Positions 1-64,000 of a stretch of 64,000 nucleotides of DNA are shown piece by piece. Below the pieces are notes generated by a model. The model made no database searches. It saw only the letters and a program-made list of their open reading frames with translations, and was not told the origin of the DNA. This DNA is from Prevotellaceae bacterium (GTDB lineage: Bacteria > Bacteroidota > Bacteroidia > Bacteroidales > Bacteroidaceae). The position numbers and the translations under genes are program-made. Where the stretch lies: the NCBI GenBank assembly GCA_031262785.1, contig JAISHB010000081.1:1-64000 (forward strand). The letters run 5' to 3'. Position 1 is the first letter of the stretch. The number at the start of each line of letters is the position of its first letter.

Positions 1-84
1 AGCCAACGTGTAGATGGTCATCATCAAATTGAAGTAAGCGCCCCGTTTGAGTTTCGGAAGTGTAATTTTAAGAAAAGTATTCAT
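1..84 (-). CDS. 5' end of an unidentified protein (partial)
   Basis: Only the first 28 codons of a leftward gene are inside the window. The ATG is the complement of 82-84. The peptide begins MNTFLKITLPKLKRG, which is basic, and continues into a hydrophobic run (FNLMMTIYTLA) that could be the start of a membrane segment. The family is not recognisable from so little. The reading frame stays open to the window edge, and the gene diverges from the DUF488 operon on the other side of the minisatellite. Confidence 0.5.
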   Translation of the reverse strand, partial: MNTFLKITLPKLKRGAYFNLMMTIYTLA

Positions 85-234
85 TTTGTTTGTTTTTAAA
101 TTAATAATTCTGTCGGCGAGGGAAAAAATGCCGCGTGAAGCAGTTTATTTTTTCCGATCGTCAGACCATAAACGATTGAAGTCGCCGAAAGGTTTCGACG
201 ATCTCAAAAAAAATTGAGAGAGGAGAATATCGCG

Positions 235-575
235 TCGACAATCAAAACGGATTTTTTTGGAGGTGTTGTATGGAATCGACAATCAAAACGGATTTTTGGG
301 AAGGCGTTGTATGGAATCGACAATCAAAACAGATTTTTTTGGAGGTGTTATTTGGAATCGACCATCGAAATGGATTTTTGGGAAGGCGTTGTATGGAATC
401 GACAATCGAGATAGATTTTTTTGGAGGTGTTATTTGGAGTCGACAATTAGAACAGACTTTTTTTGGGTCGTTGTGTGAGGTCTATAATCGCAAAATATGT
501 TTTTTAGGTCGTTGGATGGAATTTATAATTGAAATAGATTCTTTTGAAGTTGTTGGATGAAATTTATGGGTTGAA
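235..575. repeat. Tandem array, 41-bp unit, about 8.3 copies
   Basis: Units start at 235, 276, 317, 358, 399, 440, 481 and 522, with a fragment from 563, exactly 41 bp apart. Copies 1-5 are close to each other (TCGACAATCAAAACGG, a T-run, then GGAGGTGTT or GGGAAGGCGTT, then ATGGAA). Copies 6-8 are progressively degraded. Copies 1-5 alternate between a TTGGAGGTGTT form and a GGGAAGGCGTT form, which suggests duplication of an 82-bp pair. Because 41 is not a multiple of three, the same peptide words appear in all three frames, so the open frames here are a repeat artefact and not genes. Confidence 0.9.
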
Positions 576-944
576 TTTATTCTGGGCTGCCAACAAATAG
601 AGTTAGTGGGCTGAAAATAATGAAAGCGAGACTGTCGCAGACTTTCCTGATCTCACAATAATATATTGAGAATGTTGGAGGTGAGTCATCGCGTTATAAA
701 CTCAATAGCACAACCACTTCCTTTCTATGATACTAAATTGCAAGATATTTTCCAACATGTTTTTGGTTTGTCATTTAGTAAATAGCTAGGATTATTGCGG
801 ATTTAGATTATATATTAGGAAAGTCAAGCCGATAATCTAACCATTGACGATAGTATCCTAAATAAGATTAAAAAAAGCAGATGGCTGAGGTGTTATATTC
901 GCTACCGTTGAATTATTTAGTATCTTTACGACGATATAATTTAC
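576..944. other. A+T-rich gap upstream of the DUF488 operon
   Basis: No convincing gene is present. A 37-codon open frame at 672-785 (begins MLEVSHRVINSIAQPL) and a short open stretch near 840-890 read like plausible protein but match nothing I know, so they may be remnants of a decayed gene. A Bacteroidota -7-like element (TATCTTTA) sits at 921-928, 17 bases before the first DUF488 start. No good -33 partner is visible. Confidence 0.4.
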
Positions 945-1502
945 ATGATGATGAAATCAACAATATATTCCATTGGTCATGGGAACAAAACTATCGAAGA
1001 GTTTCTCAAAGAATTGAAGTCCTTCGATATAGATTTTCTTGTAGATATACGGTCCAAACCGTTTTCTAAGTGGAGTCCTCAATTTAATCAAACTTCTCTT
1101 CAATTAGAAGTTGAAAGAGAACATATAAAGTATGTATTTCTTGGGGATAAGTTAGGTGGCCTCCCTGACGATAGGAGTTGTTATGATAGTGAAGGTAAGG
1201 TTGTATATGGCTTTATGAAGAACAAGATTTTTTTTCAAGAAGGTTTGAAAAGACTAATTGTCGCAAATAATAAAGCAATAAAGGTTGCTATAATGTGTAG
1301 TGAATCCAAACCAGAAGAATGCCATAGAAGCAAGCTAATAGGAGAAGAATTACTTGATAATTTTAATATTTCAGTAAATCATATTATCGCTGAAAATAGA
1401 ATAAAATCTCAAGAAGTCGTTATTGGCGAACTTACAAATGGCTTCGGATTGGTAGATTTATTTGGAAATAAGACAGACTTTACGTCACGAAAATCATATT
1501 AG
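945..1502 (+). CDS. DUF488 family protein A
   Basis: A 185-residue protein of the DUF488 family (Pfam PF04343), whose biochemical role is not settled. It has the three family blocks: SIGHGN at residues 9-14, a DIRSKPFSKWSPQFN block at 34-48 and a C-terminal Cys-His-Arg block (MCSESKPEECHRS, 117-129, with C126-H127-R128). Three ATG codons in a row (945, 948, 951) leave the exact start open. It heads a tight three-gene unit: the next DUF488 gene starts one base after its stop. Its A+T-rich codon use contrasts with the G+C-rich genes from 3 kb onward, which suggests acquisition by transfer. The family assignment is firm; any function is unknown. Confidence 0.88.
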   Translation: MMMKSTIYSIGHGNKTIEEFLKELKSFDIDFLVDIRSKPFSKWSPQFNQTSLQLEVEREHIKYVFLGDKLGGLPDDRSCYDSEGKVVYGFMKNKIFFQEGLKRLIVANNKAIKVAIMCSESKPEECHRSKLIGEELLDNFNISVNHIIAENRIKSQEVVIGELTNGFGLVDLFGNKTDFTSRKSY

Positions 1503-1503
1503 C

Positions 1504-1980
1504 ATGGAATTCTTTACTATTGGAGTATATAAGTCAACGGAGAATGATTTCTTCGGAAAATTGGTAGGTAATAACATTGATACTTTCTGCGACATACGTC
1601 AAAGAAGGGGTGTTAGAGGTGCCGAATACAGTTTTGTTAATAGCCATTATCTACAACAGAGGTTACAGGATTTGAATATTAGATATGGTCACATATTAGG
1701 TTTAGCACCAACATCTGAAATAAGATATTTGCAAAAGCAAGAAGATTTACAGATTGGAAAACAAAAACGAGATAGAAATAAACTTGGGAAGGTTTTCATC
1801 CTTGCATATAAAGAGAAAATATTGAATCACTTTAGCTTTGATAATTTCATAGAACAATTAGATAATATTGGAGCTAATAGAGTAGTTCTATTCTGTGTAG
1901 AAGAAAAGGCGGAAGCCTGTCACCGATCAATAGTGGCAGATAAATTGGAGAAACAGGGATATCGAATTACGCATTTATGA
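1504..1980 (+). CDS. DUF488 family protein B
   Basis: A 158-residue second DUF488 protein, distant from its neighbour. The start at 1504 (MEFFTIGVYKS) is chosen because it lies one base after the upstream stop and places the TIG block at the N-terminus as in the family; an ATG 42 bases upstream would run inside the previous gene. The blocks are TIGVYKS at 5-11, DIRQRRGVRG at 30-39 and CVEEKAEACHRS at 131-142, again with a Cys-His-Arg motif (C139-H140-R141). Replacement of the RSKP/PQFN block by RQRRGVRG suggests a sub-type with a different ligand or partner. It overlaps the dual-OB gene by ATGA, implying translational coupling and joint function. Confidence 0.88.
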   Translation: MEFFTIGVYKSTENDFFGKLVGNNIDTFCDIRQRRGVRGAEYSFVNSHYLQQRLQDLNIRYGHILGLAPTSEIRYLQKQEDLQIGKQKRDRNKLGKVFILAYKEKILNHFSFDNFIEQLDNIGANRVVLFCVEEKAEACHRSIVADKLEKQGYRITHL

Positions 1981-2612
1981 AAGAAAACGTTTTGATTCTA
2001 TCAAAAACACAAATGGAAAATGGAGTTTGTGTAGGAGGACTTACTGACGGTGGTCGTTATGTTAGATTGCTTGATAATGGAGGAAGCAATCAGCCCAAGG
2101 ATACAAGTCTTGCGCCGTTACAAATATGGGAAATAGACTACGTTGCTAAGGCAAATACCCGTCCTCCTCATGTTGAAGACGTAGTAGTTCAAACTATGAT
2201 TAGGAAAGGGAGCTTAAATAGAGATGCTAATATTGAAGAATTTCTTAAAGTACGAAATGTACCTATTTGGAGAGGCACTCCTGATATGCTATTTGATGGT
2301 TTGGTGCAATGGACTTTAAAAGGAAGTGGTTATATTGATGCAGTAGGAGGTGTGCCTAATCATAGTGTTGGCTTTTGGATTAGCGATAAACCTCTTTATA
2401 AAACCGAGTATGAAGGCAGCATTAGATATAAATATCGATTTGATATATTTGACATAAATGGGAGAAGTATTAAGTATAAGGGTTTTGAAGATCCTGTAAG
2501 CCAGATTCCTGCGGGTACATTAATTCGCGTGTCTCTTGCTAGATGGTGGATTTCACCTTCGGATAATTCGGAAAAATGTTGGCTCCAATTGTCTGGCTGG
2601 TATAATTTGTAG
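1977..2612 (+). CDS. Dual OB-fold domain protein
   Basis: A 211-residue protein that starts inside the stop of DUF488 protein B (ATGA). The N-terminal part (ENVLILSKTQMENGVCVGGL followed by GGRYVRLLD) and the C-terminal strands (AGTLIRVSLARWW and a final CWLQLSGWY) look like two small beta-barrels, and I place it with proteins annotated as dual OB domain-containing, which are known to occur beside DUF488 genes. OB folds commonly bind nucleic acid or oligonucleotides, so this could be the recognition subunit of the three-gene unit; that is inference. It is A+T-rich like its two partners. No signal peptide or membrane segment is present, so it should be cytoplasmic. Confidence 0.7.
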   Translation: MKENVLILSKTQMENGVCVGGLTDGGRYVRLLDNGGSNQPKDTSLAPLQIWEIDYVAKANTRPPHVEDVVVQTMIRKGSLNRDANIEEFLKVRNVPIWRGTPDMLFDGLVQWTLKGSGYIDAVGGVPNHSVGFWISDKPLYKTEYEGSIRYKYRFDIFDINGRSIKYKGFEDPVSQIPAGTLIRVSLARWWISPSDNSEKCWLQLSGWYNL

Positions 2613-2949
2613 AGAAACTCTTTTCAATTAGAAAAGTTAGTTGAATTATCTTTCAATTTAGTATATGGGTGGAAGAGTGTTGCGGAAAGATATTCTAAAC
2701 TAGGCCATCTAAAAAATCTCTATCAATAATCAAGGACGTAAATAGAACTGTGTCATCCGGTGAAAAGTTACAAATTATGATTTCAAGTGATGTCATCACA
2801 AGCTGTGATGAGATAACGTTCATTCTTCAAGGCGCCAATTTGGCACCTTGAACATCTTCTGGCGTAATATCAGCACCCCACCACTCCGAAGCGCTGCGTT
2901 TTTTAGTTTCCCCATCCTACTCCACGACTAACAAAAAGTAACCAAACCA
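2613..2949. other. Gap with two hairpins downstream of the DUF488 operon
   Basis: No gene is seen. Two inverted repeats follow each other: CATCACA-AGC-TGTGATG at 2794-2810 (7-bp perfect stem) and a 27-base near-palindrome at 2826-2852 (TTCAAGGCGCC pairing with GGCACCTTGAA, one mismatch). Neither has a T-run, so they are not classic intrinsic terminators, although they could stop transcription leaving the DUF488 operon. Base composition rises toward the G+C level of the rest of the window after about 2830, which may mark the right boundary of the acquired island. Confidence 0.45.
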
Positions 2950-2980
2950 TTGCGCAAACACAAACTATTCGCTACTTTTG
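2950..2980 (+). promoter_or_regulatory. Bacteroidota-type promoter for tryptophanase
   Basis: TTG at 2950-2952 and TACTTTTG at 2973-2980 are separated by 20 bases, fitting the sigma-ABfr consensus (-33 TTTG, -7 TAnnTTTG). Transcription should begin close to 2987, giving a short leader before the ATG at 3020. No TnaC-like leader peptide with a tryptophan codon is apparent in that leader. Confidence 0.6.
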
Positions 2981-3019
2981 CCCCACTGACGGCGATGCAA
3001 CACGGCTGTTGGTAACTAA

Positions 3020-4411
3020 ATGTCAAAAAGAAAATCTATGGAAATCCCTTTCGCAGAATCGTGGAAAATTAAAATGGTGGAGCCTATCGTCAAGAGCACC
3101 CGCCAAGAACGTGAATTGTGGCTGCGCCAAGCAGATTACAATGTGTTTCAGCTTAAAGCCGAACAAGTGTACATCGACCTAATCACCGACTCGGGCACCG
3201 GAGCCATGAGCAACCGGCAATGGGCTGCCCTGATGATGGGTGACGAAAGCTACGCCGGCGCTTCCTCTTTCTTTCGTTTGAAGGAGACGATTGGGCGGCT
3301 CACCGGCTTCGATTATGTAATTCCTACCCATCAGGGACGGGCGGCGGAAAACGTGCTCTTTTCCTACCTCGTACACGAGGGAGACATCATTCCCGGCAAT
3401 TCACACTTCGACACCACCAAAGGACACATCGAAGGACGCAAAGCCGTGGCACTCGATTGCACCGTCGACGAAGCACGCAACACGCAGCTGGAAATTCCCT
3501 TTAAAGGAAATGTCGATGCAAAGAAACTCGAACGCGCGCTGGCCGAACAAGCCGATCGCATTCCTTTTATTATTGTCACCATCACCAACAACACCGCCGG
3601 CGGACAACCCGTATCGATGCAAAACTTGCGCGAGGTGCGCGCCGTGGCTGATCGCTACCATAAACCGGTGCTTTTTGATTCGGCACGCTTTGCCGAGAAT
3701 GCCTATTTCATTAAACTGCGTGAAACGGGATATGCCGACAAAACCATCAAAGAGATTACCCGCGAGATGTTCAGCTTGGCCGACGGTATGACCATGAGTG
3801 CCAAGAAAGACGGCATCGTCAACATGGGAGGATTCATCGCCACCCGACGCCAAGATTGGTACGAAGGCGCCAAAGGCTTTTGCGTGCAATACGAAGGTTA
3901 CCTCACCTATGGCGGCATGAACGGACGCGATATGGAAGCACTGGCCGTCGGATTGGACGAGAACACCGAGTTTGAGAATCTTGAAACACGCATTCGCCAA
4001 GTGCAGCATCTGGCACATCGATTAGACGAATACGGCATTCCCTACCAACGCCCCTTTGGCGGACATGCCATTTTTGTGGATGCGCCCGGCGTACTCACAC
4101 ATGTTCCCAAAGAAGAATTTCCGGCGCAAACGCTCACGGTGGAACTCTATTTGGAAGCAGGCATCAGAGGATGTGAAATAGGCTATTTACTGGCCGATCG
4201 CGACCCGATTACCCGCGAAAACAGATTCGACGGATTGGATTTGTTACGATTGGCCATTCCACGACGCGTCTACACCAACAATCACATGGATGTGGTGGCA
4301 GCGGCGCTCAAAAATGTTTTCGACCGACGCGAAAACATCACACGCGGCGTGCGCATTGCATGGGAAGCACCTCTGATGAGGCACTTCACCGTGAAATTAG
4401 AGCGATTATAA
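3020..4411 (+). CDS. tnaA: Tryptophanase
   Basis: A 463-residue PLP enzyme that cleaves L-tryptophan to indole, pyruvate and ammonia. It matches the tryptophanase/tyrosine phenol-lyase family along its whole length: YIDLITDSGTGAMS (51-64), PTHQGR (102-107), TITNNTAGGQPVS (187-199), DSARFAENAYFIK (220-232) and SAKKD (260-264) with K263 as the expected PLP lysine. I call tryptophanase and not tyrosine phenol-lyase because residue 387 in GIRGCEIG is Ile, where tyrosine phenol-lyases carry a substrate-binding Arg, and because DSARFAENAYF follows the tryptophanase form. It stands alone behind its own promoter, with no tryptophan permease beside it, and converges on the small YjdI-type gene. Cytoplasmic. 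Confidence 0.93.
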   Translation: MSKRKSMEIPFAESWKIKMVEPIVKSTRQERELWLRQADYNVFQLKAEQVYIDLITDSGTGAMSNRQWAALMMGDESYAGASSFFRLKETIGRLTGFDYVIPTHQGRAAENVLFSYLVHEGDIIPGNSHFDTTKGHIEGRKAVALDCTVDEARNTQLEIPFKGNVDAKKLERALAEQADRIPFIIVTITNNTAGGQPVSMQNLREVRAVADRYHKPVLFDSARFAENAYFIKLRETGYADKTIKEITREMFSLADGMTMSAKKDGIVNMGGFIATRRQDWYEGAKGFCVQYEGYLTYGGMNGRDMEALAVGLDENTEFENLETRIRQVQHLAHRLDEYGIPYQRPFGGHAIFVDAPGVLTHVPKEEFPAQTLTVELYLEAGIRGCEIGYLLADRDPITRENRFDGLDLLRLAIPRRVYTNNHMDVVAAALKNVFDRRENITRGVRIAWEAPLMRHFTVKLERL

Positions 4412-4425
4412 TAAAGAGGTAAACC

Positions 4426-4647
4426 CTACGACTTTCCACTCAGCCGATAGCTGAGTGCACCCGACGGGCAACGGTCGATTTGTTGCATCAACTCTTCAAC
4501 CGTTGCATGTTCGGGTTGTATCCATGGTTTTTCACCTACGCGGTAAACACAAGGGAGGGTGTGCACACAAATGCCGGAGTGGATGCACAAACGGGGCTGC
4601 CACACGATGGTGAGATTTTCCACCGCATATTCTTTTTTCATTTCCAT
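4426..4647 (-). CDS. YjdI-type divergent 4Fe-4S mono-cluster protein
   Basis: A 73-residue protein of the small YjdI/Fer4_19 type. Cysteines at 21, 27, 33 and 60 (C-x5-C-x5-C, then CP) give the four ligands expected for one 4Fe-4S cluster, and the RLCIHSGIC and RCPSGAL motifs are typical. The start is taken at 4647 (MEMKKEYAVENL); a start at 4641 would remove two residues, and the longer upstream frame belongs to the neighbouring acetyltransferase region. It lies just downstream of two leftward GNAT genes, and in enterobacteria a YjdI protein is also next to a YjdJ acetyltransferase, so the pairing is conserved. Its electron partner is unknown. Confidence 0.85.
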   Translation of the reverse strand: MEMKKEYAVENLTIVWQPRLCIHSGICVHTLPCVYRVGEKPWIQPEHATVEELMQQIDRCPSGALSYRLSGKS

Positions 4648-4666
4648 ATAATATAAATAGTATCTG

Positions 4667-4972
4667 TTATTGTACGTGATAACCGTGCTTGACAAGGCGC
4701 TTCCACTGGGGATGTTTGTGGATGTAAGAAGCCACAAACGGACAGAGAGGAACTACTTCCAATCCTTTTTGCTCGATGTCTTTGAGGGTTTGTTCTACCA
4801 ATTGCGAGCCGATGCCTTTGCCACCCAACGAAATGGGCACTTCGGTATGCGTCAGAAAAATATCTTTGCCGGCAGAAGGTTTCAGGTAAGAGATGAGCGC
4901 CAGGCGCTCGCCGATGCGAAATTCATACTGTCGACGTTCGGTGTTGTCGATCAGTTCATAGGGTTCGTTCAT
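4667..4972 (-). CDS. Small GNAT-type N-acetyltransferase (YjdJ/NATD1-like), copy 1
   Basis: A 101-residue mini-GNAT of the YjdJ/NATD1 type. It carries the acetyl-CoA binding block LGGKGIGSQLVEQTL and the downstream signature VVPLCPFVASYIHKHPQW that define this short family. It is much shorter than standard GNAT enzymes (about 150 residues), which is normal here. The substrate is unknown. A close paralogue follows 27 bases upstream in the same orientation, and the YjdI-like Fe-S gene follows downstream, so the three are probably co-transcribed leftward. Cytoplasmic. Confidence 0.87.
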   Translation of the reverse strand: MNEPYELIDNTERRQYEFRIGERLALISYLKPSAGKDIFLTHTEVPISLGGKGIGSQLVEQTLKDIEQKGLEVVPLCPFVASYIHKHPQWKRLVKHGYHVQ

Positions 4973-4999
4973 ACGCTTTTGAATGTGATAGGTGAAGAA

Positions 5000-5299
5000 T
5001 TAATTTGCGGAAACATCTTTCAAGACCAATTGCTTCCACTCGGGATGCTTGTTGATATACACCGTGATAAACGGACAAAGGGGAACTACGCGACGCCCTT
5101 CTTTCTGAAGATTGCGCAAGGTTTTTTCCACCAGCCAGCTGCCGATGCCTTTACCTCCCAATCCGAAGGGGACTTCGGTGCGGGTAAGATAGATGTCGTT
5201 GTCTGTTTGAATGTACTCGATGCGGGGAGTACAATTCTCTACATGGAATTCATATTGCTGAGATTCCGTGTTGTTGAAGAGTTCATAATCTGTTCTCAT
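5000..5299 (-). CDS. Small GNAT-type N-acetyltransferase (YjdJ/NATD1-like), copy 2
   Basis: A 99-residue paralogue of the gene just downstream. Shared words are LGGKGIGS, LVEKTL, VVPLCPF and KHPEWK, while the N-terminal third (ELFNNTESQQYEFHVEN) has diverged, so this is an older tandem duplication. Two copies suggest two substrates or dosage. It is the first gene of the leftward trio ending at 4426. No clear promoter consensus is visible in the complement of 5300-5400. The acetyl-acceptor cannot be predicted. Confidence 0.86.
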   Translation of the reverse strand: MRTDYELFNNTESQQYEFHVENCTPRIEYIQTDNDIYLTRTEVPFGLGGKGIGSWLVEKTLRNLQKEGRRVVPLCPFITVYINKHPEWKQLVLKDVSAN

Positions 5300-5453
5300 A
5301 CTTTTTGAATTTGTTTATTGGTTTTGGTTTTTGATTCTCGGGTTAGCAGGTTTTAATCTGTTGGTTATCTTGAGATTTCAAAGCTATAACGTAGAATGGA
5401 TTTAATTTGTTTTGAGGGTTATTTGTATCTTTGCGCACAAATGTGTGTATCTC

Positions 5454-6491
5454 ATGAAATGGATTACTGCCGTCGAACCTCCTTCCCGCGTGCCGCAAAT
5501 AGCACACACCCACCGTTTGCTGCTGATGGGGTCATGCTTTACTTCGAGTATCGGAGAATTGCTCCGCGAGGCTAAATTTCAATGCGACATCAATCCCTTC
5601 GGGGTGCTTTACAATCCGATCTCCATTGCCTCGGCACTGCGCGAGATAGCGGTTGGCAAACACTACACGCAGGAAGATCTCTTCTTTCACGGACAATGGC
5701 ATAGCCCGATGCATCACGGCGACTTCTCCGCTGCCACGTCCGAAGAAACACTGGCACGTATCCACATCCGCTTGCAACATGCGCACGCCCATCTTCCCCA
5801 AACAGACTATCTGCTGATTACTTTCGGCACGGCATACGTCTACCAAGCCAAGGCCGACGGCAGGGTGGTGGGCAACTGTCACAAGTTGCCGGAGCATTGC
5901 TTCACGCGTCGGCGCATCACCGCCGAAGAGATGGTCGAGGCCTACACCTCGTTGTTTGCGCTGCTGATGCAGGGCGATGCGGCGCTCGGCATCACAGGCA
6001 ATCCACACTTGAAAATCCTCTTCACCGTCAGTCCCATTCGCCATGCACGCGAGGGCATGCACGCCAACCAACTGAGCAAGGCCGTACTGCTATTGGCTAT
6101 CGACCAACTGCAAACGCGCTTTCCCGATTCGTGCTTCTATTTCCCCGCCTACGAGCTGATGATGGACGAACTACGCGACTACCGCTTCTACGCCGACGAC
6201 CTGCTGCATCCCTCATCGGTAGCCATTCAATACATCGGCGAGCAGTTTTTCCTCCATTGCCTTACGTCTCAGGCACAAGAAGCAGCCCGGGCCTGCATCC
6301 GGCTTGCCAAAGAGTTGGCGCATCGTCCGTTGCATCCCGATGCAGTTGAATACCGGCGTTTCTTGGAGCAACTGCTCGTAAAGATGCATCAGCTTGGCAG
6401 CCGCTATCCCTACTTAGCTTTCGATAAAGAAAAAGAACTATGTCATACTCGATTGAACAACTTGCCCACGACATGGGCGCCCGACGCATAG
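5454..6491 (+). CDS. GSCFA domain protein (SGNH-like)
   Basis: A 345-residue GSCFA-family protein, named for the GSCFT motif seen at residues 26-30. It also has FTVSPIRH and a late DDLLHPSS motif, giving the Ser-Asp-His arrangement of SGNH-type hydrolases; the substrate is unknown. The start at 5454 (MKWITAVEPP) is preferred to an in-frame ATG at 5412 because a -7 element TATCTTTG lies at 5426-5433, so transcription would start after 5412. The 3' end overlaps murF-alr by 52 bases, which implies co-transcription and hints at a role linked to the cell envelope. There is no signal peptide. Confidence 0.85.
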   Translation: MKWITAVEPPSRVPQIAHTHRLLLMGSCFTSSIGELLREAKFQCDINPFGVLYNPISIASALREIAVGKHYTQEDLFFHGQWHSPMHHGDFSAATSEETLARIHIRLQHAHAHLPQTDYLLITFGTAYVYQAKADGRVVGNCHKLPEHCFTRRRITAEEMVEAYTSLFALLMQGDAALGITGNPHLKILFTVSPIRHAREGMHANQLSKAVLLLAIDQLQTRFPDSCFYFPAYELMMDELRDYRFYADDLLHPSSVAIQYIGEQFFLHCLTSQAQEAARACIRLAKELAHRPLHPDAVEYRRFLEQLLVKMHQLGSRYPYLAFDKEKELCHTRLNNLPTTWAPDA

Positions 6492-8926
6492 GCCAGGCAC
6501 CGGCCCATCTCAACTGGCTGCTCACCGACAGCCGCTCGCTCTGCTTTCCGGAAGAGACACTCTTCTTTGCCCTGCACACTAAGCGCAACGACGGAGCACG
6601 TTACCTTGCCGATCTCTATGCCCGCGGCGTGCGCAACTTTGTGTTACGCCCGGAAAGTCTGCAGGCCTTCGGCATCGACCCCGCCACCTTGGCCGAGGCC
6701 AACTTCTTGTTGGTAGACCACCCCTTGAAGGCCTTGCAAAAGCTGGCCGAGCGGCATCGCAAACGCTTCAATATCCCCGTCATCGGCATCACCGGAAGCA
6801 ATGGCAAGACGGTGGTCAAAGAGTGGTTGCACCAACTGCTCAGTCCCGATCGTTCCATTGTGCGCTCGCCGCGCTCCTACAACTCTCAAATAGGCGTGCC
6901 CCTGTCGGTATGGCAACTGGGCGGGCAGACCCAATTGGGTATCTTCGAGGCCGGCATCTCGGAGCTGAACGAGATGTCGTCGTTGCAAAGCATCATCCGT
7001 CCCACCATCGGCATTCTCACCAACATCGGCAGTGCACATCAGGAAAACTTCTTCTCGCTGCAAGAGAAGTGCATGGAAAAGCTCACCCTCTTCAAGGATT
7101 GCGACGTGGTGATCTACAACGGCGACGACGAGTTCGTGAGCAACTGCATGAGCAAGATGCTTTTCCCCGTCCGCGAGATTGCCTGGAGCTGCAAAGACGT
7201 GGAACGTCCGCTCTACATCAGCCGTATCGACAAGCAGGAGAACACCACCCGCATCGACTACCGCTACTTAGGCATGGTCAACAGCTTTGTCATCCCTTTT
7301 ATCGACGATGCCTCCATAGAAAACGCCCTCCACTGTCTGGCCACCTGTCTCTACCTGATGATGCCCGCCCGGCAGATCACCGCGCGGATGGCACACCTCG
7401 AGCCGGTGGCCATGCGCTTGGAGGTGAAAGAGGGCAAAGAGGGATGCCAGCTCATCAACGACAGCTACAACTCCGACATGGCCTCGCTCGACATCGCCCT
7501 CGACTTTCTCTACCGTCGTTCGCTCTCGACGGGGCTGAAACGCACGCTCATCTTGTCCGACATCTTGGAGAGTGGCCAAAGCGCCGCCTCGCTCTACCGC
7601 CGTGTGGGGCAGTTGGTGCGCAAACGGGGCATCGACCGCATCATTGGCGTGGGACGCAACCTCGAGGCCAACGCCGCCGCCTTCGATATGGACAGCTGTT
7701 TCTTTGCCGACACCGACGGCCTGATGCAGGCAGTGGCGCACGGGCAGCTCCGCTTTCGCGACGAGCTGATTCTCATCAAAGGTGCCCGCCGCTTCGGCTT
7801 CGACGCCCTGGCCGAAGTGTTGGAAAAGAAGGTGCACGAGACCATCCTCGAAGTCAACCTCGGTGCCTTGGTGGACAACCTCAATTACTACCGCGGTTTG
7901 CTCGAAAGTGACACCAAAATGGTCTGCATGGTGAAAGCCTCAGCCTATGGTGCCGGCTCCTACCAGATAGCCAAGACGCTGCAAGAGCATCGCGTCGATT
8001 ACTTAGCCGTGGCCGTGGCCGACGAAGGCTCGGAGTTGCGCAAGGCGGGCATCACCGCGGGTATTCTGGTGATGAATCCCGAGATGACCGCCTTCAAGAC
8101 GATATTCGACTACGAGTTGGAGCCTGAAGTGTACAGTTTCCACCTGCTCGAAGCGCTCATCGGCGCAGCCCAACGCCAAGGCATCACCCGCTATCCCATA
8201 CATTTGAAGATCGACACCGGCATGCACCGTTTGGGCTTCGCACCCGAAGAGATTCCCGCGCTCACCAGCCGCCTGCAAGCGCAAGACAGCCTCATTGTCC
8301 GCTCGGTCTTCTCCCATCTGGTGGGTGCCGACGACGCCCGCTTCGACGACTTCACGCAGCAGCAGATTAGTATCTTCGCCCAAGTGGCCGACACCCTGCA
8401 ACAAGCCTTTCCCCACAAACTCTTGCGCCACCTCTGCAATTCGGCAGGCATCCAACGCTTCCCCGAGGCGCAATTCGACATGGTTCGGTTGGGTATCGGC
8501 CTGTACGGCATCAATCCCGTCGGCACTCCCCCCTTGCACAACGTCAGCACGCTGCGCACCACCATCTTGCAAATACGTACTGTGGAGGCCGGCGACACGG
8601 TGGGCTACAATCGCAGCGGAAAGCTGGTTCGCCCCTCGCGCATTGCCGCCCTGCCCATTGGGTATGCCGACGGATTGAACCGCAAGCTGGGCAATGGTGC
8701 CGCCTATTGCTTGGTGGGCGGCCGTCCGGCGCCTTATGTAGGCAATATCTGCATGGATGTGTGTATGATCGACGTCACCGACATTGCGTGTCGCGAGGGC
8801 GACGCGGTGGAGATCTTCGGGGAGGGCTTGTCCGTCTCCCGCTTGGCCGAGGTCTTGGGCACCATCCCCTATGAACTGCTCACCACCGTCTCGACGCGCG
8901 TCAAGCGAATCTATTATCAGGAGTAA
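6440..8926 (+). CDS. murF: MurF-alanine racemase fusion
   Basis: An 828-residue bifunctional enzyme typical of Bacteroidota. The N-terminal half is MurF, which adds D-Ala-D-Ala to UDP-MurNAc-tripeptide using ATP: P-loop GITGSNGKT at 116-124, then LTNIGSAHQENF and INDSYNSD. The C-terminal part, from about residue 465 (EVNLGALVDNL), is a fold-type III alanine racemase with the PLP lysine K499 in MVKASAYGAG and the late blocks LPIGYADGLNRKLGNG and VGNICMDVCMIDVT. The fusion joins formation of D-Ala to its use in the same cytoplasmic pathway. The start lies within the 3' end of the GSCFA gene. All key motifs are intact, so both activities are expected. Confidence 0.96.
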   Translation: MSYSIEQLAHDMGARRIGQAPAHLNWLLTDSRSLCFPEETLFFALHTKRNDGARYLADLYARGVRNFVLRPESLQAFGIDPATLAEANFLLVDHPLKALQKLAERHRKRFNIPVIGITGSNGKTVVKEWLHQLLSPDRSIVRSPRSYNSQIGVPLSVWQLGGQTQLGIFEAGISELNEMSSLQSIIRPTIGILTNIGSAHQENFFSLQEKCMEKLTLFKDCDVVIYNGDDEFVSNCMSKMLFPVREIAWSCKDVERPLYISRIDKQENTTRIDYRYLGMVNSFVIPFIDDASIENALHCLATCLYLMMPARQITARMAHLEPVAMRLEVKEGKEGCQLINDSYNSDMASLDIALDFLYRRSLSTGLKRTLILSDILESGQSAASLYRRVGQLVRKRGIDRIIGVGRNLEANAAAFDMDSCFFADTDGLMQAVAHGQLRFRDELILIKGARRFGFDALAEVLEKKVHETILEVNLGALVDNLNYYRGLLESDTKMVCMVKASAYGAGSYQIAKTLQEHRVDYLAVAVADEGSELRKAGITAGILVMNPEMTAFKTIFDYELEPEVYSFHLLEALIGAAQRQGITRYPIHLKIDTGMHRLGFAPEEIPALTSRLQAQDSLIVRSVFSHLVGADDARFDDFTQQQISIFAQVADTLQQAFPHKLLRHLCNSAGIQRFPEAQFDMVRLGIGLYGINPVGTPPLHNVSTLRTTILQIRTVEAGDTVGYNRSGKLVRPSRIAALPIGYADGLNRKLGNGAAYCLVGGRPAPYVGNICMDVCMIDVTDIACREGDAVEIFGEGLSVSRLAEVLGTIPYELLTTVSTRVKRIYYQE

Positions 8927-8947
8927 ATCGCGGAAAACAACCCCGCT

Positions 8948-9115
8948 CAAGCCTTGTGAAAGGCTGCTTTTGACGGAAAGTGCGGTTCACAAGGCTTGCG
9001 AGGGGTTGTTTTGGCCGAAAGGTCTCTTTTATAAGGCTTGAGAATGTCTGTTTTTGCCGAAAGAAGCTCTTCATAAGGCTTGCGAACGCCTGTTTTTGAC
9101 AAAAGCAGGGTCCGG
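8948..9115. repeat. Tandem array, 42-bp unit, four copies
   Basis: Units begin at 8948, 8990, 9032 and 9074, exactly 42 bp apart. The shared frame is AAGGCTTG, about 9 variable bases, CTGTTTTTG, CCGAAAG and a variable tail. The first copy contains a 6-bp hairpin with a GTGA loop (AGCCTT-GTGA-AAGGCT); later copies keep AGGC/GCCT arms only in part. The array starts 21 bases after the murF-alr stop and ends shortly before the tatA promoter region. Confidence 0.88.
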
Positions 9116-9179
9116 CAAGCTGTAAATCGAACGGTTGATGCTATCTTTGCACCACCAAATCCATTAATACCCACCCATT

Positions 9180-9413
9180 ATGATGCACTTAGTTATGTTA
9201 CTGGGCTTGCCCAGCGGATCCGAATGGATCATCATCGCCGTAATCATCTTGCTGCTCTTTGGCGGAAAGAAAATCCCCGAACTGATGCGCGGTTTGGGCA
9301 AAGGCGTCAAGAGTTTTAAAGAGGGCGTAAGCGAAGCCAAAGAGGAGATCAACAAAGCCAAAGACGAAGTAGACGCACCAAGTTCCAAGGGTGACCAAGC
9401 CGATCAAGCATAA
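9180..9413 (+). CDS. tatA: Sec-independent translocase subunit TatA
   Basis: A 77-residue TatA/E protein that forms the protein-conducting part of the twin-arginine pathway in the inner membrane. One membrane helix (about residues 15-28, WIIIAVIILLLF) is followed by FGGKKIPELMRGLGKGVK, the amphipathic helix characteristic of the family, then an acidic and lysine-rich tail. A -7 element TATCTTTG at 9142-9149 precedes the start; the first of two ATG codons is used here. tatC follows immediately with overlap or 7 bases of spacing depending on its start. No TatB is needed in this phylum. Confidence 0.93.
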   Translation: MMHLVMLLGLPSGSEWIIIAVIILLLFGGKKIPELMRGLGKGVKSFKEGVSEAKEEINKAKDEVDAPSSKGDQADQA

Positions 9414-9420
9414 GCAGGAG

Positions 9421-10203
9421 ATGACCTTCTGGGATCATCTGGACGACCTTCGAGGCACATTGTTCCGCGTAGGCGCCGTCTGGTTGGTGCTGGCCATAGG
9501 CTATTTCATTGCCATGCCGTGGCTGTTCGACCGCGTTATCTTGGCTCCCTGTCACAACAACTTTGTTTTCTACGAGCTGCTACGCTCGGTGGGGCAATGG
9601 CTCCATCTGTGCGGCGATTTTTTCACCGAGACCTTCGAGGTCAAGCTCTTCAACATCAATTTGGCAGCCCCATTCTTCATCCACCTCTCCACCTCCTTCC
9701 TCCTGTCGGTGGTGACTGCCACTCCCTACCTGTTTTACGAAATCTGGCGCTTCATACGTCCGGCGCTTTATCCCCGCGAGCGGCGCGGAGTACGCAAGGC
9801 ATTGGCCATCGGCACGGTGATGTTCTTTCTGGGCGTGTTGCTGGGCTACTTCATGGTCTATCCGCTTACGCTTCGCTTCCTGTCCACCTACCAGCTGAGT
9901 GCGGCCATCGAAAACCACCTCTCGCTCAACTCCTACATCGACAACTTCCTGATGCTGGTGCTCTGTATGGGGCTGGCTTTTGAGCTGCCCTTGGTCACTT
10001 GGTTCCTGTCGTTGCTGGGATTGGTCAACCGCTCGATGCTGCGCAGCTATCGCCGCCACGCCGTGGTGGTGTTGGTGATTGTGGCCGCCATCATTACCCC
10101 CACGGGCGACCCGTTTACCCTCACCATTGTGGCGATCCCCCTCTACCTGCTCTACGAACTGAGCATTGTGATGATTAAAGAGCGGAAGCGGACGCATGAG
10201 TAA
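9421..10203 (+). CDS. tatC: Sec-independent translocase subunit TatC
   Basis: A 260-residue polytopic inner-membrane protein and the signal-peptide receptor of the Tat system. It shows the family opening MTFWDHLDDLRG, about six membrane segments and the late GDPFTLTIVAIPLYLLYE motif. I take the ATG at 9421, 7 bases after tatA and preceded by GCAGGAG; a GTG at 9391 would add ten residues and overlap tatA by 23 bases, and cannot be excluded. The 3' end overlaps the nuclease-helicase start by 8 bases. Tat substrates in the window are not obvious. Confidence 0.93.
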   Translation: MTFWDHLDDLRGTLFRVGAVWLVLAIGYFIAMPWLFDRVILAPCHNNFVFYELLRSVGQWLHLCGDFFTETFEVKLFNINLAAPFFIHLSTSFLLSVVTATPYLFYEIWRFIRPALYPRERRGVRKALAIGTVMFFLGVLLGYFMVYPLTLRFLSTYQLSAAIENHLSLNSYIDNFLMLVLCMGLAFELPLVTWFLSLLGLVNRSMLRSYRRHAVVVLVIVAAIITPTGDPFTLTIVAIPLYLLYELSIVMIKERKRTHE

Positions 10204-13180
10204 CGCGCTGCCACGTTGCCTGCGCGTCACCTTGGTGCGTGCCGACCAAAGCTATCTCTATGTCACGCCTGCCGAGGCATCACCTGCCGATGCTCCGCTG
10301 CGTATCTCCCTTGCCCACCTGCAAACCCGCTTTGCCGATACCGTGAGCTTGCTGTGGCCCGGTGCCCGCCTCAACCTGCTGGATGTACAAACCGATGCGA
10401 CGGGCACCCTCCTTCCCGCTCTGCTCATCCTCGAACCCGACTACCTACTCGACATCAGCTCGCTGGCCGAATGTTTCAAGCCCCACGGCCATTCGCCCCT
10501 GAACTACCTGCTGGCGCAACTGCAACCCTCCGAAAACACCGCGGCCATGTTGCTGGGAAACATAGCCAACCTCTTCTTGGACGAGTGGATCTATGCTCCT
10601 CAAGCACCCGACTACCTTGCCTGCATGCAGCGAGCCTTCCGCACCTATCCCTTAGAGCTGGCCGCCTGCGCAGACCTGCATGATGCGGTGAAAGAGCGCG
10701 CCTTCTTTGCCGATTGCAAGCGTCACTTCGAGCACATCGGACGCATCGTAACCCAGACCTTCCCTGCTATTTCCTCCCTGCGCCGCGAAGATGCCGTACT
10801 GGAACCTTCCTATCTGTGCGAGCCGCTTGGTTTGCAGGGACGTCTGGACTACATGCAGCGCGACGGGGCGGCGCTCATCGAGATGAAGTCGGGTAAAGCC
10901 GACGAATACACCCACCCCGGACAGGTCGAACCTCGTGAAAACCACCACATGCAGATGCTACTCTATCAAGCAGTGTTGCATTACGTCGTGCAGCGGCCGC
11001 TCGACCGCGTGAAAACCTATCTGCTCTACACCCGCTACCCGTTGCTCTATCCCGCCGATTGGTCGTGGCCGGCGGTGCAAGAGGCATTGAACCTGCGCAA
11101 TCGCATTGTAGCGGTGGAGCATGCCTTGTGGCTGCACAATTCGCCGGACTACACCGCACGGGTGTTGCGCGCCATCCAACCGGCACGACTCAACGAGCGG
11201 CGGCTCACCACTACGCTGTGGAAGCGATGGACAGCCCCCGCCATCGAAGCCTTTACCGACTCTCTCGCCGCCTTGACGCCGCTCGAACAGCACTACTTCT
11301 ACGCCCTGCACACCTTCATCACCACCGAGAGTTACCTGGCCAAGACCGGCGCCCTCACCGACGAGACACACGCCGGAGCCGCCTCGCACTGGCTCTGTTC
11401 ACTCGAAGAGAAGTGTGAGGCGGGCGAGATACTCTACGACCTGCAACTCGAAGAGAATCACGCCACCGACCCGACTGCTCCCACGCTGCGTCTACGGATA
11501 AGCCGTCCCCCCGTCACCTTGCCCAACTTCCGCCCGGGCGATGCCGTGGTGCTCTATCCGCGGGATAGCGATGCCGACCGCCCCACCAACCAGCTCATCT
11601 TCAAGGCCACCATTGCGCAACTCTCGGCCTGCAGCGTACTGCTACGCCTGCGCGCCGCCCAGCAGAACAGCGCCGTGCTATCTACCCAAAGTCGCTACGC
11701 CTTAGAGCACGACTTCATGGATACCGCCTATCGCAGCATGTATCGCGGCCTGTCGAACTTCCTGACGGCCACCCCCGAGCGGCGCGACCTGCTACTGGGC
11801 GTTCGTCCGCCCCGCTTCGAGCCGTTGCCGCCCTCCGACCACAACCCTGCTCCCGACGACATCGAACGCATCATTCGTCGGGCACAGGCTGCCCGCGACT
11901 ATTTCCTGCTGGTAGGTCCGCCCGGCACGGGAAAAACCTCCCGCGCCCTGCGCGGCATGGTGGCGGCTTTCTGTGCCCAGGGCAAACAGATGCTCCTGCT
12001 CTCCTACACCAATCGGGCGGTAGATGAGATTTGCAAAGCCATTCCCGAAGGTATCGATTACATTCGCCTGGGCAGCGAGTTGTCGTGCGACGAGGCGTTT
12101 CGGCCCCATCTGCTGGCCAATGTCTTGAGTGCATGCACCACCCGTCGTGCCGTCGAGGCACGCTTGGCCGGGTGCAGCGTGTTTGTGGGCACCATTGCCA
12201 CCCTCTCGCTGCGCACCGAGCTGTTTCGTCTCAAGAAGTTCGACGTCGCCATCGTGGACGAGGCCACCCAGGTGCTGGAGCCGCAACTACTCGGTCTACT
12301 CTGTGAAAGGGACGAAAAGGGAGGGAATGCCATCGACCGTTTCATCCTCATCGGCGATTACAAACAACTTCCGGCCGTAGTGCTGCAAACTGCGGAGCAA
12401 TCGGCAGTGCACGAAGAGGCACTGCACCGTATCGGGCTGTATAACCTGCGCGATTCGCTCTTCGAGCGGCTCTACCGGCAAGCCGCAACGTATCCCCTTT
12501 CGGTAGATATGTTGCGCCGGCAAGGACGGATGAATGCAGAGGTAGCCCGTTTCCCCAATCAAGCCTTTTACGACGGACAGCTCCTCCCCGTAGGTTTGCC
12601 CCATCAAGCGGGAACACTTTCCCTGCAACCGGAGTTGCGCCAGAGTGAGTTTGCCGACATACTCACCCGCCGCGTGGCCTTCCTCCCTTCCCGTGCCGAG
12701 CCGCCGGGCAGATCCTTCAAGATCAACCACTCCGAGGCGCAGTTGGCGGCGCGATTGGCCGCAGCCCTCTACCGGCAATACCGCGAAGGGTTTGATGCCG
12801 CCCGCACATTGGGCATCATCACCCCCTACCGCAGCCAGATTGCCCTGATTCGGCACGAACTGGCACAGACCGGCATCGAAGCATTGGGACGCATCACGGT
12901 GGATACGGTGGAACGTTTTCAGGGAAGTGAACGGGAAGTTATCCTCTACTCATGCTGCGTCAATCGTGCCGAGCAGTTCCGTCTACTGGCCAACCTCACG
13001 CAAGAGAACGGAGCACTCATCGATCGCAAGCTCAACGTGGTGCTCACCCGTGCCCGCTGCCAGTTTTTCCTGCTGGGCGTGCCCGAAGTGTTGCATCAAA
13101 ACGAGGTGTATGCTTCGCTCTTAGAAAGTCTTATTCGGCATACATCGCCTCAATCTCCGCCCGATAGTTCTGAGCAATGA
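10196..13180 (+). CDS. Dna2-like nuclease-helicase
   Basis: A 994-residue protein with two parts. The N-terminal third contains a PD-(D/E)XK-type nuclease core: GRLDYMQ with D218, then E229 and K231 in IEMKSGK, followed by a YLLYTRYPLL strand. The C-terminal half is a superfamily 1 helicase: Walker A GPPGTGKT at 574-581, Walker B with VDEATQ, GDYKQLP, TPYRSQ, VDTVERFQGSE and NVVLTRAR. This matches the Dna2 arrangement, which processes flaps and DNA ends in replication and repair. Cysteines at the N-terminus are present but I could not establish the Fe-S pattern of Dna2. It overlaps tatC by 8 bases, and its end overlaps the converging acyl-CoA synthetase by 50 bases. Confidence 0.87.
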   Translation: MSNALPRCLRVTLVRADQSYLYVTPAEASPADAPLRISLAHLQTRFADTVSLLWPGARLNLLDVQTDATGTLLPALLILEPDYLLDISSLAECFKPHGHSPLNYLLAQLQPSENTAAMLLGNIANLFLDEWIYAPQAPDYLACMQRAFRTYPLELAACADLHDAVKERAFFADCKRHFEHIGRIVTQTFPAISSLRREDAVLEPSYLCEPLGLQGRLDYMQRDGAALIEMKSGKADEYTHPGQVEPRENHHMQMLLYQAVLHYVVQRPLDRVKTYLLYTRYPLLYPADWSWPAVQEALNLRNRIVAVEHALWLHNSPDYTARVLRAIQPARLNERRLTTTLWKRWTAPAIEAFTDSLAALTPLEQHYFYALHTFITTESYLAKTGALTDETHAGAASHWLCSLEEKCEAGEILYDLQLEENHATDPTAPTLRLRISRPPVTLPNFRPGDAVVLYPRDSDADRPTNQLIFKATIAQLSACSVLLRLRAAQQNSAVLSTQSRYALEHDFMDTAYRSMYRGLSNFLTATPERRDLLLGVRPPRFEPLPPSDHNPAPDDIERIIRRAQAARDYFLLVGPPGTGKTSRALRGMVAAFCAQGKQMLLLSYTNRAVDEICKAIPEGIDYIRLGSELSCDEAFRPHLLANVLSACTTRRAVEARLAGCSVFVGTIATLSLRTELFRLKKFDVAIVDEATQVLEPQLLGLLCERDEKGGNAIDRFILIGDYKQLPAVVLQTAEQSAVHEEALHRIGLYNLRDSLFERLYRQAATYPLSVDMLRRQGRMNAEVARFPNQAFYDGQLLPVGLPHQAGTLSLQPELRQSEFADILTRRVAFLPSRAEPPGRSFKINHSEAQLAARLAAALYRQYREGFDAARTLGIITPYRSQIALIRHELAQTGIEALGRITVDTVERFQGSEREVILYSCCVNRAEQFRLLANLTQENGALIDRKLNVVLTRARCQFFLLGVPEVLHQNEVYASLLESLIRHTSPQSPPDSSEQ

Positions 13181-14936
13181 CCGGACGTTTAAGCTTGAGC
13201 GTGTTGGTCAGTTCGCCCCGCTCCATGCTGAAAGGTTCAGCCAGCAAGGTGAAGCGTTTCACCTGTTCGTAGTGGGCAAATGCCTGCTGCAGCGTATCGA
13301 TGCGGCTGCGGAAGAGAGCTTGCACCTGTGGGTGAGCAAGCAGCTGGGCACGGTCGGCAAAAACGATGCCTTCCCGGCGGGCATACTCCTCCACCAAATC
13401 GTAAACCGGAATAATCAGCGCCGAAACAAACTTATGCTGATCAGCCACGATGGCCAATTGGTCGATATATCGGTCTACAGCCAGTTTGGTCTCGAGCGCC
13501 TGCGGACTGATGTATTTTCCGTTAGAAGTCTTGAACAGATCTTTGATCCGTTCGGTCAGGTAGAGGTGCCCTTCCTTGAGGTAACCGGCATCGCCCGTGT
13601 GGAACCATCCCTCGGCGTCGATAGCCTCCGCCGTAGCTTCCGCCTTGCGGTAGTAGCCGGTGATGATAGTTTTCCCGCGCAGCAAAATTTCGTTTTGTGC
13701 CCCAATCTTCACCTGCACATCGGGCATAAGCGTGCCCACCGAACCGATGCGGAATCCCTTTGCCGGGAAGCACGAGACGGTGGCGGTCGACTCGGTCAAG
13801 CCGTAACCCACAATCATGTTGATGCCCACCGAATGGACAAACTCGCAGATTTCGTCGGGCACGGCAGCACCGGCTGTGGGAAAGAAATTACCATTCTCGA
13901 TACCGATGGTTTTCTTCAACAGGGCGTAGACCGTTTTCTCGTAGAATTTATACTTGAGATGGATCAGCATCGGCGGCTTCTTGCCCAGTCGCAGGCAGTC
14001 TACGTTGTGTATCTTGCCCACGCGGATGGCGTCGAGCATCAGTGCCCGTTTCATCCCCTTTTCGGCGGCGATGCGCTCCTGCACGCCGGCGTAGACCTTT
14101 TCCCAGAAGCGCGGCACACTGCACATCAGCGTGGGGCGTATCTCCTTGATGGTGGTTTGAATGTCGGTGGGGCGCAGGTTGATGCAAATCTGCACCCCCT
14201 TGTGGATGCAAAGGTAGCACCAGGCCTTCTCCAGCACGTGGGTAAGCGGCAGAAAACACATCGAAACATCGCGGTCGGTCATGAAAGGCAACCGGATGTC
14301 GTGGATGCGGAACGCCTCCAAGTAGTTGAAGTGATGAAGCATCACCCCTTTGGGTTCGCCCGTGGTGCCCGAGGTGTAGAGAATGTTGGCCAGGTCGTCG
14401 GGCGTGGCGCGGGCGGTTCGTTCCTCCACCACATCGTCGTGCGGGAGCAGTTGGTTGGCCTTCAGCAGGTCGTCGAAATAGATGGAGGTGCGATCACGCG
14501 CGTCGCGCACCACCGAACGGTCGAAGATAATGAGCTGTTGCAACGAACGGCACAGGGGGAGGATACTGAAGGCTGCATCGTATTGATATTGCTCTCCGAC
14601 GAACAGAAAGCGGATGCCGGCGTCGTTCACAATGTATTGCGCCTGCGCCGCCGAGCTGGTAGCATAGAGCGGCACGGTGACGGCACGGGCGGCAAAGGCG
14701 CCGAAGTCGACATAGAGGCACTCGGGCTTATTCTGCGAGAAGATACCGATGTTCTCCTCTTCCCTTATCCCCAGTGCAACCAGCGCACTGGCCGTCTGGC
14801 GCACGGTTTGCGAAAACTGGTTCCAACTGACGGCGCACCACTGGTTGCGGTCGTAGTCGCGATATTTAAGGGCGGTTTTCTGACCGTACTTTTCGGCCTG
14901 CCGGTGCACCATAACGGCTAAATGGGGATATGTCAT
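13131..14936 (-). CDS. Long-chain acyl-CoA synthetase (AMP-forming)
   Basis: A 601-residue AMP-forming ligase that activates fatty acids with ATP and CoA. The adenylate motif YTSGTTGEPKG is at residues 187-197; further motifs are GYGLTES, GWFHTGDAGYL and the late FKTSNGKYISP with the catalytic lysine region. Length and motifs fit FadD15-type enzymes. The start ATG at 14936 lies downstream of a minus-strand -7 element (TACCTTTG, complement of 14969-14976). The gene is monocistronic: its tail overlaps the converging helicase gene, and a large repeat-filled gap lies upstream. Probably peripheral at the inner membrane. Confidence 0.93.
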   Translation of the reverse strand: MTYPHLAVMVHRQAEKYGQKTALKYRDYDRNQWCAVSWNQFSQTVRQTASALVALGIREEENIGIFSQNKPECLYVDFGAFAARAVTVPLYATSSAAQAQYIVNDAGIRFLFVGEQYQYDAAFSILPLCRSLQQLIIFDRSVVRDARDRTSIYFDDLLKANQLLPHDDVVEERTARATPDDLANILYTSGTTGEPKGVMLHHFNYLEAFRIHDIRLPFMTDRDVSMCFLPLTHVLEKAWCYLCIHKGVQICINLRPTDIQTTIKEIRPTLMCSVPRFWEKVYAGVQERIAAEKGMKRALMLDAIRVGKIHNVDCLRLGKKPPMLIHLKYKFYEKTVYALLKKTIGIENGNFFPTAGAAVPDEICEFVHSVGINMIVGYGLTESTATVSCFPAKGFRIGSVGTLMPDVQVKIGAQNEILLRGKTIITGYYRKAEATAEAIDAEGWFHTGDAGYLKEGHLYLTERIKDLFKTSNGKYISPQALETKLAVDRYIDQLAIVADQHKFVSALIIPVYDLVEEYARREGIVFADRAQLLAHPQVQALFRSRIDTLQQAFAHYEQVKRFTLLAEPFSMERGELTNTLKLKRPVIAQNYRAEIEAMYAE

Positions 14937-15039
14937 GCGAATGAGGGGGGTGTAAAAAGATTGAGGCGCAAAGGTATTGGTTTAATTTGGAACTACCTCT
15001 ACCCACTCCGACAAAATTCAGTTTCCCGCCTGCAACCTC

Positions 15040-15353
15040 AAATCTACCCGGTAGAAATCGCAATGCACACCTGCAACACCAAATCTACGCGGTAAAAATC
15101 GTCGTGCACACCTGCAACACCAAATCTACCCGGTAGAAATCGTGTTGCAAGCCTGCACTGTTAAATCTACCGGGTAGAAATCGAAATATGTAGTTGCAAC
15201 GTTAAATCTACCCGGTAAAAATCGCGATATGCAAATGCAACGTTAAATCTACTCGGTAGAAATCGCGATATTCGGTTGCACTGTTAAATCTACCGGGTAG
15301 AAATAGCAATATGCGCCTGCAATGTTAAATCTACCCGGTAGATTTAACATTGC
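15040..15353. repeat. Tandem array, 41-bp unit with palindromic core, seven copies plus capped end
   Basis: Full units start at 15040, 15081, 15122, 15163, 15204, 15245 and 15286, each 41 bp, with the form AAATCTACCCGGTAGAAATCG, a variable middle, then CTGCAACGTT. The core CTACCNGGTAG is palindromic in most copies, and its centre differs between CCC and CGG forms. The eighth unit breaks off after its core and is followed by an inverted copy, making a perfect 35-base palindrome at 15319-15353 (17-bp arms GCAATGTTAAATCTACC). The array lies between two divergent genes. Confidence 0.92.
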
Positions 15354-15675
15354 AGCCATGCATCGCCTTTTCTACCCGAACAAAAGGAAGAAACCGACTT
15401 GCAAATCAACTTTTAGCCCGTATAACTTAGTTTTCCCCAGAAAATGCTTCATTCTTCATTCATCATTCTTCATTTCCCCTTATCTTTGCGCAGATTTATC
15501 AACTACATGGAGAAGATACACCCTATTTCAGGTCCTCTACCGTCCTTTTTTTGTTCGCACACGTCCGGTGGCGGGCAAAAGGTTGATTTTACCCCCCCCA
15601 TTTACATTTATTAACATCTACCGGATGTAGGCTCCTTTGCCTGCGGGTTGTTTCCGCCCCCAACCCCCTGTTTAT
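15354..15675. other. Gap with a possible promoter and leader ORF
   Basis: No recognised gene. A -7-like TATCTTTG at 15481-15488 faces the fimbrillin-like gene; no good -33 partner is visible. A 35-codon open frame follows at 15507-15614 (MEKIHPISGPLPSFFC...), which matches nothing I know and could be a leader or chance. A longer frame at 15322-15630 starts inside the palindrome and looks non-coding. Confidence 0.3.
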
Positions 15676-15802
15676 CACCCCCAACCCCCCTAAAGGGGGC
15701 TTTGCGAACTTGCATCCCACCCCCAAACCCCCTAAAGGGGGCTTAGATGGTATTGCTTCCTCAGTAGTACTACCTAAGCCCCCTTTAGGGGGTTTGGGGG
15801 TG
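15676..15802. repeat. Dispersed G+C-rich palindromic element, copy 1
   Basis: A perfect 29-bp inverted repeat (arms 15718-15746 and 15774-15802, opening CACCCCCAAACCCCCTAAAG) surrounds a 27-base loop. A single arm of the same sequence precedes it at about 15676-15705. The same element occurs at 44584-44663, so it is a dispersed repeat of the REP/MITE kind. No coding capacity is visible. Confidence 0.85.
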
Positions 15803-15865
15803 GCCGCGCCACATCATCGCCGCAGTTTGCGGAATTGGGCGGGCGTATATGTTCACGCCAACCAA

Positions 15866-15973
15866 ATTCCCCTCCTCCCCGGAGGAGGGGTGCCCGCAGG
15901 GCGGGGTGGTAGGTCTGTTTTATCCCACCACCCCGTCGCTTCGCGCCACCCCTCCTGCCGGCAGGAGGGGAAT
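15866..15973. repeat. Second G+C-rich imperfect palindrome
   Basis: A 108-base imperfect inverted repeat whose outer arms begin ATTCCCCTCCT and end AGGAGGGGAAT. Each arm contains its own small hairpin (CCCCTCCTCCCCGGAGGAGGGG at the left in two halves, CCTGCCGGCAGG at the right). Its sequence differs from the element just upstream. It ends 47 bases before the fimbrillin-like start, so it would lie in that gene's leader if the promoter at 15481 is used. Confidence 0.75.
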
Positions 15974-16020
15974 CAGTTACCCCTCTTGACGCATCATTTA
16001 TCAATTAAATAAAAACCAGT

Positions 16021-17778
16021 ATGAACAAAAAATCATCCTACCAAGCTCCTTCCATCCACATCCTGAAGATGGACAGTGAAGGCGTCATCGCCGCCAGCAC
16101 CCAAGACTTCGGCGCCGGCAAACGCTACGACCTCGGGCAGCCTACCGCCCAATCTCTCACGCGCGGACTCTTCCGCTTTGCCAAGAACCTGCTGCCCCTT
16201 GTGGCCGCCGCCCTGATGCTCCCCGCCTGCGGCAGCGAAGAGGAACCCCAGCTGACCCCCGAAGCGGGCAAGACCCGCATCACCGTCACCGCCGGCATCG
16301 ACGAGGTGGCCACGCGCACCACTTACACCCCGGGCACCAACGCTACGGCCGACCTGATGACCGTGGTGTGGTCAAGCGGCACCACCGAAACACTTAACGT
16401 GGTTAATTACGTCGATGACGTGGCTCAGACCCCCTCCACCATCACCGGCCCCGGCACCGGCAACAAGAGCATGAGCTTCAGCGGCGAAACTACCACCAGC
16501 ACCGGAGGCGCCCTTGCCGGCATGTACAACTACTACTACGGCCCCACAGGGAAGTTCTTTCCCGGTTTAGGTACTTCGCCTCATATCGATTTTGACCTTC
16601 ACAATCAGGAGTACGACGTGGAGCAATCTCCCATTGTTAGCTTGAAGGACTACGACGTGATGTACACCACCTTGGCCACCAACCAAAGCAACATCACCCT
16701 TGTACATGCCTGCGCCCTCATCCGCTTCAACCTCCGGCTCAACACTGGGGGAAAGGCCATCACACAAATCACCATGAGTGCGGACGACGCTGCTGCCTTC
16801 ATCCAATCTTGGGTAACTTTGGAATATAACCCGGACGGCACTGTCACTCAAGAAGCAACTCCTGATTCTGGTACCCAAACCGTCCTCACCCTCACTATCA
16901 AGAACGATGTGGGCACAAATGAAGACCGCGACCTCGTAGCCTATATGATGCTGCCTGTCGACGACGGCGGTTTGGATATTAGCGGTCGCCTCATTAAGGT
17001 ATCGGCCATTGCAGATAACGGCACCCCTACAACCGATGACGACATTGTCTACTCGCGCATCCTCAATTTGACAGCTGCCCCCGCCGACACCGAGGTGCTG
17101 GAGGCGGGCAAGTGCTATACCTTCTTCGGCTCCACCACGCCGCTGACCGCCGACAACTTTGCCGGCAGCAACATCTACTGGGACGGCTACAATCTTACCT
17201 TCGTGAAGGAACCCTACGACATGAGCGCGGTGATGAATCAAGGGCTCTACTTTAAGTGGGGAAGCTTGGTGGGTATTGCACCCAATAGCACGCAGAACAA
17301 TTATACCACCTACACGAATGGAAGCTCTACCAATGGTTTTACCACCGATTTGAACAGCATCACCTCCGATAATTCCACCGCCTCCGGTATGACCCCCAAC
17401 GACATCTGCACCAGCATCAACCCCGCCTATCGCATGCCCAACAAGACCGAATTGCAACCCCTTATCGATGATTTATTCGGGACCTTCACCAAGATTGGCG
17501 ATTGGAATACCGCCACGGGAAATGCCACCGGCACAGCCACCATCCCCAGCGGAGCACTGAAAGGGAATCTCTTCCTGCCGGCAGCAGGATATATTTATTA
17601 TGATGGGAGCATGGTGCGCCCAGGCGGTAACCTCTATTATTGGAGCGGCGAAGCACATTATGCGGGTTATGCTCATGTAATATATGCTTCGGGAACCCTT
17701 TTCTATGCTGGTCAGTATGGTTCATACTACGGCATGCCCATCCGCTGCATCAAGAACAATCCCCCCATCAGCGAATAA
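16021..17778 (+). CDS. Fimbrillin-like lipoprotein with C-terminal FISUMP domain
   Basis: A 585-residue surface lipoprotein candidate. A lipobox (LPAC, C70) follows a hydrophobic run at 56-69 (LLPLVAAALML). Residues about 80-370 resemble the fimbrillin/FimB-Mfa family (TRITVTAG, TRTTY, then beta-rich sequence). The C-terminal part, with ICTSINPAYRMPNKTELQ, GNLFLPAAGY, YYWSGE and a final GMPIRCIKN, resembles the Fibrobacter succinogenes paralogous (FISUMP) domain. Unusually, about 55 residues precede the signal sequence, beginning MNKKSSYQAPSIHILKM, and no later ATG is available before the lipobox. Possible role: fimbrial anchor, tip protein or adhesin; the partner pilins are not in the window. 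Confidence 0.75.
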   Translation: MNKKSSYQAPSIHILKMDSEGVIAASTQDFGAGKRYDLGQPTAQSLTRGLFRFAKNLLPLVAAALMLPACGSEEEPQLTPEAGKTRITVTAGIDEVATRTTYTPGTNATADLMTVVWSSGTTETLNVVNYVDDVAQTPSTITGPGTGNKSMSFSGETTTSTGGALAGMYNYYYGPTGKFFPGLGTSPHIDFDLHNQEYDVEQSPIVSLKDYDVMYTTLATNQSNITLVHACALIRFNLRLNTGGKAITQITMSADDAAAFIQSWVTLEYNPDGTVTQEATPDSGTQTVLTLTIKNDVGTNEDRDLVAYMMLPVDDGGLDISGRLIKVSAIADNGTPTTDDDIVYSRILNLTAAPADTEVLEAGKCYTFFGSTTPLTADNFAGSNIYWDGYNLTFVKEPYDMSAVMNQGLYFKWGSLVGIAPNSTQNNYTTYTNGSSTNGFTTDLNSITSDNSTASGMTPNDICTSINPAYRMPNKTELQPLIDDLFGTFTKIGDWNTATGNATGTATIPSGALKGNLFLPAAGYIYYDGSMVRPGGNLYYWSGEAHYAGYAHVIYASGTLFYAGQYGSYYGMPIRCIKNNPPISE

Positions 17779-17808
17779 CCCCGCACCCGCTTTGCGGATC
17801 TAACACGA

Positions 17809-17839
17809 CGAAGGGCGCGCCACCACGGCACGCCCTTCG
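17809..17839. terminator. Hairpin between converging genes
   Basis: CGAAGGGCG (17809-17817) pairs with CGCCCTTCG (17831-17839), 9 bp perfect, between the fimbrillin-like gene and the converging asd gene. No T-run follows on either strand, so it may act as a bidirectional terminator only weakly or with a factor. Confidence 0.5.
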
Positions 17840-17863
17840 CTGTGAACTGCTGCAACCGGAGCG

Positions 17864-18862
17864 TTACTGCTTCAACAGATACTCGGCAATCTGCACGGCG
17901 TTGAGCGCGGCGCCTTTCTTGATTTGGTCGCCCACCACCCAGAAAGCCAGGCCGCACTCGTTGGTGAGGTCTTTGCGGATGCGTCCCACGTAAACGGGGT
18001 CTTTGCCGGCCAGAAAGAGCGGCATGGGGTATTCTTTTTCGGCGGGATTGTCCATCAGCACCAAACCTTGGCCGGCGGCAAACGCTTCACGGGCTTCGGC
18101 CACCGAGACGGGACGCTCGGTTTCCACCCAGATGCTCTCGGAATGCGAGCGCAGCGCCGGCACCCGCACGCAGGTGGCGCTCACGCGCACGTCGGAGTGC
18201 ATGATCTTGCGTGTTTCGTGATACATCTTCATCTCTTCTTTGGTGTAGCCGTTGTCGGTGAAGACGTCGATCTGCGGGATGAGGTTGTAGGCCAGCTGAT
18301 AGGCAAACTTCTCCACCGTGACCGGTTCTCCGGCCAACACTTGGCGGTATTGCTCGTGCAATTCGTCCATGGCGGCGGCTCCGGCGCCGCTGGCTGCCTG
18401 GTAGGTGGCCACATGTACGGTTTTGATGTGCGAGAGCTGTTCAATGGCTTTGAGGGCTACTACCATTTGAATGGTGGTGCAGTTGGGGTTGGCAATGATG
18501 CCGCGTGGACGCACCAGTGCATCGGCAGCGTTTACTTCGGGCACTACCAACGGCACATCTTCGTCCATGCGAAAGGCGCTGGAGTTGTCAATCATCACGG
18601 CTCCATACTTGGTGATGTCTGCGGCAAACTCTTTGGAGGTGCCTGCACCTGCGGATGTGAAGGCGATGTCTACTCCTTTGAAGTCGTCGTTGTGTTGCAA
18701 GCGTTTGACCGCGATGGGTTTACCCCCGAAGGTATAGGTACGTCCTTCACTGCGCTGGGAACCGAACAACACCAACTCACCGAGCGGAAACTTTCTTTCT
18801 TCGAGCACCCGCAGGAACTCTTGTCCCACGGCTCCGCTTGCTCCAACAATGGCTATCTTCAT
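17864..18862 (-). CDS. asd: Aspartate-semialdehyde dehydrogenase
   Basis: A 332-residue NADP-dependent enzyme that reduces aspartyl phosphate to aspartate semialdehyde for lysine, diaminopimelate, threonine and methionine synthesis. The nucleotide-binding loop GASGAVGQ is at 7-14, catalytic C128 lies in NPNCTT, and [10 protein letters not shown] and RSHSES follow. Length is normal. A minus-strand -7 element (TACCTTTG, complement of 18888-18895) precedes the start. It stands alone, divergent from the antiporter gene. Cytoplasmic. Confidence 0.96.
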
Positions 18863-18961
18863 CTTCTTTGAATTTAGAAATTGGCCGCAAAGGTAAGATA
18901 AATTCAGAAGGCAGTGCGTGTGGGCGGGATTTTTCCCTATTTTTGCAATCTAAAAAGCTCG

Positions 18962-21121
18962 ATGCACATGGACTGGTTTACTTTTTCCCCTCACCTTCCC
19001 ATCACCGACCCTACATGGATTTTCCTCCTTGTATTGCTCATTATTTTGTTTGCTCCCATGCTACTTAACCGATTGCGCATTCCGCACATCATCGGGATGA
19101 TACTTGCCGGTGTGCTTATCGGCGAACACGGATTCAACCTGCTGGCGCGTGACAGCAGTTTTGAGCTGTTCGGAAAGGTGGGACTCTACTATATTATGTT
19201 CCTGGCCGGACTGGAAATGGATATGGCCGACTTCAAGAAGAACCGTGTAAAGGTGGGTGTGCTGGGCATCCTCACGTTCCTTATCCCGATGTTACTTGGG
19301 CTGGCGGCCAACATGACGCTGCTGGGTTACGGCCTGCTCACCTCGCTACTCTTGGCCAGCATGTATGCTTCGCACACGCTGGTGGCCTATCCGATTGTGA
19401 TTCGTTACGGTGTCAGTCGTCAGCGCAGCGTAAGTATTGCGGTGGGAAGTACGGCGGTCACCGACACACTTACCCTGTTGGTGCTGGCCGTGGTGAGCGG
19501 ATTATTCAAGGAAGAGGCTTCCGGACTGTTTTGGCTCTGGCTGTTGCTCAAGGTGGTGGTGCTGGGAGCGGTGATTCTGTTTCTCTTCCCCCGCATCGGG
19601 CGTTGGTTCTTCCGTCGCTACAACGACGCGGTGATGCAGTTTATCTTCGTGTTGGCCATGGTGTTTCTGGGTGCCGGACTGATGGAACTGGTGGGGATGG
19701 AGGGTATCTTGGGCGCCTTTTTGGCGGGCTTGGTGCTCAACCGATTGATTCCGCATGTCTCTCCACTAATGAATCACCTCGAGTTTGTGGGCAACGCATT
19801 GTTTATTCCTTATTTCCTCATTGGCGTGGGAATGTTGATTGATGTGCAGGTGATTGTGGGGCCGGGCAACGCCCTTGTGGTGGCCGGCGTGATGATTGCG
19901 ATTGCCCTGGGCAGCAAATGGATTGCCTGTTGGCTGGTACAAAAGGCCTATCGGATGAAGGCATTGGAACGTAAACTCATGTACGGATTGAGCAGTGCGC
20001 GGGCAGCCGCCACGCTGGCCGCGGTGCTGGTGGGCTATCGTATCGTCCTGCCCGAGGGTTCGAGGTTGCTGGGCGAGGATGTCTTGAACGGCACCATCCT
20101 GATGATTCTGGTCACCTGCATTGTCAGTTCGTTGGTGACCGAACATGCCGCACGCAAGCTTGCCCTGTGCGAAGCGCACGTAGATACGCAGAAACCGGCC
20201 GGTCAACCCGAAAAAATACTCATTCCAATTGCCAACCCCGAGACCATTGAAGAGCTGATGAACCTGGCGCTGCTCATCCGCGATCCCAAGCAAGCCGACA
20301 ACCTCATCGCACTCAATGTGATTAACGACAGCAACGCCAGCGAGGCACAGCTCAGGCGAGGCAAGCGTTACCTGGGACAAGCCGCCAAGATTACCGCCTC
20401 GGCCTCGGTGTCACTCGAGCGCATCAGCCGCTACGACTTGAACATTGCCTCGGGCATTATCCACACGGCCAAGGAGCATAGGGCTACCGATGTGATCATC
20501 GGGCTGCACCGAAAGTCTACGCTGGTCGACTCTTTCTTCGGGTTGTTGGCCGAGAATCTGCTCAAAGGACTGCACCGGGAGGTACTGATTGCCAAGTTTT
20601 TGATGCCCCTAAACACCATTCGACGCATCATCGTGGCGGTACCTCCGAAGGCCGAATATGAGGCCGGATTTGCCAAATGGGTGGAACAATTCTGCCGGAT
20701 AGGCAATAGTTTGGGCTGTCGGGTGCACTTCTTTGCCGATGCCCAGGCCACGACTCACCTGCAATCGCTCATCGGCCAGCGGCATCCTCAGACGCGCACC
20801 GGCTATACCTTGCTCGAGGATTGGGACGACTTGCTCCTGCTCACCGGACAGGTGAACTACGACCATCTGCTGGTCATTGTCTCGGCACGGCACGGCTCCA
20901 TCTCGTACAACTCCTCCTTTGAAAAGCTTCCTTCGCAGCTTAGCCGCTACTTTGCCAACAACAGTTTGGTGGTGCTTTACCCCGATCAAGTGGGCGAACC
21001 CACCGACCTGCTCTCGTTTTCCAATCCCCACACCACCGACAAGGTGGCACATTACGAAAAGGTAGGCCTGTGGTTCTACCGGTGGTTGAAGAAGAATAAC
21101 CGTACCCATGAACTCTCCTGA
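18962..21121 (+). CDS. Cation:proton antiporter (CPA2) with C-terminal USP-like region
   Basis: A 719-residue protein. The N-terminal 400 residues form a multi-pass KefB/NapA-type antiporter with RLRIPHIIGMILAGVLIGEHG near the start and a GTILMILVTCIVSSLVTEH segment at the end of the membrane part. A soluble tail with ILIPIANPETIEELMNLALL and DVIIGLHRKS resembles universal stress protein domains, a common regulatory tail in this family. The start is placed at 18962 because a -7 element TATTTTTG at 18938-18945 puts the in-frame ATG at 18914 upstream of the transcript start; a second ATG at 18968 is also possible. The end overlaps tcdA by 14 bases. The ion could be Na+ or K+. Confidence 0.87.
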   Translation: MHMDWFTFSPHLPITDPTWIFLLVLLIILFAPMLLNRLRIPHIIGMILAGVLIGEHGFNLLARDSSFELFGKVGLYYIMFLAGLEMDMADFKKNRVKVGVLGILTFLIPMLLGLAANMTLLGYGLLTSLLLASMYASHTLVAYPIVIRYGVSRQRSVSIAVGSTAVTDTLTLLVLAVVSGLFKEEASGLFWLWLLLKVVVLGAVILFLFPRIGRWFFRRYNDAVMQFIFVLAMVFLGAGLMELVGMEGILGAFLAGLVLNRLIPHVSPLMNHLEFVGNALFIPYFLIGVGMLIDVQVIVGPGNALVVAGVMIAIALGSKWIACWLVQKAYRMKALERKLMYGLSSARAAATLAAVLVGYRIVLPEGSRLLGEDVLNGTILMILVTCIVSSLVTEHAARKLALCEAHVDTQKPAGQPEKILIPIANPETIEELMNLALLIRDPKQADNLIALNVINDSNASEAQLRRGKRYLGQAAKITASASVSLERISRYDLNIASGIIHTAKEHRATDVIIGLHRKSTLVDSFFGLLAENLLKGLHREVLIAKFLMPLNTIRRIIVAVPPKAEYEAGFAKWVEQFCRIGNSLGCRVHFFADAQATTHLQSLIGQRHPQTRTGYTLLEDWDDLLLLTGQVNYDHLLVIVSARHGSISYNSSFEKLPSQLSRYFANNSLVVLYPDQVGEPTDLLSFSNPHTTDKVAHYEKVGLWFYRWLKKNNRTHELS

Positions 21122-21833
21122 AGCCCCCTGGATGGAGCGTACCCTTCGCCTCTTGGGCGAAGAGAAGATGGAACGCATCACCCAAGCCCACATCTTGGTG
21201 GTGGGTTTGGGCGGCGTGGGGGCGTATGCGGCCGAACTATTGGTGCGGGCGGGCGTGGGACGGCTCACCCTGGTAGACGCCGATGTGGTGCAACCCTCCA
21301 ACCTCAACCGTCAGTTGCCCGCACTTTGCTCCACCCTGGGGCGCGGCAAGGCCGAAGTGATGGCCGAGAGACTGCTCGACATCAACCCGGGGTTGCAACT
21401 CACGGTGCACCCCGTTTTCTTGGAAGAGGCCGGGATTCCCGCCCTGCTGGAGGCGGCAGACTACTCGTTTGTGGTCGACGCCATCGACACGATTGCCCCC
21501 AAATGCGCCCTGATAGCCGAAGCCCTGCAGCGCAAACTGCCCATCATCTCGAGCATGGGAGCCGGAGCCAAGAGCGATGTTACCCGGGTTCGCTTTGCCG
21601 ACCTCGGCCAAACCTACCACTGCCCCCTGAGCAAAGCCGTGCGCCAGCGGCTCAAAAAGAGGGGCATCCGCCGCCCGCTTCCGGTGGTTTTCAGCACCGA
21701 ACAGGCCGACCGCCGGGCTATTATCCCCACCCCGGGCGAGCGCAACAAGCACTCCACCTGCGGCACCATCAGCTACCTGCCGGCCGTTTTCGGCTGCTAC
21801 CTGGCCGACTACGTACTCCGCAAACTCCACTAA
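21108..21833 (+). CDS. tcdA: tRNA threonylcarbamoyladenosine dehydratase
   Basis: A 241-residue E1-like (ThiF/HesA) enzyme that uses ATP to cyclise t6A at position 37 of ANN-decoding tRNAs to ct6A. The nucleotide loop [13 protein letters not shown] begins at residue 33, followed by [28 protein letters not shown] and the late [20 protein letters not shown], all typical of TcdA/YgdL. It starts inside the antiporter gene and is followed after 35 bases by lolD, so the three are likely co-transcribed without a clear shared role. Cytoplasmic or membrane-associated. Confidence 0.93.
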
Positions 21834-21868
21834 TAAGAAGGTATAACCCCCCCAAGAATCCCCCAACA

Positions 21869-22543
21869 ATGATACAATTGGAGCAAATCACCAAACAGTT
21901 CGGGCCGTTGCACGTCTTGCGCGGCATCAGTCTGTCGATAGAAAAAGGCGAAATCGTCAGCATAGTAGGCCCCAGCGGGGCGGGTAAGACCACGCTCTTG
22001 CAAATCATGGGCACCCTGGATGCCCCCGATAGCGGCCGCGTAGTGGTCGAAGGGTGCGACGTAGGGCGGCTGGGCGAGCGCGACCTCTCGGCCTTTCGCA
22101 ACCGCCACATCGGCTTTGTCTTTCAGTTTCACCAGCTGTTGGGCGAGTTCACCGCCTTGGAAAACGTGATGATTCCCGCCCTCATCGGCCGGCAGTCCCG
22201 CCACCAGGCCGCCGCCAGGGCGCGTGAATTGCTCGAGATGATGGGCCTAACGGCGCGTGCCGATCACCGTCCCTCCGAGCTGTCGGGGGGCGAAAAGCAG
22301 CGCGTAGCCGTGGCGCGGGCGCTCATCAACCGCCCCTCGGTGGTGTTGGCCGACGAACCTTCGGGCAGCTTGGATACGCACAACAAGGCGGAGTTGCACC
22401 AGCTCTTCTTCGACTTGCGCACCCGTTTGGGGCAGACTTTCGTGATTGTCACCCACGACGAGGGGCTTGCCCGCCTAACCGACCGGACGATTCACCTGCG
22501 CGATGGTCTGGTCGTCTCCCGGGCCTCTTCCGGGGGGCAGTAG
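21869..22543 (+). CDS. lolD: Lipoprotein-releasing ABC transporter ATPase
   Basis: A 224-residue ABC ATPase. Walker A GPSGAGKT is at 34-41, the Q-loop lies in [18 protein letters not shown], the LSGGE signature is at 138-142 and Walker B VVLADEP at 158-164. The [15 protein letters not shown] word is characteristic of LolD, which powers release of lipoproteins from the inner membrane with LolC/E. The start at 21869 is the ATG that gives the normal family length; the open frame continues upstream only as a shadow of tcdA. No LolCE permease gene is adjacent. A MacB-type exporter ATPase is the main alternative. Confidence 0.88.
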
Positions 22544-22579
22544 AGAAAAGCGCCGCGAAGGCCAAACATTAACGGCACT

Positions 22580-22623
22580 AAAGCAGTGCCAAAGTCCCAA
22601 CAAAGCAGTGCCAAAGTGCCGAC
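22580..22623. repeat. Short tandem repeat, 22-bp unit, two copies
   Basis: Units start at 22580 and 22602 (AAAGCAGTGCCAAAGTCCCAAC and a variant ending GTGCCGAC, given here in two pieces for the second), and a further AAAG fragment follows. The surrounding CGGCAC at 22574-22579 can pair with GTGCCG at 22616-22621. It lies between lolD and the first NamZ gene. The rest of that gap, up to the promoter, contains nothing I recognise. Confidence 0.6.
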
Positions 22624-22738
22624 AAAGTTATCCTTACACCGCGGGAGGCTTTCCCACGGGCGGGGAGAAGAATTCCGAGAGTAGGGGAGAAGAATCTCCT
22701 AATTATTGAGCATAATTCTAAAAATTCCAAAACAAGTG

Positions 22739-22769
22739 TTTCCAATGTAAAACGGAAGGCATATCTTTG
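22739..22769 (+). promoter_or_regulatory. Promoter for the peptidoglycan-salvage region
   Basis: TTTC at 22739-22742 and TATCTTTG at 22762-22769 are separated by 19 bases, close to the sigma-ABfr consensus. The ATG of the first NamZ gene follows 31 bases later. This is the best promoter before the long rightward run of salvage genes. Confidence 0.6.
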
Positions 22770-22800
22770 TTCTCCATAAATCATTTATACCCTGCGTGTT

Positions 22801-23964
22801 ATGAAGAAACTGTTAGTTTTGTTGCTGTGCTCTACCTGGCTTGCGGGAGGAGCACAAGAGAACCGGGTGATCATGGGAGATGAGCAGACGGCCGACTATT
22901 TTCCGATATTGAAGAATAAGCGGATCGCCATCTTCTCGAATCATACCGGCATGATCGGGCAAAAACACCTGCTGGATGTGCTGCTGGAAAACAAGCTGAA
23001 CGTGGTGGCTATCTTCTCGCCCGAGCACGGATTCCGCGGCGATGCCGATGCCGGAGAGCATGTTTCCAGCTCGGTTGACCCTAAAACGGGCGTGCCTATC
23101 CTCTCGCTGTACGACGGTAGCGGGGGCAAACCCGGCGATGCTTCGATGCGTAAGTTCGACATTCTGGTGGTGGATATACAGGATGTGGGGCTTCGTTTCT
23201 ACACCTACTACGCCTCGATGTGCCGCCTGATGGACGCCTGCGCACAGTATAACCGCAAGGTATTGATACTGGATCGTCCCAATCCCAACGGCCATTATGT
23301 GGACGGGCCGCTGCTTGACATGAAGTATAAGTCGGGCGTAGGGTGGCTTCCCATCCCCATTGTGCACGGCATGACGCTGGGCGAACTGGCGCTAATGGTC
23401 AACGGAGAACGCTGGTTGCCAGGCTCGAGGGTATGCGATCTCACGGTCATCCCCTGCAAGAACTACACCCACCAGACCCTCTACCGGTTGCCCATTCCCC
23501 CCTCGCCCAACCTCCCCACGATGAAATCGATCTACCTCTACCCCTCCACCTGCTTCTTTGAAGCCACGCCGGTGAGTCTGGGACGGGGCACCGACAAACC
23601 TTTCGAGGTGTACGGACATCCCAACATGAAGGGCTATAAATATAGTTTCACCCCCCGAAGCATCCCCGGGGCGAAGTTTCCCCCCCAGCTCGACCGCACC
23701 TGCTACGGGGTTGATTTGAGCCATTTGAGTGACGAAGCGATATGGAAGAAGGGGGTCGATTTGAGTTATGTGATTGATGCCTATCGAAATCTCAACCTCG
23801 ACGACCACTTCTTCCGTTCTTTCTTCGAACTATTAGTGGGCACCGACTACGTCCGCAAGATGATTAAGCAGGGCAAGAGTGCCGACGAAATCAAGGCCAG
23901 GTGGCAGGATGACGTGGCCAAATTTAAGGTTCAGCGCAAGCCCTACCTGCTCTATCCCGAATAA
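22801..23964 (+). CDS. namZ: Exo-beta-N-acetylmuramidase NamZ (DUF1343), copy 1
   Basis: A 387-residue secreted enzyme of the DUF1343/GH171 family. Known members remove MurNAc from non-reducing ends of peptidoglycan fragments. The signal peptide (MKKLLVLLLCSTWLAGGA) is followed by SNHTG (46-50), the acidic motif FSPEHGFRG (72-80), VDIQDVGLRFYTY, LDRPNPNG and a late GRGTDKPFEVYG. A second DUF1343 gene lies at 35379, with only modest similarity, and two NamZ enzymes of different substrate preference are known in Tannerella forsythia. It opens the salvage region; a hairpin separates it from the symporter gene. Expected location: periplasm. Confidence 0.93.
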   Translation: MKKLLVLLLCSTWLAGGAQENRVIMGDEQTADYFPILKNKRIAIFSNHTGMIGQKHLLDVLLENKLNVVAIFSPEHGFRGDADAGEHVSSSVDPKTGVPILSLYDGSGGKPGDASMRKFDILVVDIQDVGLRFYTYYASMCRLMDACAQYNRKVLILDRPNPNGHYVDGPLLDMKYKSGVGWLPIPIVHGMTLGELALMVNGERWLPGSRVCDLTVIPCKNYTHQTLYRLPIPPSPNLPTMKSIYLYPSTCFFEATPVSLGRGTDKPFEVYGHPNMKGYKYSFTPRSIPGAKFPPQLDRTCYGVDLSHLSDEAIWKKGVDLSYVIDAYRNLNLDDHFFRSFFELLVGTDYVRKMIKQGKSADEIKARWQDDVAKFKVQRKPYLLYPE

Positions 23965-23985
23965 AAACCTCCCTTTAGACGCCGC

Positions 23986-24008
23986 CCGGGCGGTAACAGA
24001 CCGCCCGG
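23986..24008 (+). terminator. G+C-rich hairpin after namZ copy 1
   Basis: CCGGGCGG (23986-23993) pairs with CCGCCCGG (24001-24008) over a 7-base loop, 22 bases after the namZ stop. There is no T-run, so it may trim or stabilise the namZ message or cause partial termination rather than ending the operon. Confidence 0.4.
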
Positions 24009-24087
24009 AGAACGGCGCACGACGAAGAAAATAAGACGTGATACATTCACTTGATTCGTATTTTTATAATCTTAAAACAAAACGCGT

Positions 24088-25551
24088 ATGACTCCAATTG
24101 CTGTCATTATTACTATTGTCGCCTATTTTGCAGTACTGTTCACCGTATCCTACATCGCCGGAAGAAAAGCCGATAACGAGGGCTTCTTTGTAGGTAATCG
24201 AAAATCTCCCTGGTATGTGGTGGCCTTCGCCATGATTGGTTCCAGCATATCGGGGGTGACTTTTGTCTCTGTCCCGGGCATGGTAGCCCAGAGTAGTTTC
24301 GGCTATCTCCAGTTTGTCATGGGCTTTGTGGCCGGACAAATGGTGATCGCCTTCGTGCTGGTACCCCTGTTTTACCGCATGAAATTGGTCTCCATTTACG
24401 AATATCTGAACAACCGCTTCGGCATTGCTTCGTACCAAACGGGCGCCTGGTTCTTCTTTGTATCCAAGATGTTGGGGGCGGCCGTGCGGCTGTTTGTGGT
24501 CTGTGTGGCCTTGCAACTGCTGGTTTTCGAGCCGCTCCGGGTGCCCTTTGTCTTCAATGCCATCCTCACGGTCGCCTTGGTGTGGCTCTATACCTTCCGC
24601 GGAGGGGTGAAATCGCTGATATGGACCGACTCGCTTAAGACCTTCTGCTTGGTGGTTTCGGTGGTGCTCAGCATCTACTACATCGGCTCGAGCCTGGGCG
24701 GAAACCTGTTGGACGAAATCTTCGGTAGCCACATGTCGCGCATCTTCTTCTTCGATGATCCCAACGGAAAACAGTATTTCTTCAAGCAATTCTTTGCCGG
24801 AGCCTTCATGATGATCGCCACCACCGGCTTGGATCAAGACATGATGCAGCGCAATCTGAGTTGCAAAAGCTTCCGCGAGTCGCAGAAGAACATGATGACC
24901 AGTGTCGCCTGTCAGCTCGTTATCAACCTCCTTTTCCTGATGTTGGGCGTACTGCTCTACCTGTATGCCGCCAAAATGAACATCACGGCCACGGGCGACG
25001 AGCTTTTCCCCGCCATAGCAACCGGAGGCCATCTCCCCCTGATGGTGGGCATTCTCTTTATTGTCGGACTGATTTCGTCGGCCTATGCGGCCGCCGGTTC
25101 GGCCTTGACGGCACTGACCACCTCCTTTACCGTAGACATCCTGGGGACGAAAGGGAAAACCGAAGCCCAGACGGTGAAGATACGCAAGCGGGTACATGTG
25201 GGCATGGCCGTGGTGATGGCCATCACCATTTATGTCTTCAACATCCTCAACAGTACCAGTGTCATCGATGCCGTCTACCGGTTGGCCAGCTACACCTACG
25301 GCCCCATTTTGGGACTTTTTGCCTTCGGTATCTTTATGAAAGCCCCGGTGCGCGACCGCTATATTCCCTTAGCCGCCATTGCCGCACCCCTGCTTTGCCT
25401 CCTCTTAGACCTCAACTCCGAGGCGTGGTTTGGAGGTTATAAGTTCAGCTATGAGTTGCTGATTCTCAATGCGCTCTTCACCTTCATCGGGCTTTGTCTG
25501 CTCATCAAGCCGGGGGAGAAGGCGTCCGTTGCATCCCATGAAATTGATTAA
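24088..25551 (+). CDS. Sodium/solute symporter, candidate MurNAc importer
   Basis: A 487-residue multi-pass inner-membrane protein of the sodium:solute symporter family, with about 13 membrane segments. Family features include SYIAGRKADNEGFFVGNRK near the N-terminus, SSISGVTFVSVPG (a sodium-site region) and GLISSAYAAAGSALTALTTSF. Its place between a muramidase and an amidase-like gene, with MurK and MurQ further on, suggests import of MurNAc or another amino sugar; in Tannerella forsythia a MurNAc transporter (MurT) is known in this gene context. Sialic acid or another sugar would be alternatives. Substrate assignment is inference. Confidence 0.85.
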   Translation: MTPIAVIITIVAYFAVLFTVSYIAGRKADNEGFFVGNRKSPWYVVAFAMIGSSISGVTFVSVPGMVAQSSFGYLQFVMGFVAGQMVIAFVLVPLFYRMKLVSIYEYLNNRFGIASYQTGAWFFFVSKMLGAAVRLFVVCVALQLLVFEPLRVPFVFNAILTVALVWLYTFRGGVKSLIWTDSLKTFCLVVSVVLSIYYIGSSLGGNLLDEIFGSHMSRIFFFDDPNGKQYFFKQFFAGAFMMIATTGLDQDMMQRNLSCKSFRESQKNMMTSVACQLVINLLFLMLGVLLYLYAAKMNITATGDELFPAIATGGHLPLMVGILFIVGLISSAYAAAGSALTALTTSFTVDILGTKGKTEAQTVKIRKRVHVGMAVVMAITIYVFNILNSTSVIDAVYRLASYTYGPILGLFAFGIFMKAPVRDRYIPLAAIAAPLLCLLLDLNSEAWFGGYKFSYELLILNALFTFIGLCLLIKPGEKASVASHEID

Positions 25552-25569
25552 CTTTATATTATAAGAGAT

Positions 25570-28500
25570 ATGCGTATGAAATGTAGCTCAAGGTTTATCC
25601 TGCTGGCTGCCGCCTTCCTGTTTCCTCTGTGGGGAGGCGCACAAGAGCTGTCGACCGATGTGCGTCGGCAAATCGGGGAGTACCTCACCCGGGTGGCGCG
25701 CGAAGAGATCTCCGTGGGGAGAATTCGCATCGACACAGTTACGATTGAGGGCAAAACAGTGCGGCTGTTTGCCAACATGAACTGCGCCTACATCCCCTTC
25801 CGTGAAGAGAATGTGGCCGCCATCTACCAAGGAGTGAAAGCGTTGCTTCCCTCCGACTTCGCCGGCTATGACGTGCAAATCCGCACCAATCGCCGCGCCA
25901 TTGAAGAGCTGATTCCGCAAGCCCTCCGCAGCAAGCGCGACAAAAAAGCCAAAGTATTTGCCCCCTTCGGAAAGAAAGATAAGCCGCTGGTGACCAACCT
26001 GTCGTCGGCCTATGCACCCACCCGGGGGCTACTCGACCGCCACATAGCCCTATGGCAGAGCCACGGTTACTACTACGAACCCAAGCTTACCCGCTGGGAG
26101 TGGCAGCGTGCCCGCATCTTTCAAACGGTCGAAGACCTCTATACCCAGAGCTATGTGCTCCCCTTCCTGGTGCCCATGCTGGAGAATGCCGGTGCCAATG
26201 TGCTGCTTCCCCGCGAACGTGACAGCCAAACGGCCGAGGTTATTGTAGACAACGACGGCAACCTGCACGGCCAATCGCTCTACACCGAAGAGGCGGGCAG
26301 CAAACCCTGGCAGCAGGGAGAAGGTGCCGGCTTTGCCCATTTGCGCGACCAATACATCGACTACGAGAATCCTTTCGGCGAAGGAACCTTCCGGACGGTC
26401 GAGACCATCAAGTCGAAGAAAGAGACGCCCAGTACGGCACAATGGGTACCCGATATTCCAGGGACGGGACAGTATGCCGTGTATGTCTCCTATCAAACCC
26501 TTCCCAACAGTGCCGACGATGCGCTCTATACGGTCTATCACAAGGGGGGAACTACCCAATTCCGGGTCAATCAGCGGATGGGTGGAGGTACCTGGATCTA
26601 TCTTGGCACCTTCGGTTTCGACGCCGGTAAGCACGAAACCAACCGCGTAACGCTGAGCAATCAGTCGGAGAAAGCCGGGCGAGTGGTCAGTGCCGATGCC
26701 GTGAAGATTGGCGGAGGAATGGGCAATGTAGCCCGCCGCATCTCCCAAGAGGGCGCCACCGCCAATGTCAAAAGCTCGGAAACGGACCGGCAAACCCTCG
26801 CCTTGGACAGCCCGCAGGTAGACTATCCCTACGAACTGAGCGGATATCCCCGCTTCTGTGAAGGCGCCCGTTACTGGCTACAGTGGGCGGGAATGCCCGA
26901 CAGCATCTATACTCCCAGTGGGGGAAAGAACGACTACACCGACGATTACCGCTGCCGCGGCCTCTGGGTAAACTACCTTGCCGGAGGCTCTGCCGCCTAT
27001 CCCGAAGGGGAAGGGCTGCACATTCCGCTCGATCTCTCGATGGCTTTCCACAGCGATGCCGGTACCACCCTGAACGATTCTATCATCGGAACACTGGGCA
27101 TCTACATGACTCACAACGACAACGGCGTCTACTCCAACGGAGCTTCGCGCTACTTGGCGCACGATTTGACCGACCTCATTCAGTCGAATATCGTCAACGA
27201 CATCCGTTCCCTCTACGAACCTAAGTGGAGCCGTCGGGGCATGTGGAACCAGTCCTACTTTGAAGCCCGCGTGCCCCGTGTGCCGGCCATGTTGCTCGAA
27301 CTGCTCTCGCATCAGAACTTTGCCGATATGCGTTACGGCCTCGACCCGCGGTTCCGCTTTACCGTTAGTCGCGCCATTTATAAGGGGATGTTGCAGTTTA
27401 TTGCCTCGCAATACGGCACGGATTATACCGTTCAACCGCTCCCGGTCGATCAGATGGCGCTTCGCATGGCCTCCGACAACGAGATAGAACTGACCTGGCA
27501 ACCGGTTGCCGATCCGCTGGAGCCGACGGCAAAGGCGGAAAAATATATCGTTTACACCCGCATTGGTGACGGCGATTTCGATAACGGCATCCTGGTGAAT
27601 ACGAACAGTTATCGCGCCGGCATCCCTTCGGGTGTGGTATGTAGCTACAAGGTGACGGCTGTCAACAAGGGGGGGGAAAGCTTCCCTTCGGAGATTCTCT
27701 CGGCCGGACGTGCCTTTAAGCATAAGGGAACGGTACTCGTGGTCAATGGCTTCGACCGCATCAGTGCACCGGCCGACTTTGTGGCACCGGCTCCTGCCGA
27801 TACGGTATTGGCCGGTTTCTTAGATGATGATGACCATGGTGTGCCCTACCTCAAGGACATTAGCTACATCGGTAAGCAGAAGGAGTATCGTCGCAGAATC
27901 CCCTGGATGGACGACGACTCGTCGGGATTCGGGGACAGCTATGCCAATTATGAAGACAAAGTGATTGCCGGAAACACGTTCGACTATCCCGCTGTGCATG
28001 GTGCCGCCATCCTGAAGGCGGGTTATTCGTTTGTTTCATGCAGTGCCAAGAGCTTGACGGCGGCACCCGAATATGCCTATGTCGACCTGATTCTGGGTAA
28101 ACAGTTCCAGACCAAGATGGGACGGGGCGGGGTGAAGCCTTTGGAGTATAAAACCTTTCCCGAAGCACTTCAGAGGGTGTTGACCGATTATTGCCACAAA
28201 GGAGGCAATCTCTTTATCACCGGTGCATACGTAGCTTCCGACCTGTGGGACAATCCATTGGTTGCCTCGCAGCCTGCCGACAGAAAGTTTGCTACCGACA
28301 TCCTGAAATATAAGTGGCGTGTTCGCAAGGCAGCCATCGAAGGACGGGTGAAGGGTGTGGCCTCTCCGTTGAATCTGTTCAGCGGCAACTATACCTATTA
28401 TAATGAGTTGAATGCCGACAGTTATGTGGTGGAATCGCCCGATGCCATTGAACCGGCCGACAAGAGCGGCGCCTTTACGGTGATGCGTTATGCCGAAAAC

Positions 28501-28638
28501 ACGCTCAGTGCCGGTGTTGCTTACAAAGGCGACTACCGTACCGTGGTGCTGGGATTCCCTTTTGAATCGATCCGCACGGCCGAAGAGCGCAATATGCTAA
28601 TGCAGCAAGTACTACACTTTTTTGACGATAAGAAATGA
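25570..28638 (+). CDS. N-acetylmuramoyl-L-alanine amidase-like protein with golvesin and FN3 domains
   Basis: A 1022-residue secreted protein. The signal peptide runs about residues 1-25 (ending WGGAQ). An amidase_3-like region starts near residue 150 with ALWQSHGYYYE and is interrupted by a golvesin-like carbohydrate-binding domain (WVPDIPGTGQYAVYVSY, YLGTFGFDAGKH, about 290-380); it resumes with GLHIPLDLSMAFHSDAG, which supplies a likely metal-binding His. A fibronectin III-like stretch (ELTWQPVADP, YKVTAVNKGGESFPS) and a C-terminal Rossmann-like region (KGGNLFITGAYV) follow. Homologues are often named xanthan lyase, but the salvage context favours cleavage of stem peptides from peptidoglycan. 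It overlaps the next gene by ATGA. Confidence 0.78.
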   Translation: MRMKCSSRFILLAAAFLFPLWGGAQELSTDVRRQIGEYLTRVAREEISVGRIRIDTVTIEGKTVRLFANMNCAYIPFREENVAAIYQGVKALLPSDFAGYDVQIRTNRRAIEELIPQALRSKRDKKAKVFAPFGKKDKPLVTNLSSAYAPTRGLLDRHIALWQSHGYYYEPKLTRWEWQRARIFQTVEDLYTQSYVLPFLVPMLENAGANVLLPRERDSQTAEVIVDNDGNLHGQSLYTEEAGSKPWQQGEGAGFAHLRDQYIDYENPFGEGTFRTVETIKSKKETPSTAQWVPDIPGTGQYAVYVSYQTLPNSADDALYTVYHKGGTTQFRVNQRMGGGTWIYLGTFGFDAGKHETNRVTLSNQSEKAGRVVSADAVKIGGGMGNVARRISQEGATANVKSSETDRQTLALDSPQVDYPYELSGYPRFCEGARYWLQWAGMPDSIYTPSGGKNDYTDDYRCRGLWVNYLAGGSAAYPEGEGLHIPLDLSMAFHSDAGTTLNDSIIGTLGIYMTHNDNGVYSNGASRYLAHDLTDLIQSNIVNDIRSLYEPKWSRRGMWNQSYFEARVPRVPAMLLELLSHQNFADMRYGLDPRFRFTVSRAIYKGMLQFIASQYGTDYTVQPLPVDQMALRMASDNEIELTWQPVADPLEPTAKAEKYIVYTRIGDGDFDNGILVNTNSYRAGIPSGVVCSYKVTAVNKGGESFPSEILSAGRAFKHKGTVLVVNGFDRISAPADFVAPAPADTVLAGFLDDDDHGVPYLKDISYIGKQKEYRRRIPWMDDDSSGFGDSYANYEDKVIAGNTFDYPAVHGAAILKAGYSFVSCSAKSLTAAPEYAYVDLILGKQFQTKMGRGGVKPLEYKTFPEALQRVLTDYCHKGGNLFITGAYVASDLWDNPLVASQPADRKFATDILKYKWRVRKAAIEGRVKGVASPLNLFSGNYTYYNELNADSYVVESPDAIEPADKSGAFTVMRYAENTLSAGVAYKGDYRTVVLGFPFESIRTAEERNMLMQQVLHFFDDKK

Positions 28639-30509
28639 ACTACAAGAATCATCTCATAGCTTTCATGGTTTGTCTCTTCTCTTTCTCCCCTCTCTTTGCC
28701 GGAGGGGAGGGAGGGAAAGCTGTAAAACCTTTCCGCTTTGTACAGCTGACAGACCTGCATTTGACCACCAAAAACCCCAACCCTATGGAGGATTTGCTGC
28801 GATCCATTGCTCAAATCAATGCGACGGACAGCATCGATTTTGTGTTGGTAACCGGTGACCTCACCGAAGAGGGTGACCGCATTTCGTTGAATAAGGTAAA
28901 GGGATGTCTCTCCCTGTTACGTCCGAAATACTACATTGTGCCCGGTAATCACGAAACTACATGGAGTGACTCGGGCTGCACTGCCTTCAACGAAATCTAT
29001 GGTAGCGACCGCTTCGAGTTTACCTACAACGGCATTACCTTTCTTGGTTTCAACTCCGGGCCGATGATACGCATGGCTAACGGCCACGTATTGCCCGAAG
29101 ATATCCACTGGATGGCCTCGGAAATGGATAAGAAAGGCAAAGAGGAGCCGATAGTTCTGGTTACTCACTATCCTATGCTGGAAGGCGATGTAGACAATTG
29201 GTATGAAGTTACCGACGCTGTACGTCCCTACAATGTGCGTCTCTTCATCGGTGGTCATTACCATAGTAACCGCGATTTGCGCTACGATGGCATTCCCGGC
29301 ATCTTGATGCGCAGCAACCTGCGCGACAAACAGGGCAAACCCGGTTATGGCATCTATGACGTAACGGGCGATTCCATGATCGTTTATACCCAACGCATCG
29401 GTGAACCCAAACGCCGCTGGGCTGCCTTTTCGCTGACAACCAATTACTACGATCATGCCGGCAAGGCAGACAAATATCCCGACTACTCGGTCAACAAGCA
29501 ATACCCTAAAGCCAAGGAGGCCTGGACTTCCCGCCCCGGTGGCGGCATATACAGCTCGCCGGTGGTTGAAGAAAACCGTGTGTATGTAGGCGATAGCAAA
29601 GGAAACCTCACCTGCTACAACCTGCGTAATGGCAAGCAACTTTGGCAATATGAATCGGGTGAGCGTACTTTTGGAGGTCCGGCTGTCTCTGACGGGGTAG
29701 TTGTATTCGGAACGGTGGGACGTGCTATCTACGGATTAGACAGCCGCACCGGAAAGAAACTATGGACAGTAAAGGCATCAGAACCCGTATTGGGAGCTAT
29801 TACTATTGCTGACAACACCGCCTATATTGGCAGCAGTGACTCCATCTTCCGTGCTATCAATATCCAAACCGGTCGGGTGGAATGGAGCTATCGCCCTGTG
29901 AAAGGCTATGTCGTAACCAAACCGTTAGTCACTGCCGATAAGGTTATCTTCGGGGCATGGGATAACACACTCTATGCCCTCAATCGTACCAATGGGCAAG
30001 AATGTTGGAAATGGACGGGCGGACTTACCCGTCTACACTTCTCACCGGCTGCCGTATGGCCGGTAGCTTCCAACGGGAAAGTGTTCATCGCCGACCCGCA
30101 ACGTGCCCTTACTGCCATCGACATTGAAACCGGTAAGACTCTCTACCGCACCTTTCAATCAACGGTACGTGAAAGTATTGGTTTGTCGGAAGACGGCGAA
30201 CGCATCTACGGAAAGACCATGAACGACAGCGTAGTATGCTACTCTTCCACCACCAATCACCCCGTGGAGTTATGGGCATCCAATGTGGGCTTTGGCTACG
30301 AACATGCCCCTTCCATGCTCCCTGAAAAGGAGAATGTGGTATTTGGCAGCACCAAAGACGGGTTAATATTTGCTCTTGAACCCCGCACCGGTAACGTACT
30401 CTGGAAACACAAGGTAGATAATTCCCTGGTCAACACCGTAGTACCCATTGGAGATAAACGACTGCTCTTTACCACCACAGGCGGTGAAATAGGGCTTATT
30501 AAATTCTAA
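28635..30509 (+). CDS. Secreted metallophosphoesterase fused to a PQQ-type beta-propeller
   Basis: A 624-residue protein with a signal peptide (LIAFMVCLFSFSPLFA). The N-terminal 260 residues are a calcineurin-like phosphoesterase: LTDLH, VTGDLTEEGD, VPGNHET, VTHYPM and GGHYHSN give the metal ligands. From about residue 290 comes a propeller of PQQ-like repeats, each with words such as VYVGDSKGNLTCYNLRNGK and LYALNRTNGQECWKW. Such a fusion suggests a periplasmic phosphatase with a binding scaffold; a role on lipid-linked or wall-derived phosphates would fit the neighbours but is inference. Its ATG overlaps the amidase-like stop, so translation is coupled. Confidence 0.87.
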   Translation: MNYKNHLIAFMVCLFSFSPLFAGGEGGKAVKPFRFVQLTDLHLTTKNPNPMEDLLRSIAQINATDSIDFVLVTGDLTEEGDRISLNKVKGCLSLLRPKYYIVPGNHETTWSDSGCTAFNEIYGSDRFEFTYNGITFLGFNSGPMIRMANGHVLPEDIHWMASEMDKKGKEEPIVLVTHYPMLEGDVDNWYEVTDAVRPYNVRLFIGGHYHSNRDLRYDGIPGILMRSNLRDKQGKPGYGIYDVTGDSMIVYTQRIGEPKRRWAAFSLTTNYYDHAGKADKYPDYSVNKQYPKAKEAWTSRPGGGIYSSPVVEENRVYVGDSKGNLTCYNLRNGKQLWQYESGERTFGGPAVSDGVVVFGTVGRAIYGLDSRTGKKLWTVKASEPVLGAITIADNTAYIGSSDSIFRAINIQTGRVEWSYRPVKGYVVTKPLVTADKVIFGAWDNTLYALNRTNGQECWKWTGGLTRLHFSPAAVWPVASNGKVFIADPQRALTAIDIETGKTLYRTFQSTVRESIGLSEDGERIYGKTMNDSVVCYSSTTNHPVELWASNVGFGYEHAPSMLPEKENVVFGSTKDGLIFALEPRTGNVLWKHKVDNSLVNTVVPIGDKRLLFTTTGGEIGLIKF

Positions 30510-30524
30510 TCTTTCTATATAGTT

Positions 30525-31850
30525 ATGAAACAAGTAAAATCATTCATCCTCGATCGGCTCTGCACCAGCGCCGACATTCGTGAGATTGCCGCGCAGGCCG
30601 ACACGCTCTACACCTTACTCTACACTAAGACGAGCACCATCGAACTCGGACTGTTTGCCGAAGAACGTATGGTGCATCTCCTCAACGACAGTGGTGCAGG
30701 TATGGTCTATGCCGACCACTATCAGATCATTGACGGCGAACAACGTCAGGCTCCGGTTATTGATTATCAGTTTGGTTCGTTGCGCGACGACTTCGATTTT
30801 GGCGCTGTACTGCTCTTCAATACTGAAGCTCTGAAAGAAGCGGTCGCTCGTATGAAAACCGATTATCAATATGCAGGTCTCTACGACCTGCGCCTCAAAC
30901 TCTCACAGAAATATGCATTGGTGCACATCAACGAATATCTCTATACCGAAATAGAAGAAGATAACCGCAAGAGCGGTGAGAAACTGTTCGATTATGTAGA
31001 TCCTAAGAATCGCGGCGTGCAACTCGAAATGGAGCAAGCCTGCACCGAACACCTCCGAGAGATTGGCGGATACCTGCCGCCTAAGTTCGAACCCATTGCC
31101 TTCGATGCCGATACGTGGGAGTACGAAGCCTCTGTTATTATTCCTGTGCGCAACCGTATTCGCACTATTCGCGATGCTATTCGTTCGGTCTTCTCTCAAG
31201 AAACGGATTTCAAGTTCAATCTCATCATCATAAACAATCATTCAACCGATGGTACTACGGAAGCCATTAACGAATTCAAAGACGACCCACGTCTTATTCA
31301 CCTTATCCCCGAACGTAATGACCTTGGCATTGGTGGTTGCTGGAACCTCGGCGTACATCATCCCAAGTGTGGTAAGTTTGCCGTCCAACTCGACAGCGAT
31401 GATGTCTATAAGACCCCGCATACTCTCACTACTATGGTACGTGCGTTCTACGAGCAGAACTGCGGCATGGTGGTAGGTACTTATCAGATGACCAATTTCG
31501 AGATGCAGGAGATAGCTCCCGGCATCATCGACCACAAGGAGTGGACACCGGAGAATGGTCGCAATAACGCTTTGCGTATTAACGGACTGGGAGCACCTCG
31601 TGCCTTCTACACTCCGGTGTTGCGCGAAGTGAAAGTACCCAACACCAGCTATGGTGAAGACTATGCTCTCGGTCTCAACTTCTCGCGTCGCTACCAGATA
31701 GGTCGTGTCTACGACGTGGTGTACTGCTGCCGTCGCTGGGACGGAAACTCCGACGCAGCTCTTGATATTGTGAAACAGAATGCCAACAACCTTTATAAGG
31801 ACCGCATCCGTACATGGGAGTTACAGGCACGTGTAGCACTGAATAAATGA
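30525..31850 (+). CDS. Family 2 glycosyltransferase with N-terminal extension
   Basis: A 441-residue cytoplasmic protein. A GT-A fold of family 2 begins near residue 205 ([19 protein letters not shown]) and contains [12 protein letters not shown], the metal-binding VQLDSDDVY and a late SYGEDYALG. The first 200 residues form a separate domain ([18 protein letters not shown]...) that resembles a damaged or regulatory GT-like part; I do not recognise it. It overlaps the DUF4922 gene by ATGA, and that gene overlaps the SpoIID gene in the same way, so the three products probably act together. Acceptor and donor are unknown. Confidence 0.85.
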
Positions 31851-32758
31851 ATATAGAAGAACTTTTCAAGCAACAACTGGCCGCATGGCCGCAGGCGCAC
31901 GATAATTATGCTGCGTTGTCGGCTGTACGCACCAAAGAGATGATGGTGGGTGATGTACGTTACAAGGTACAATTCAATCCTGCCCGCATCACCTCCTCGG
32001 CTGCCAAGACCGACGCCAAAAGTATCCGTGAGCGTCCCTGCTTCTTGTGTGCTAAGAACCGACCGGAAGTGCAGACTGCCATTCCATTTGATGGGGGGCG
32101 TTACGAGATATTAGTCAATCCCTTCCCAATTTTTCCGCGTCACCTGACCATTCCGGCTGCCGACCATACGTTGCAACTCATCAACGGACGCATGGGTGAT
32201 ATGTTGGCGTTAGCCAAGGAGTTGGCTGGTTACACCCTCTTCTATAACGGCCCCAAGTGTGGAGCTTCCGCCCCCGACCATTTCCACTTTCAGGCAGGCA
32301 GTCGTGGCTTTATGCCGATAGAAGAGACGTGGCAAAGTTACATCCATACCACCCGTATGCTACCGTTTGGCTCCTTCCACACATTGTGTGATGCTCCGCG
32401 TAACACCTACGTAATTGAGACAACCAATGCCGGGGAGGGTGTGCAGCTCTTCGAGCAGCTTTATGACAGCCTTCCGCGTGTTGACGGCGAAGCAGAACCG
32501 CGCATGAACATCCTTTGCTGGTATGAAATGGCGAAGTGGGTCCTCTGCATCTTTGCCCGCGCCAAACATCGTCCAAGCTGTTACTATGCCGAAGGTGCCG
32601 CCCGTCTGCTCAGTAGTCCGGCTGCGGTAGATTTAGGCGGAGTGTTTATCCTTCCGCGTGAAGAAGACTTCGAGAAGATAGACCCCGAACGGATGCGTCA
32701 GATATTAGATGAAGTATGTTATTCCACCCCCTTAAAAGATACAGAAAAAAGACCATGA
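31847..32758 (+). CDS. DUF4922 protein, GalT/HIT-like nucleotidyltransferase or phosphorylase
   Basis: A 303-residue protein of the DUF4922 family. It has the hallmarks of the GalT branch of the HIT superfamily: a Cys-x-x-Cys pair in [11 protein letters not shown] (C65, C68), [14 protein letters not shown], and an HxHxQ active-site motif in DHFHFQAG (H145, H147, Q149), where the second His would carry the nucleotide. Relatives include galactose-1-phosphate uridylyltransferase and GDP-L-galactose phosphorylase, so a sugar-nucleotide exchange or phosphorolysis is likely; the sugar is unknown. ATGA overlaps on both sides tie it to a glycosyltransferase and SpoIID. Cytoplasmic. Confidence 0.82.
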
Positions 32759-34065
32759 ACAGCGAACCCAAAATCAGTGTAGGCATCCTCTTTGAGCCGC
32801 AGATAGAATTTATACTTTACACGCCCTATCGCATAGGTGATGCCCAAGTGCGTGGCCGTCAACTTGCTACCTATGACGAGGGGCACATTCTTTGGAATGG
32901 TCGCCTCTACGACGAGTTGTTCTTTGTACCCGTTGACCAGGCCAATGCCTCGTTCGAGTTACTGGATGTCACCATCGGCATAAACTTCCATTGGGAGCGT
33001 AAGGAGGACCAGCGCTTCCTTGGCGCGTTGAAAATCATCGTCGAAGAGGGCAAGCTCACCGGCATCAACGTCATCAACACCGAAGACTACCTCACCAGTG
33101 TTATCTCGAGCGAGATGAGCGCCAAGGCTTCGGCCGAACTACTAAAGGCGCACGCCGTCATTTCGCGGAGTTGGCTGCTTGCACAGACCGTAGGAGCCAA
33201 TAACCAATCGCCCACATCCAGCTCCGACGCAAGCAAGAGTGAAGGCCTGAAATGGTACGAACGCGATGCCCACACCCGCTTTGATGTTTGTGCAGACGAC
33301 CACTGCCAACGCTATCAGGGCATCACCCGTGCCTCTACCCAGGCCGTTCGGCAAGCTATTGCAGCCACTCGCGGACAGGTGTTGATGAGTGAAGGTAACA
33401 TCTGCGACGCCCGTTTCTACAAATGCTGCGGCGGTGCCCTTGAAGAGTTTCGCTATGCGTGGGCGGACATTGACTATCCCTACCTCCAGGGTAAGCGCGA
33501 CAGCCTGACCGATACGCATCTGCCCGACCTCAGTGACGAAGTGCAAGCCGAGCGCTGGATACGCACCTCACCTCCGGCCTTCTGTAACACCGACAATAAG
33601 CAGATTCTTGCTCAGGTACTGAACGATTACGACCAAGAAACCATCGACTTCTACCGCTGGAAGGTAACGTACACCCAGGAGGAACTCTCTGCCTTGATTC
33701 TCGAACGCTCGGGAGTGGACTACGGACGCATCATCGACCTCGTGCCTGTAGCCCGCGGTACCTCTGCCCGCCTCTGGAAGCTGAAGATAGTGGGAACCAA
33801 AGAGACCCGCATTATCGGCAAAGAACTGGAAATACGCCGCACACTCTCCAAGTCGCACCTCTACAGCTCGGCCTTCGTGGTAGATAAGGAGGAGATTGAC
33901 AGTAACGGCGTACCCGCCCGCTTCACCCTTGTGGGCGCCGGATGGGGACACGGCGTGGGTCTCTGCCAGATAGGTGCCGCCGTTATGGGCGAGCAGGGCT
34001 ACGGCTACCAGGACATTTTACTCCACTACTACGTGGGAGCTACCATTGATACCCTTTACGAATAA
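32755..34065 (+). CDS. SpoIID/LytB domain protein
   Basis: A 436-residue protein of the SpoIID/LytB family. In sporulating Firmicutes SpoIID is a lytic transglycosylase acting on denuded glycan strands. The conserved block EDYLTSVISSEMSAKASAEL continues to KAHAVISRSW, and the C-terminal GAGWGHGVGLCQIGA matches the family GHGxGxxQxGA motif. The start at 32755 ([10 protein letters not shown]) forms an ATGA with the preceding stop; an upstream in-frame ATG would overlap the DUF4922 gene by 43 bases. No signal peptide is visible, odd for a wall enzyme, so it may act in the cytoplasm on imported fragments. Confidence 0.87.
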   Translation: MNSEPKISVGILFEPQIEFILYTPYRIGDAQVRGRQLATYDEGHILWNGRLYDELFFVPVDQANASFELLDVTIGINFHWERKEDQRFLGALKIIVEEGKLTGINVINTEDYLTSVISSEMSAKASAELLKAHAVISRSWLLAQTVGANNQSPTSSSDASKSEGLKWYERDAHTRFDVCADDHCQRYQGITRASTQAVRQAIAATRGQVLMSEGNICDARFYKCCGGALEEFRYAWADIDYPYLQGKRDSLTDTHLPDLSDEVQAERWIRTSPPAFCNTDNKQILAQVLNDYDQETIDFYRWKVTYTQEELSALILERSGVDYGRIIDLVPVARGTSARLWKLKIVGTKETRIIGKELEIRRTLSKSHLYSSAFVVDKEEIDSNGVPARFTLVGAGWGHGVGLCQIGAAVMGEQGYGYQDILLHYYVGATIDTLYE

Positions 34066-34078
34066 TACCCTGTAACAC

Positions 34079-35368
34079 ATGAACCAACCCAAAAAGAAAA
34101 CCAATCCGTGGGCATGGATCCCCACACTCTATTTCGCCGAGGGCTTGCCCTATGTGGCGGTGATGACCATCTCCGTCATTATGTATAAGCGGTTAGACAT
34201 TTCCAATACGGATATTGCGCTTTATACCGGCTGGCTCTACCTTCCGTGGGTGATTAAGCCCTTCTGGAGTCCGTTTGTCGACTTGCTGAAAACCAAACGC
34301 TGGTGGATTGTAGCCATGCAGTTGCTCATAGGCGGCGGATTAGCCGCCATTGCCCTGACGCTACCCATGCCCGACTTCTTCCGCTGGTCGCTCGCCGCCT
34401 TTTGGCTGGTGGCTTTTAGCTCCGCTACGCATGACATTGCCGCTGACGGCTTCTACATGCTGGGACTGTCCGTATCCGACCAGGCCTTTTATGTGGGCAT
34501 ACGAAGCACCTTCTACCGCGTGGCTACCATTGCCGGACAAGGACTGCTGGTGATACTGGCCGGTCTGCTTGAGCGCCACCTCACCGTGGCCTGGGCCTGG
34601 AGCATCACCTTCTATGTGCTGGCCGGCTTGTTTATCGCCTTCTTCCTCTATCACAGCTTTGTGTTGCCCAAGCCGACCACCGACAAGTCTACCGTGGAAC
34701 AGCTCAGTGCGGCGAACATCCTCAAGGAGTTCTTCGCCACCTTTGCCTCCTTCTTCAAGAAGAAACATGCCTTCGTAGCCATCCTCTTCATGCTACTCTA
34801 CCGGCTACCCGAAGCGCAATTGGTGAAGCTCATCAACCCCTTCCTGCTCGACCCCTTAGACAAAGGCGGCCTGGGACTCTCTACCGAAGAGGTAGGCCTG
34901 GTCTATGGCACGGTGGGCATCATCGGTCTTACGCTGGGAGGCATCATCGGAGGCATCTGTGCAGCCAAGGGCGGCCTGCGCCGCTGGCTGTGGCCGATGG
35001 CCTGGAGCATCTCGCTCACCTGCCTGACGTTCGTCTACCTGGGCTACTTCCAGCCGCAAGACCTCTTCTCCATCTGTACCTGTGTCTTCATCGAGCAGTT
35101 TGGCTACGGCTTCGGCTTTACGGCCTACATGCTCTACCTGATCTATTTCTCCGAAGGTGAGCACAAGACAGCCCACTATGCCATCTGCACCGGCTTCATG
35201 GCACTGGGTATGATGCTTCCGGGCATGGCGGCCGGGTGGTTGCAGGAACAGATCGGTTACGAGGCCTTCTTCGTATGGGTGATGATTTGTTGCGCCGCTA
35301 CCATTGCCGTCTGTGCCTTTGTGAAGATAGACCCCGCCTACGGAAAGAAAGAAGAAATCACCTCCTAA
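34079..35368 (+). CDS. AmpG-like muropeptide permease (MFS)
   Basis: A 429-residue major facilitator protein with about 12 membrane segments. The N-terminal PTLYFAEGLPYVAV, the GWLYLPWVIKPFWSPFVD segment and SSATHDIAADGF match AmpG-type permeases, which import anhydro-muropeptides through the inner membrane. Its place between SpoIID and the second NamZ gene supports a role in wall recycling. A second importer (the sodium symporter) in the same region suggests that free sugars and larger muropeptides are taken up separately. The acetyl-CoA transporter branch of the same family is a less likely alternative. Confidence 0.87.
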   Translation: MNQPKKKTNPWAWIPTLYFAEGLPYVAVMTISVIMYKRLDISNTDIALYTGWLYLPWVIKPFWSPFVDLLKTKRWWIVAMQLLIGGGLAAIALTLPMPDFFRWSLAAFWLVAFSSATHDIAADGFYMLGLSVSDQAFYVGIRSTFYRVATIAGQGLLVILAGLLERHLTVAWAWSITFYVLAGLFIAFFLYHSFVLPKPTTDKSTVEQLSAANILKEFFATFASFFKKKHAFVAILFMLLYRLPEAQLVKLINPFLLDPLDKGGLGLSTEEVGLVYGTVGIIGLTLGGIIGGICAAKGGLRRWLWPMAWSISLTCLTFVYLGYFQPQDLFSICTCVFIEQFGYGFGFTAYMLYLIYFSEGEHKTAHYAICTGFMALGMMLPGMAAGWLQEQIGYEAFFVWVMICCAATIAVCAFVKIDPAYGKKEEITS

Positions 35369-35378
35369 TTACGCGAAT

Positions 35379-36623
35379 ATGAAAAGAATTGCCCTATTCT
35401 CCCTGCTCTGCATCCTTGCGTTAAGCACCGCCCTGCAGGCACAAAAAATCACCATCAAAACCGGCATCGAAGTGCTCAAAGAGGAGCGCTTCAAATGCCT
35501 CGAAGGAAAGCGCGTGGGTCTGATCACCAACCCCACCGGTGTAGACAACCAGATGCGCTCGACCATCGACATCCTCTACCAGGCGCCCAACGTCAACCTG
35601 GTGGCACTCTACGGCCCCGAACACGGGGTGCGCGGCGATGTGCACGCCGGTGACCACGTCACCGACCAGCGCGATGCCTCCACCGGCTTACCCGTCTACT
35701 CGCTCTACGGCAAGACGCGCAAGGCTACGCCCGAAATGCTCAAGGACATCGACGTACTGGTCTATGACATCCAGGACATCGGCTGCCGTTCGTTCACCTA
35801 CATCAGTACGATGGGTGTCTCCATGGAGGCCGCAGCCGAGAATGGTAAAGAGTTTGTCGTGCTCGACCGTCCCAACCCGTTGGGCGGGCTTAAGGTGGAA
35901 GGCAACCTGACCGAAGACGACTGTGTCTCGTTCGTCAGTCAATACCCCATACCCTACGTCTACGGCCTGACGTGCGGCGAGCTGGCGCTCCTGCTGAACG
36001 GCGAACGGTTGCTGGCGGGAAAGGTGCAGTGCAAGCTCCATGTGGTGGAGATGAAAGGGTGGAAACGCCGGATGGACTACACCCAGACCGGCCTGCAATG
36101 GGTTCCCTCTTCGCCCCACATCCCGCAGGCGCTAACCTCGTTCTTCTACCCGGTGAGTGGCATCCTGGGTGAGCTGGGGTATATGTCCATCGGCGTAGGC
36201 TATACCATCCCCTTTCAGATGTTTGCTACCCCCTGGATAGAGGCACACAAACTGGCCGATAGGCTGAACGCGTTGGACGTGCCCGGCGTGGAATTTCGTC
36301 CCATCTACCTCAAGCCTTTCTACTCGGTGGGACAGGGCGAGCAGCTGCAGGGCGTGCAAGTGCACATCATGGACCTGCAAGAGGCTCCACTGGCCGAAAT
36401 CCAGTTCTTGGTGATGCAGGAAACAGCCGCGCTCTATCCCGACCGTGCCGTCTTTGATCATGCCAACCAGAAGCGGTTTAGGATGTTCGACTTAGTTTCG
36501 GGTTCCAAGCAGATTCGCGCCCGTTTTTCCAAGCGCAACCGCTGGGAAGACATCCGCGACTACTGGTATAAGGATGTAGCGGCCTTCCGGGAGCTATCCA
36601 AGAAGTATTACCTATATAAATAA
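35379..36623 (+). CDS. namZ: Exo-beta-N-acetylmuramidase NamZ (DUF1343), copy 2
   Basis: A 414-residue second DUF1343/GH171 enzyme. Its signal peptide ends near residue 22 (ALQAQ). Motifs are NPTG (51-54), YGPEHGVRG (78-86), YDIQDIGCRSFTYI, LDRPNPLGG and a late YSVGQGEQLQG. It differs from copy 1 in signal sequence, in the C-terminal half and in length, so the two are old paralogues likely to prefer different glycan chains or peptide-bearing ends. It follows the AmpG-like gene by 10 bases, and the 23-bp array lies after its stop. Expected in the periplasm. Confidence 0.93.
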   Translation: MKRIALFSLLCILALSTALQAQKITIKTGIEVLKEERFKCLEGKRVGLITNPTGVDNQMRSTIDILYQAPNVNLVALYGPEHGVRGDVHAGDHVTDQRDASTGLPVYSLYGKTRKATPEMLKDIDVLVYDIQDIGCRSFTYISTMGVSMEAAAENGKEFVVLDRPNPLGGLKVEGNLTEDDCVSFVSQYPIPYVYGLTCGELALLLNGERLLAGKVQCKLHVVEMKGWKRRMDYTQTGLQWVPSSPHIPQALTSFFYPVSGILGELGYMSIGVGYTIPFQMFATPWIEAHKLADRLNALDVPGVEFRPIYLKPFYSVGQGEQLQGVQVHIMDLQEAPLAEIQFLVMQETAALYPDRAVFDHANQKRFRMFDLVSGSKQIRARFSKRNRWEDIRDYWYKDVAAFRELSKKYYLYK

Positions 36624-36657
36624 GGTGTCCCTCCCGGGGGTGGGTCAGACCAACCCG

Positions 36658-36864
36658 AGCGGTTAAGCCACCCTTAACCGCTCGGTTAAGTCACCCTTAA
36701 CCGCTCGGGTGACACACTCTCACCCGCTCGGGTGACACACTCTCACCCCCTCGGGTGACACACCCTCACCCGCTCGGGTGACACACTCTCACCCGCTCGG
36801 GTGACACACCCTCACCCGCTCGGGTGACACACCCTCACCCCCTCGGGTGACACACCGCCACCCG
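36658..36864. repeat. Tandem array of 23-bp hairpin units, nine copies
   Basis: Units start every 23 bp at 36658, 36681, 36704, 36727, 36750, 36773, 36796, 36819 and 36842. Each is an inverted repeat. The first two have arms CGGTTAAG/CTTAACCG, while the later ones have CGGGTGA/TCACCCG, so both arms changed together. The array ends 25 bases before the start of the dehydrogenase gene, so the hairpins would be in its leader or in the message joining it to namZ copy 2. Confidence 0.92.
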
Positions 36865-36889
36865 GGCAGTTACTTATAATAACCAAACG

Positions 36890-39754
36890 ATGAAAAAGGA
36901 AGATTTGTACCAAACGTTTCTGCGCCAAGCCCGGGAGATGATCCCGGCCGATCGCATCTACACCGACGAGCTTCGCCGCCTGACATGGGGCACGGACGCC
37001 GGATTCTACCGGCTGACCCCCCGCTTGGTGGTTCGCTCGAAGGATGAAGGCGAAGTCTCCGGACTGTTGCGCCTGGCTTCCCGGCTCGAACTGCCCGTTA
37101 CCTTCCGGGCGGCCGGCACCAGTTTGTCCGGACAGGCCGTCGGCGAAGGGATTCTCATCGTGGCCGGCAAGCACTGGGAACAATACCGTATCTCGCACAA
37201 CGGAGAAGTGGTAGCACTTCAGCCCGGCATTGTCGGGGAGCGCGTCAATCAGCTACTCGAGCCTTACGGCCGGTGCTTTGCGCCCGACCCGGCTTCCGTG
37301 AAGTCGAGTATGGTGGGAGGCATCGTGATTAACAATGCCTCGGGCATGAGCTGCGGCACGCACGCCAACAGCGACCGCGTGATGCTTTCGGCCCGCATGG
37401 TGCTGGCCGACGGCACGGTGTTAGACACCTCCGACGAACGCTCGCGTGCCTCGTTCACCGCCACCCATGCCGACCTGTTGGCCGGCATTGTGCGCCTGCG
37501 CGACCGGATAACGGGCGATGCCGCTCTTGTCGAGCGCATCCGCTACAAATACAGCATCAAGAACGTGGTGGGGCTGAACCTGTTGCCCTTCATCACCTAT
37601 CCCGACCCCTTCGACATCATCGCCCACCTGCTGGTAGGCTCCGAGGGCACGTTGGCCTTCCTCTCGGAGGTGACGATGAAGACCCTCGAAGTGCTGCCCT
37701 GCAAGGCCAGCGCCATGATCTACTTCGGCGGACTCCGGCAGGCCAGCGAGGCCGTACTCGCCCTGCGCGGCATGGAGCACAGCGCCGAGACGGTGACGGC
37801 TGCCGAGATGCTCGACTACAAATCACTCTCGTCGGTGGACGACGCCGTCTACCTGCAACACCGGGGCGAAACCACCGCCCTGCTGGTGGAGACACAGGCT
37901 CGCACCCCCGGGGAGTTACAGGCACATATCCAGGCCATCACCCGTGCGCTCGACACGCACCAAACGGTGGTGCCCATCCGCTTCACCGACCGCGTGCAGG
38001 AGTACGCCCCCTATTGGGCTATCCGCTCGGGTATCTTCCCGGCCGTGGGGGGCACACGCCCTCCGGGCACCACCTGTCTGATAGAGGATGTCTGCTTCCA
38101 CATCGACGATCTGCCCGAGGCCACCGTAGACATGCAGCAGCTGCTCGCCGCTCACGGATACACCGACGCCTGCATCTATGGCCATGCCCTGGAGGGCAAC
38201 TACCACTTCATCCTCAACCAGTCGTTTGCCGACCCTTCGGAGGTGGCACGCTACGAAGCCCTGATGGAGGATGTTAAACACCTTGTGGTCGACAAATACG
38301 ACGGCTCGCTCAAGGCCGAGCACGGTACCGGCCGCAACATGGCTCCCTTCGTGGCCTACGAGTGGGGCGAGCAGGCCTTCGGTATCATGAAGCAGATCAA
38401 AGAGCTGTTCGACCCCAAGGGTCTGCTCAATCCGGGGGTCATCTTCAACGACGACCCCACCTGCCACATCAAGCACCTCAAACCGCTGCCCCTGCTCTCG
38501 TTCGAGGAGGCTAACGAGGCCGACAAGTGTATCGAGTGCGGCTTCTGCGAGGTGAACTGTCTGTCGTGCGGATTCACCCTGTCGGCGCGGGGACGCATCG
38601 TGGCCTGGCGGGAAATATCCCGCCTGCGCCGCTCGCAAGACGACCCCGAACGCCTTGCCCTCTTGGAGAAGCAATACCGCTATCAGGGCAATGCCACCTG
38701 TGCGGGTGACGGCCTGTGTGCCACCTCTTGTCCGATGGGCATCGACACGGGCGACCTCACCCACCTCATCCGCCAAGAGTCGCTCCCCCAAGGGAGTGCA
38801 GGCTACCGGACAGGCGACTTTGCCGCCCGTCACTTCGCCGGTGTGAAGGGTGCGTTGCGCCCCCTGTTGGGACTGGCCGATGCCGCCCACTCGGTGCTCG
38901 GCACCCGCGCCATGACCGGCATCACCCACTCGTTGCACCGCGTGCTGGGCGTGCCGCAATGGAGCCAGGCCATGCCCAAGGCCTATCACCTGTCCAAACA
39001 GCGTGTTGCCGCTCACTCGGTTTCCTCCTCTCCCCTGCAAGTGGTCTACTTTCCCTCCTGCATCAACCAGACCATGGGCTTGCCCAAACACTCCCCCGTG
39101 AAGGAGCCGCTGGTCGACAAGATGCTTGCCCTGCTGCAGAAGGCAGGCTACGAGGTGCTTTTCCCCCAAGGCATGGAGAAGCTCTGCTGCGGCACCATCT
39201 GGGAGAGCAAGGGGATGCCCGACATTGCCGATGGTAAGAGCCGCGAACTCGAGGAGGCACTCTGGCAGGCCTCCGACCGGGGACGCATCCCCGTGCTCTG
39301 CGACCAGAGTCCCTGTCTGCACCGCATGCGTCAAACCATCGGGCGGATGAAGCTCTACGAACCGGCCGAGTTTATCGAGACCTTCTTAGTCGATAAGCTG
39401 CGGTTCACTCCCACCGACCGCCGCGTGGCACTGCATATCACCTGCTCGATGCGTAAGATGGGGTTGGCTGAGGTCATTGTACGGCTGGCCAAACGCTGCT
39501 CCACCCGGGTGTTCGTCCCCGCCGAGGTGGGCTGTTGCGGCTTTGCCGGCGACAAAGGTTTCACCCAGCCCGAGCTGAATGCCTATGCCCTGCGCAAGCT
39601 TCGGCCGCAAATCCAGGAGGAGGAGATTGCCGTGGGTTACTCCAATAGTCGAACCTGTGAGATCGGGCTGATGTTCAACTCCGGCATCCCCTACGTCTCC
39701 ATCGCCTACCTCGTAGACGAATGCACCACTCCCGTCACTACTCAAAAACAATAA
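36890..39754 (+). CDS. FAD-linked D-2-hydroxyacid (D-lactate-type) dehydrogenase with Fe-S and CCG domains
   Basis: A 954-residue protein with three parts. The FAD-binding domain contains FRAAGTSLSGQAVGEG and VVGLNLLPF, followed by a FAD-oxidase C-terminal domain (GSLKAEHGTGRNM). A ferredoxin-like part has two cluster motifs: CIECGFCEVNC (C547, C550, C553, C557) and a second starting at C604 (CAGDGLCATSCPMG). Two CCG-type domains follow, with EKLCCGTIW and VGCCGFAGDKGF. Homologues oxidise D-lactate, D-2-hydroxyglutarate or glycolate and pass electrons to the chain. MurQ, four genes on, releases D-lactate from MurNAc-6-phosphate, so D-lactate is the likely substrate here; that is inference. 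A hairpin array precedes the start. Confidence 0.88.
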   Translation: MKKEDLYQTFLRQAREMIPADRIYTDELRRLTWGTDAGFYRLTPRLVVRSKDEGEVSGLLRLASRLELPVTFRAAGTSLSGQAVGEGILIVAGKHWEQYRISHNGEVVALQPGIVGERVNQLLEPYGRCFAPDPASVKSSMVGGIVINNASGMSCGTHANSDRVMLSARMVLADGTVLDTSDERSRASFTATHADLLAGIVRLRDRITGDAALVERIRYKYSIKNVVGLNLLPFITYPDPFDIIAHLLVGSEGTLAFLSEVTMKTLEVLPCKASAMIYFGGLRQASEAVLALRGMEHSAETVTAAEMLDYKSLSSVDDAVYLQHRGETTALLVETQARTPGELQAHIQAITRALDTHQTVVPIRFTDRVQEYAPYWAIRSGIFPAVGGTRPPGTTCLIEDVCFHIDDLPEATVDMQQLLAAHGYTDACIYGHALEGNYHFILNQSFADPSEVARYEALMEDVKHLVVDKYDGSLKAEHGTGRNMAPFVAYEWGEQAFGIMKQIKELFDPKGLLNPGVIFNDDPTCHIKHLKPLPLLSFEEANEADKCIECGFCEVNCLSCGFTLSARGRIVAWREISRLRRSQDDPERLALLEKQYRYQGNATCAGDGLCATSCPMGIDTGDLTHLIRQESLPQGSAGYRTGDFAARHFAGVKGALRPLLGLADAAHSVLGTRAMTGITHSLHRVLGVPQWSQAMPKAYHLSKQRVAAHSVSSSPLQVVYFPSCINQTMGLPKHSPVKEPLVDKMLALLQKAGYEVLFPQGMEKLCCGTIWESKGMPDIADGKSRELEEALWQASDRGRIPVLCDQSPCLHRMRQTIGRMKLYEPAEFIETFLVDKLRFTPTDRRVALHITCSMRKMGLAEVIVRLAKRCSTRVFVPAEVGCCGFAGDKGFTQPELNAYALRKLRPQIQEEEIAVGYSNSRTCEIGLMFNSGIPYVSIAYLVDECTTPVTTQKQ

Positions 39755-39758
39755 GCTA

Positions 39759-40928
39759 ATGAACCAAGCATCTTCAAGTAAACGCCTGCTTGCCCTCGAC
39801 ATCCTGCGGGGCATCACCATCGCAGGCATGATTATGGTAAACAACCCCGGCACGTGGAAACACATCTACGCCCCGCTGGAACATGCCGAGTGGATCGGAT
39901 TGACCCCCACCGACCTGGTGTTTCCCTTCTTTATGTTCATCATGGGTATCTCGACCTACATCTCCCTGCGCAAGTATCACTTCCTCTTTAGCTACGAGGC
40001 GGTGCGCAAGATAGTGAAGCGCACCCTTGTGATCTTTGTGATCGGACTGGCCATCGGCTGGTTCTCGCGCTTCTGCCACTACTGGGCATCGCCCACCGAG
40101 GGCATCGGCTTCTTCGGACAACTCTACGAGGCCGTGTGGAGTTTCCCCCGCACCCGCATACTGGGTGTGATGCAACGACTGGCTCTCTGCTACGGTATCA
40201 CAGCCCTGGTAGCACTCACCATGAAGCACCGATACATTCCCTACCTGATTGCCGCCCTGCTGGTGGGATACCTTGTTATCCTTATCACGGGCAACGGATA
40301 TGTCTACGGCGAGACCAACATCCTGTCGATTGTAGACCGTGCCATCCTCACCCCCGCACACATGTATAAAGATAACGGTATCGACCCCGAGGGACTACTA
40401 AGCACCATTCCCGCCGTCGCCCACGTACTGCTGGGCTTCTGCGTGGGACGTATGATGCTGGCCGACCGCAAGGAAGGGAACCGTGAGCAGACGCTTAACT
40501 CACACCTTATCAAGCTCTTCCTGGTGGGCACCATTCTTGCCTTTGCCGGCGGACTGCTCATCTACGGCATCCCCATCAGCAAGAAGATATGGTCGCCCAC
40601 GTTTGTGCTGGTGACCTGCGGATTGGCCTCCAGCTTCCTGGCGCTGCTCATCTGGATTATCGACGTCAAAGGCTACAAACGCTGGAGTCGTTTCTTCGAG
40701 GCATTCGGTATCAACCCGCTCTTCATGTATGTGTTGGGTGGTGTGCTGAGTATCTTGCTGGGAAGCATACAGATAGGTGGCGTCAGCATCCACGCACTGG
40801 TCTACAACTGGCTGGCTTCGTTCATGGATGCCACCTTGGCCTCGCTGGTCTATGCCTTGCTGTTTGTGGGCTTGAACTGGTGCATAGGCTACCAACTCTA
40901 TCGCAAGAGAATATATATCAAGATATAA
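39759..40928 (+). CDS. DUF5009/HGSNAT-like membrane acyltransferase
   Basis: A 389-residue multi-pass membrane protein of the DUF5009/COG4299 group, related to heparan-alpha-glucosaminide N-acetyltransferase. The opening KRLLALDILRGITIAGMIMV and the FPFFMFIMGIS segment are characteristic, and about ten membrane segments follow. Relatives move an acetyl group from cytoplasmic acetyl-CoA to an amino sugar on the other side of the membrane, so this protein could re-acetylate glucosamine units of wall fragments before NamZ or uptake; this is inference. It starts 4 bases after the dehydrogenase stop and is followed after 17 bases by the kinase. Confidence 0.82.
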   Translation: MNQASSSKRLLALDILRGITIAGMIMVNNPGTWKHIYAPLEHAEWIGLTPTDLVFPFFMFIMGISTYISLRKYHFLFSYEAVRKIVKRTLVIFVIGLAIGWFSRFCHYWASPTEGIGFFGQLYEAVWSFPRTRILGVMQRLALCYGITALVALTMKHRYIPYLIAALLVGYLVILITGNGYVYGETNILSIVDRAILTPAHMYKDNGIDPEGLLSTIPAVAHVLLGFCVGRMMLADRKEGNREQTLNSHLIKLFLVGTILAFAGGLLIYGIPISKKIWSPTFVLVTCGLASSFLALLIWIIDVKGYKRWSRFFEAFGINPLFMYVLGGVLSILLGSIQIGGVSIHALVYNWLASFMDATLASLVYALLFVGLNWCIGYQLYRKRIYIKI

Positions 40929-40945
40929 TTTAACGACATAGCATT

Positions 40946-41791
40946 ATGAAACTCTTAATCGCAGACAGCGGTTCCACCAAAACAGATTGGTGCGTTGTCG
41001 AAAACGGAACGCCCGTGCAGCGTGTGAATACGAAAGGCACAAATCCGTTCTTCCAAACCGAAGATGAAATTAGTCACGAACTCTCAACGGCACTACTACC
41101 CGAACTACCGTCGACCCGCTTCGATGCCGTCTACTTCTACGGAGCAGGATGTGCCTTCCCCGACAAGATAGCGATTGTGCACTCCGTGCTGAGTCGCCAT
41201 CTGCAGGTGAGCGGCAACATCGAAGTGGGAAGCGACATGTTGGCAGCCGCCCGTGCCCTCTGTGGACACGATGCCGGCATTGCCTGCATCTTGGGTACCG
41301 GTAGTAACTCGTGCTACTACAACGGAAGAGAGATCACCGCCAACGTATCGCCGCTGGGTTATATATTGGGTGATGAAGGCAGTGGCGCCTATCTGGGTAA
41401 GATGTTGGTGGGTGACATCCTGAAGAACCAAACCTCGGCGGAGCTGAAAGAGAAGTTCCTGCAGCAGTTCGGACTGGAGCCGGGTGATATCATCGACCGT
41501 GTCTACCGTAAGCCGTTCCCCAACCGCTTTTTGGCCAGCCTGTCACCCTTCTTGCTGCAGAACATCGGAATGCCCGAGATGCGTGCCGTGGTCATCAACG
41601 GATTCACGGCCTTCCTCAAACGCAATGTGATGCAGTACAACGACTATCAGCGCTACACCGTCGGGTTTGTCGGCTCCATTGCCTTCTACTACAAGGAACT
41701 GCTCACCGAAGCCGCCAACGCCGTGGGCATACAAGTAGGCCGCATCATTCAAAGCCCGATGGAGGGTCTTATTTTATACCACAACGCCTGA
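40946..41791 (+). CDS. murK: Amino-sugar kinase of the BadF/BadG family, MurK-like
   Basis: A 281-residue ASKHA-fold kinase. The phosphate-binding DSGSTKTDW is at 6-14, with ACILGTGSNSC and LGDEGSGAYLGK further on. Such kinases phosphorylate GlcNAc or MurNAc at position 6. It is directly followed by murQ, and in Tannerella forsythia a kinase of this family in the same place is a MurNAc kinase (MurK), so MurNAc-6-phosphate is the expected product. The glucosamine kinase role cannot be excluded from sequence. Cytoplasmic. Confidence 0.85.
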   Translation: MKLLIADSGSTKTDWCVVENGTPVQRVNTKGTNPFFQTEDEISHELSTALLPELPSTRFDAVYFYGAGCAFPDKIAIVHSVLSRHLQVSGNIEVGSDMLAAARALCGHDAGIACILGTGSNSCYYNGREITANVSPLGYILGDEGSGAYLGKMLVGDILKNQTSAELKEKFLQQFGLEPGDIIDRVYRKPFPNRFLASLSPFLLQNIGMPEMRAVVINGFTAFLKRNVMQYNDYQRYTVGFVGSIAFYYKELLTEAANAVGIQVGRIIQSPMEGLILYHNA

Positions 41792-41828
41792 GGAAGGGCG
41801 CATTACTCACTCACCCAATTCCAATCAA

Positions 41829-42638
41829 ATGTTCATTAAAATATCGGAGCAACCCTCGCTCTACAACGACCTCGAGAAGAAGCCTGTCCGTGAACTGCTC
41901 GAGGACATCAACACCGAAGACCAGAAAGTGGCACTGGCCGTGCGCAAAGCCATCCCGCAAATCGAGAAGCTGGTCAATGAAATCGTTCCCCGCATGAAGC
42001 AGGGCGGCCGCATCTTCTACATGGGTGCCGGTACCAGCGGACGGCTGGGCGTACTCGATGCCTCTGAAATCCCTCCCACCTTCGGCATGCCCAACACCTT
42101 GGTGATCGGTCTGATTGCCGGGGGCGACACCGCCCTGCGTAACCCCGTGGAGAATGCCGAAGACGATACCGCCCGCGGCTGGGAAGAGCTGGTGGAACGC
42201 AACATCAGCCACAAAGACGTGGTAGTGGGCATCGCTGCCTCGGGCACCACCCCCTATGTGATTGGTGCGCTCCAGGAGGCACGCGAACACGGCATCCTCA
42301 CGGCCTGCATCACCAGCAATCCCGACAGCCCCATGGCCGCCGCTTCGGACATCCCCATCGAGATGATTGTAGGTCCCGAATATGTGACCGGCAGCAGTCG
42401 CATGAAGTCGGGCACCGGCCAGAAGATGATTCTCAACATGATCACCACCTCGGTGATGATACAGCTGGGGCGCGTCAAGGGCAACAAGATGGTCAACATG
42501 CAGCTCAGCAACCAGAAGCTGGTAGACCGCGGCACCCGCATGATTGTCGAAGAGCTGGGACTCGACTACGGCAAGGCCAAAGCCCTGCTCTTGATGCACG
42601 GCTCGGTGAAGAAGGCGGTGGATGCCTATCGGGGATGA
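41829..42638 (+). CDS. murQ: N-acetylmuramic acid 6-phosphate etherase
   Basis: A 269-residue SIS-domain lyase that removes D-lactate from MurNAc-6-phosphate, giving GlcNAc-6-phosphate. The signature GAGTSGRLGVLDASE is followed by PPTFG, and the two catalytic acids expected from the E. coli enzyme align with E80 and E111 (NPVENAED). It is about 30 residues shorter than the E. coli protein at the C-terminus, lacking most of the UBA-like tail, as in other Bacteroidota forms. It comes 37 bases after murK. Its two products point to the adjacent D-lactate-type dehydrogenase and to amino-sugar catabolism. Cytoplasmic. Confidence 0.95.
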   Translation: MFIKISEQPSLYNDLEKKPVRELLEDINTEDQKVALAVRKAIPQIEKLVNEIVPRMKQGGRIFYMGAGTSGRLGVLDASEIPPTFGMPNTLVIGLIAGGDTALRNPVENAEDDTARGWEELVERNISHKDVVVGIAASGTTPYVIGALQEAREHGILTACITSNPDSPMAAASDIPIEMIVGPEYVTGSSRMKSGTGQKMILNMITTSVMIQLGRVKGNKMVNMQLSNQKLVDRGTRMIVEELGLDYGKAKALLLMHGSVKKAVDAYRG

Positions 42639-42698
42639 ATCCCATCCCATCCTTGTGATGATTCGTAAGCTAACAATATTGTAAATCATTGAAAGACC

Positions 42699-44564
42699 AT
42701 GAAACAGATTCTTTCTTTTCTTACCCTCGCCCTGCTTGCCCTGCAAGCCGGTGCGCAACCGTTGCAACGGGTAGCCCCCGAAGAGGTGGGCATGAGTTCC
42801 CGTCACCTACTGTATGCCGACCAGGCCATTGAGCGAGCCATTGCTCAAGACGGCATCCCCGGTGCCGTGTTGGCCGTGGTTCGTCACGGCAAGATGGCCT
42901 ACCTGAAAGCCTACGGCAACAAGCGGGTCTATCCCGACAAAGAGCCGATGAGTGTCAACACCATCTTCGATATGGCCTCGTGCAGCAAGCCCATGGGCAC
43001 AGCCATGAGCGTACACGTGTTGGCCGAACGCGGACTGATTCGCCTCGTCGACCCGGTGGGCCGCTACATCCCCGGCTTCCGCGGATGGGTTAGCAAAGAC
43101 GGCAAACGCCGCCGCTCCATTCGGGTGGTCGACCTGCTGACACACACCTCCGGCCTGCCTCCCTATGCGCCGGCCGCCGAGCTGCAGAAGCAGTACGGCA
43201 GTCCGGCACCCGACAGCCTGATGGCCTACATCAGCCGTTGCCGCCGCGACTTCGAGCCGCAGACCGACTTCCAATACAGCTGCCTCAACTACATCACCCT
43301 GCAACACATCGTGGAGAAGGTCAGCGGCATGTCGCTCCGTGACTTTGCCCGCCAGAATGTCTTCGGCGTGCTGGGCATGAACCACACCGACTACCTGCCC
43401 TGCCGGTTAGATGAGTCGGGCAACTGGGTGAACACCGCCGATGCCGTCTGGGCTTCCTCCACCCAGGGCGACTGGCACAACCTGATTGCCCCCACCGAAC
43501 TGCAGCCCAACGGGCAAGTGCTCTGCGGGCAGGTACACGACCCGCTGGCACGCATCCTCAACGGCGGCATCTCGGGCAATGCAGGCGTCTTCTCGTCGGC
43601 CGACGACATTGCCGTGCTCTGTGCCGCCCTGCTCAACGGCGGTGAATGGAACGGTCACCGCGTGCTCAGCCCGCTGGCCGTCAAGGCTATGCGCACCGTG
43701 CCCCGCGCCACGGCCGAGCTGGGACGCACGCTGGGATGGGACAGCTACAGCGCCTACGCCTCGAACAACGGCGACTACTTCGGGCCGAACACCTTCGGAC
43801 ACACCGGCTACACCGGCACCTCCATCATCATCGACCCCGACAACGACACCGCCGTCATCCTGCTGGTCAATGCCGTACATCCCAAAGACGAACACAGCAT
43901 GGTGCGCACCCGCTCGCTGGTGGCCAACGCCGTGGCCGGAGCCATCTTTCCGCCCGAGCGCACCTACTTTGCGCACTACTACAAACGCCTGCTACAGTTC
44001 ATGGACGAACCGGCCATCACCTCGAAAGACATTGTGATGCTGGGCAATAGCATCACCCAGGGAGGCCGCGACTGGAACGAACGCATCGGAAAGAGCAAGA
44101 AGCACTTGGTCAATCGCGGCATCAGCGGCGACATCGCCCTGGGTGTGTACGACCGGCTCCACCAGATACTCCCCGCCCATCCCGCCAAGCTCTTTCTGAT
44201 GATCGGCATTAACGACGTGGCGCACAACCTCACCTCCGACAGCATCGTCACCGACATCCGCCGCATCCTCGAGCGCGTTCAAACCGAATCGCCCCAGACG
44301 AAGGTCTACCTGCAGAGCCTGCTGCCCATCGACGAGAGCTTCAACCGCTACAAGTCGCTCACCGGCAAGACCGACCTGGTGCCCGAAATCAACGCCAAGC
44401 TCGAGACGCTGGCCGACGAGCTGAAGATAAAATACATCGACCTCTTCCCGCTCTTCACCCTCAAAGAGAGCAACGTGATGCGCAAGGAGCTGACCACCGA
44501 CGGCCTGCACCTGAACGAAGAGGGCTATAAGGTGTGGGTAAAGACGCTCAAGAAGAACCTTTAG
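42699..44564 (+). CDS. Secreted serine beta-lactamase-like hydrolase fused to an SGNH hydrolase
   Basis: A 621-residue protein with a signal peptide (SFLTLALLALQAGAQ). Residues about 25-430 are a class C beta-lactamase/DD-peptidase fold: SxxK as S94-C-S-K97, then YSCLNYITLQHIVEKVSG at the Y-x-N site (the usual Asn is Cys here), and HTG in FGHTGYTGTS. From about 440 an SGNH/GDSL domain begins with MLGNSITQGG and contains MIGINDVAHN and a late DGLHLNEEGY. The two parts could be a peptidase or esterase plus a deacetylase acting on wall fragments. It closes the salvage region and is followed by the dispersed palindrome. Resistance to beta-lactams is not implied. Confidence 0.85.
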   Translation: MKQILSFLTLALLALQAGAQPLQRVAPEEVGMSSRHLLYADQAIERAIAQDGIPGAVLAVVRHGKMAYLKAYGNKRVYPDKEPMSVNTIFDMASCSKPMGTAMSVHVLAERGLIRLVDPVGRYIPGFRGWVSKDGKRRRSIRVVDLLTHTSGLPPYAPAAELQKQYGSPAPDSLMAYISRCRRDFEPQTDFQYSCLNYITLQHIVEKVSGMSLRDFARQNVFGVLGMNHTDYLPCRLDESGNWVNTADAVWASSTQGDWHNLIAPTELQPNGQVLCGQVHDPLARILNGGISGNAGVFSSADDIAVLCAALLNGGEWNGHRVLSPLAVKAMRTVPRATAELGRTLGWDSYSAYASNNGDYFGPNTFGHTGYTGTSIIIDPDNDTAVILLVNAVHPKDEHSMVRTRSLVANAVAGAIFPPERTYFAHYYKRLLQFMDEPAITSKDIVMLGNSITQGGRDWNERIGKSKKHLVNRGISGDIALGVYDRLHQILPAHPAKLFLMIGINDVAHNLTSDSIVTDIRRILERVQTESPQTKVYLQSLLPIDESFNRYKSLTGKTDLVPEINAKLETLADELKIKYIDLFPLFTLKESNVMRKELTTDGLHLNEEGYKVWVKTLKKNL

Positions 44565-44583
44565 ATAAGTCACAACCTCACCC

Positions 44584-44663
44584 CCCCCAAACCCCCTAAA
44601 GGGGGCTTAGAAAGCACTACCCAAACAGTAGTATCTAAGCCCCGTTTAGGGGGTTTGGGGGTG
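44584..44663. repeat. Dispersed G+C-rich palindromic element, copy 2
   Basis: The same element as at 15718-15802: left arm 44584-44610 and right arm 44635-44663 (CTAAGCCCCGTTTAGGGGG), with one mismatch, around a 24-base loop. Both copies share CAGTAGTA in the loop. It lies between converging genes and could fold to terminate transcription from both. Confidence 0.85.
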
Positions 44664-44684
44664 AAATACAGGGGGCAGCCAGGC

Positions 44685-45227
44685 CTAAGGAACGAGGTAG
44701 AGTTCCTCCGTTTCGCGCTTCTTGACCGGCTGTTGGAGCGTGTCGGCCTTCTGGGTGGCGGTGCTGTCGGAGACAAGGGTGGAGGGTGCCTGTTGCCCTT
44801 CAGACAGGGGGAAGAGTACTTCGTTGAAAACAGAGTTCTTGATAGAGTACATAGCGCCGGTGGCCGGATCGACAGTCAGCATCCCGATGAGGCCGAAGAA
44901 AAAAGCGTTGAGCCAATAGGTACCATCGAGCGTAGCAGTGATCGGAATGATTCGATCGGCATAACCGGGCAAGGAAAGCTTGATTTGATACTTTGCCGCT
45001 TTGAAGTAGCCGGCACTCGAACGCAGCTCCACGGTGGTCGGTGTGATGCCTTTGAAGACCGGCTCGTTGGCGTGGTCGGTGATGAGCACGTTGGCCGGGG
45101 CGGGGTAGGAGTTGATCGAAACCTCATAAGTAGACTTAGAGAGAATGGTCGCGCATCCGGCAAGCAACAAGAGGGAGGCGGCGCAGGCACAGAGGACGGC
45201 CGTGCGCAGGGACATCATTCGTTTCAT
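44685..45227 (-). CDS. Small lipoprotein with PEGA-like region
   Basis: A 180-residue lipoprotein. The signal sequence ends in a lipobox (LLAGC, Cys at about 25), and the mature part has SINSYPAPANVLITD and GYFKAAKYQIKLSLPGYADR, which resemble PEGA-type beta-domains, then a hydrophobic GTYWLNAFFFGLIGML segment and a charged tail. The function is unknown; such proteins often sit in the outer membrane facing the periplasm. It is leftward and alone, between the dispersed palindrome and the 22-bp repeats. Confidence 0.78.
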   Translation of the reverse strand: MKRMMSLRTAVLCACAASLLLLAGCATILSKSTYEVSINSYPAPANVLITDHANEPVFKGITPTTVELRSSAGYFKAAKYQIKLSLPGYADRIIPITATLDGTYWLNAFFFGLIGMLTVDPATGAMYSIKNSVFNEVLFPLSEGQQAPSTLVSDSTATQKADTLQQPVKKRETEELYLVP

Positions 45228-45300
45228 GGTATTCTTGTTTTATAGTACGACAAAAGTTGTTCATACCGGGCGTAAAAGTACTAAAAAGGATGATTCACCC

Positions 45301-45378
45301 GCACTGCTGTGTTCGCAAACTTGCACTGCTGTCCAAGTTTAGCGGGACTGCTGTCCAAGTTTAGCCGGACAGCAGTGC
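45301..45378. repeat. Tandem repeat, 22-bp unit, three copies plus an inverted copy
   Basis: Units start at 45301, 45323 and 45345 (GCACTGCTGTCCAAGTTTAG and variants), followed by GGACAGCAGTGC at 45367-45378, the reverse complement of the unit start. ACTGCTGTCC (45347-45356) pairs with GGACAGCAGT (45367-45376). It lies 30 bases beyond the stop of the helicase gene, so it may help to end that leftward transcript. Confidence 0.75.
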
Positions 45379-45407
45379 AAATTTCACCCCCCTGCAGTGC
45401 CTGAGGA

Positions 45408-47420
45408 TCAGCCCCTGTTTCTCCTTTTTCGGAGTTCCTCGGCGATGCGCCACTGCAGGGCTGCCTCGGTCTCTTTCCCTGTCTGCATGAGGGCGTCGCC
45501 AAAGCGTTCGTGGGCGGTGGCGTGCTGTGGCTTGAGGGTGGTGGCCTTGTCGAAGTCGGAGAGGGCACCTTCTATGTTGCCGCGCTGCAGGCGCAGGCGG
45601 CCGCGGTTGTAGACGGCTTTGAAGTCGGCCGGTGCCAGGCGGACGGCACGGTTCAGACAAGCTTCGGCCTCGTCGGTTTGTCCGTGGTCCATCAGGGTGA
45701 TGCCTTTGCGCGTCCAGGCATCTACGAAGTCGGGGTAGAGCGCGAGCGCCTTGTCGTAGTTGGCCAGGGCGGAGCGCACATCGTGTGCCAGGGTGATGGA
45801 GTCGTTACCCAGCTGGAGGTATTCGCGGGCATAGCCTTGAAGCAGTTTCCTGCCGGCTTCCTGCTCGGCCCGCAGGCGGCTGTTCTCGGCACGCAGGCGG
45901 TTGATGATGCCCAGCTTGTGGCGCAGGAGGCGTTGGGCGGCCGGCTTCTCGATGTCGTAGCGGGCATGGATGGCCTTGAAGAAGTGCTCTAAGCAGTCGG
46001 CAAAGGCACCCTGGTCGAAGGCCTTGGCCGCGGCCACATACTCCACGTCGGCCTGTGCCTGCTTGAGGGCGCGGTCGATGGCCTGCCGATTGTTGAAGCG
46101 CTCGGCGAAGCGGACAATTTCGGGGCGTACAAAGATGTCGCTCCGCCCGATGGGTTTGCTGAGGACGATGCCCTCGAGCGAGGTGCAGCGGCTCAGCGCC
46201 ACGTAGGCCTGTCCGCCGGCAAAGACGCCGCCGGTGAAGTCGATGAGGGCGTGCCGGAAGGTGAGTCCCTGGCTCTTGTGGATGGTGATAGCCCAGGCCA
46301 GCCGCACGGGAAACTGGGTGAAGGTGCCCAGCACCTCCTCTTCGATGCGGCGTTCCTGTTCGTTGTAGCGGTAGCGGATGTTGCGCCAGCTTTCGGGCTT
46401 GACGTCGCAGGCACGTCCGTCGTCGCAGACGATGTAGAGCCGCTCGTTCTGTTCATCCAAGCCGCTGACCACGCCGATGGTGCCGTTGACCCATCGCCGC
46501 TCGTAGTCGTTCTTGATGAAGATGATTTGGGCACCCGGCTTGAGCACCAGGTCACGCGTGGTGGGCAGGCTGTGCTCGGGGAAGTCGCCGGTCACCTCAC
46601 CGCGGAAGGTGATGGCCTGGCCGGGCAGTTCGGCCAGCTTGCCCTCGTTGAGGTGCTCGACGGTGTCGCGGCGGGTGGCCAGCGTGATCCAGAGGGCGGG
46701 GGTGTCTTCCTCCTGCACGGGGGCGGCGTGGTAGCGGGTATTGAGCAGTTGCAGGTCGGCCGCTCCGGCGGTGTTGCTGCGGATGCGGTCGAGCACCCCC
46801 ACGAAGACGGGGTCGGTCTGCCGGTAGACCTTCTTCAGCTCGATGGCCACCAGGTCGATTTGGGCGAAGACGCGGGCGTCGAAGAAGTAGGGCGTGGGAT
46901 AGAAGCGCTCGAGTATCTCCCGCTCATCGCCCTTGACTACCGGTTCGAGCTGATACACATCACCCACCAGCAGCAGCTGTTTCCCTCCGAAGGGGTCGCG
47001 CAGGTTGTGCGAATAGACCCGCAGGATGCGGTCGATGGCATCCATGAGGTCGGCACGCACCATGGAGATTTCGTCGATGATGATCAGCTCCAGCTCTTGT
47101 AACAGTTTGCGTTGTTGCTTGGTATATCTGAAGAAGTCGTGGATGCGTCCCCGTTGGAGGCTGAGGTTGGCATCGTCGGGCAAGAAGGGGTGAAACGGAA
47201 GCTTGAAGAAGCTGTGCAGGGTGCTGCCTCCGGCGTTGATGGCGGCGATGCCGGTGGGAGCCAGCACCACGTGTTTCTTCCGGGTGTGCTCACAGATGTA
47301 ACGCAAGAAGGTAGACTTGCCCGTGCCGGCCTTTCCGGTGAGGAAGACCGACTGGCGGGTGTATTGGATGAGCTTGAGGGCATCCTGAAACTCGCTGTTG
47401 CGGGTATCTGTCTCTTGCAT
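45408..47420 (-). CDS. PIF1/RecD-like helicase with C-terminal TPR repeats
   Basis: A 670-residue protein. The N-terminal 450 residues are a superfamily 1B helicase: Walker A GKAGTGKST at 29-37, LAPTGIAAINAGGSTLHSFF, IIDEISMV, VGDVYQLEPV, AWAITIHKSQGLTF and QAYVALSRC. After a coiled segment (INRLRAENSRLRAEQEAG) come about three tetratricopeptide repeats (ALYPDFVDAWTRKG, FKAVYNRGRLRLQRG, PQHATAHERFGDAL). This helicase-TPR combination is seen in Bacteroidota; the TPR part probably binds a partner in DNA repair or replication. It follows the HAD gene by 12 bases in the same direction. Confidence 0.9.
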   Translation of the reverse strand: MQETDTRNSEFQDALKLIQYTRQSVFLTGKAGTGKSTFLRYICEHTRKKHVVLAPTGIAAINAGGSTLHSFFKLPFHPFLPDDANLSLQRGRIHDFFRYTKQQRKLLQELELIIIDEISMVRADLMDAIDRILRVYSHNLRDPFGGKQLLLVGDVYQLEPVVKGDEREILERFYPTPYFFDARVFAQIDLVAIELKKVYRQTDPVFVGVLDRIRSNTAGAADLQLLNTRYHAAPVQEEDTPALWITLATRRDTVEHLNEGKLAELPGQAITFRGEVTGDFPEHSLPTTRDLVLKPGAQIIFIKNDYERRWVNGTIGVVSGLDEQNERLYIVCDDGRACDVKPESWRNIRYRYNEQERRIEEEVLGTFTQFPVRLAWAITIHKSQGLTFRHALIDFTGGVFAGGQAYVALSRCTSLEGIVLSKPIGRSDIFVRPEIVRFAERFNNRQAIDRALKQAQADVEYVAAAKAFDQGAFADCLEHFFKAIHARYDIEKPAAQRLLRHKLGIINRLRAENSRLRAEQEAGRKLLQGYAREYLQLGNDSITLAHDVRSALANYDKALALYPDFVDAWTRKGITLMDHGQTDEAEACLNRAVRLAPADFKAVYNRGRLRLQRGNIEGALSDFDKATTLKPQHATAHERFGDALMQTGKETEAALQWRIAEELRKRRNRG

Positions 47421-47432
47421 GACCGGGCGGGA

Positions 47433-48218
47433 TTAGCAGAGGCCGAAGTGACGGAGGGCGTTGGCGATGCCGTCCTCATCAACCTCCGAGGTGACGTAGT
47501 CGGCGGCCGCCTTCACCTGGTCGGAGGCATTGCCCATGGCCACGCCCAGGCTCACGTGACGGAGCATACCCATGTCGTTGCCTCCGTCGCCGAAGGCCAT
47601 GGTCTCTTCGAGCCGGATGCCGAAGCGGCGGATGAGCAAGTCTACGCCGTGTTGCTTGGTGTTACCCTTGGCCGTGAGGTCGGCAAAGGTGGGATACCAG
47701 CGGCCGGCTTCGCAGTGGGGCAGCAGGGGCATGAAGCGCTGTTCCTGCTCGGGTGTGATGAAAGGGGTCATCTGGAAGATCTCCTTGTCCACCACCTCAT
47801 CGGGCGTGCAGGTGGGCAACCGGTCTACCTTGAGGAAGTCGTAGAACACCTTGGCCACCTCGTCGGTGGGGCGGCACACGCTCAGCGTATGTTCTTCGAC
47901 GAAGATGCAGGGAAAGTCGTGTTCAACCGAGAGGCGCGCCAACGTGTGCACCTCTTCGGAGGGGATGATGCCCTTGTGAATCACCTCGCCCTCGACGAAG
48001 CAGTAGCCGCCGTTCATGGTGATGTAGCCGTCGACGAGGCCGCGCGCTTGCAGCGCGCCCAGGTTGTTGACGATGGCGTAGGGGCGTCCGGTGGCGATAA
48101 ATATTTTGATGCCGCGCCCCCGGGCGGCGGCAATGGCCTCGACGGCAGAGTCGGGTATCCGGTGGGTGTGGAAACTGACCAGCGTGCCGTCGATGTCGAA
48201 GAAAAGGGCTTTGATCAT
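47433..48218 (-). CDS. HAD-family phosphatase, Cof type
   Basis: A 261-residue HAD hydrolase of the IIB (Cof) class. Motif I is DIDGTLVSF from residue 8, motif II IFIATGRPYAIV, and the late block GDGGNDMGML with a preceding lysine region (KGNTKQHGVDLL) completes the active site. Such enzymes act on sugar phosphates or flavin nucleotides; the substrate cannot be told. Its minus-strand promoter (TACTTTTG, complement of 48241-48248, with TTG 20 bases upstream) lies back to back with that of the flippase. Confidence 0.92.
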   Translation of the reverse strand: MIKALFFDIDGTLVSFHTHRIPDSAVEAIAAARGRGIKIFIATGRPYAIVNNLGALQARGLVDGYITMNGGYCFVEGEVIHKGIIPSEEVHTLARLSVEHDFPCIFVEEHTLSVCRPTDEVAKVFYDFLKVDRLPTCTPDEVVDKEIFQMTPFITPEQEQRFMPLLPHCEAGRWYPTFADLTAKGNTKQHGVDLLIRRFGIRLEETMAFGDGGNDMGMLRHVSLGVAMGNASDQVKAAADYVTSEVDEDGIANALRHFGLC

Positions 48219-48286
48219 ATCGTTTTATTGTTTGGTGGTGCAAAAGTAATCTTTTGTATCTTTGCACGCAAGTAAACGCACGTCAC

Positions 48287-49741
48287 ATGCCCGCTTCCCC
48301 TTCCTTGAAACAACGCACCGCCCGCGGCCTCCTTTGGGGAGGTATCAGTAACGGTTCGCAACAGCTGCTGAACGTCTTGTTCGGTATCTTACTGGCGCGC
48401 ATGCTAACGGCCGACGATTATGGCCTTATCGGAGAACTTCTTATATTCAGCGCCTTGGCCGGAACCCTGCAAGAGAGCGGTTTCACCCTGGCGCTGGCCA
48501 ACCGCAAAGAGGTGCGCCACGAAGACTATAACGCCGTGTTCTGGTTTAGCCTGGGTGTGGGCACGCTGCTCTATCTCCTGCTCTTCTTCTGCGCTCCGCT
48601 CATCGCCGCCTTCTACGGTCAACCCGAGTTGGTGCCGCTCTCACGCTATCTCTTCCTGGGCTTTTTAATCTCCAGCACCGGCGCGGCACAGAACGCCTAT
48701 CTCTTCCGCAACCTGATGGTCAAGCAGCGCGCCCTGGCACAACTCCCCGCCCTGGCCCTGTCGGGCTGCGTCGGAGTGGGCATGGTCTGGTACGGCTACT
48801 CCTATTGGGGGCTGGCCACGCAGATGCTCCTCTACATTACATTCACCAACGTCGCCCTCTGGTTCTACTCCCCGTGGCGTCCTACGTTGCAGCTGAACTT
48901 CCGTCCGCTGGGCGAGTTGTTTGGCTTCAGCAGCAAGCTACTATTGACCAACCTCTTCCTCCAGCTAAACAACAACCTGCTTTCGAGCATGCTGGGCAAA
49001 CTCTTTACCAAGAGCGACGTGGGCTATTACACCCAATCGGCCAAGTGGAACACCCAAGCCTTCTCCCTAATCAACGGAATGATTGGCGGTGTGGCGCAAC
49101 CCGTGCTGGCCGAGGTCTCGGCCGACGCCGGACGACAGCGTGCCGTCTTCCGGAAGATGCTCCGCTTCGCCGCTTTCCTCTCTTTCCCGCTGATGTTGGG
49201 TCTGGCCTTGGTGGCTCGTGAGTTTATCGTCATCGCCATCACCGACCGCTGGTTGGCTTGCGTGCCACTCCTGCAGATGCTCTGCGTGTGGGGAGCCTTT
49301 ATGCCGGTTGTCACCCTCTACACCAACCTGTTGCTATCCGGCGGACGCTCCACCCTGTATATGTGGAACATCATCGCCCAGAGCCTGCTGCAACTCCTGG
49401 GTCTGTTGCTCATTCACCCCTACGGCCTGCACGCCATGGTGGCGCTGTTTGTAGGAATCAACGTGGGATGGTTGCTCATCTGGCACTTCTTTGTGTGGCG
49501 CAGCATCGGGTTGAGGCTGCGCGAGGCCCTGACCGACGTACTCCCCTTCTGCTTGCTGGCACTGCTGGCCATGGCAGGGGCATGGCTCCTGACGCGCTCC
49601 ATCTCCAACCTCTATCTGCTGCTAATCGCCAAGATGGCGGTTGCCGCCCTGCTCTATGTGGTGCTGATGCGGGTGAGCCGTGCGGCCATCTTCCGCGAGA
49701 GTCTGCAATACCTTCGTTCACGTAACCACCGGCAAGCGTAA
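48287..49741 (+). CDS. Polysaccharide flippase (Wzx/MATE-like)
   Basis: A 484-residue membrane protein of the polysaccharide export flippase group, with about 12-14 membrane segments. LKQRTARGLLWGGISNGSQQ at the N-terminus and SDVGYYTQSAKWN are typical of lipid-linked oligosaccharide flippases. The start at 48287 is downstream of a -7 element TATCTTTG at 48257-48264; an in-frame ATG at 48254 would precede the transcript start. It is followed one base later by two glycosyltransferase genes, indicating a small envelope-glycan operon. Export of a lipid-linked O-antigen-, capsule- or glycoprotein-type glycan is inferred. Confidence 0.88.
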   Translation: MPASPSLKQRTARGLLWGGISNGSQQLLNVLFGILLARMLTADDYGLIGELLIFSALAGTLQESGFTLALANRKEVRHEDYNAVFWFSLGVGTLLYLLLFFCAPLIAAFYGQPELVPLSRYLFLGFLISSTGAAQNAYLFRNLMVKQRALAQLPALALSGCVGVGMVWYGYSYWGLATQMLLYITFTNVALWFYSPWRPTLQLNFRPLGELFGFSSKLLLTNLFLQLNNNLLSSMLGKLFTKSDVGYYTQSAKWNTQAFSLINGMIGGVAQPVLAEVSADAGRQRAVFRKMLRFAAFLSFPLMLGLALVAREFIVIAITDRWLACVPLLQMLCVWGAFMPVVTLYTNLLLSGGRSTLYMWNIIAQSLLQLLGLLLIHPYGLHAMVALFVGINVGWLLIWHFFVWRSIGLRLREALTDVLPFCLLALLAMAGAWLLTRSISNLYLLLIAKMAVAALLYVVLMRVSRAAIFRESLQYLRSRNHRQA

Positions 49742-49742
49742 G

Positions 49743-50570
49743 ATGAAAATAGTCGCTGTCGTTGTGACCTACTATCCCAACGTGGAGGAGACCACCCGCA
49801 ACCTTCTTCGCTTCATCGACCATGTAGAGGCACTCCTCATTTGGGAGAACACCCCTTTGAAGGAGCGATTGGCCTACCGCCTTTCGTTTCCCGGCCACGA
49901 GCGGAAGGTCTACTACCAAGGCGCTTGCCACAACCGCTACATCGCCTTCCCGCTCAACCAAGCCATCGCCTATGCCCTCGAGCACGGCTTCACCCACCTG
50001 CTGGCCATGGACCAGGACAGCTGTTGGACTGGCTTCAGACACTTCGCCGACTACGTGGAGGCTCACCCCCTGCCCCGCGCCGCCGCCTACACGCCGGCCA
50101 TCAACGGTGCGGGCACCGAAGAGCCTGTGGTGGTGGAGGCCGCCATCACCTCGGGTACGCTCTACGACGTAGCCGTGTGCCGGGAGGTGGGCGGCTTCAA
50201 CGAAACCTACCAAATCGACTGGGTAGACACCGAATATTGCTTCCGCGCCCGTGCCGCCGGTTACCATATCTACCGCCTGCCCGCCGGCACCCTCGCACAC
50301 CGGCGCGGCAACCCCTCGCGGGTGTGCGGACGGTGGCAAACCGACAACTATTCGCCCGAACGCCTCTACCGCATCGTGCGCAACGGTTTGCTTACCCGCC
50401 GCGCCTATCCGCACTACTTCAACACCCGCTACTTTTGGAAGGTGACGCTCCGGCGTATCCCCCTGGTCTTGTTGGGCGAACCCTGCAAGCGGCGGAAACT
50501 GGCCGCCATGCTGCGCGGCGTGCTCGATGCGTGGAAAATGAATCATCCCTCGAAGCGCCATGGATGCTGA
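49743..50570 (+). CDS. Family 2 glycosyltransferase (rhamnosyltransferase-like)
   Basis: A 275-residue GT-A enzyme. VAVVVTYYPNVEETTRNL opens the fold, and MDQDS (metal site) and VDTEYCFRA follow, resembling RfbF-type rhamnosyltransferases. The start at 49743 (MKIVAVV) lies one base after the flippase stop; an upstream in-frame ATG would overlap that gene. It overlaps the next glycosyltransferase by 11 bases. Sugar and acceptor are unknown. A similar protein occurs in the nonulosonate cluster at 60 kb, so two related glycan loci lie within 11 kb. Confidence 0.87.
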   Translation: MKIVAVVVTYYPNVEETTRNLLRFIDHVEALLIWENTPLKERLAYRLSFPGHERKVYYQGACHNRYIAFPLNQAIAYALEHGFTHLLAMDQDSCWTGFRHFADYVEAHPLPRAAAYTPAINGAGTEEPVVVEAAITSGTLYDVAVCREVGGFNETYQIDWVDTEYCFRARAAGYHIYRLPAGTLAHRRGNPSRVCGRWQTDNYSPERLYRIVRNGLLTRRAYPHYFNTRYFWKVTLRRIPLVLLGEPCKRRKLAAMLRGVLDAWKMNHPSKRHGC

Positions 50571-51450
50571 TGCCCCGCGAGTGAGCGTGTTGATGCTCAC
50601 CTACAACCAAGAGGCGTATCTGGACGAGGCCATTGCCAGCGTGATGGCGCAAAAAACCACCTTTCCTTTCGAGTTGGTCATCGGGAACGATGCTTCGACG
50701 GACGGCACCACGGCCATCTGTAACCGGTGGGCGGCCAAGTTTCCCCGTCGCATCGTGGTGCTTCATCACGCGCACAACGTGGGGCTGGCACATAACTTCC
50801 TGCTAACCTATGCGAGGCTGCGGGGCGAGTATGTAGCTATCTGTGAAGGAGACGACTTCTGGCTGAGCCGCCACAAGCTGCAGCGGCAAGTCGCGTTCTT
50901 GGAGACGCACCCCCGGTTTGTGCTCTGTTTTCATCGGGTGGTCAACTATTACGAGGCCGACGGCAGCAAGAGTCTGAGCAACGGCGGCCAGCGCCGGCGG
51001 GAGCTGACCTTGCTGGATCTGGCGCGTGCCAATGTGATCACCAACGTCTCGGCGCTGTTCCGGCGCAGCGCCGTGCCCGTCCTGCCGGCCTGGTTTGCAG
51101 CGGTCGAGACCTACGATTATCCGCTGTATATGCTGGCGGCAACCCGGGGAGACCTCTATTATATGTCCCGGCCTATGGCCGTCTATCGGCAACGTGCCGG
51201 GGCGATATGGTCGCGTGCCCAAGGAGAGCGGAAACGTGCCCTCTCGCTGCGGGTTCGCCGCCAACTCATTGCCCATTTTGCGCCCACGCATCCGCAGGTG
51301 TGCGAACTGCTGGAAGCTGCTTGTCAAGCGATTGAGCGCAACTACGACTCTGCCTACGCCGGAGGCGCTGTCCGTACTCGAACGAAGCAATTCATCAAGA
51401 GGCTACGCGGCTGGCTCTCGCGAAGTATTCCCCTGCGCCGGATTGGTTGA
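50560..51450 (+). CDS. Family 2 glycosyltransferase
   Basis: A 296-residue GT-A enzyme with VSVLMLTYNQEAYLDEAIAS, VIGNDASTDGTT and CEGDDFW as the nucleotide- and metal-binding blocks. It completes the flippase operon. Its last codons (LRRIG) are formed by sequence that matches the second half of the 42-bp repeat unit that follows, so the array either grew out of the gene's end or replaced an earlier C-terminus. Donor and acceptor are unknown. Confidence 0.88.
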   Translation: MDADAPRVSVLMLTYNQEAYLDEAIASVMAQKTTFPFELVIGNDASTDGTTAICNRWAAKFPRRIVVLHHAHNVGLAHNFLLTYARLRGEYVAICEGDDFWLSRHKLQRQVAFLETHPRFVLCFHRVVNYYEADGSKSLSNGGQRRRELTLLDLARANVITNVSALFRRSAVPVLPAWFAAVETYDYPLYMLAATRGDLYYMSRPMAVYRQRAGAIWSRAQGERKRALSLRVRRQLIAHFAPTHPQVCELLEAACQAIERNYDSAYAGGAVRTRTKQFIKRLRGWLSRSIPLRRIG

Positions 51451-51735
51451 TTTTCGCGGGCGCAAAGCAGCCGGCGGAGTTGGATTGGCTCATTCGCGTG
51501 CGTGCAAAACCTCCATCGGAGTTGGATCGGGGCTTTCACGTGGACGCAAAGCAGCCGGCGGAGTTGGATTGGCTCATTCAGGTACGTGCAAAACCTTCAA
51601 CGGAGTTGGATTGGGGGTTTCTCGTGGACGCAAAACCTTCAACGGAGTTGGATTGGGGCTTTCTCGTGCGTGCAAAACCTCCAACGGAGTTGGATTGGAG
51701 CTTTCTCACGGGCGCAAAAGCTCCGGCGGTTACAG
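51442..51735. repeat. Tandem array, 42-bp unit, six copies plus partial ends
   Basis: Units start at 51462, 51504, 51546, 51588, 51630 and 51672, each 42 bp (GCAAAACCTCCAACGGAGTT, then GGATTGGGGCTTTCTCGTGCGT in two pieces). A half unit at the left covers the last codons of the glycosyltransferase, and a partial one at the right reaches the stop codon of the converging nnr gene. Several copies can form a CCAAC-GGA-GTTGG hairpin. The array fills the whole intergenic space. Confidence 0.9.
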
Positions 51736-53235
51736 TTTCCAGGCTTCGGGCAGGCACTCGATCATGTCACTGATGGTCATGCCGGTTTCTCCTTGTCGAC
51801 GGCAGGCAATATCGCCTGCCCTGCCGTGTACATACATCGCCAGGCAGGCCGCCTGCTGTGTCGGGTATCCTTGTGCCAGCAGCGCCAGCACTACTCCGGT
51901 GAGCATGTCTCCGCTTCCTGCGCGCGCCATGCCCGGATTGCCTGTCGGGTTGAAATAGCAGTGACCTTCGGGGGTAACCAAGGCGGAGTAGGCGCCTTTG
52001 AGCAACACATGGACGCCGTGGCGGGCGGCAAGCTCGCGTGTCTTCTGCAATCGCTGGTAGGAGTCGGTGCATTTGCCCGCCAGGCGCTCTAACTCCCCCG
52101 GATGGGGCGTGAACAGCGTCCCCGCGGGGAAACGTAGCTGCAACGGATGATGCTCCGAGAGGATATTGAGGGCGTCGGCGTCCAGGACCATCGGTACCGG
52201 ACACTGCTCGATGAGGCGGAAGAGTGCCTGCGCCGTCTCCGGTGCCCGCCCGATGCCCGGGCCGACGCCCACCGCCCGGAAGGCATCGGTATCGGGCACA
52301 CTGGTGAAGCAACGCTCCGCCTCGTCGAGCAAAGTCATCGCTTCGGGCACGGCCGTCTGCACGATGGCATTGTTCCCGCGGGGAAGATGGATGCTCAGCA
52401 AGCCGACTCCCGAACGCAGGCAGGCGCGGGCGGCTAAAATACAGGCGCCTGCCATGCCCTGTTGTCCGGCTACGAGCAACGCGTGTCCGAAGTGCCCTTT
52501 GTGTGCAAACCGCGGGCGCGGCCGACAGAGCGCGGCCATGGCCGGTTCTTCCAGCAGCTCGTAGGGGGTTGGAAGCTGGCGAATGCCTTCGGCACTCAGG
52601 CCAATGTCGATCAGTTTCCATGTTCCCGTGTAGCGCTCGTTCTCCGCAAAGAGAAACGCGAGCTTGGGTAGTTGCAGACTCAGGGTGAAATCGGCACGAA
52701 CGATGTGTGTCCAGGGGGTATGGTTGTTCTCCTCGGCCTTCATGCCCGAAGGAAGGTCGATGGAGACGACCGCCCGCACCGACGAGGCATTCAGGTAGTT
52801 GACCACGGCGGCAAACCCGCCTGCCAGGGGTTTGTTCAAACCGCTCCCGAAGAGGCCGTCGATGACCAAGTGCTCGCCGGTGAGCGGCGGCGGGGTGAAC
52901 TGGTCGGTAATCTCATGAAAGTGGATGCGATGCAGGACCAAGATGCGTGCCTTGTTGGCAGCGCATCCCGGCGAGAGCTTCCCCTGGGGGTTAAAGAGGT
53001 AGACGGTGACGCGATAGTGCTGCTCGGCAAGCAGACGGGCTACGGCTAAGGCGTCGCCGCCGTTGTTCCCGGGACCGGCGAAGACGACCGGCCGCACATC
53101 GGGGCCGAACTGATCGGTAAGGGTGCGGACAAGGGCGCGCGCGGCGCGCTCCATCAGGTCGATGGAGGCGATGGGTTCGTGCCGGATGGTGTAGGCATCC
53201 AGCTCCTGGATGGCAGGGGTTTGCAAAATCTTCAT
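51730..53235 (-). CDS. nnr: Bifunctional NAD(P)H-hydrate epimerase/ADP-dependent dehydratase
   Basis: A 501-residue Nnr repair enzyme. The N-terminal YjeF domain (about 1-215, with FAGPGNNGGDALAVARLL) epimerises damaged NAD(P)H hydrates; the C-terminal ribokinase-like domain (KGHFGHALLVAG, VLDADALN, FTPHPGELERL and NPGMARAGSGDML) dehydrates them with ADP. The start at 53235 (MKILQTPAIQEL) fits the family, while the ATG at 53271 would lie upstream of the minus-strand -7 element TACCTTTG (complement of 53259-53266). It is divergent from hpt and converges on the 42-bp array. Cytoplasmic. Confidence 0.94.
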   Translation of the reverse strand: MKILQTPAIQELDAYTIRHEPIASIDLMERAARALVRTLTDQFGPDVRPVVFAGPGNNGGDALAVARLLAEQHYRVTVYLFNPQGKLSPGCAANKARILVLHRIHFHEITDQFTPPPLTGEHLVIDGLFGSGLNKPLAGGFAAVVNYLNASSVRAVVSIDLPSGMKAEENNHTPWTHIVRADFTLSLQLPKLAFLFAENERYTGTWKLIDIGLSAEGIRQLPTPYELLEEPAMAALCRPRPRFAHKGHFGHALLVAGQQGMAGACILAARACLRSGVGLLSIHLPRGNNAIVQTAVPEAMTLLDEAERCFTSVPDTDAFRAVGVGPGIGRAPETAQALFRLIEQCPVPMVLDADALNILSEHHPLQLRFPAGTLFTPHPGELERLAGKCTDSYQRLQKTRELAARHGVHVLLKGAYSALVTPEGHCYFNPTGNPGMARAGSGDMLTGVVLALLAQGYPTQQAACLAMYVHGRAGDIACRRQGETGMTISDMIECLPEAWKL

Positions 53236-53254
53236 CGGAGTATGTGACAGGTTG

Positions 53255-53286
53255 TTTGCAAAGGTAGCCAAAAATGCCTACTTTTG
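53255..53286 (+). promoter_or_regulatory. Promoter for hpt-adk-obgE, overlapping the nnr promoter
   Basis: TTTG at 53255-53258 and TACTTTTG at 53279-53286 are 20 bases apart, a good sigma-ABfr promoter for the rightward hpt operon. The nnr -7 element (complement of 53259-53266) lies in between, so the two divergent promoters share the same DNA and cannot easily be occupied at once. Confidence 0.65.
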
Positions 53287-53314
53287 CGCCCATCATTCAA
53301 ATATCCACTACGCT

Positions 53315-53869
53315 ATGGACATCATTCGAATTAAGGATAAACAGTTTGCGGTTTCTATCCCCGAAACCGACATCTTGCGGCAGGTTGAACGCATTGCCGG
53401 TGAAATTAACCGCGACCTGGCCGATCGGAATCCCCTCTTCTTGAGCGTACTCAACGGCGCCTTTATGTTTACGGCCGACCTGATGAAATACGTGACCATT
53501 CCCTGTGAAGTGTCGTTCGTCAAGCTCGCCTCGTATCAGGGGGTGGCTTCGACGGGTATTATTAAAGAGGTCTTGGGCATCAACGAGGAGTTGTCCGGAC
53601 GCACGGTGGTTATCGTCGAAGACATCGTGGATACGGGCTTTACCATGCAACGGCTGCTGGAGAGCATCGGCACGCGCAATCCGCGCGAGATACGCATCGC
53701 TTCGCTCTTGGTCAAACCCGACAAGCTCAAGGTGCCCTTGCGCATCGACTACGCAGCCATGTATATCCCCAACGACTTCATCGTGGGGTACGGCTTGGAC
53801 TACGACGGCTACGGGCGCAACTACCGCGACATCTACACCCTCTGCGCTGCGCAGGAGCAGAACCCATAG
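53315..53869 (+). CDS. hpt: Hypoxanthine phosphoribosyltransferase
   Basis: A 184-residue purine salvage enzyme that forms IMP (and GMP) from the base and PRPP. The PRPP-binding motif VVIVEDIVDTGFTM is intact, and LSVLNGAFMFTADL and FIVGYGLDYDGYGRN are typical. The start at 53315 (MDIIRIKD) follows the promoter at 53255-53286; the frame is open further upstream, but that part precedes the transcript start. It leads the conserved hpt-adk-obgE run. Cytoplasmic. Confidence 0.95.
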   Translation: MDIIRIKDKQFAVSIPETDILRQVERIAGEINRDLADRNPLFLSVLNGAFMFTADLMKYVTIPCEVSFVKLASYQGVASTGIIKEVLGINEELSGRTVVIVEDIVDTGFTMQRLLESIGTRNPREIRIASLLVKPDKLKVPLRIDYAAMYIPNDFIVGYGLDYDGYGRNYRDIYTLCAAQEQNP

Positions 53870-53884
53870 ATTAGAATACTACTC

Positions 53885-54454
53885 ATGCTGAACATTGTTA
53901 TTTTTGGCGCCCCCGGTTCCGGCAAAGGAACGCAGAGCGCACGCATCGTTGAAAAGTACGGCTTGACGCACATCTCGACCGGAGATGTCTTGCGTGCCGA
54001 AATGAAGAAAGGATCGGAGCTGGGCATCATCGCCAAGCAATACATCGACCAAGGGCAACTGATCCCCGACGACCTGATGATTCACATCCTGGGCGAAGTG
54101 CTCGACAAGGCGGCTAACCCCCAAGGAGTGATTTTCGACGGATTCCCGCGCACCATCCCGCAAGCGGAAGCGCTCAAGACCCTGCTGGCCGAACGCGGAC
54201 AGGAGGTGGCGGTGATGCTCGATTTGGAGGTGCCCGAAGAACTGCTGATGACGCGGCTTATCAACAGGGGAAAAGAATCGGGACGTGCCGACGATAATGA
54301 GGAGACCATTCAAAAGCGGCTGCAGGTGTATCATACGCAGAGTGCTCCGCTGATTGACTGGTATAAAAAGGAGGGGAAACATCGCCTGATCAAGGGCTAC
54401 GGCGAGCTGGAGCAGATTGCGGCCGATCTGTTTGAGGCCATTGACCATTCCTAA
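53885..54454 (+). CDS. adk: Adenylate kinase
   Basis: A 189-residue nucleoside monophosphate kinase that interconverts AMP, ATP and ADP. The P-loop [13 protein letters not shown] lies at the N-terminus, with [12 protein letters not shown] and [12 protein letters not shown] further on. The LID region is of the short form without zinc-binding cysteines ([16 protein letters not shown]). It follows hpt by 15 bases and precedes obgE by 5. Cytoplasmic. Confidence 0.96.
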
Positions 54455-54459
54455 AGCGC

Positions 54460-55608
54460 ATGGCAGAAAGCAATTTTGTAGATTACGTTAAGATATACTG
54501 CCGCTCGGGCAAGGGCGGGAGAGGCTCTACGCACATGCGCCGCGAAAAGTATATCCCCAAGGGTGGTCCCGACGGCGGCGACGGCGGACGGGGCGGTCAT
54601 GTGATTCTGCGGGGCAACCGCAACTACTGGACGCTGCTCCACCTGCGTTACGCACGTCACGCACTGGCCGGACACGGAGAATCCGGCTCACGCAACCGGA
54701 GCTTCGGAAAAGACGGGGAGGATAAAATCATTGAGGTGCCCTGCGGCACCGTGGTCTACAATGCCGAAACGGGCGACTTTGTGTGCGACGTGACTGACCA
54801 CGGCCAAGAGGTGGTGCTGCTCAAGGGCGGACGGGGCGGATTGGGCAACTGGCACTTCCGCACGGCCACCAACCAGGCTCCCCGCTATGCTCAGCCGGGC
54901 GAGCCGATGCAGGAGATGACGGTAATTATGGAACTGAAGCTGCTGGCCGACGTGGGGCTGGTGGGTTTTCCCAATGCGGGCAAGTCTACGCTGCTCTCTA
55001 CCGTGTCGGCAGCCAAACCCAAGATAGCGAACTATCCGTTTACTACGCTGGAGCCTAATTTGGGCATCGTCTCGTATCGGGAGGGGAAGTCGTTTGTCAT
55101 GGCCGACATCCCGGGCATCATAGAGGGAGCGAGTGCGGGCAAGGGGTTGGGACTTCGCTTCTTGCGTCACATTGAACGCAATGCGTTGCTGCTCTTTATG
55201 GTGCCGGCCGACAGCGAGGAGATTGGGCGCGAATATGAAATCCTCTTGAATGAACTCGCTACGTTTAATCCGGAGATGCTCGACAAGCAACGTGTCTTGG
55301 CGGTGACCAAGTGCGACATGCTGGACGGGGAACTGATGGAGGAAATAGAGGCGACGCTGCCCGGGGATATCCCCCACCTCTTTATATCGTCGGTTTCCGG
55401 CTTGGGTATCGCCGCACTGAAAGATGTGCTGTGGAACGAACTCACCAAAGAGAGCAACCAGACCGACGCGCTGGTGCATCGTCCCAAGGAGATGACCCGC
55501 CTGCGGCAGGAGCTGATTGACCAGGGCGAGGATGAGGATCTGACGGCGGCGGATTTGCCGCCGGGGGAGGAGGCTCCCGAGGATTGGGAGGAGGATTGGG
55601 AGGATTAA
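54460..55608 (+). CDS. obgE: Obg/CgtA GTPase
   Basis: A 382-residue ribosome-associated GTPase needed for large-subunit assembly and stress responses. The glycine-rich OBG fold occupies about residues 1-158 ([30 protein letters not shown]), followed by the G domain with G1 [10 protein letters not shown]3 [10 protein letters not shown] and TKCDM, and by an acidic C-terminal tail. The start and length are normal. A terminator hairpin follows the stop. Confidence 0.96.
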
Positions 55609-55621
55609 TCCTACGCACGGG

Positions 55622-55663
55622 AAGCGCACAAATACATATCTTTTGTATATTTGTGCGCTTTTT
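55622..55663 (+). terminator. Terminator after obgE with an embedded -7 element
   Basis: AAGCGCACAAATA (55622-55634) and TATTTGTGCGCTT (55648-55660) form a perfect 13-bp stem, followed by a T-run. The right arm includes TATATTTG at 55646-55653, a -7 element for the next gene, so the end of one transcript and the promoter of the next share sequence. Confidence 0.75.
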
Positions 55664-55688
55664 AGTTTCCTCACTTAAAACAACGTCT

Positions 55689-57749
55689 ATGATTACCAAC
55701 CAACTGTTGCATCCTGCTTCCATCGTGGTGGTGGGCGCTTCCAACAATGTGCACAAGCCGGGCGGCGCCATCTTGCGTAACCTGATTGGCGGGGGCTACG
55801 CCGGCGAGCTGCGTGCCGTCAATCCCAAAGAGACCGAAATTCAAGGCGTGAAGTCTTACGCCACCGTTCACGACGTGCCCGCTACCGACTTGGCTATTCT
55901 GGCTATTCCGGCGGCTCTCTGCCCGGATGCGGTCGAGGTCTTGGCCGCCGACAAGCAGACCAAGGCGTTCATCGTGCTCTCTGCCGGCTTCGGCGAAGAG
56001 ACGCACGAGGGTGCCTTGCTCGAAGAGCGTATCTTGCAAAGCGTAACGAAACACGAGGCTTCGCTGATCGGACCCAATTGCATCGGACTGATGAATACGT
56101 GGCATCACAGTGTGTTCAGTCAGCCTATTCCGCAGCTGGATGCACGCGGGGTCGACCTCATCTCCAGCTCGGGCGCCACGGCGGTGTTCATCCTGGAGAG
56201 TGCCGTGACCAAAGGGTTGCAGTTTAACTCAGTCTGGTCGGTGGGCAACGCCAAACAAATCGGCGTGGAGGAGGTGCTGCAATACATGGATGAGCACTTT
56301 GATGCCGCCACCGACTCGCGCATCAAACTGCTCTACATCGAAAGTATCGCCGATCCCGACCGGCTACTCTTTCATGCTTCCTCACTGATCCGCAAGGGAT
56401 GTAAGATTGCCGCTATCAAGGCCGGAAGCAGCGAGAGCGGAAGTCGTGCCGCTTCGTCGCATACGGGCGCTATCGCCAGTTCGGACTCGGCCGTGGAGGC
56501 GCTTTTCCGGAAGGCGGGCATTGTGCGTTGTTTCTCGCGTGAGGAGCTAACGACGGTGGGGTGTATCTTTACGTTGCCCGAACTAAAGGGACGGAACTTT
56601 GCTATCATCACGCATGCCGGCGGTCCGGGTGTGATGCTAACCGACGCGCTGAGTAAAGGCGGGCTAAACGTGCCTGCCCTCTCGGGTGCACTGGCCGACG
56701 AGCTGAAAGGGCAGCTCTTCCCGGGTGCCGCCGTGGGGAATCCTATCGACATACTGGCTACCGGAACTCCGCAACACCTCGAGCTTTGCTTGGAGTATTG
56801 CGAAGAGAAGTTCGCGGACATTGATGCCGTGCTGGCTATCTTCGGCACGCCCGGATTGGTCACCATGTATGATATGTATGACGTGCTCGACCGCAAAATG
56901 AAAACGTGCCGGAAGCCCATCTTCCCCATCCTTCCTTCCATAAATACTGCCGGTGCCGAAGTGGCAGCCTTCTTGGGAAAGGGGCATGTGAACTTTGCTG
57001 ACGAGGTGACGCTGGGTACTGCCTTGGCACGTATCATGAACGTGGCGCGTCCCGCCTCGGGCGAAATAGAACTCTTCGGGGTGGATGTGCCCCGCATCCG
57101 GCGCATCATCGACGGTATTCCCACCGACGGCTACATCCCGCCAGGTTGTGTGCAGGATTTGCTGCAGGCCGCAGGCATCCGCATGGTCAGCGAGTTTGTC
57201 TCGGACAACAAAAAAGAGCTGCTGGCTTTTGCCCGACGCATCGGATTTCCCGTGGTGGCCAAGGTGGTGGGTCCCGTGCATAAATCGGACATTGGCGGAG
57301 TCACCCTCAACATTAAAGGGGAGCAACATCTGGCGCTCGAGTTCGACCGCATGATGCGATTGCCCGAGGTGACCGCCGTCTTGGTGCAGCCGATGCTCGG
57401 AGGCACCGAACTTTTTGTCGGTGCCAAGTATGAAGCTAAGTTCGGGCACGTGGTGCTTTGCGGCTTGGGCGGTATCTTCGTGGAAGTGCTCAAGGATGTC
57501 TCTTCGGGTTTGGCGCCCTTGTCGTACGAGGAGGCTTACTCGATGATACATTCGTTGCGCGCTTATAGAATCATCCAAGGAACCCGCGGACAGAAGGGCG
57601 TCAACGAAGCGCGCTTCGCCGAGGTGATTGTACGCCTTTCCACGTTGCTTCGCTTCGCTACCGAGATTAAGGAGATGGACATCAATCCTTTGTTAGCCAC
57701 CCAGACTGATGTGGTGGCTGTGGATGCCCGAATTCGCATCGAAAAGTAA
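55689..57749 (+). CDS. ADP-forming acetyl/acyl-CoA synthetase, fused alpha and beta subunits
   Basis: A 686-residue protein. The N-terminal CoA-binding and ligase parts (SIVVVGASNNVHKPGGAILR, LIGPNCIGLMN) include the phospho-histidine region SRAASSHTGAIAS; the C-terminal ATP-grasp part has DLLQAAGIRM, FPVVAKVVGPVHKSDIGGV and a final MDINPLL. This is the fused AcdA-AcdB form that makes ATP from acyl-CoA with release of the acid, here probably acetate or another fermentation acid. There is no GNAT domain, so it is not a Pat-type protein acetylase. The start at 55689 is the first ATG after the -7 element. Cytoplasmic. Confidence 0.9.
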   Translation: MITNQLLHPASIVVVGASNNVHKPGGAILRNLIGGGYAGELRAVNPKETEIQGVKSYATVHDVPATDLAILAIPAALCPDAVEVLAADKQTKAFIVLSAGFGEETHEGALLEERILQSVTKHEASLIGPNCIGLMNTWHHSVFSQPIPQLDARGVDLISSSGATAVFILESAVTKGLQFNSVWSVGNAKQIGVEEVLQYMDEHFDAATDSRIKLLYIESIADPDRLLFHASSLIRKGCKIAAIKAGSSESGSRAASSHTGAIASSDSAVEALFRKAGIVRCFSREELTTVGCIFTLPELKGRNFAIITHAGGPGVMLTDALSKGGLNVPALSGALADELKGQLFPGAAVGNPIDILATGTPQHLELCLEYCEEKFADIDAVLAIFGTPGLVTMYDMYDVLDRKMKTCRKPIFPILPSINTAGAEVAAFLGKGHVNFADEVTLGTALARIMNVARPASGEIELFGVDVPRIRRIIDGIPTDGYIPPGCVQDLLQAAGIRMVSEFVSDNKKELLAFARRIGFPVVAKVVGPVHKSDIGGVTLNIKGEQHLALEFDRMMRLPEVTAVLVQPMLGGTELFVGAKYEAKFGHVVLCGLGGIFVEVLKDVSSGLAPLSYEEAYSMIHSLRAYRIIQGTRGQKGVNEARFAEVIVRLSTLLRFATEIKEMDINPLLATQTDVVAVDARIRIEK

Positions 57750-57787
57750 TAATTCGTAAGCAGATGAGCGGAAATAGTGTCGATTCG

Positions 57788-57818
57788 TTTGCCAGAATCA
57801 ATATTCTCTTTACCTTTG
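57788..57818 (+). promoter_or_regulatory. Promoter of the leuA leader
   Basis: TTTG at 57788-57791 and TACCTTTG at 57811-57818 with exactly 19 bases between them match the sigma-ABfr consensus perfectly. Transcription should start near 57825, so the leader peptide and attenuator at 57848-57994 are transcribed. Confidence 0.8.
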
Positions 57819-57847
57819 CGCCCAATTAAAACAAAAAAGAAATAAGA

Positions 57848-57934
57848 ATGAACTCCTTTGGCATCCGTCAGCTACTACACAGCCTACTACCGACCTCTTG
57901 GCCGGAAGTGAGCTTGTTGTGTGCCGACAGGTAA
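57848..57934 (+). CDS. Leucine-codon leader peptide of leuA
   Basis: A 28-codon open frame: MNSFGIRQLLHSLLP, then TSWPEVSLLCADR and TAA. It has six Leu codons in three adjacent pairs (CTA CTA, CTA CTA, TTG TTG) plus Ile and Val, which is what a leucine-sensing attenuation peptide needs. It starts about 23 bases after the predicted transcript start and ends 21 bases before a strong terminator hairpin that precedes leuA. No other function is expected for the peptide. Confidence 0.82.
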   Translation: MNSFGIRQLLHSLLPTSWPEVSLLCADR

Positions 57935-57994
57935 AAGGAAATTCTCCATCAACCCAAAGCCTCTCTCACTTCCAGCGTGAGAGAGGCTTTTTTT
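57904..57994 (+). promoter_or_regulatory. Transcription attenuator of leuA (antiterminator and terminator)
   Basis: The terminator has a perfect 14-bp stem (AAAGCCTCTCTCAC at 57956-57969 and GTGAGAGAGGCTTT at 57977-57990) with a T-run to 57994. GGAAGTGAG at 57904-57912, within the leader-peptide frame, is fully complementary to CTCACTTCC at 57965-57973, which covers the terminator's 5' arm and loop. The two structures exclude each other, as in classical attenuation: ribosome stalling at the Leu codons would favour the antiterminator and expression of leuA. Confidence 0.82.
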
Positions 57995-58012
57995 AATCTC
58001 ACAACAAGCAAT

Positions 58013-59509
58013 ATGCAACAGAAACTTTTCATCTTCGACACCACGCTGCGCGATGGCGAGCAAGTACCGGGTTGCCAGCTCAACACGGTAGAGAAAATCC
58101 AGGTAGCCAAAGCCCTCGAGGCTTTGGGAGTAGACATCATTGAGGCGGGATTCCCCGTGTCGAGTCCGGGCGACTTCCAGTCGGTCATTGAAATCTCCAA
58201 GGCGGTGACTTGGCCGGTTATTTGCGCCCTGACGCGTGCCGTCGAGAAAGACATTGACGTGGCTGCCGAGGCACTGCGTTACGCCAAGCATAAACGTATC
58301 CACACGGGCATCGGCACCAGCGACGAACACATCCGCTACAAGTTCAACTCCACGCGCCAGGAGATACTGGAGCGTGCGGCAGCCTGCGTGAAGTATGCCC
58401 GACGCTACGTGGAGGATGTGGAGTTTTACGCCGAAGATGCCGGACGCACCGACAACGAATACCTGGCACGCGTGGTCGAAGCCGTGATTGCCGCGGGTGC
58501 TACCGTGGTGAACATCCCCGATACCACGGGTTACTGCCTCCCTTCGGAGTATGGCGACAAGATTCGCTACCTGATGGAGCATGTCGAGGGCATCGACCGC
58601 GTCATCCTCTCCACTCACTGCCACAACGACCTGGGGATGGCCACGGCCAACACCATGGCCGGCATCCTGGCTGGTGCACGTCAGGCCGAAGTCACCATCA
58701 ACGGCATCGGCGAACGTGCCGGCAACACTTCGCTCGAGGAGATTGCCATGATTTTGAAGTGTCACCGCAACATCCCCATCGAAACCAACATCAATACGCA
58801 GAAAATCTATCCCACCAGCCGGTTGGTTTCGAGTCTGATGAACATGCCCGTGCAACCCAACAAGGCCATCGTGGGGCGCAACGCCTTCGCCCACTCCTCG
58901 GGCATCCATCAAGACGGGGTGATTAAGAATGTGCAGACCTACGAGATTATCAATCCGCACGATGTGGGCATCGACGACAGCTCCATCGTGCTGACCGCGC
59001 GCAGCGGGCGTGCCGCCTTGAAGAACAGGCTGGCTACCCTGGGCGTACAGCTCGAGGGCAACGTGCTCGACCGCATCTACGACTCCTTTTTGCAGCTGGC
59101 CGACAAGAAGAAAGAGATCAACGACGACGATATCCTCATCCTGGCCGGTGTAGACCGTTCGCACAACCGCCGCATCCAGCTCGACTATCTGCAGGTAACC
59201 AGCGGCGTGGGCGTGCGCTCGGTGGCCAGCCTCGGCTTGAACATCGCGGGCGAAAAGTTCGAGGCCGCCGCCTCGGGCAACGGACCGGTCGATGCCGCCA
59301 TCAAGGCACTCAAGAAGATTATCGACCGACAGATGCAACTCAAGGAGTTCACCATCCAGGCCATCAGCAAAGGAAGCGACGACATGGGAAAGGTGCACAT
59401 GCAGGTGGAATACGACAAGCAGATCTACTACGGTTTCGGTGCCAACACCGACATCATCGCCGCTTCGGTAGAGGCCTACATCGACTGCATCAATAAATTC
59501 AAGCTGTAA
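58013..59509 (+). CDS. leuA: 2-Isopropylmalate synthase
   Basis: A 498-residue enzyme that condenses acetyl-CoA with 2-oxoisovalerate, the first step of leucine synthesis. The N-terminal TIM barrel contains [28 protein letters not shown] and [13 protein letters not shown]; the C-terminal part (about 390-498) is the leucine-binding regulatory domain. The start at 58013 ([11 protein letters not shown]) follows the attenuator; the in-frame ATG at 57977 lies inside the terminator stem. Length fits the normal LeuA and not the short homocitrate or citramalate forms, although citramalate synthase cannot be wholly excluded. No leuBCD genes follow. Confidence 0.94.
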
Positions 59510-59571
59510 CAGGCTGGACGATCGTCGCCTAAGGTGAATCGGGGGCGATTTGCGTCGCTCGGAGCACTCGT

Positions 59572-60102
59572 TTAGTAGTAGGATTCAACTATTTTTCGGA
59601 TCAGCCGCTGGTTGTCGAGGATGCTTTCCACAAACTCACGGAACGCACCGTTACCACCCTGGGCGCGGGTGATGAAATCGACCTCTTGTTTAATATAGTC
59701 GGCCGCGTTGGCGGGTGCACCACTGTACCCTACGGCGCGCAGCAGGCGCAGGTCATTCAAATCGTCGCCTATGGCGGCTACTTCGGAGAGCGTGATGCCC
59801 AACTCCCTGCAAAGCGTGCACGCTTGGGTGTATTTGTCGCTCACACCGGTGTAGCAATGTTCAATCTTCAGCTTTTCGGCACGGCGAGTCACAATCTCAC
59901 TGTTCTCGCCGGTGAAGATGGCCAGTGGAATGGCCAACTGCTGCAGAAAAATCACGCCCCAGCCGTCTTTCACGCTGAAACGCTTCATCACGTCGCCCTG
60001 GGCTGTGTAATACATGCCGCCATCGGTCCACACGCCGTCGATGTCGGTAATCACCAATTTAGGAAGTTGAAAAGTTTTCATACCAGCAACCAATTTTATC
60101 AT
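59572..60102 (-). CDS. KdsC/KDN-9-phosphatase-like HAD phosphatase
   Basis: A 176-residue C0-type HAD phosphatase. LVITDIDGVWTDGGMYY is motif I, FTGENSEIV motif II, and SDKYTQ, GDDLNDL and a final RAQGGNGAFREFVE complete the family pattern shared by KDO-8-phosphate, Neu5Ac-9-phosphate and KDN-9-phosphate phosphatases. The start is placed at 60102 (MIKLVAGMKTF); 60081 is possible. It lies downstream of a NeuB-type synthase and a cytidylyltransferase, so a nonulosonate-9-phosphate is the more likely substrate than KDO-8-phosphate, but both remain open. Confidence 0.85.
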   Translation of the reverse strand: MIKLVAGMKTFQLPKLVITDIDGVWTDGGMYYTAQGDVMKRFSVKDGWGVIFLQQLAIPLAIFTGENSEIVTRRAEKLKIEHCYTGVSDKYTQACTLCRELGITLSEVAAIGDDLNDLRLLRAVGYSGAPANAADYIKQEVDFITRAQGGNGAFREFVESILDNQRLIRKIVESYY

Positions 60103-60112
60103 TCTTAATTCT

Positions 60113-60904
60113 TCATTTCTTTCGTTTTCCCCATACGCCGCTCCGACCGTCACGCCACCCCTGGTAGAGAGCGCGCAACTTGGCTGCCTTCTGCTTTTCG
60201 TAGAGCAGTACGAACACGATGCGTTTGTAGAGGTGATAGCGTAGGTGCGGACAAAGGGGTAATTCCGCAGGGTAGAGACGGTGTAGAAGGATGCCGTTGC
60301 GCACGTTGTAGTAGGTGCGATCGGACGGATATTCGTTGGGAAACACTTCGCGCCCCAGCAACCGGTGTTTGCGGCGTTGATAGCCCAAATTATGCTCGAG
60401 TAACACGTCGCGAAAGCAGAGCGTGGGGATTCCTTGGCGTGCCGCCCGCCACGAAAACTCCATGTCGATGCCCCAGACGAACAACTCCCCCCGAAAGAGG
60501 CCGAGCGCGTCAAAGAGCGCCAGCGGATAGACACTGCCGCTGGTCATGGCCGTGGCCACGCGCTCCACGCTGTGTGTGACGGGATAGTAACTGTTTTGCT
60601 GCGAGGCCAGGTAATAGTTGGTCGAGAAGATGGCGCTTTCACGGTCGTCGCGTGCGGCGATGGCCTGCAGGTAACGCGTCAGTTCGCCATCGGCAAACCG
60701 GCTGTCTTGGTCGAGTGTGAGCAGATGGGTACAGCCCCGGCGGCGGGCAACGGCGATGGCTTCGTTGAGGGCGCGGCCGATGCCTACATTGTGCTGCGTA
60801 TTGTCCCACGTGATCCATTCATCCACCAGCGGACGGTGACGGGCTATGTTTTCCATCGCCCGCCGGTCGGGGTGGTAGAGAATGACAACGGCCGCGGTCT
60901 TCAT
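60113..60904 (-). CDS. Family 2 glycosyltransferase (rhamnosyltransferase-like)
   Basis: A 263-residue GT-A enzyme with AAVVILYHPDRRAMENIA, TLDQDSRF (metal site), ATAMTSGSVYPLALF and VWGIDMEFSWRA. It resembles the rhamnosyltransferase-like protein at 49.7 kb. Its ATG overlaps the stop of the upstream synthase gene (ATGA), so it is translationally coupled to nonulosonate synthesis, and it may extend or accept the glycan that carries the nonulosonate. Donor unknown. Confidence 0.86.
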   Translation of the reverse strand: MKTAAVVILYHPDRRAMENIARHRPLVDEWITWDNTQHNVGIGRALNEAIAVARRRGCTHLLTLDQDSRFADGELTRYLQAIAARDDRESAIFSTNYYLASQQNSYYPVTHSVERVATAMTSGSVYPLALFDALGLFRGELFVWGIDMEFSWRAARQGIPTLCFRDVLLEHNLGYQRRKHRLLGREVFPNEYPSDRTYYNVRNGILLHRLYPAELPLCPHLRYHLYKRIVFVLLYEKQKAAKLRALYQGWRDGRSGVWGKRKK

Positions 60905-61944
60905 TGCACGTTGGCGGGATAGATAAGTTCACCCTCGGGCACGCTAACCCTCACCGTGTGTCCAATCATCAAGCGGCGGTCTGTCCATCGGATGCCGTCG
61001 CCCGGACTGAGCAGACAGAGGTCTTCTTCGGTGATGACGTGCCCCACTGCCAATTCATGCTTGGCGGCAATGGACCGTTCGAGCTTCCTGCGCGCCTCAT
61101 CGGTGGCGGCCTCGATGGTAAGGGCTTCGTCTCCCTGCATCCAGCGCTCGGCGATGCGGATGTCGCGAATCATGCGGTTCACACCGTCGGGGCCGAGCGA
61201 TCCTTGCTGGTCGGTTCCCTTCATGCGACGGTCTATCGTGACATGTTTCTCGATGATTTCGGCGCCCATACCCACTGCCACCACCGGTGCGGCAATGCCG
61301 ATGGTATGGTCGGAGAATCCGATGCGGAATCGCTCTCCGTAGCGTTTCTTGAGGTAGGGGATGGTGCGAAGATGCAAGTTGTCGGGATGCGTGGGATATT
61401 GCGAGACACAGTGTAAGATGCTGATCTGTTCGTGGTGAGGGGTGATGGTTTCGAGTGCCTCGTCCAATTCTTTTTCTCCGGCCATGCCCGTGGAGAGTAT
61501 CATCGGAATGTGCGTTTCGGCCATCGCCTCCAGCAGCGGCAGGTTGGTCAAATCACGGCTCGCCACCTTCAGGCGGTCGGGTGTAAATAGTTTCAATAGT
61601 GAAAGACAACCGCGCGAGCAGAGCGTCTCGACGAAATCCAATCCCAATCGTTTGGCGTGTCGATACACCTCGAAATGTTCCTCGTCGGTCAGCTCCAGTG
61701 CCGCACGATGTTCGCCGTAAGTGGCACCGAAGGAGTGGGGCGAAGGGTAGGGACGATGCATTTGTGAGGCGGTCAGCTCTTCGCTTAAATCACGCTTGGT
61801 GAGTTTTACCGCGTCCATCGGACGCAGATCGATGCCGAAAACCTCTTCGCGTACGGGGCGCGACACCAGATCGACGATCAACTTGGCGATGTCGACCGAT
61901 CCGTTGTGATTCTGGCCTATTTCGCCGATAATGTAGGTACTCAT
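60901..61944 (-). CDS. NeuB-type nonulosonic acid (9-phosphate) synthase
   Basis: A 347-residue synthase that condenses phosphoenolpyruvate with a hexose or hexose phosphate. The TIM barrel includes IIGEIGQNHNGSVDIA, AVKLTKRDLS, DFVETL, MILSTGM, ILHCVSQYPTH, GFSDHTIGI and IEKHVTIDRRMKGTDQ; the C-terminal 60 residues are a SAF antifreeze-like domain (AVGHVITEEDLCLLSPG). The stretch LRPMDAVKLTKRDLSEEL differs from typical Neu5Ac synthases and suggests a KDN-, legionaminic- or pseudaminic-type product. It overlaps the genes on both sides by ATGA. Cytoplasmic. Confidence 0.9.
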   Translation of the reverse strand: MSTYIIGEIGQNHNGSVDIAKLIVDLVSRPVREEVFGIDLRPMDAVKLTKRDLSEELTASQMHRPYPSPHSFGATYGEHRAALELTDEEHFEVYRHAKRLGLDFVETLCSRGCLSLLKLFTPDRLKVASRDLTNLPLLEAMAETHIPMILSTGMAGEKELDEALETITPHHEQISILHCVSQYPTHPDNLHLRTIPYLKKRYGERFRIGFSDHTIGIAAPVVAVGMGAEIIEKHVTIDRRMKGTDQQGSLGPDGVNRMIRDIRIAERWMQGDEALTIEAATDEARRKLERSIAAKHELAVGHVITEEDLCLLSPGDGIRWTDRRLMIGHTVRVSVPEGELIYPANVQ

Positions 61945-62702
61945 TTTTGATTCTTTTGGATGTTCTCTTTCATCTTATCCAGCCACTCTTCATGGGATTG
62001 TACCAATTCGAGCAGCGTTTGCACCGATGCGCCGGCGGGATGCTCCCGCCACCGGGCATAGAGCATTTGCAGCAGCGAAAAATCTTCGGCCGTGTCGAGC
62101 GTGAAGCGCAAATCGGTGCGTTGTTTCAGCTCATCGGGCAGCGGTAGCAACTGAAGTGTGAATTGCTCGGGGTGCGTATAGAGATAGATGGTTACGTGTT
62201 CGGTGTAGCGCTTCTGGCGCGTAGCGGCCGCAGCGCGCCGCAGGGCATCGAGCGTGGTTAATTCGGCAAAGAGTCCGAGGTGTGATTGAATGGTGGGTTT
62301 TCCCTGGCTGGTGGCGTAGGCCGTGTAATCGGCCGGCGCGGCATCGTCTGCGGCCAGCATGGCGGCAAAGGTGTCGGCGCAGAGAAACGGATTGTCGGAA
62401 CAGACCCGCACGATGCGGCGAAGATTGAATTGTTCGGCCGCGCCGATGAAGCGCGCAAGCACATCTTCTTCGTCGCCGCGGAAACAGCCGATGCCTGCCT
62501 GGCGTGCAATGTCGGCCAGCACGTCGTCTTGTCCTCGGGTGGTAGTGGCTAAAATCAGAGGCAGGGTGGGGCATGTCTCCTTTATACGATGAATCAGTAT
62601 ATCAATGATGCGCTCGCTGCCGTAGAACGGGAGCAGGATTTTATGGGGAAGGCGCGTGGAGCCGGTGCGCGCCTGAAGAATGATGCCGTCCGGGTGAGTC
62701 AT
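61941..62702 (-). CDS. SpsF-type cytidylyltransferase
   Basis: A 253-residue nucleotidyltransferase of the SpsF/COG1861 group with DGIILQARTGSTRLPHK at the N-terminus, VRVCSDNPFL and DLRFTLDTAEDF. The ARTGSTRLP word is the nucleotide-binding loop of CMP-sugar synthetases in this group. Beside a NeuB-type synthase it probably makes the CMP-activated nonulosonate; this is inference from context. It overlaps the synthase gene by ATGA and follows the DUF115-like gene by 4 bases. Confidence 0.86.
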   Translation of the reverse strand: MTHPDGIILQARTGSTRLPHKILLPFYGSERIIDILIHRIKETCPTLPLILATTTRGQDDVLADIARQAGIGCFRGDEEDVLARFIGAAEQFNLRRIVRVCSDNPFLCADTFAAMLAADDAAPADYTAYATSQGKPTIQSHLGLFAELTTLDALRRAAAATRQKRYTEHVTIYLYTHPEQFTLQLLPLPDELKQRTDLRFTLDTAEDFSLLQMLYARWREHPAGASVQTLLELVQSHEEWLDKMKENIQKNQK

Positions 62703-62706
62703 ACGT

Positions 62707-63558
62707 TTATGGGTTCATGCGTTTAAAAGCGTCAATATAAGAATGAGGCGTGATATTGAGAATCTCTTTACCCAGATGCCGGGCATAAGCCTCCAACACA
62801 AAGTAGGACTTAAAAGCCACATACATGTGGTATAAAATGGTGTGCAGCCGTGCCGAGTGCAGATTTTCCTGCGTGACGGTGGCCGCCTGCGAATGGTTGG
62901 CGTCGTAGAAATGCTTTTGATGCATCAACACCACATTGTGGTCGGTCACCGTAATCTCGGGCAGCCACGAATGGTCGGCACCGGCCAAGTAAATGGTGCG
63001 GAACGGCAGCCTGAGCCCAACGGCAATGGAGGGAATCAGCACATTGTGCGGACGGGGAACGCCCCAACCGCGTCGGAACACTGCGTTGCAGAAACTCTGA
63101 AATCCTTCCACCGGTGTGGTGTTGTAAAAGCAAAGCCGGATATGCGGATTGCCCGCCAACAGCGGTTGCCACTGCTGGTTGCGGCGTGCACGCACGGGCA
63201 CGAAGAGCGTGAGGTTCCACACGGTTTTTTCTTTTAGCGTCCCGAAGAGCTGCACGCGCTTTTCGGGCACAATCCAGAAGAGCGGGTCGGCAATCAGGTA
63301 GAGTTCGGGACGAAGTGTTTCATAAAGCGGAGAAGTCACAAAGAAATTGACGGCGAGCAAGGTCTTATCAGCCACAAACGGTGCCGCCCGGGAAAGGGTC
63401 GTGCTCAGCGACGGGCCGTTGGCCAGTATGAGCAATTCGTGCGGATTCTTGAAGGCAGCGGGCAGGGGCGTGCATAGTTTCGATTGCAGCACAATCTTGA
63501 CTACACTGAGCCAAGTTTGCCACAGCCTTCCGCACCAATTCATCAACTGTTCTCCCAT
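62707..63558 (-). CDS. DUF115/GT42-like protein, candidate nonulosonate transferase
   Basis: A 283-residue protein that heads the leftward cluster. ELLILANGPSLSTTL is the motif shared by DUF115 (MAF-like) and family 42 sialyltransferases, and LIPSIAVGLRLPFRTIYLAG followed by ADHSW matches the later Rossmann part of both. Several His residues (LMHQKHFYDANH) follow and could be catalytic. With the CMP-sugar genes next to it, transfer of the nonulosonate is the natural proposal. A minus-strand -7 element (TACCTTTG, complement of 63587-63594) precedes the start; a later ATG at 63543 is possible. Confidence 0.68.
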   Translation of the reverse strand: MGEQLMNWCGRLWQTWLSVVKIVLQSKLCTPLPAAFKNPHELLILANGPSLSTTLSRAAPFVADKTLLAVNFFVTSPLYETLRPELYLIADPLFWIVPEKRVQLFGTLKEKTVWNLTLFVPVRARRNQQWQPLLAGNPHIRLCFYNTTPVEGFQSFCNAVFRRGWGVPRPHNVLIPSIAVGLRLPFRTIYLAGADHSWLPEITVTDHNVVLMHQKHFYDANHSQAATVTQENLHSARLHTILYHMYVAFKSYFVLEAYARHLGKEILNITPHSYIDAFKRMNP

Positions 63559-63680
63559 TTTTTTCTATTCGGATTAAATGTTGACGCAAAGGTACGTAAG
63601 TAGTTTCATAAAACCTACCTATCTTTACGCCGAAATCTCATCGAAAAAAGAGTAGTAACTTTAAATGTTAATCCCAAATC

Positions 63681-64000
63681 ATGACGTACCATACACATTG
63701 GCACTCCTTGCTGACGTGCCTGATTTGTCTTCTTTTACCGACATCCTGCAGTCGGCAAGCTACACCCGAAAATGAGTTGGTGTGGAAAATAGATCTTCAA
63801 TCGGTCGTTTTCTCTATACCACCAAAGGTAGCAACGGTGGAGGCCCGAACGAATACATTTTGGCGCAAACTTTCAATGTGCAAGACGACGGAACGTTGGT
63901 TATCTTCGATGCCTTTGTGCGCAAGATGAAACAGTATCGCTATCCCAAAGGAGTCGTATCCGTTCATGCACTACCGGAAGATATTTTGCCGGTAATACGC
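63681..64000 (+). pseudogene. Beta-propeller lipoprotein, apparently frameshifted, cut by the window edge
   Basis: The first frame encodes a lipoprotein start: MTYHTHWHSLL, a hydrophobic core and the lipobox LPTSC, then RQATPENELVWKIDLQS, and ends at 63929 after losing protein character. From about 63801 the preceding frame (-1) is open to the window edge and reads IGRFLYTTKGSNGGGPNEY and NVQDDGTLVIFDAFVRKM, which fits the propeller lipoproteins of Bacteroidales (6-bladed beta-propeller type, G-x-GPNEY). Joining the frames gives a plausible protein, so a one-base change near 63798-63803 is likely, either a real mutation or a sequence error. Confidence 0.55.

Follow-up and report, generated by a model that had tools for sequence, protein, structure and literature searches.

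Near its left end, a 64,000-nt stretch of a Prevotellaceae genome (hereafter, the window) carries a low-G+C island that encodes two different DUF488 proteins, B and C, and a tandem-OB protein, DuOB (Table 1). We suggest that this trio is a three-protein, horizontally spread DNA-handling unit and a candidate antiviral (or anti-mobile-element) system, a divergent relative of the listed candidate PDC-M45. We put the probability of this reading at about one half. No settled reaction has been assigned to the widespread DUF488 family, and no mechanism to the listed defence candidate PDC-M45. The heteromeric composition of the set, an SSB-type tip on some of the OB proteins and the occurrence of UDG and UvrB genes next to single DUF488 genes lead to concrete hypotheses, namely single-stranded DNA (ssDNA) binding, docking of SSB partners and cysteine chemistry on DNA.

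Table 1. Features of the three-gene island (window coordinates) and DuOB fusions at related loci (locus coordinates)
Feature	Coordinates	Strand	Evidence
DUF488 protein B, 185 aa	945..1502	+	PF04343 E=3.5e-20; PADLOC PDC-M45B E=1.3e-47
DUF488 protein C, 158 aa	1504..1980	+	PF04343 E=2.5e-11; PADLOC PDC-M45C E=3.5e-14
DuOB protein, tandem OB fold, 211 aa	1977..2612	+	PF22557 E=1.7e-19; AF2 pLDDT 96.5
B/C gap, 1 nt (TAG C ATG)	1503..1503	+	sequence
C/DuOB stop/start overlap ATGA	1977..1980	+	sequence
DuOB fusions	L141:3032-4057; L142:9387-10523; L145:9477-10505; L147:9477-10547		RecE-like C-terminus (phrog_434), phrog_6244; Sipho_Gp157 and Mu Gam weak in some

A first-pass annotation, made from the letters of the window alone, had described two different DUF488 genes and a dual-OB gene joined by a single-base gap and a stop/start overlap. 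Both junctions are present in the sequence, and all three products scored above the Pfam gathering thresholds: 73.3 bits for B and 44.7 bits for C against DUF488 (PF04343; threshold, 22.2), and 71.1 bits for the third product against DuOB (PF22557; threshold, 27). DuOB was the sole Pfam match of the third protein at E<=10, the SSB OB domain (PF00436) being absent, and B and C stayed below the gathering threshold of DUF488-N3a (PF22751; 17.6 and 24.9 bits; threshold, 27). The same annotation had remarked on a lower G+C content, and the island is indeed 35.0% G+C versus 56.7% for window positions 3020-64000. The lowest value for any 1,668-nt stretch in the rest of the window, sampled every 200 nt, is 47.2%, and GC3 is 26-27% in the island genes versus 58% in the next gene.

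The surroundings of the island are less sharply defined. On the left flank, where a minisatellite and decayed sequence had been reported, the minisatellite is real (period 41 bp, positions 235-466 and 483-567), and no decayed gene was established. The same repeat family is also present, at 75-79% identity, on two other contigs of the genome (C62 and C65). It is therefore not peculiar to the island, and we rejected it as a component of the system for this reason. Candidate repeats that might delimit the island were only short pairs (896/2966 and 730/2644) that could have arisen by chance. In an empty-site comparison with six relatives from the genus, the next gene (3020-4411) was conserved and nothing to its left could be aligned. 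This pattern is compatible with the insertion of an island, at a level of synteny within the genus too low for defining its ends. Sequence further left is unseen because the window starts at the end of its contig (C15), in a genome that is 76% complete. On reading positions 1-8000 of the window, without a PADLOC scan, we noticed no known defence gene flanking it.

The combination of families is not wholly novel, as PADLOC-DB 2.0.0 already lists DuOB plus two DUF488 proteins as candidate PDC-M45. The PDC entries stem from a guilt-by-embedding screen; they are candidates, and most await experimental validation (PMC12988326). B matched the PDC-M45B model (PDLC04657) and C the PDC-M45C model (PDLC04658); the PDC-M45 definition asks for adjacent, co-directed genes, and the window trio is so arranged. 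Neither the window DuOB nor its relative at locus L047 (Flavobacterium ichthyis) matched the PDC-M45A models (PDLC04653-56) at E<=1. The DuOB of locus L072 did match them, which identifies PDC-M45A as a DuOB protein. Since the window DuOB falls outside the M45A models but within Pfam DuOB, the window operon is, by its profile matches, a divergent variant of PDC-M45 and not a strict member. The two share the same three families and a tight coupling of genes, and L072 has the B-C-DuOB order of the window. They differ in that some members of the window clade have SSB-type tips or recombination-domain fusions. Our literature searches found no paper testing PDC-M45 or DuOB, and nothing on DuOB or DUF488-N3.

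PDC-M19, in which a larger DUF488 protein (A) accompanies an OB-like partner (B), is a second listed candidate with some likeness to the trio: its partner has a similar N-terminal motif (L077, L078 and a Sulfitobacter plasmid). Unlike the trio, it consists of two genes, not three, and its partner is missed by both PF22557 and the DuOB profile. The window DuOB had no PADLOC match at all, PDC-M19B included.

To follow the three genes beyond the window, we used gene C as the only seed in a scan of 85,462 species genomes, and obtained 80 loci, or 81 with one viral contig. All three genes were present at 76 of the 81, a count that is conditional on C and includes a few near-duplicate loci; one of the five incomplete loci is interrupted by a contig end. 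Gene order among the 76 was B-C-DuOB in 67, B-C-DuOB with a second DuOB match in five, and DuOB-B-C in four. Spacing was equally tight, with a median of 1 nt from the stop of B to the match of C and mostly <=5 nt from the stop of C to the match of DuOB. That the same partners recur in a rearranged order favours a functional set over the passive inheritance of a fragment. Inheritance of the three genes as a tight operon supports the single functional unit that the first-pass annotation had supposed; its homologues were neither mostly apart nor in core-genome positions, and their presence was sporadic.

Among 198 genomes of the order, 6 have DuOB, as do 11 of 396 from the phylum. Within the genus, a close C gene was found only in the window's own genome, and 25 of 31 genomes gave no match. 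Members from Methylococcales, a betaproteobacterium and Achromatium nest among Bacteroidota in the tree, most branches of which are weakly supported. Together with the 76 complete loci and the near-zero spacing, these proteobacterial members indicate one unit that moves horizontally. The Rhodothermus plasmid pRMAR01 carries the trio. None of 50,697 phage records matched, and a single contig among 2.9 million viral contigs had it, with a gene C identical to that of a Bacteroides graminisolvens locus in the tree. The trio is therefore not mainly phage-borne, and a phage origin was rejected.

We then scored the association with defence islands by scanning 348 non-redundant neighbour genes of the trio against PADLOC (E<=1e-20, three batches). 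These genes matched 127 + 91 + 105 = 323 PADLOC models, versus six models in 111 neighbours of single DUF488 genes; the census counts models, not distinct genes, and models of R-M specificity subunits overlap heavily, so that the ratio of trio to control overstates the effect. The matches span about twenty system types, including type I and IIG R-M, Argonaute, retron/DRT, Mokosh, PsyrTA, Pycsar, AbiE, AbiL and Dpd. On pRMAR01, the trio belongs to a CRISPR locus, where it immediately precedes cas1-cas2 (DUF488, DUF488, DuOB, cas1, cas2, a J-domain gene and cas6, with csx2 and csm6 beyond). A chromosome-sized contig from the same family of genomes (L057) has the same arrangement beside a CRISPR-like repeat array, and its cas2 was confirmed by Pfam.

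Single DUF488 genes have neighbours of another kind. Two of them (L060:8916-10189 and L067:8887-10140) lie directly downstream of a gene for a UDG-superfamily glycosylase, with gaps of 29 and 6 nt. On Acinetobacter and Comamonas plasmids, DUF488 is followed by uvrB (L242:5001-7652 and L243:5001-7734), and a Sulfitobacter plasmid has a DUF488 gene with a PDC-M19B-like partner (L241:4974-6214), SSB and RadC genes being nearby. The UDG and uvrB genes that adjoin single DUF488 genes are a hint that the DUF488 family may act on DNA.

These neighbourhoods also bear on an alternative in which the trio is an accessory operon for DNA repair or base processing. DuOB would then present ssDNA or lesions, the DUF488 pair would remove or reverse a base or end modification, and their location in islands would simply reflect the tendency of islands to accumulate genes of this kind. 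The glycosylase and uvrB linkage of single DUF488 genes would fit, as would the SSB-type tip on some DuOBs, the SSB gene near the trio on pRMAR01, and the RadC and SSB genes near DUF488 and its partner on the Sulfitobacter plasmid. We consider this alternative unlikely, given that the neighbours of the trio are far richer in defence models than those of single DUF488 genes and that a sporadic, horizontal distribution is unlike that of a core repair function. A role in defence against viruses or mobile elements remains our preferred reading.

Both DUF488 proteins appear to retain an intact site. The putative catalytic residues of B are D34, R36, C118, E120, C126, H127, R128 and H146, of which C118, C126, H127, R128 and H146 are invariant in 71 of 71 sequences; C131, E133, C139, H140 and R141 of C are invariant in 82 of 82. 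The site shared by the two paralogues comprises Asp-x-Arg and Cys-x-Glu-x5-Cys-His-Arg. The Asp-x-Arg pair and Cys-x7-Cys-His-Arg are invariant across the 71 B and 82 C sequences, although for Asp-x-Arg in C this is partly by construction, as the scan pattern contained it. The Cys-His-Arg motif previously noticed in the two window proteins thus extends to all of these relatives. The two central blocks named in the first-pass annotation differ in conservation: RRxVRG in C, within the arginine-rich DIRQRRGVRG block that precedes the CxE-x5-CHR site, is essentially invariant (82 sequences), whereas the PQFN block of B is not strongly kept (Q in 29 of 71, F in 63 of 71). Invariant arginines exclusive to C are R35 and R38 of RRxVRG, R74 and R91. 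A pairing of one active with one dead DUF488 protein was rejected, as B and C both retain all putative catalytic residues.

The AF2 model of B was confident (pLDDT 95.6), and a profile search found no solved DUF488 structure. PTP-type cysteine phosphatases were the best folds for this model in both Foldseek libraries, at weak scores (E 2e-3 to 3e-3). DUF488 does not have the C-x5-R phosphate-binding loop of PTP phosphatases and has C-x7-C-H-R instead, so we do not class it with these enzymes. Its residues are also spaced in a way that would be compatible with a metal site (Cys, Cys, His, His). Two elaborations were seen among the relatives: a B protein with an additional N-terminal region of ~190 aa that starts with a hydrophobic stretch (L127:7892-8992), and a divergent subgroup (L073:6799-8280 and L074:2397-3821) in which the DUF488 pair is preceded by a coupled fourth gene, one with weak similarity to HAD/NIF-type phosphatases.

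Small, translationally coupled genes in islands, with Abi and toxin-antitoxin genes nearby, could also be a toxin-antitoxin or abortive-infection module, in which one DUF488 protein or the pair would be toxic and DuOB would restrain or trigger it. There are three conserved genes, however, not two; the full putative catalytic set is kept in both DUF488 proteins; and no match to a known toxin family was found in Pfam or PADLOC. We regard such a module as improbable and continue to favour a DNA-handling defence unit.

The OB folds of the third protein, previously a guess, are predicted both by Pfam and by a confident AF2 model (61 sequences), and resemble those of nucleic-acid binders. The best PDB matches in Foldseek were HIN domains of innate DNA sensors, POT1, RecO, CST and RPA, all of them OB proteins. 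These matches are weak (best E 1e-3, low TM-scores), so they support the fold class but not a specific relative. Further matches of the OB folds are eIF1A and lysyl-tRNA synthetase. This, and the weak likeness of DUF488 to cysteine phosphatases, could mean that the targets of DuOB and the DUF488 pair are RNA or free nucleotides (in signalling or in the depletion of nucleotides) and not ssDNA. We regard this as improbable, as the SSB-type tips and RecE/Gam-like fusions of some DuOBs point to DNA, and so does the UDG and UvrB linkage of DUF488.

The SSB-type tip on part of the window-clade DuOBs is new here. An acidic tip of the DDLPF type, which resembles the docking tip of bacterial SSB, ends 18 of 79 DuOB relatives, versus 0 of 879 neighbour proteins and 0 of 152 DUF488 proteins. 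Parsimony places 13 tip changes on the tree, of which the starred branches force only two. The window DuOB ends in WYNL, without an acidic tip, which most relatives also lack, so the idea of docking through the tip is inapplicable to the window copy. Chromosomal SSBs of the same host genomes carry an acidic tip like that of the tipped DuOBs. The suggestion that the DuOB tip tracks that of the host SSB was unsupported, many hosts pairing tipped SSBs with untipped DuOBs. At the end where others carry the tip, DuOBs of a rumen/horse Bacteroidales group have a C-terminal fusion (Table 1), which matches the C-terminal part of RecE-like phage exonucleases (best E 7.9e-8) and has weak matches to Mu Gam-like proteins. 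Another member of the family carries TPRs. With the tip and the domain fusions at the same end, the DuOB C-terminus looks like an exchangeable docking module.

Taken as a defence unit, the trio most likely comprises a putative ssDNA-binding sensor or adaptor, DuOB, and a putative cysteine-dependent effector, the DUF488 pair. DuOB would bind single-stranded nucleic acid that becomes exposed as phages replicate or recombine. In certain lineages, the SSB-type acidic tip or RecE/Gam-like domain would let it dock repair or recombination proteins, and the DUF488 proteins would act jointly on that DNA or on nucleotides. A more elaborate version, which we offer tentatively and think rather unlikely, is immunity by SSB mimicry: the dual-OB protein, encoded by the host, would coat the ssDNA of replicating phage, its tip or RecE/Gam-like module would pull in or displace SSB-dependent enzymes, and the paired cysteine enzymes would thereby be delivered for a new reaction on DNA.

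Like bacterial SSB, DuOB is an OB-type protein, and part of its family shares the acidic tip of the hosts' SSBs; unlike SSB, it has two OB folds per chain and no PF00436 domain, and the window copy is untipped. Several defences, including AbpAB, Hna and Retron-Eco8, are triggered by phage SSB or by SSB-ssDNA complexes (PMC10732053, PMC13381803, PMC12887533). The ssDNA sensing proposed for DuOB would be analogous to the triggering of these systems and of Hachiman, but here the OB protein is encoded in the host operon itself. To our knowledge, the trio has no homologous components in AbpAB, Hna, Retron-Eco8 or Hachiman. The only SSB found in the window's genome, itself 76% complete, ends in ASSTPL without an acidic tip (L160:1438-1881), unlike the SSBs of most related hosts, which have one.
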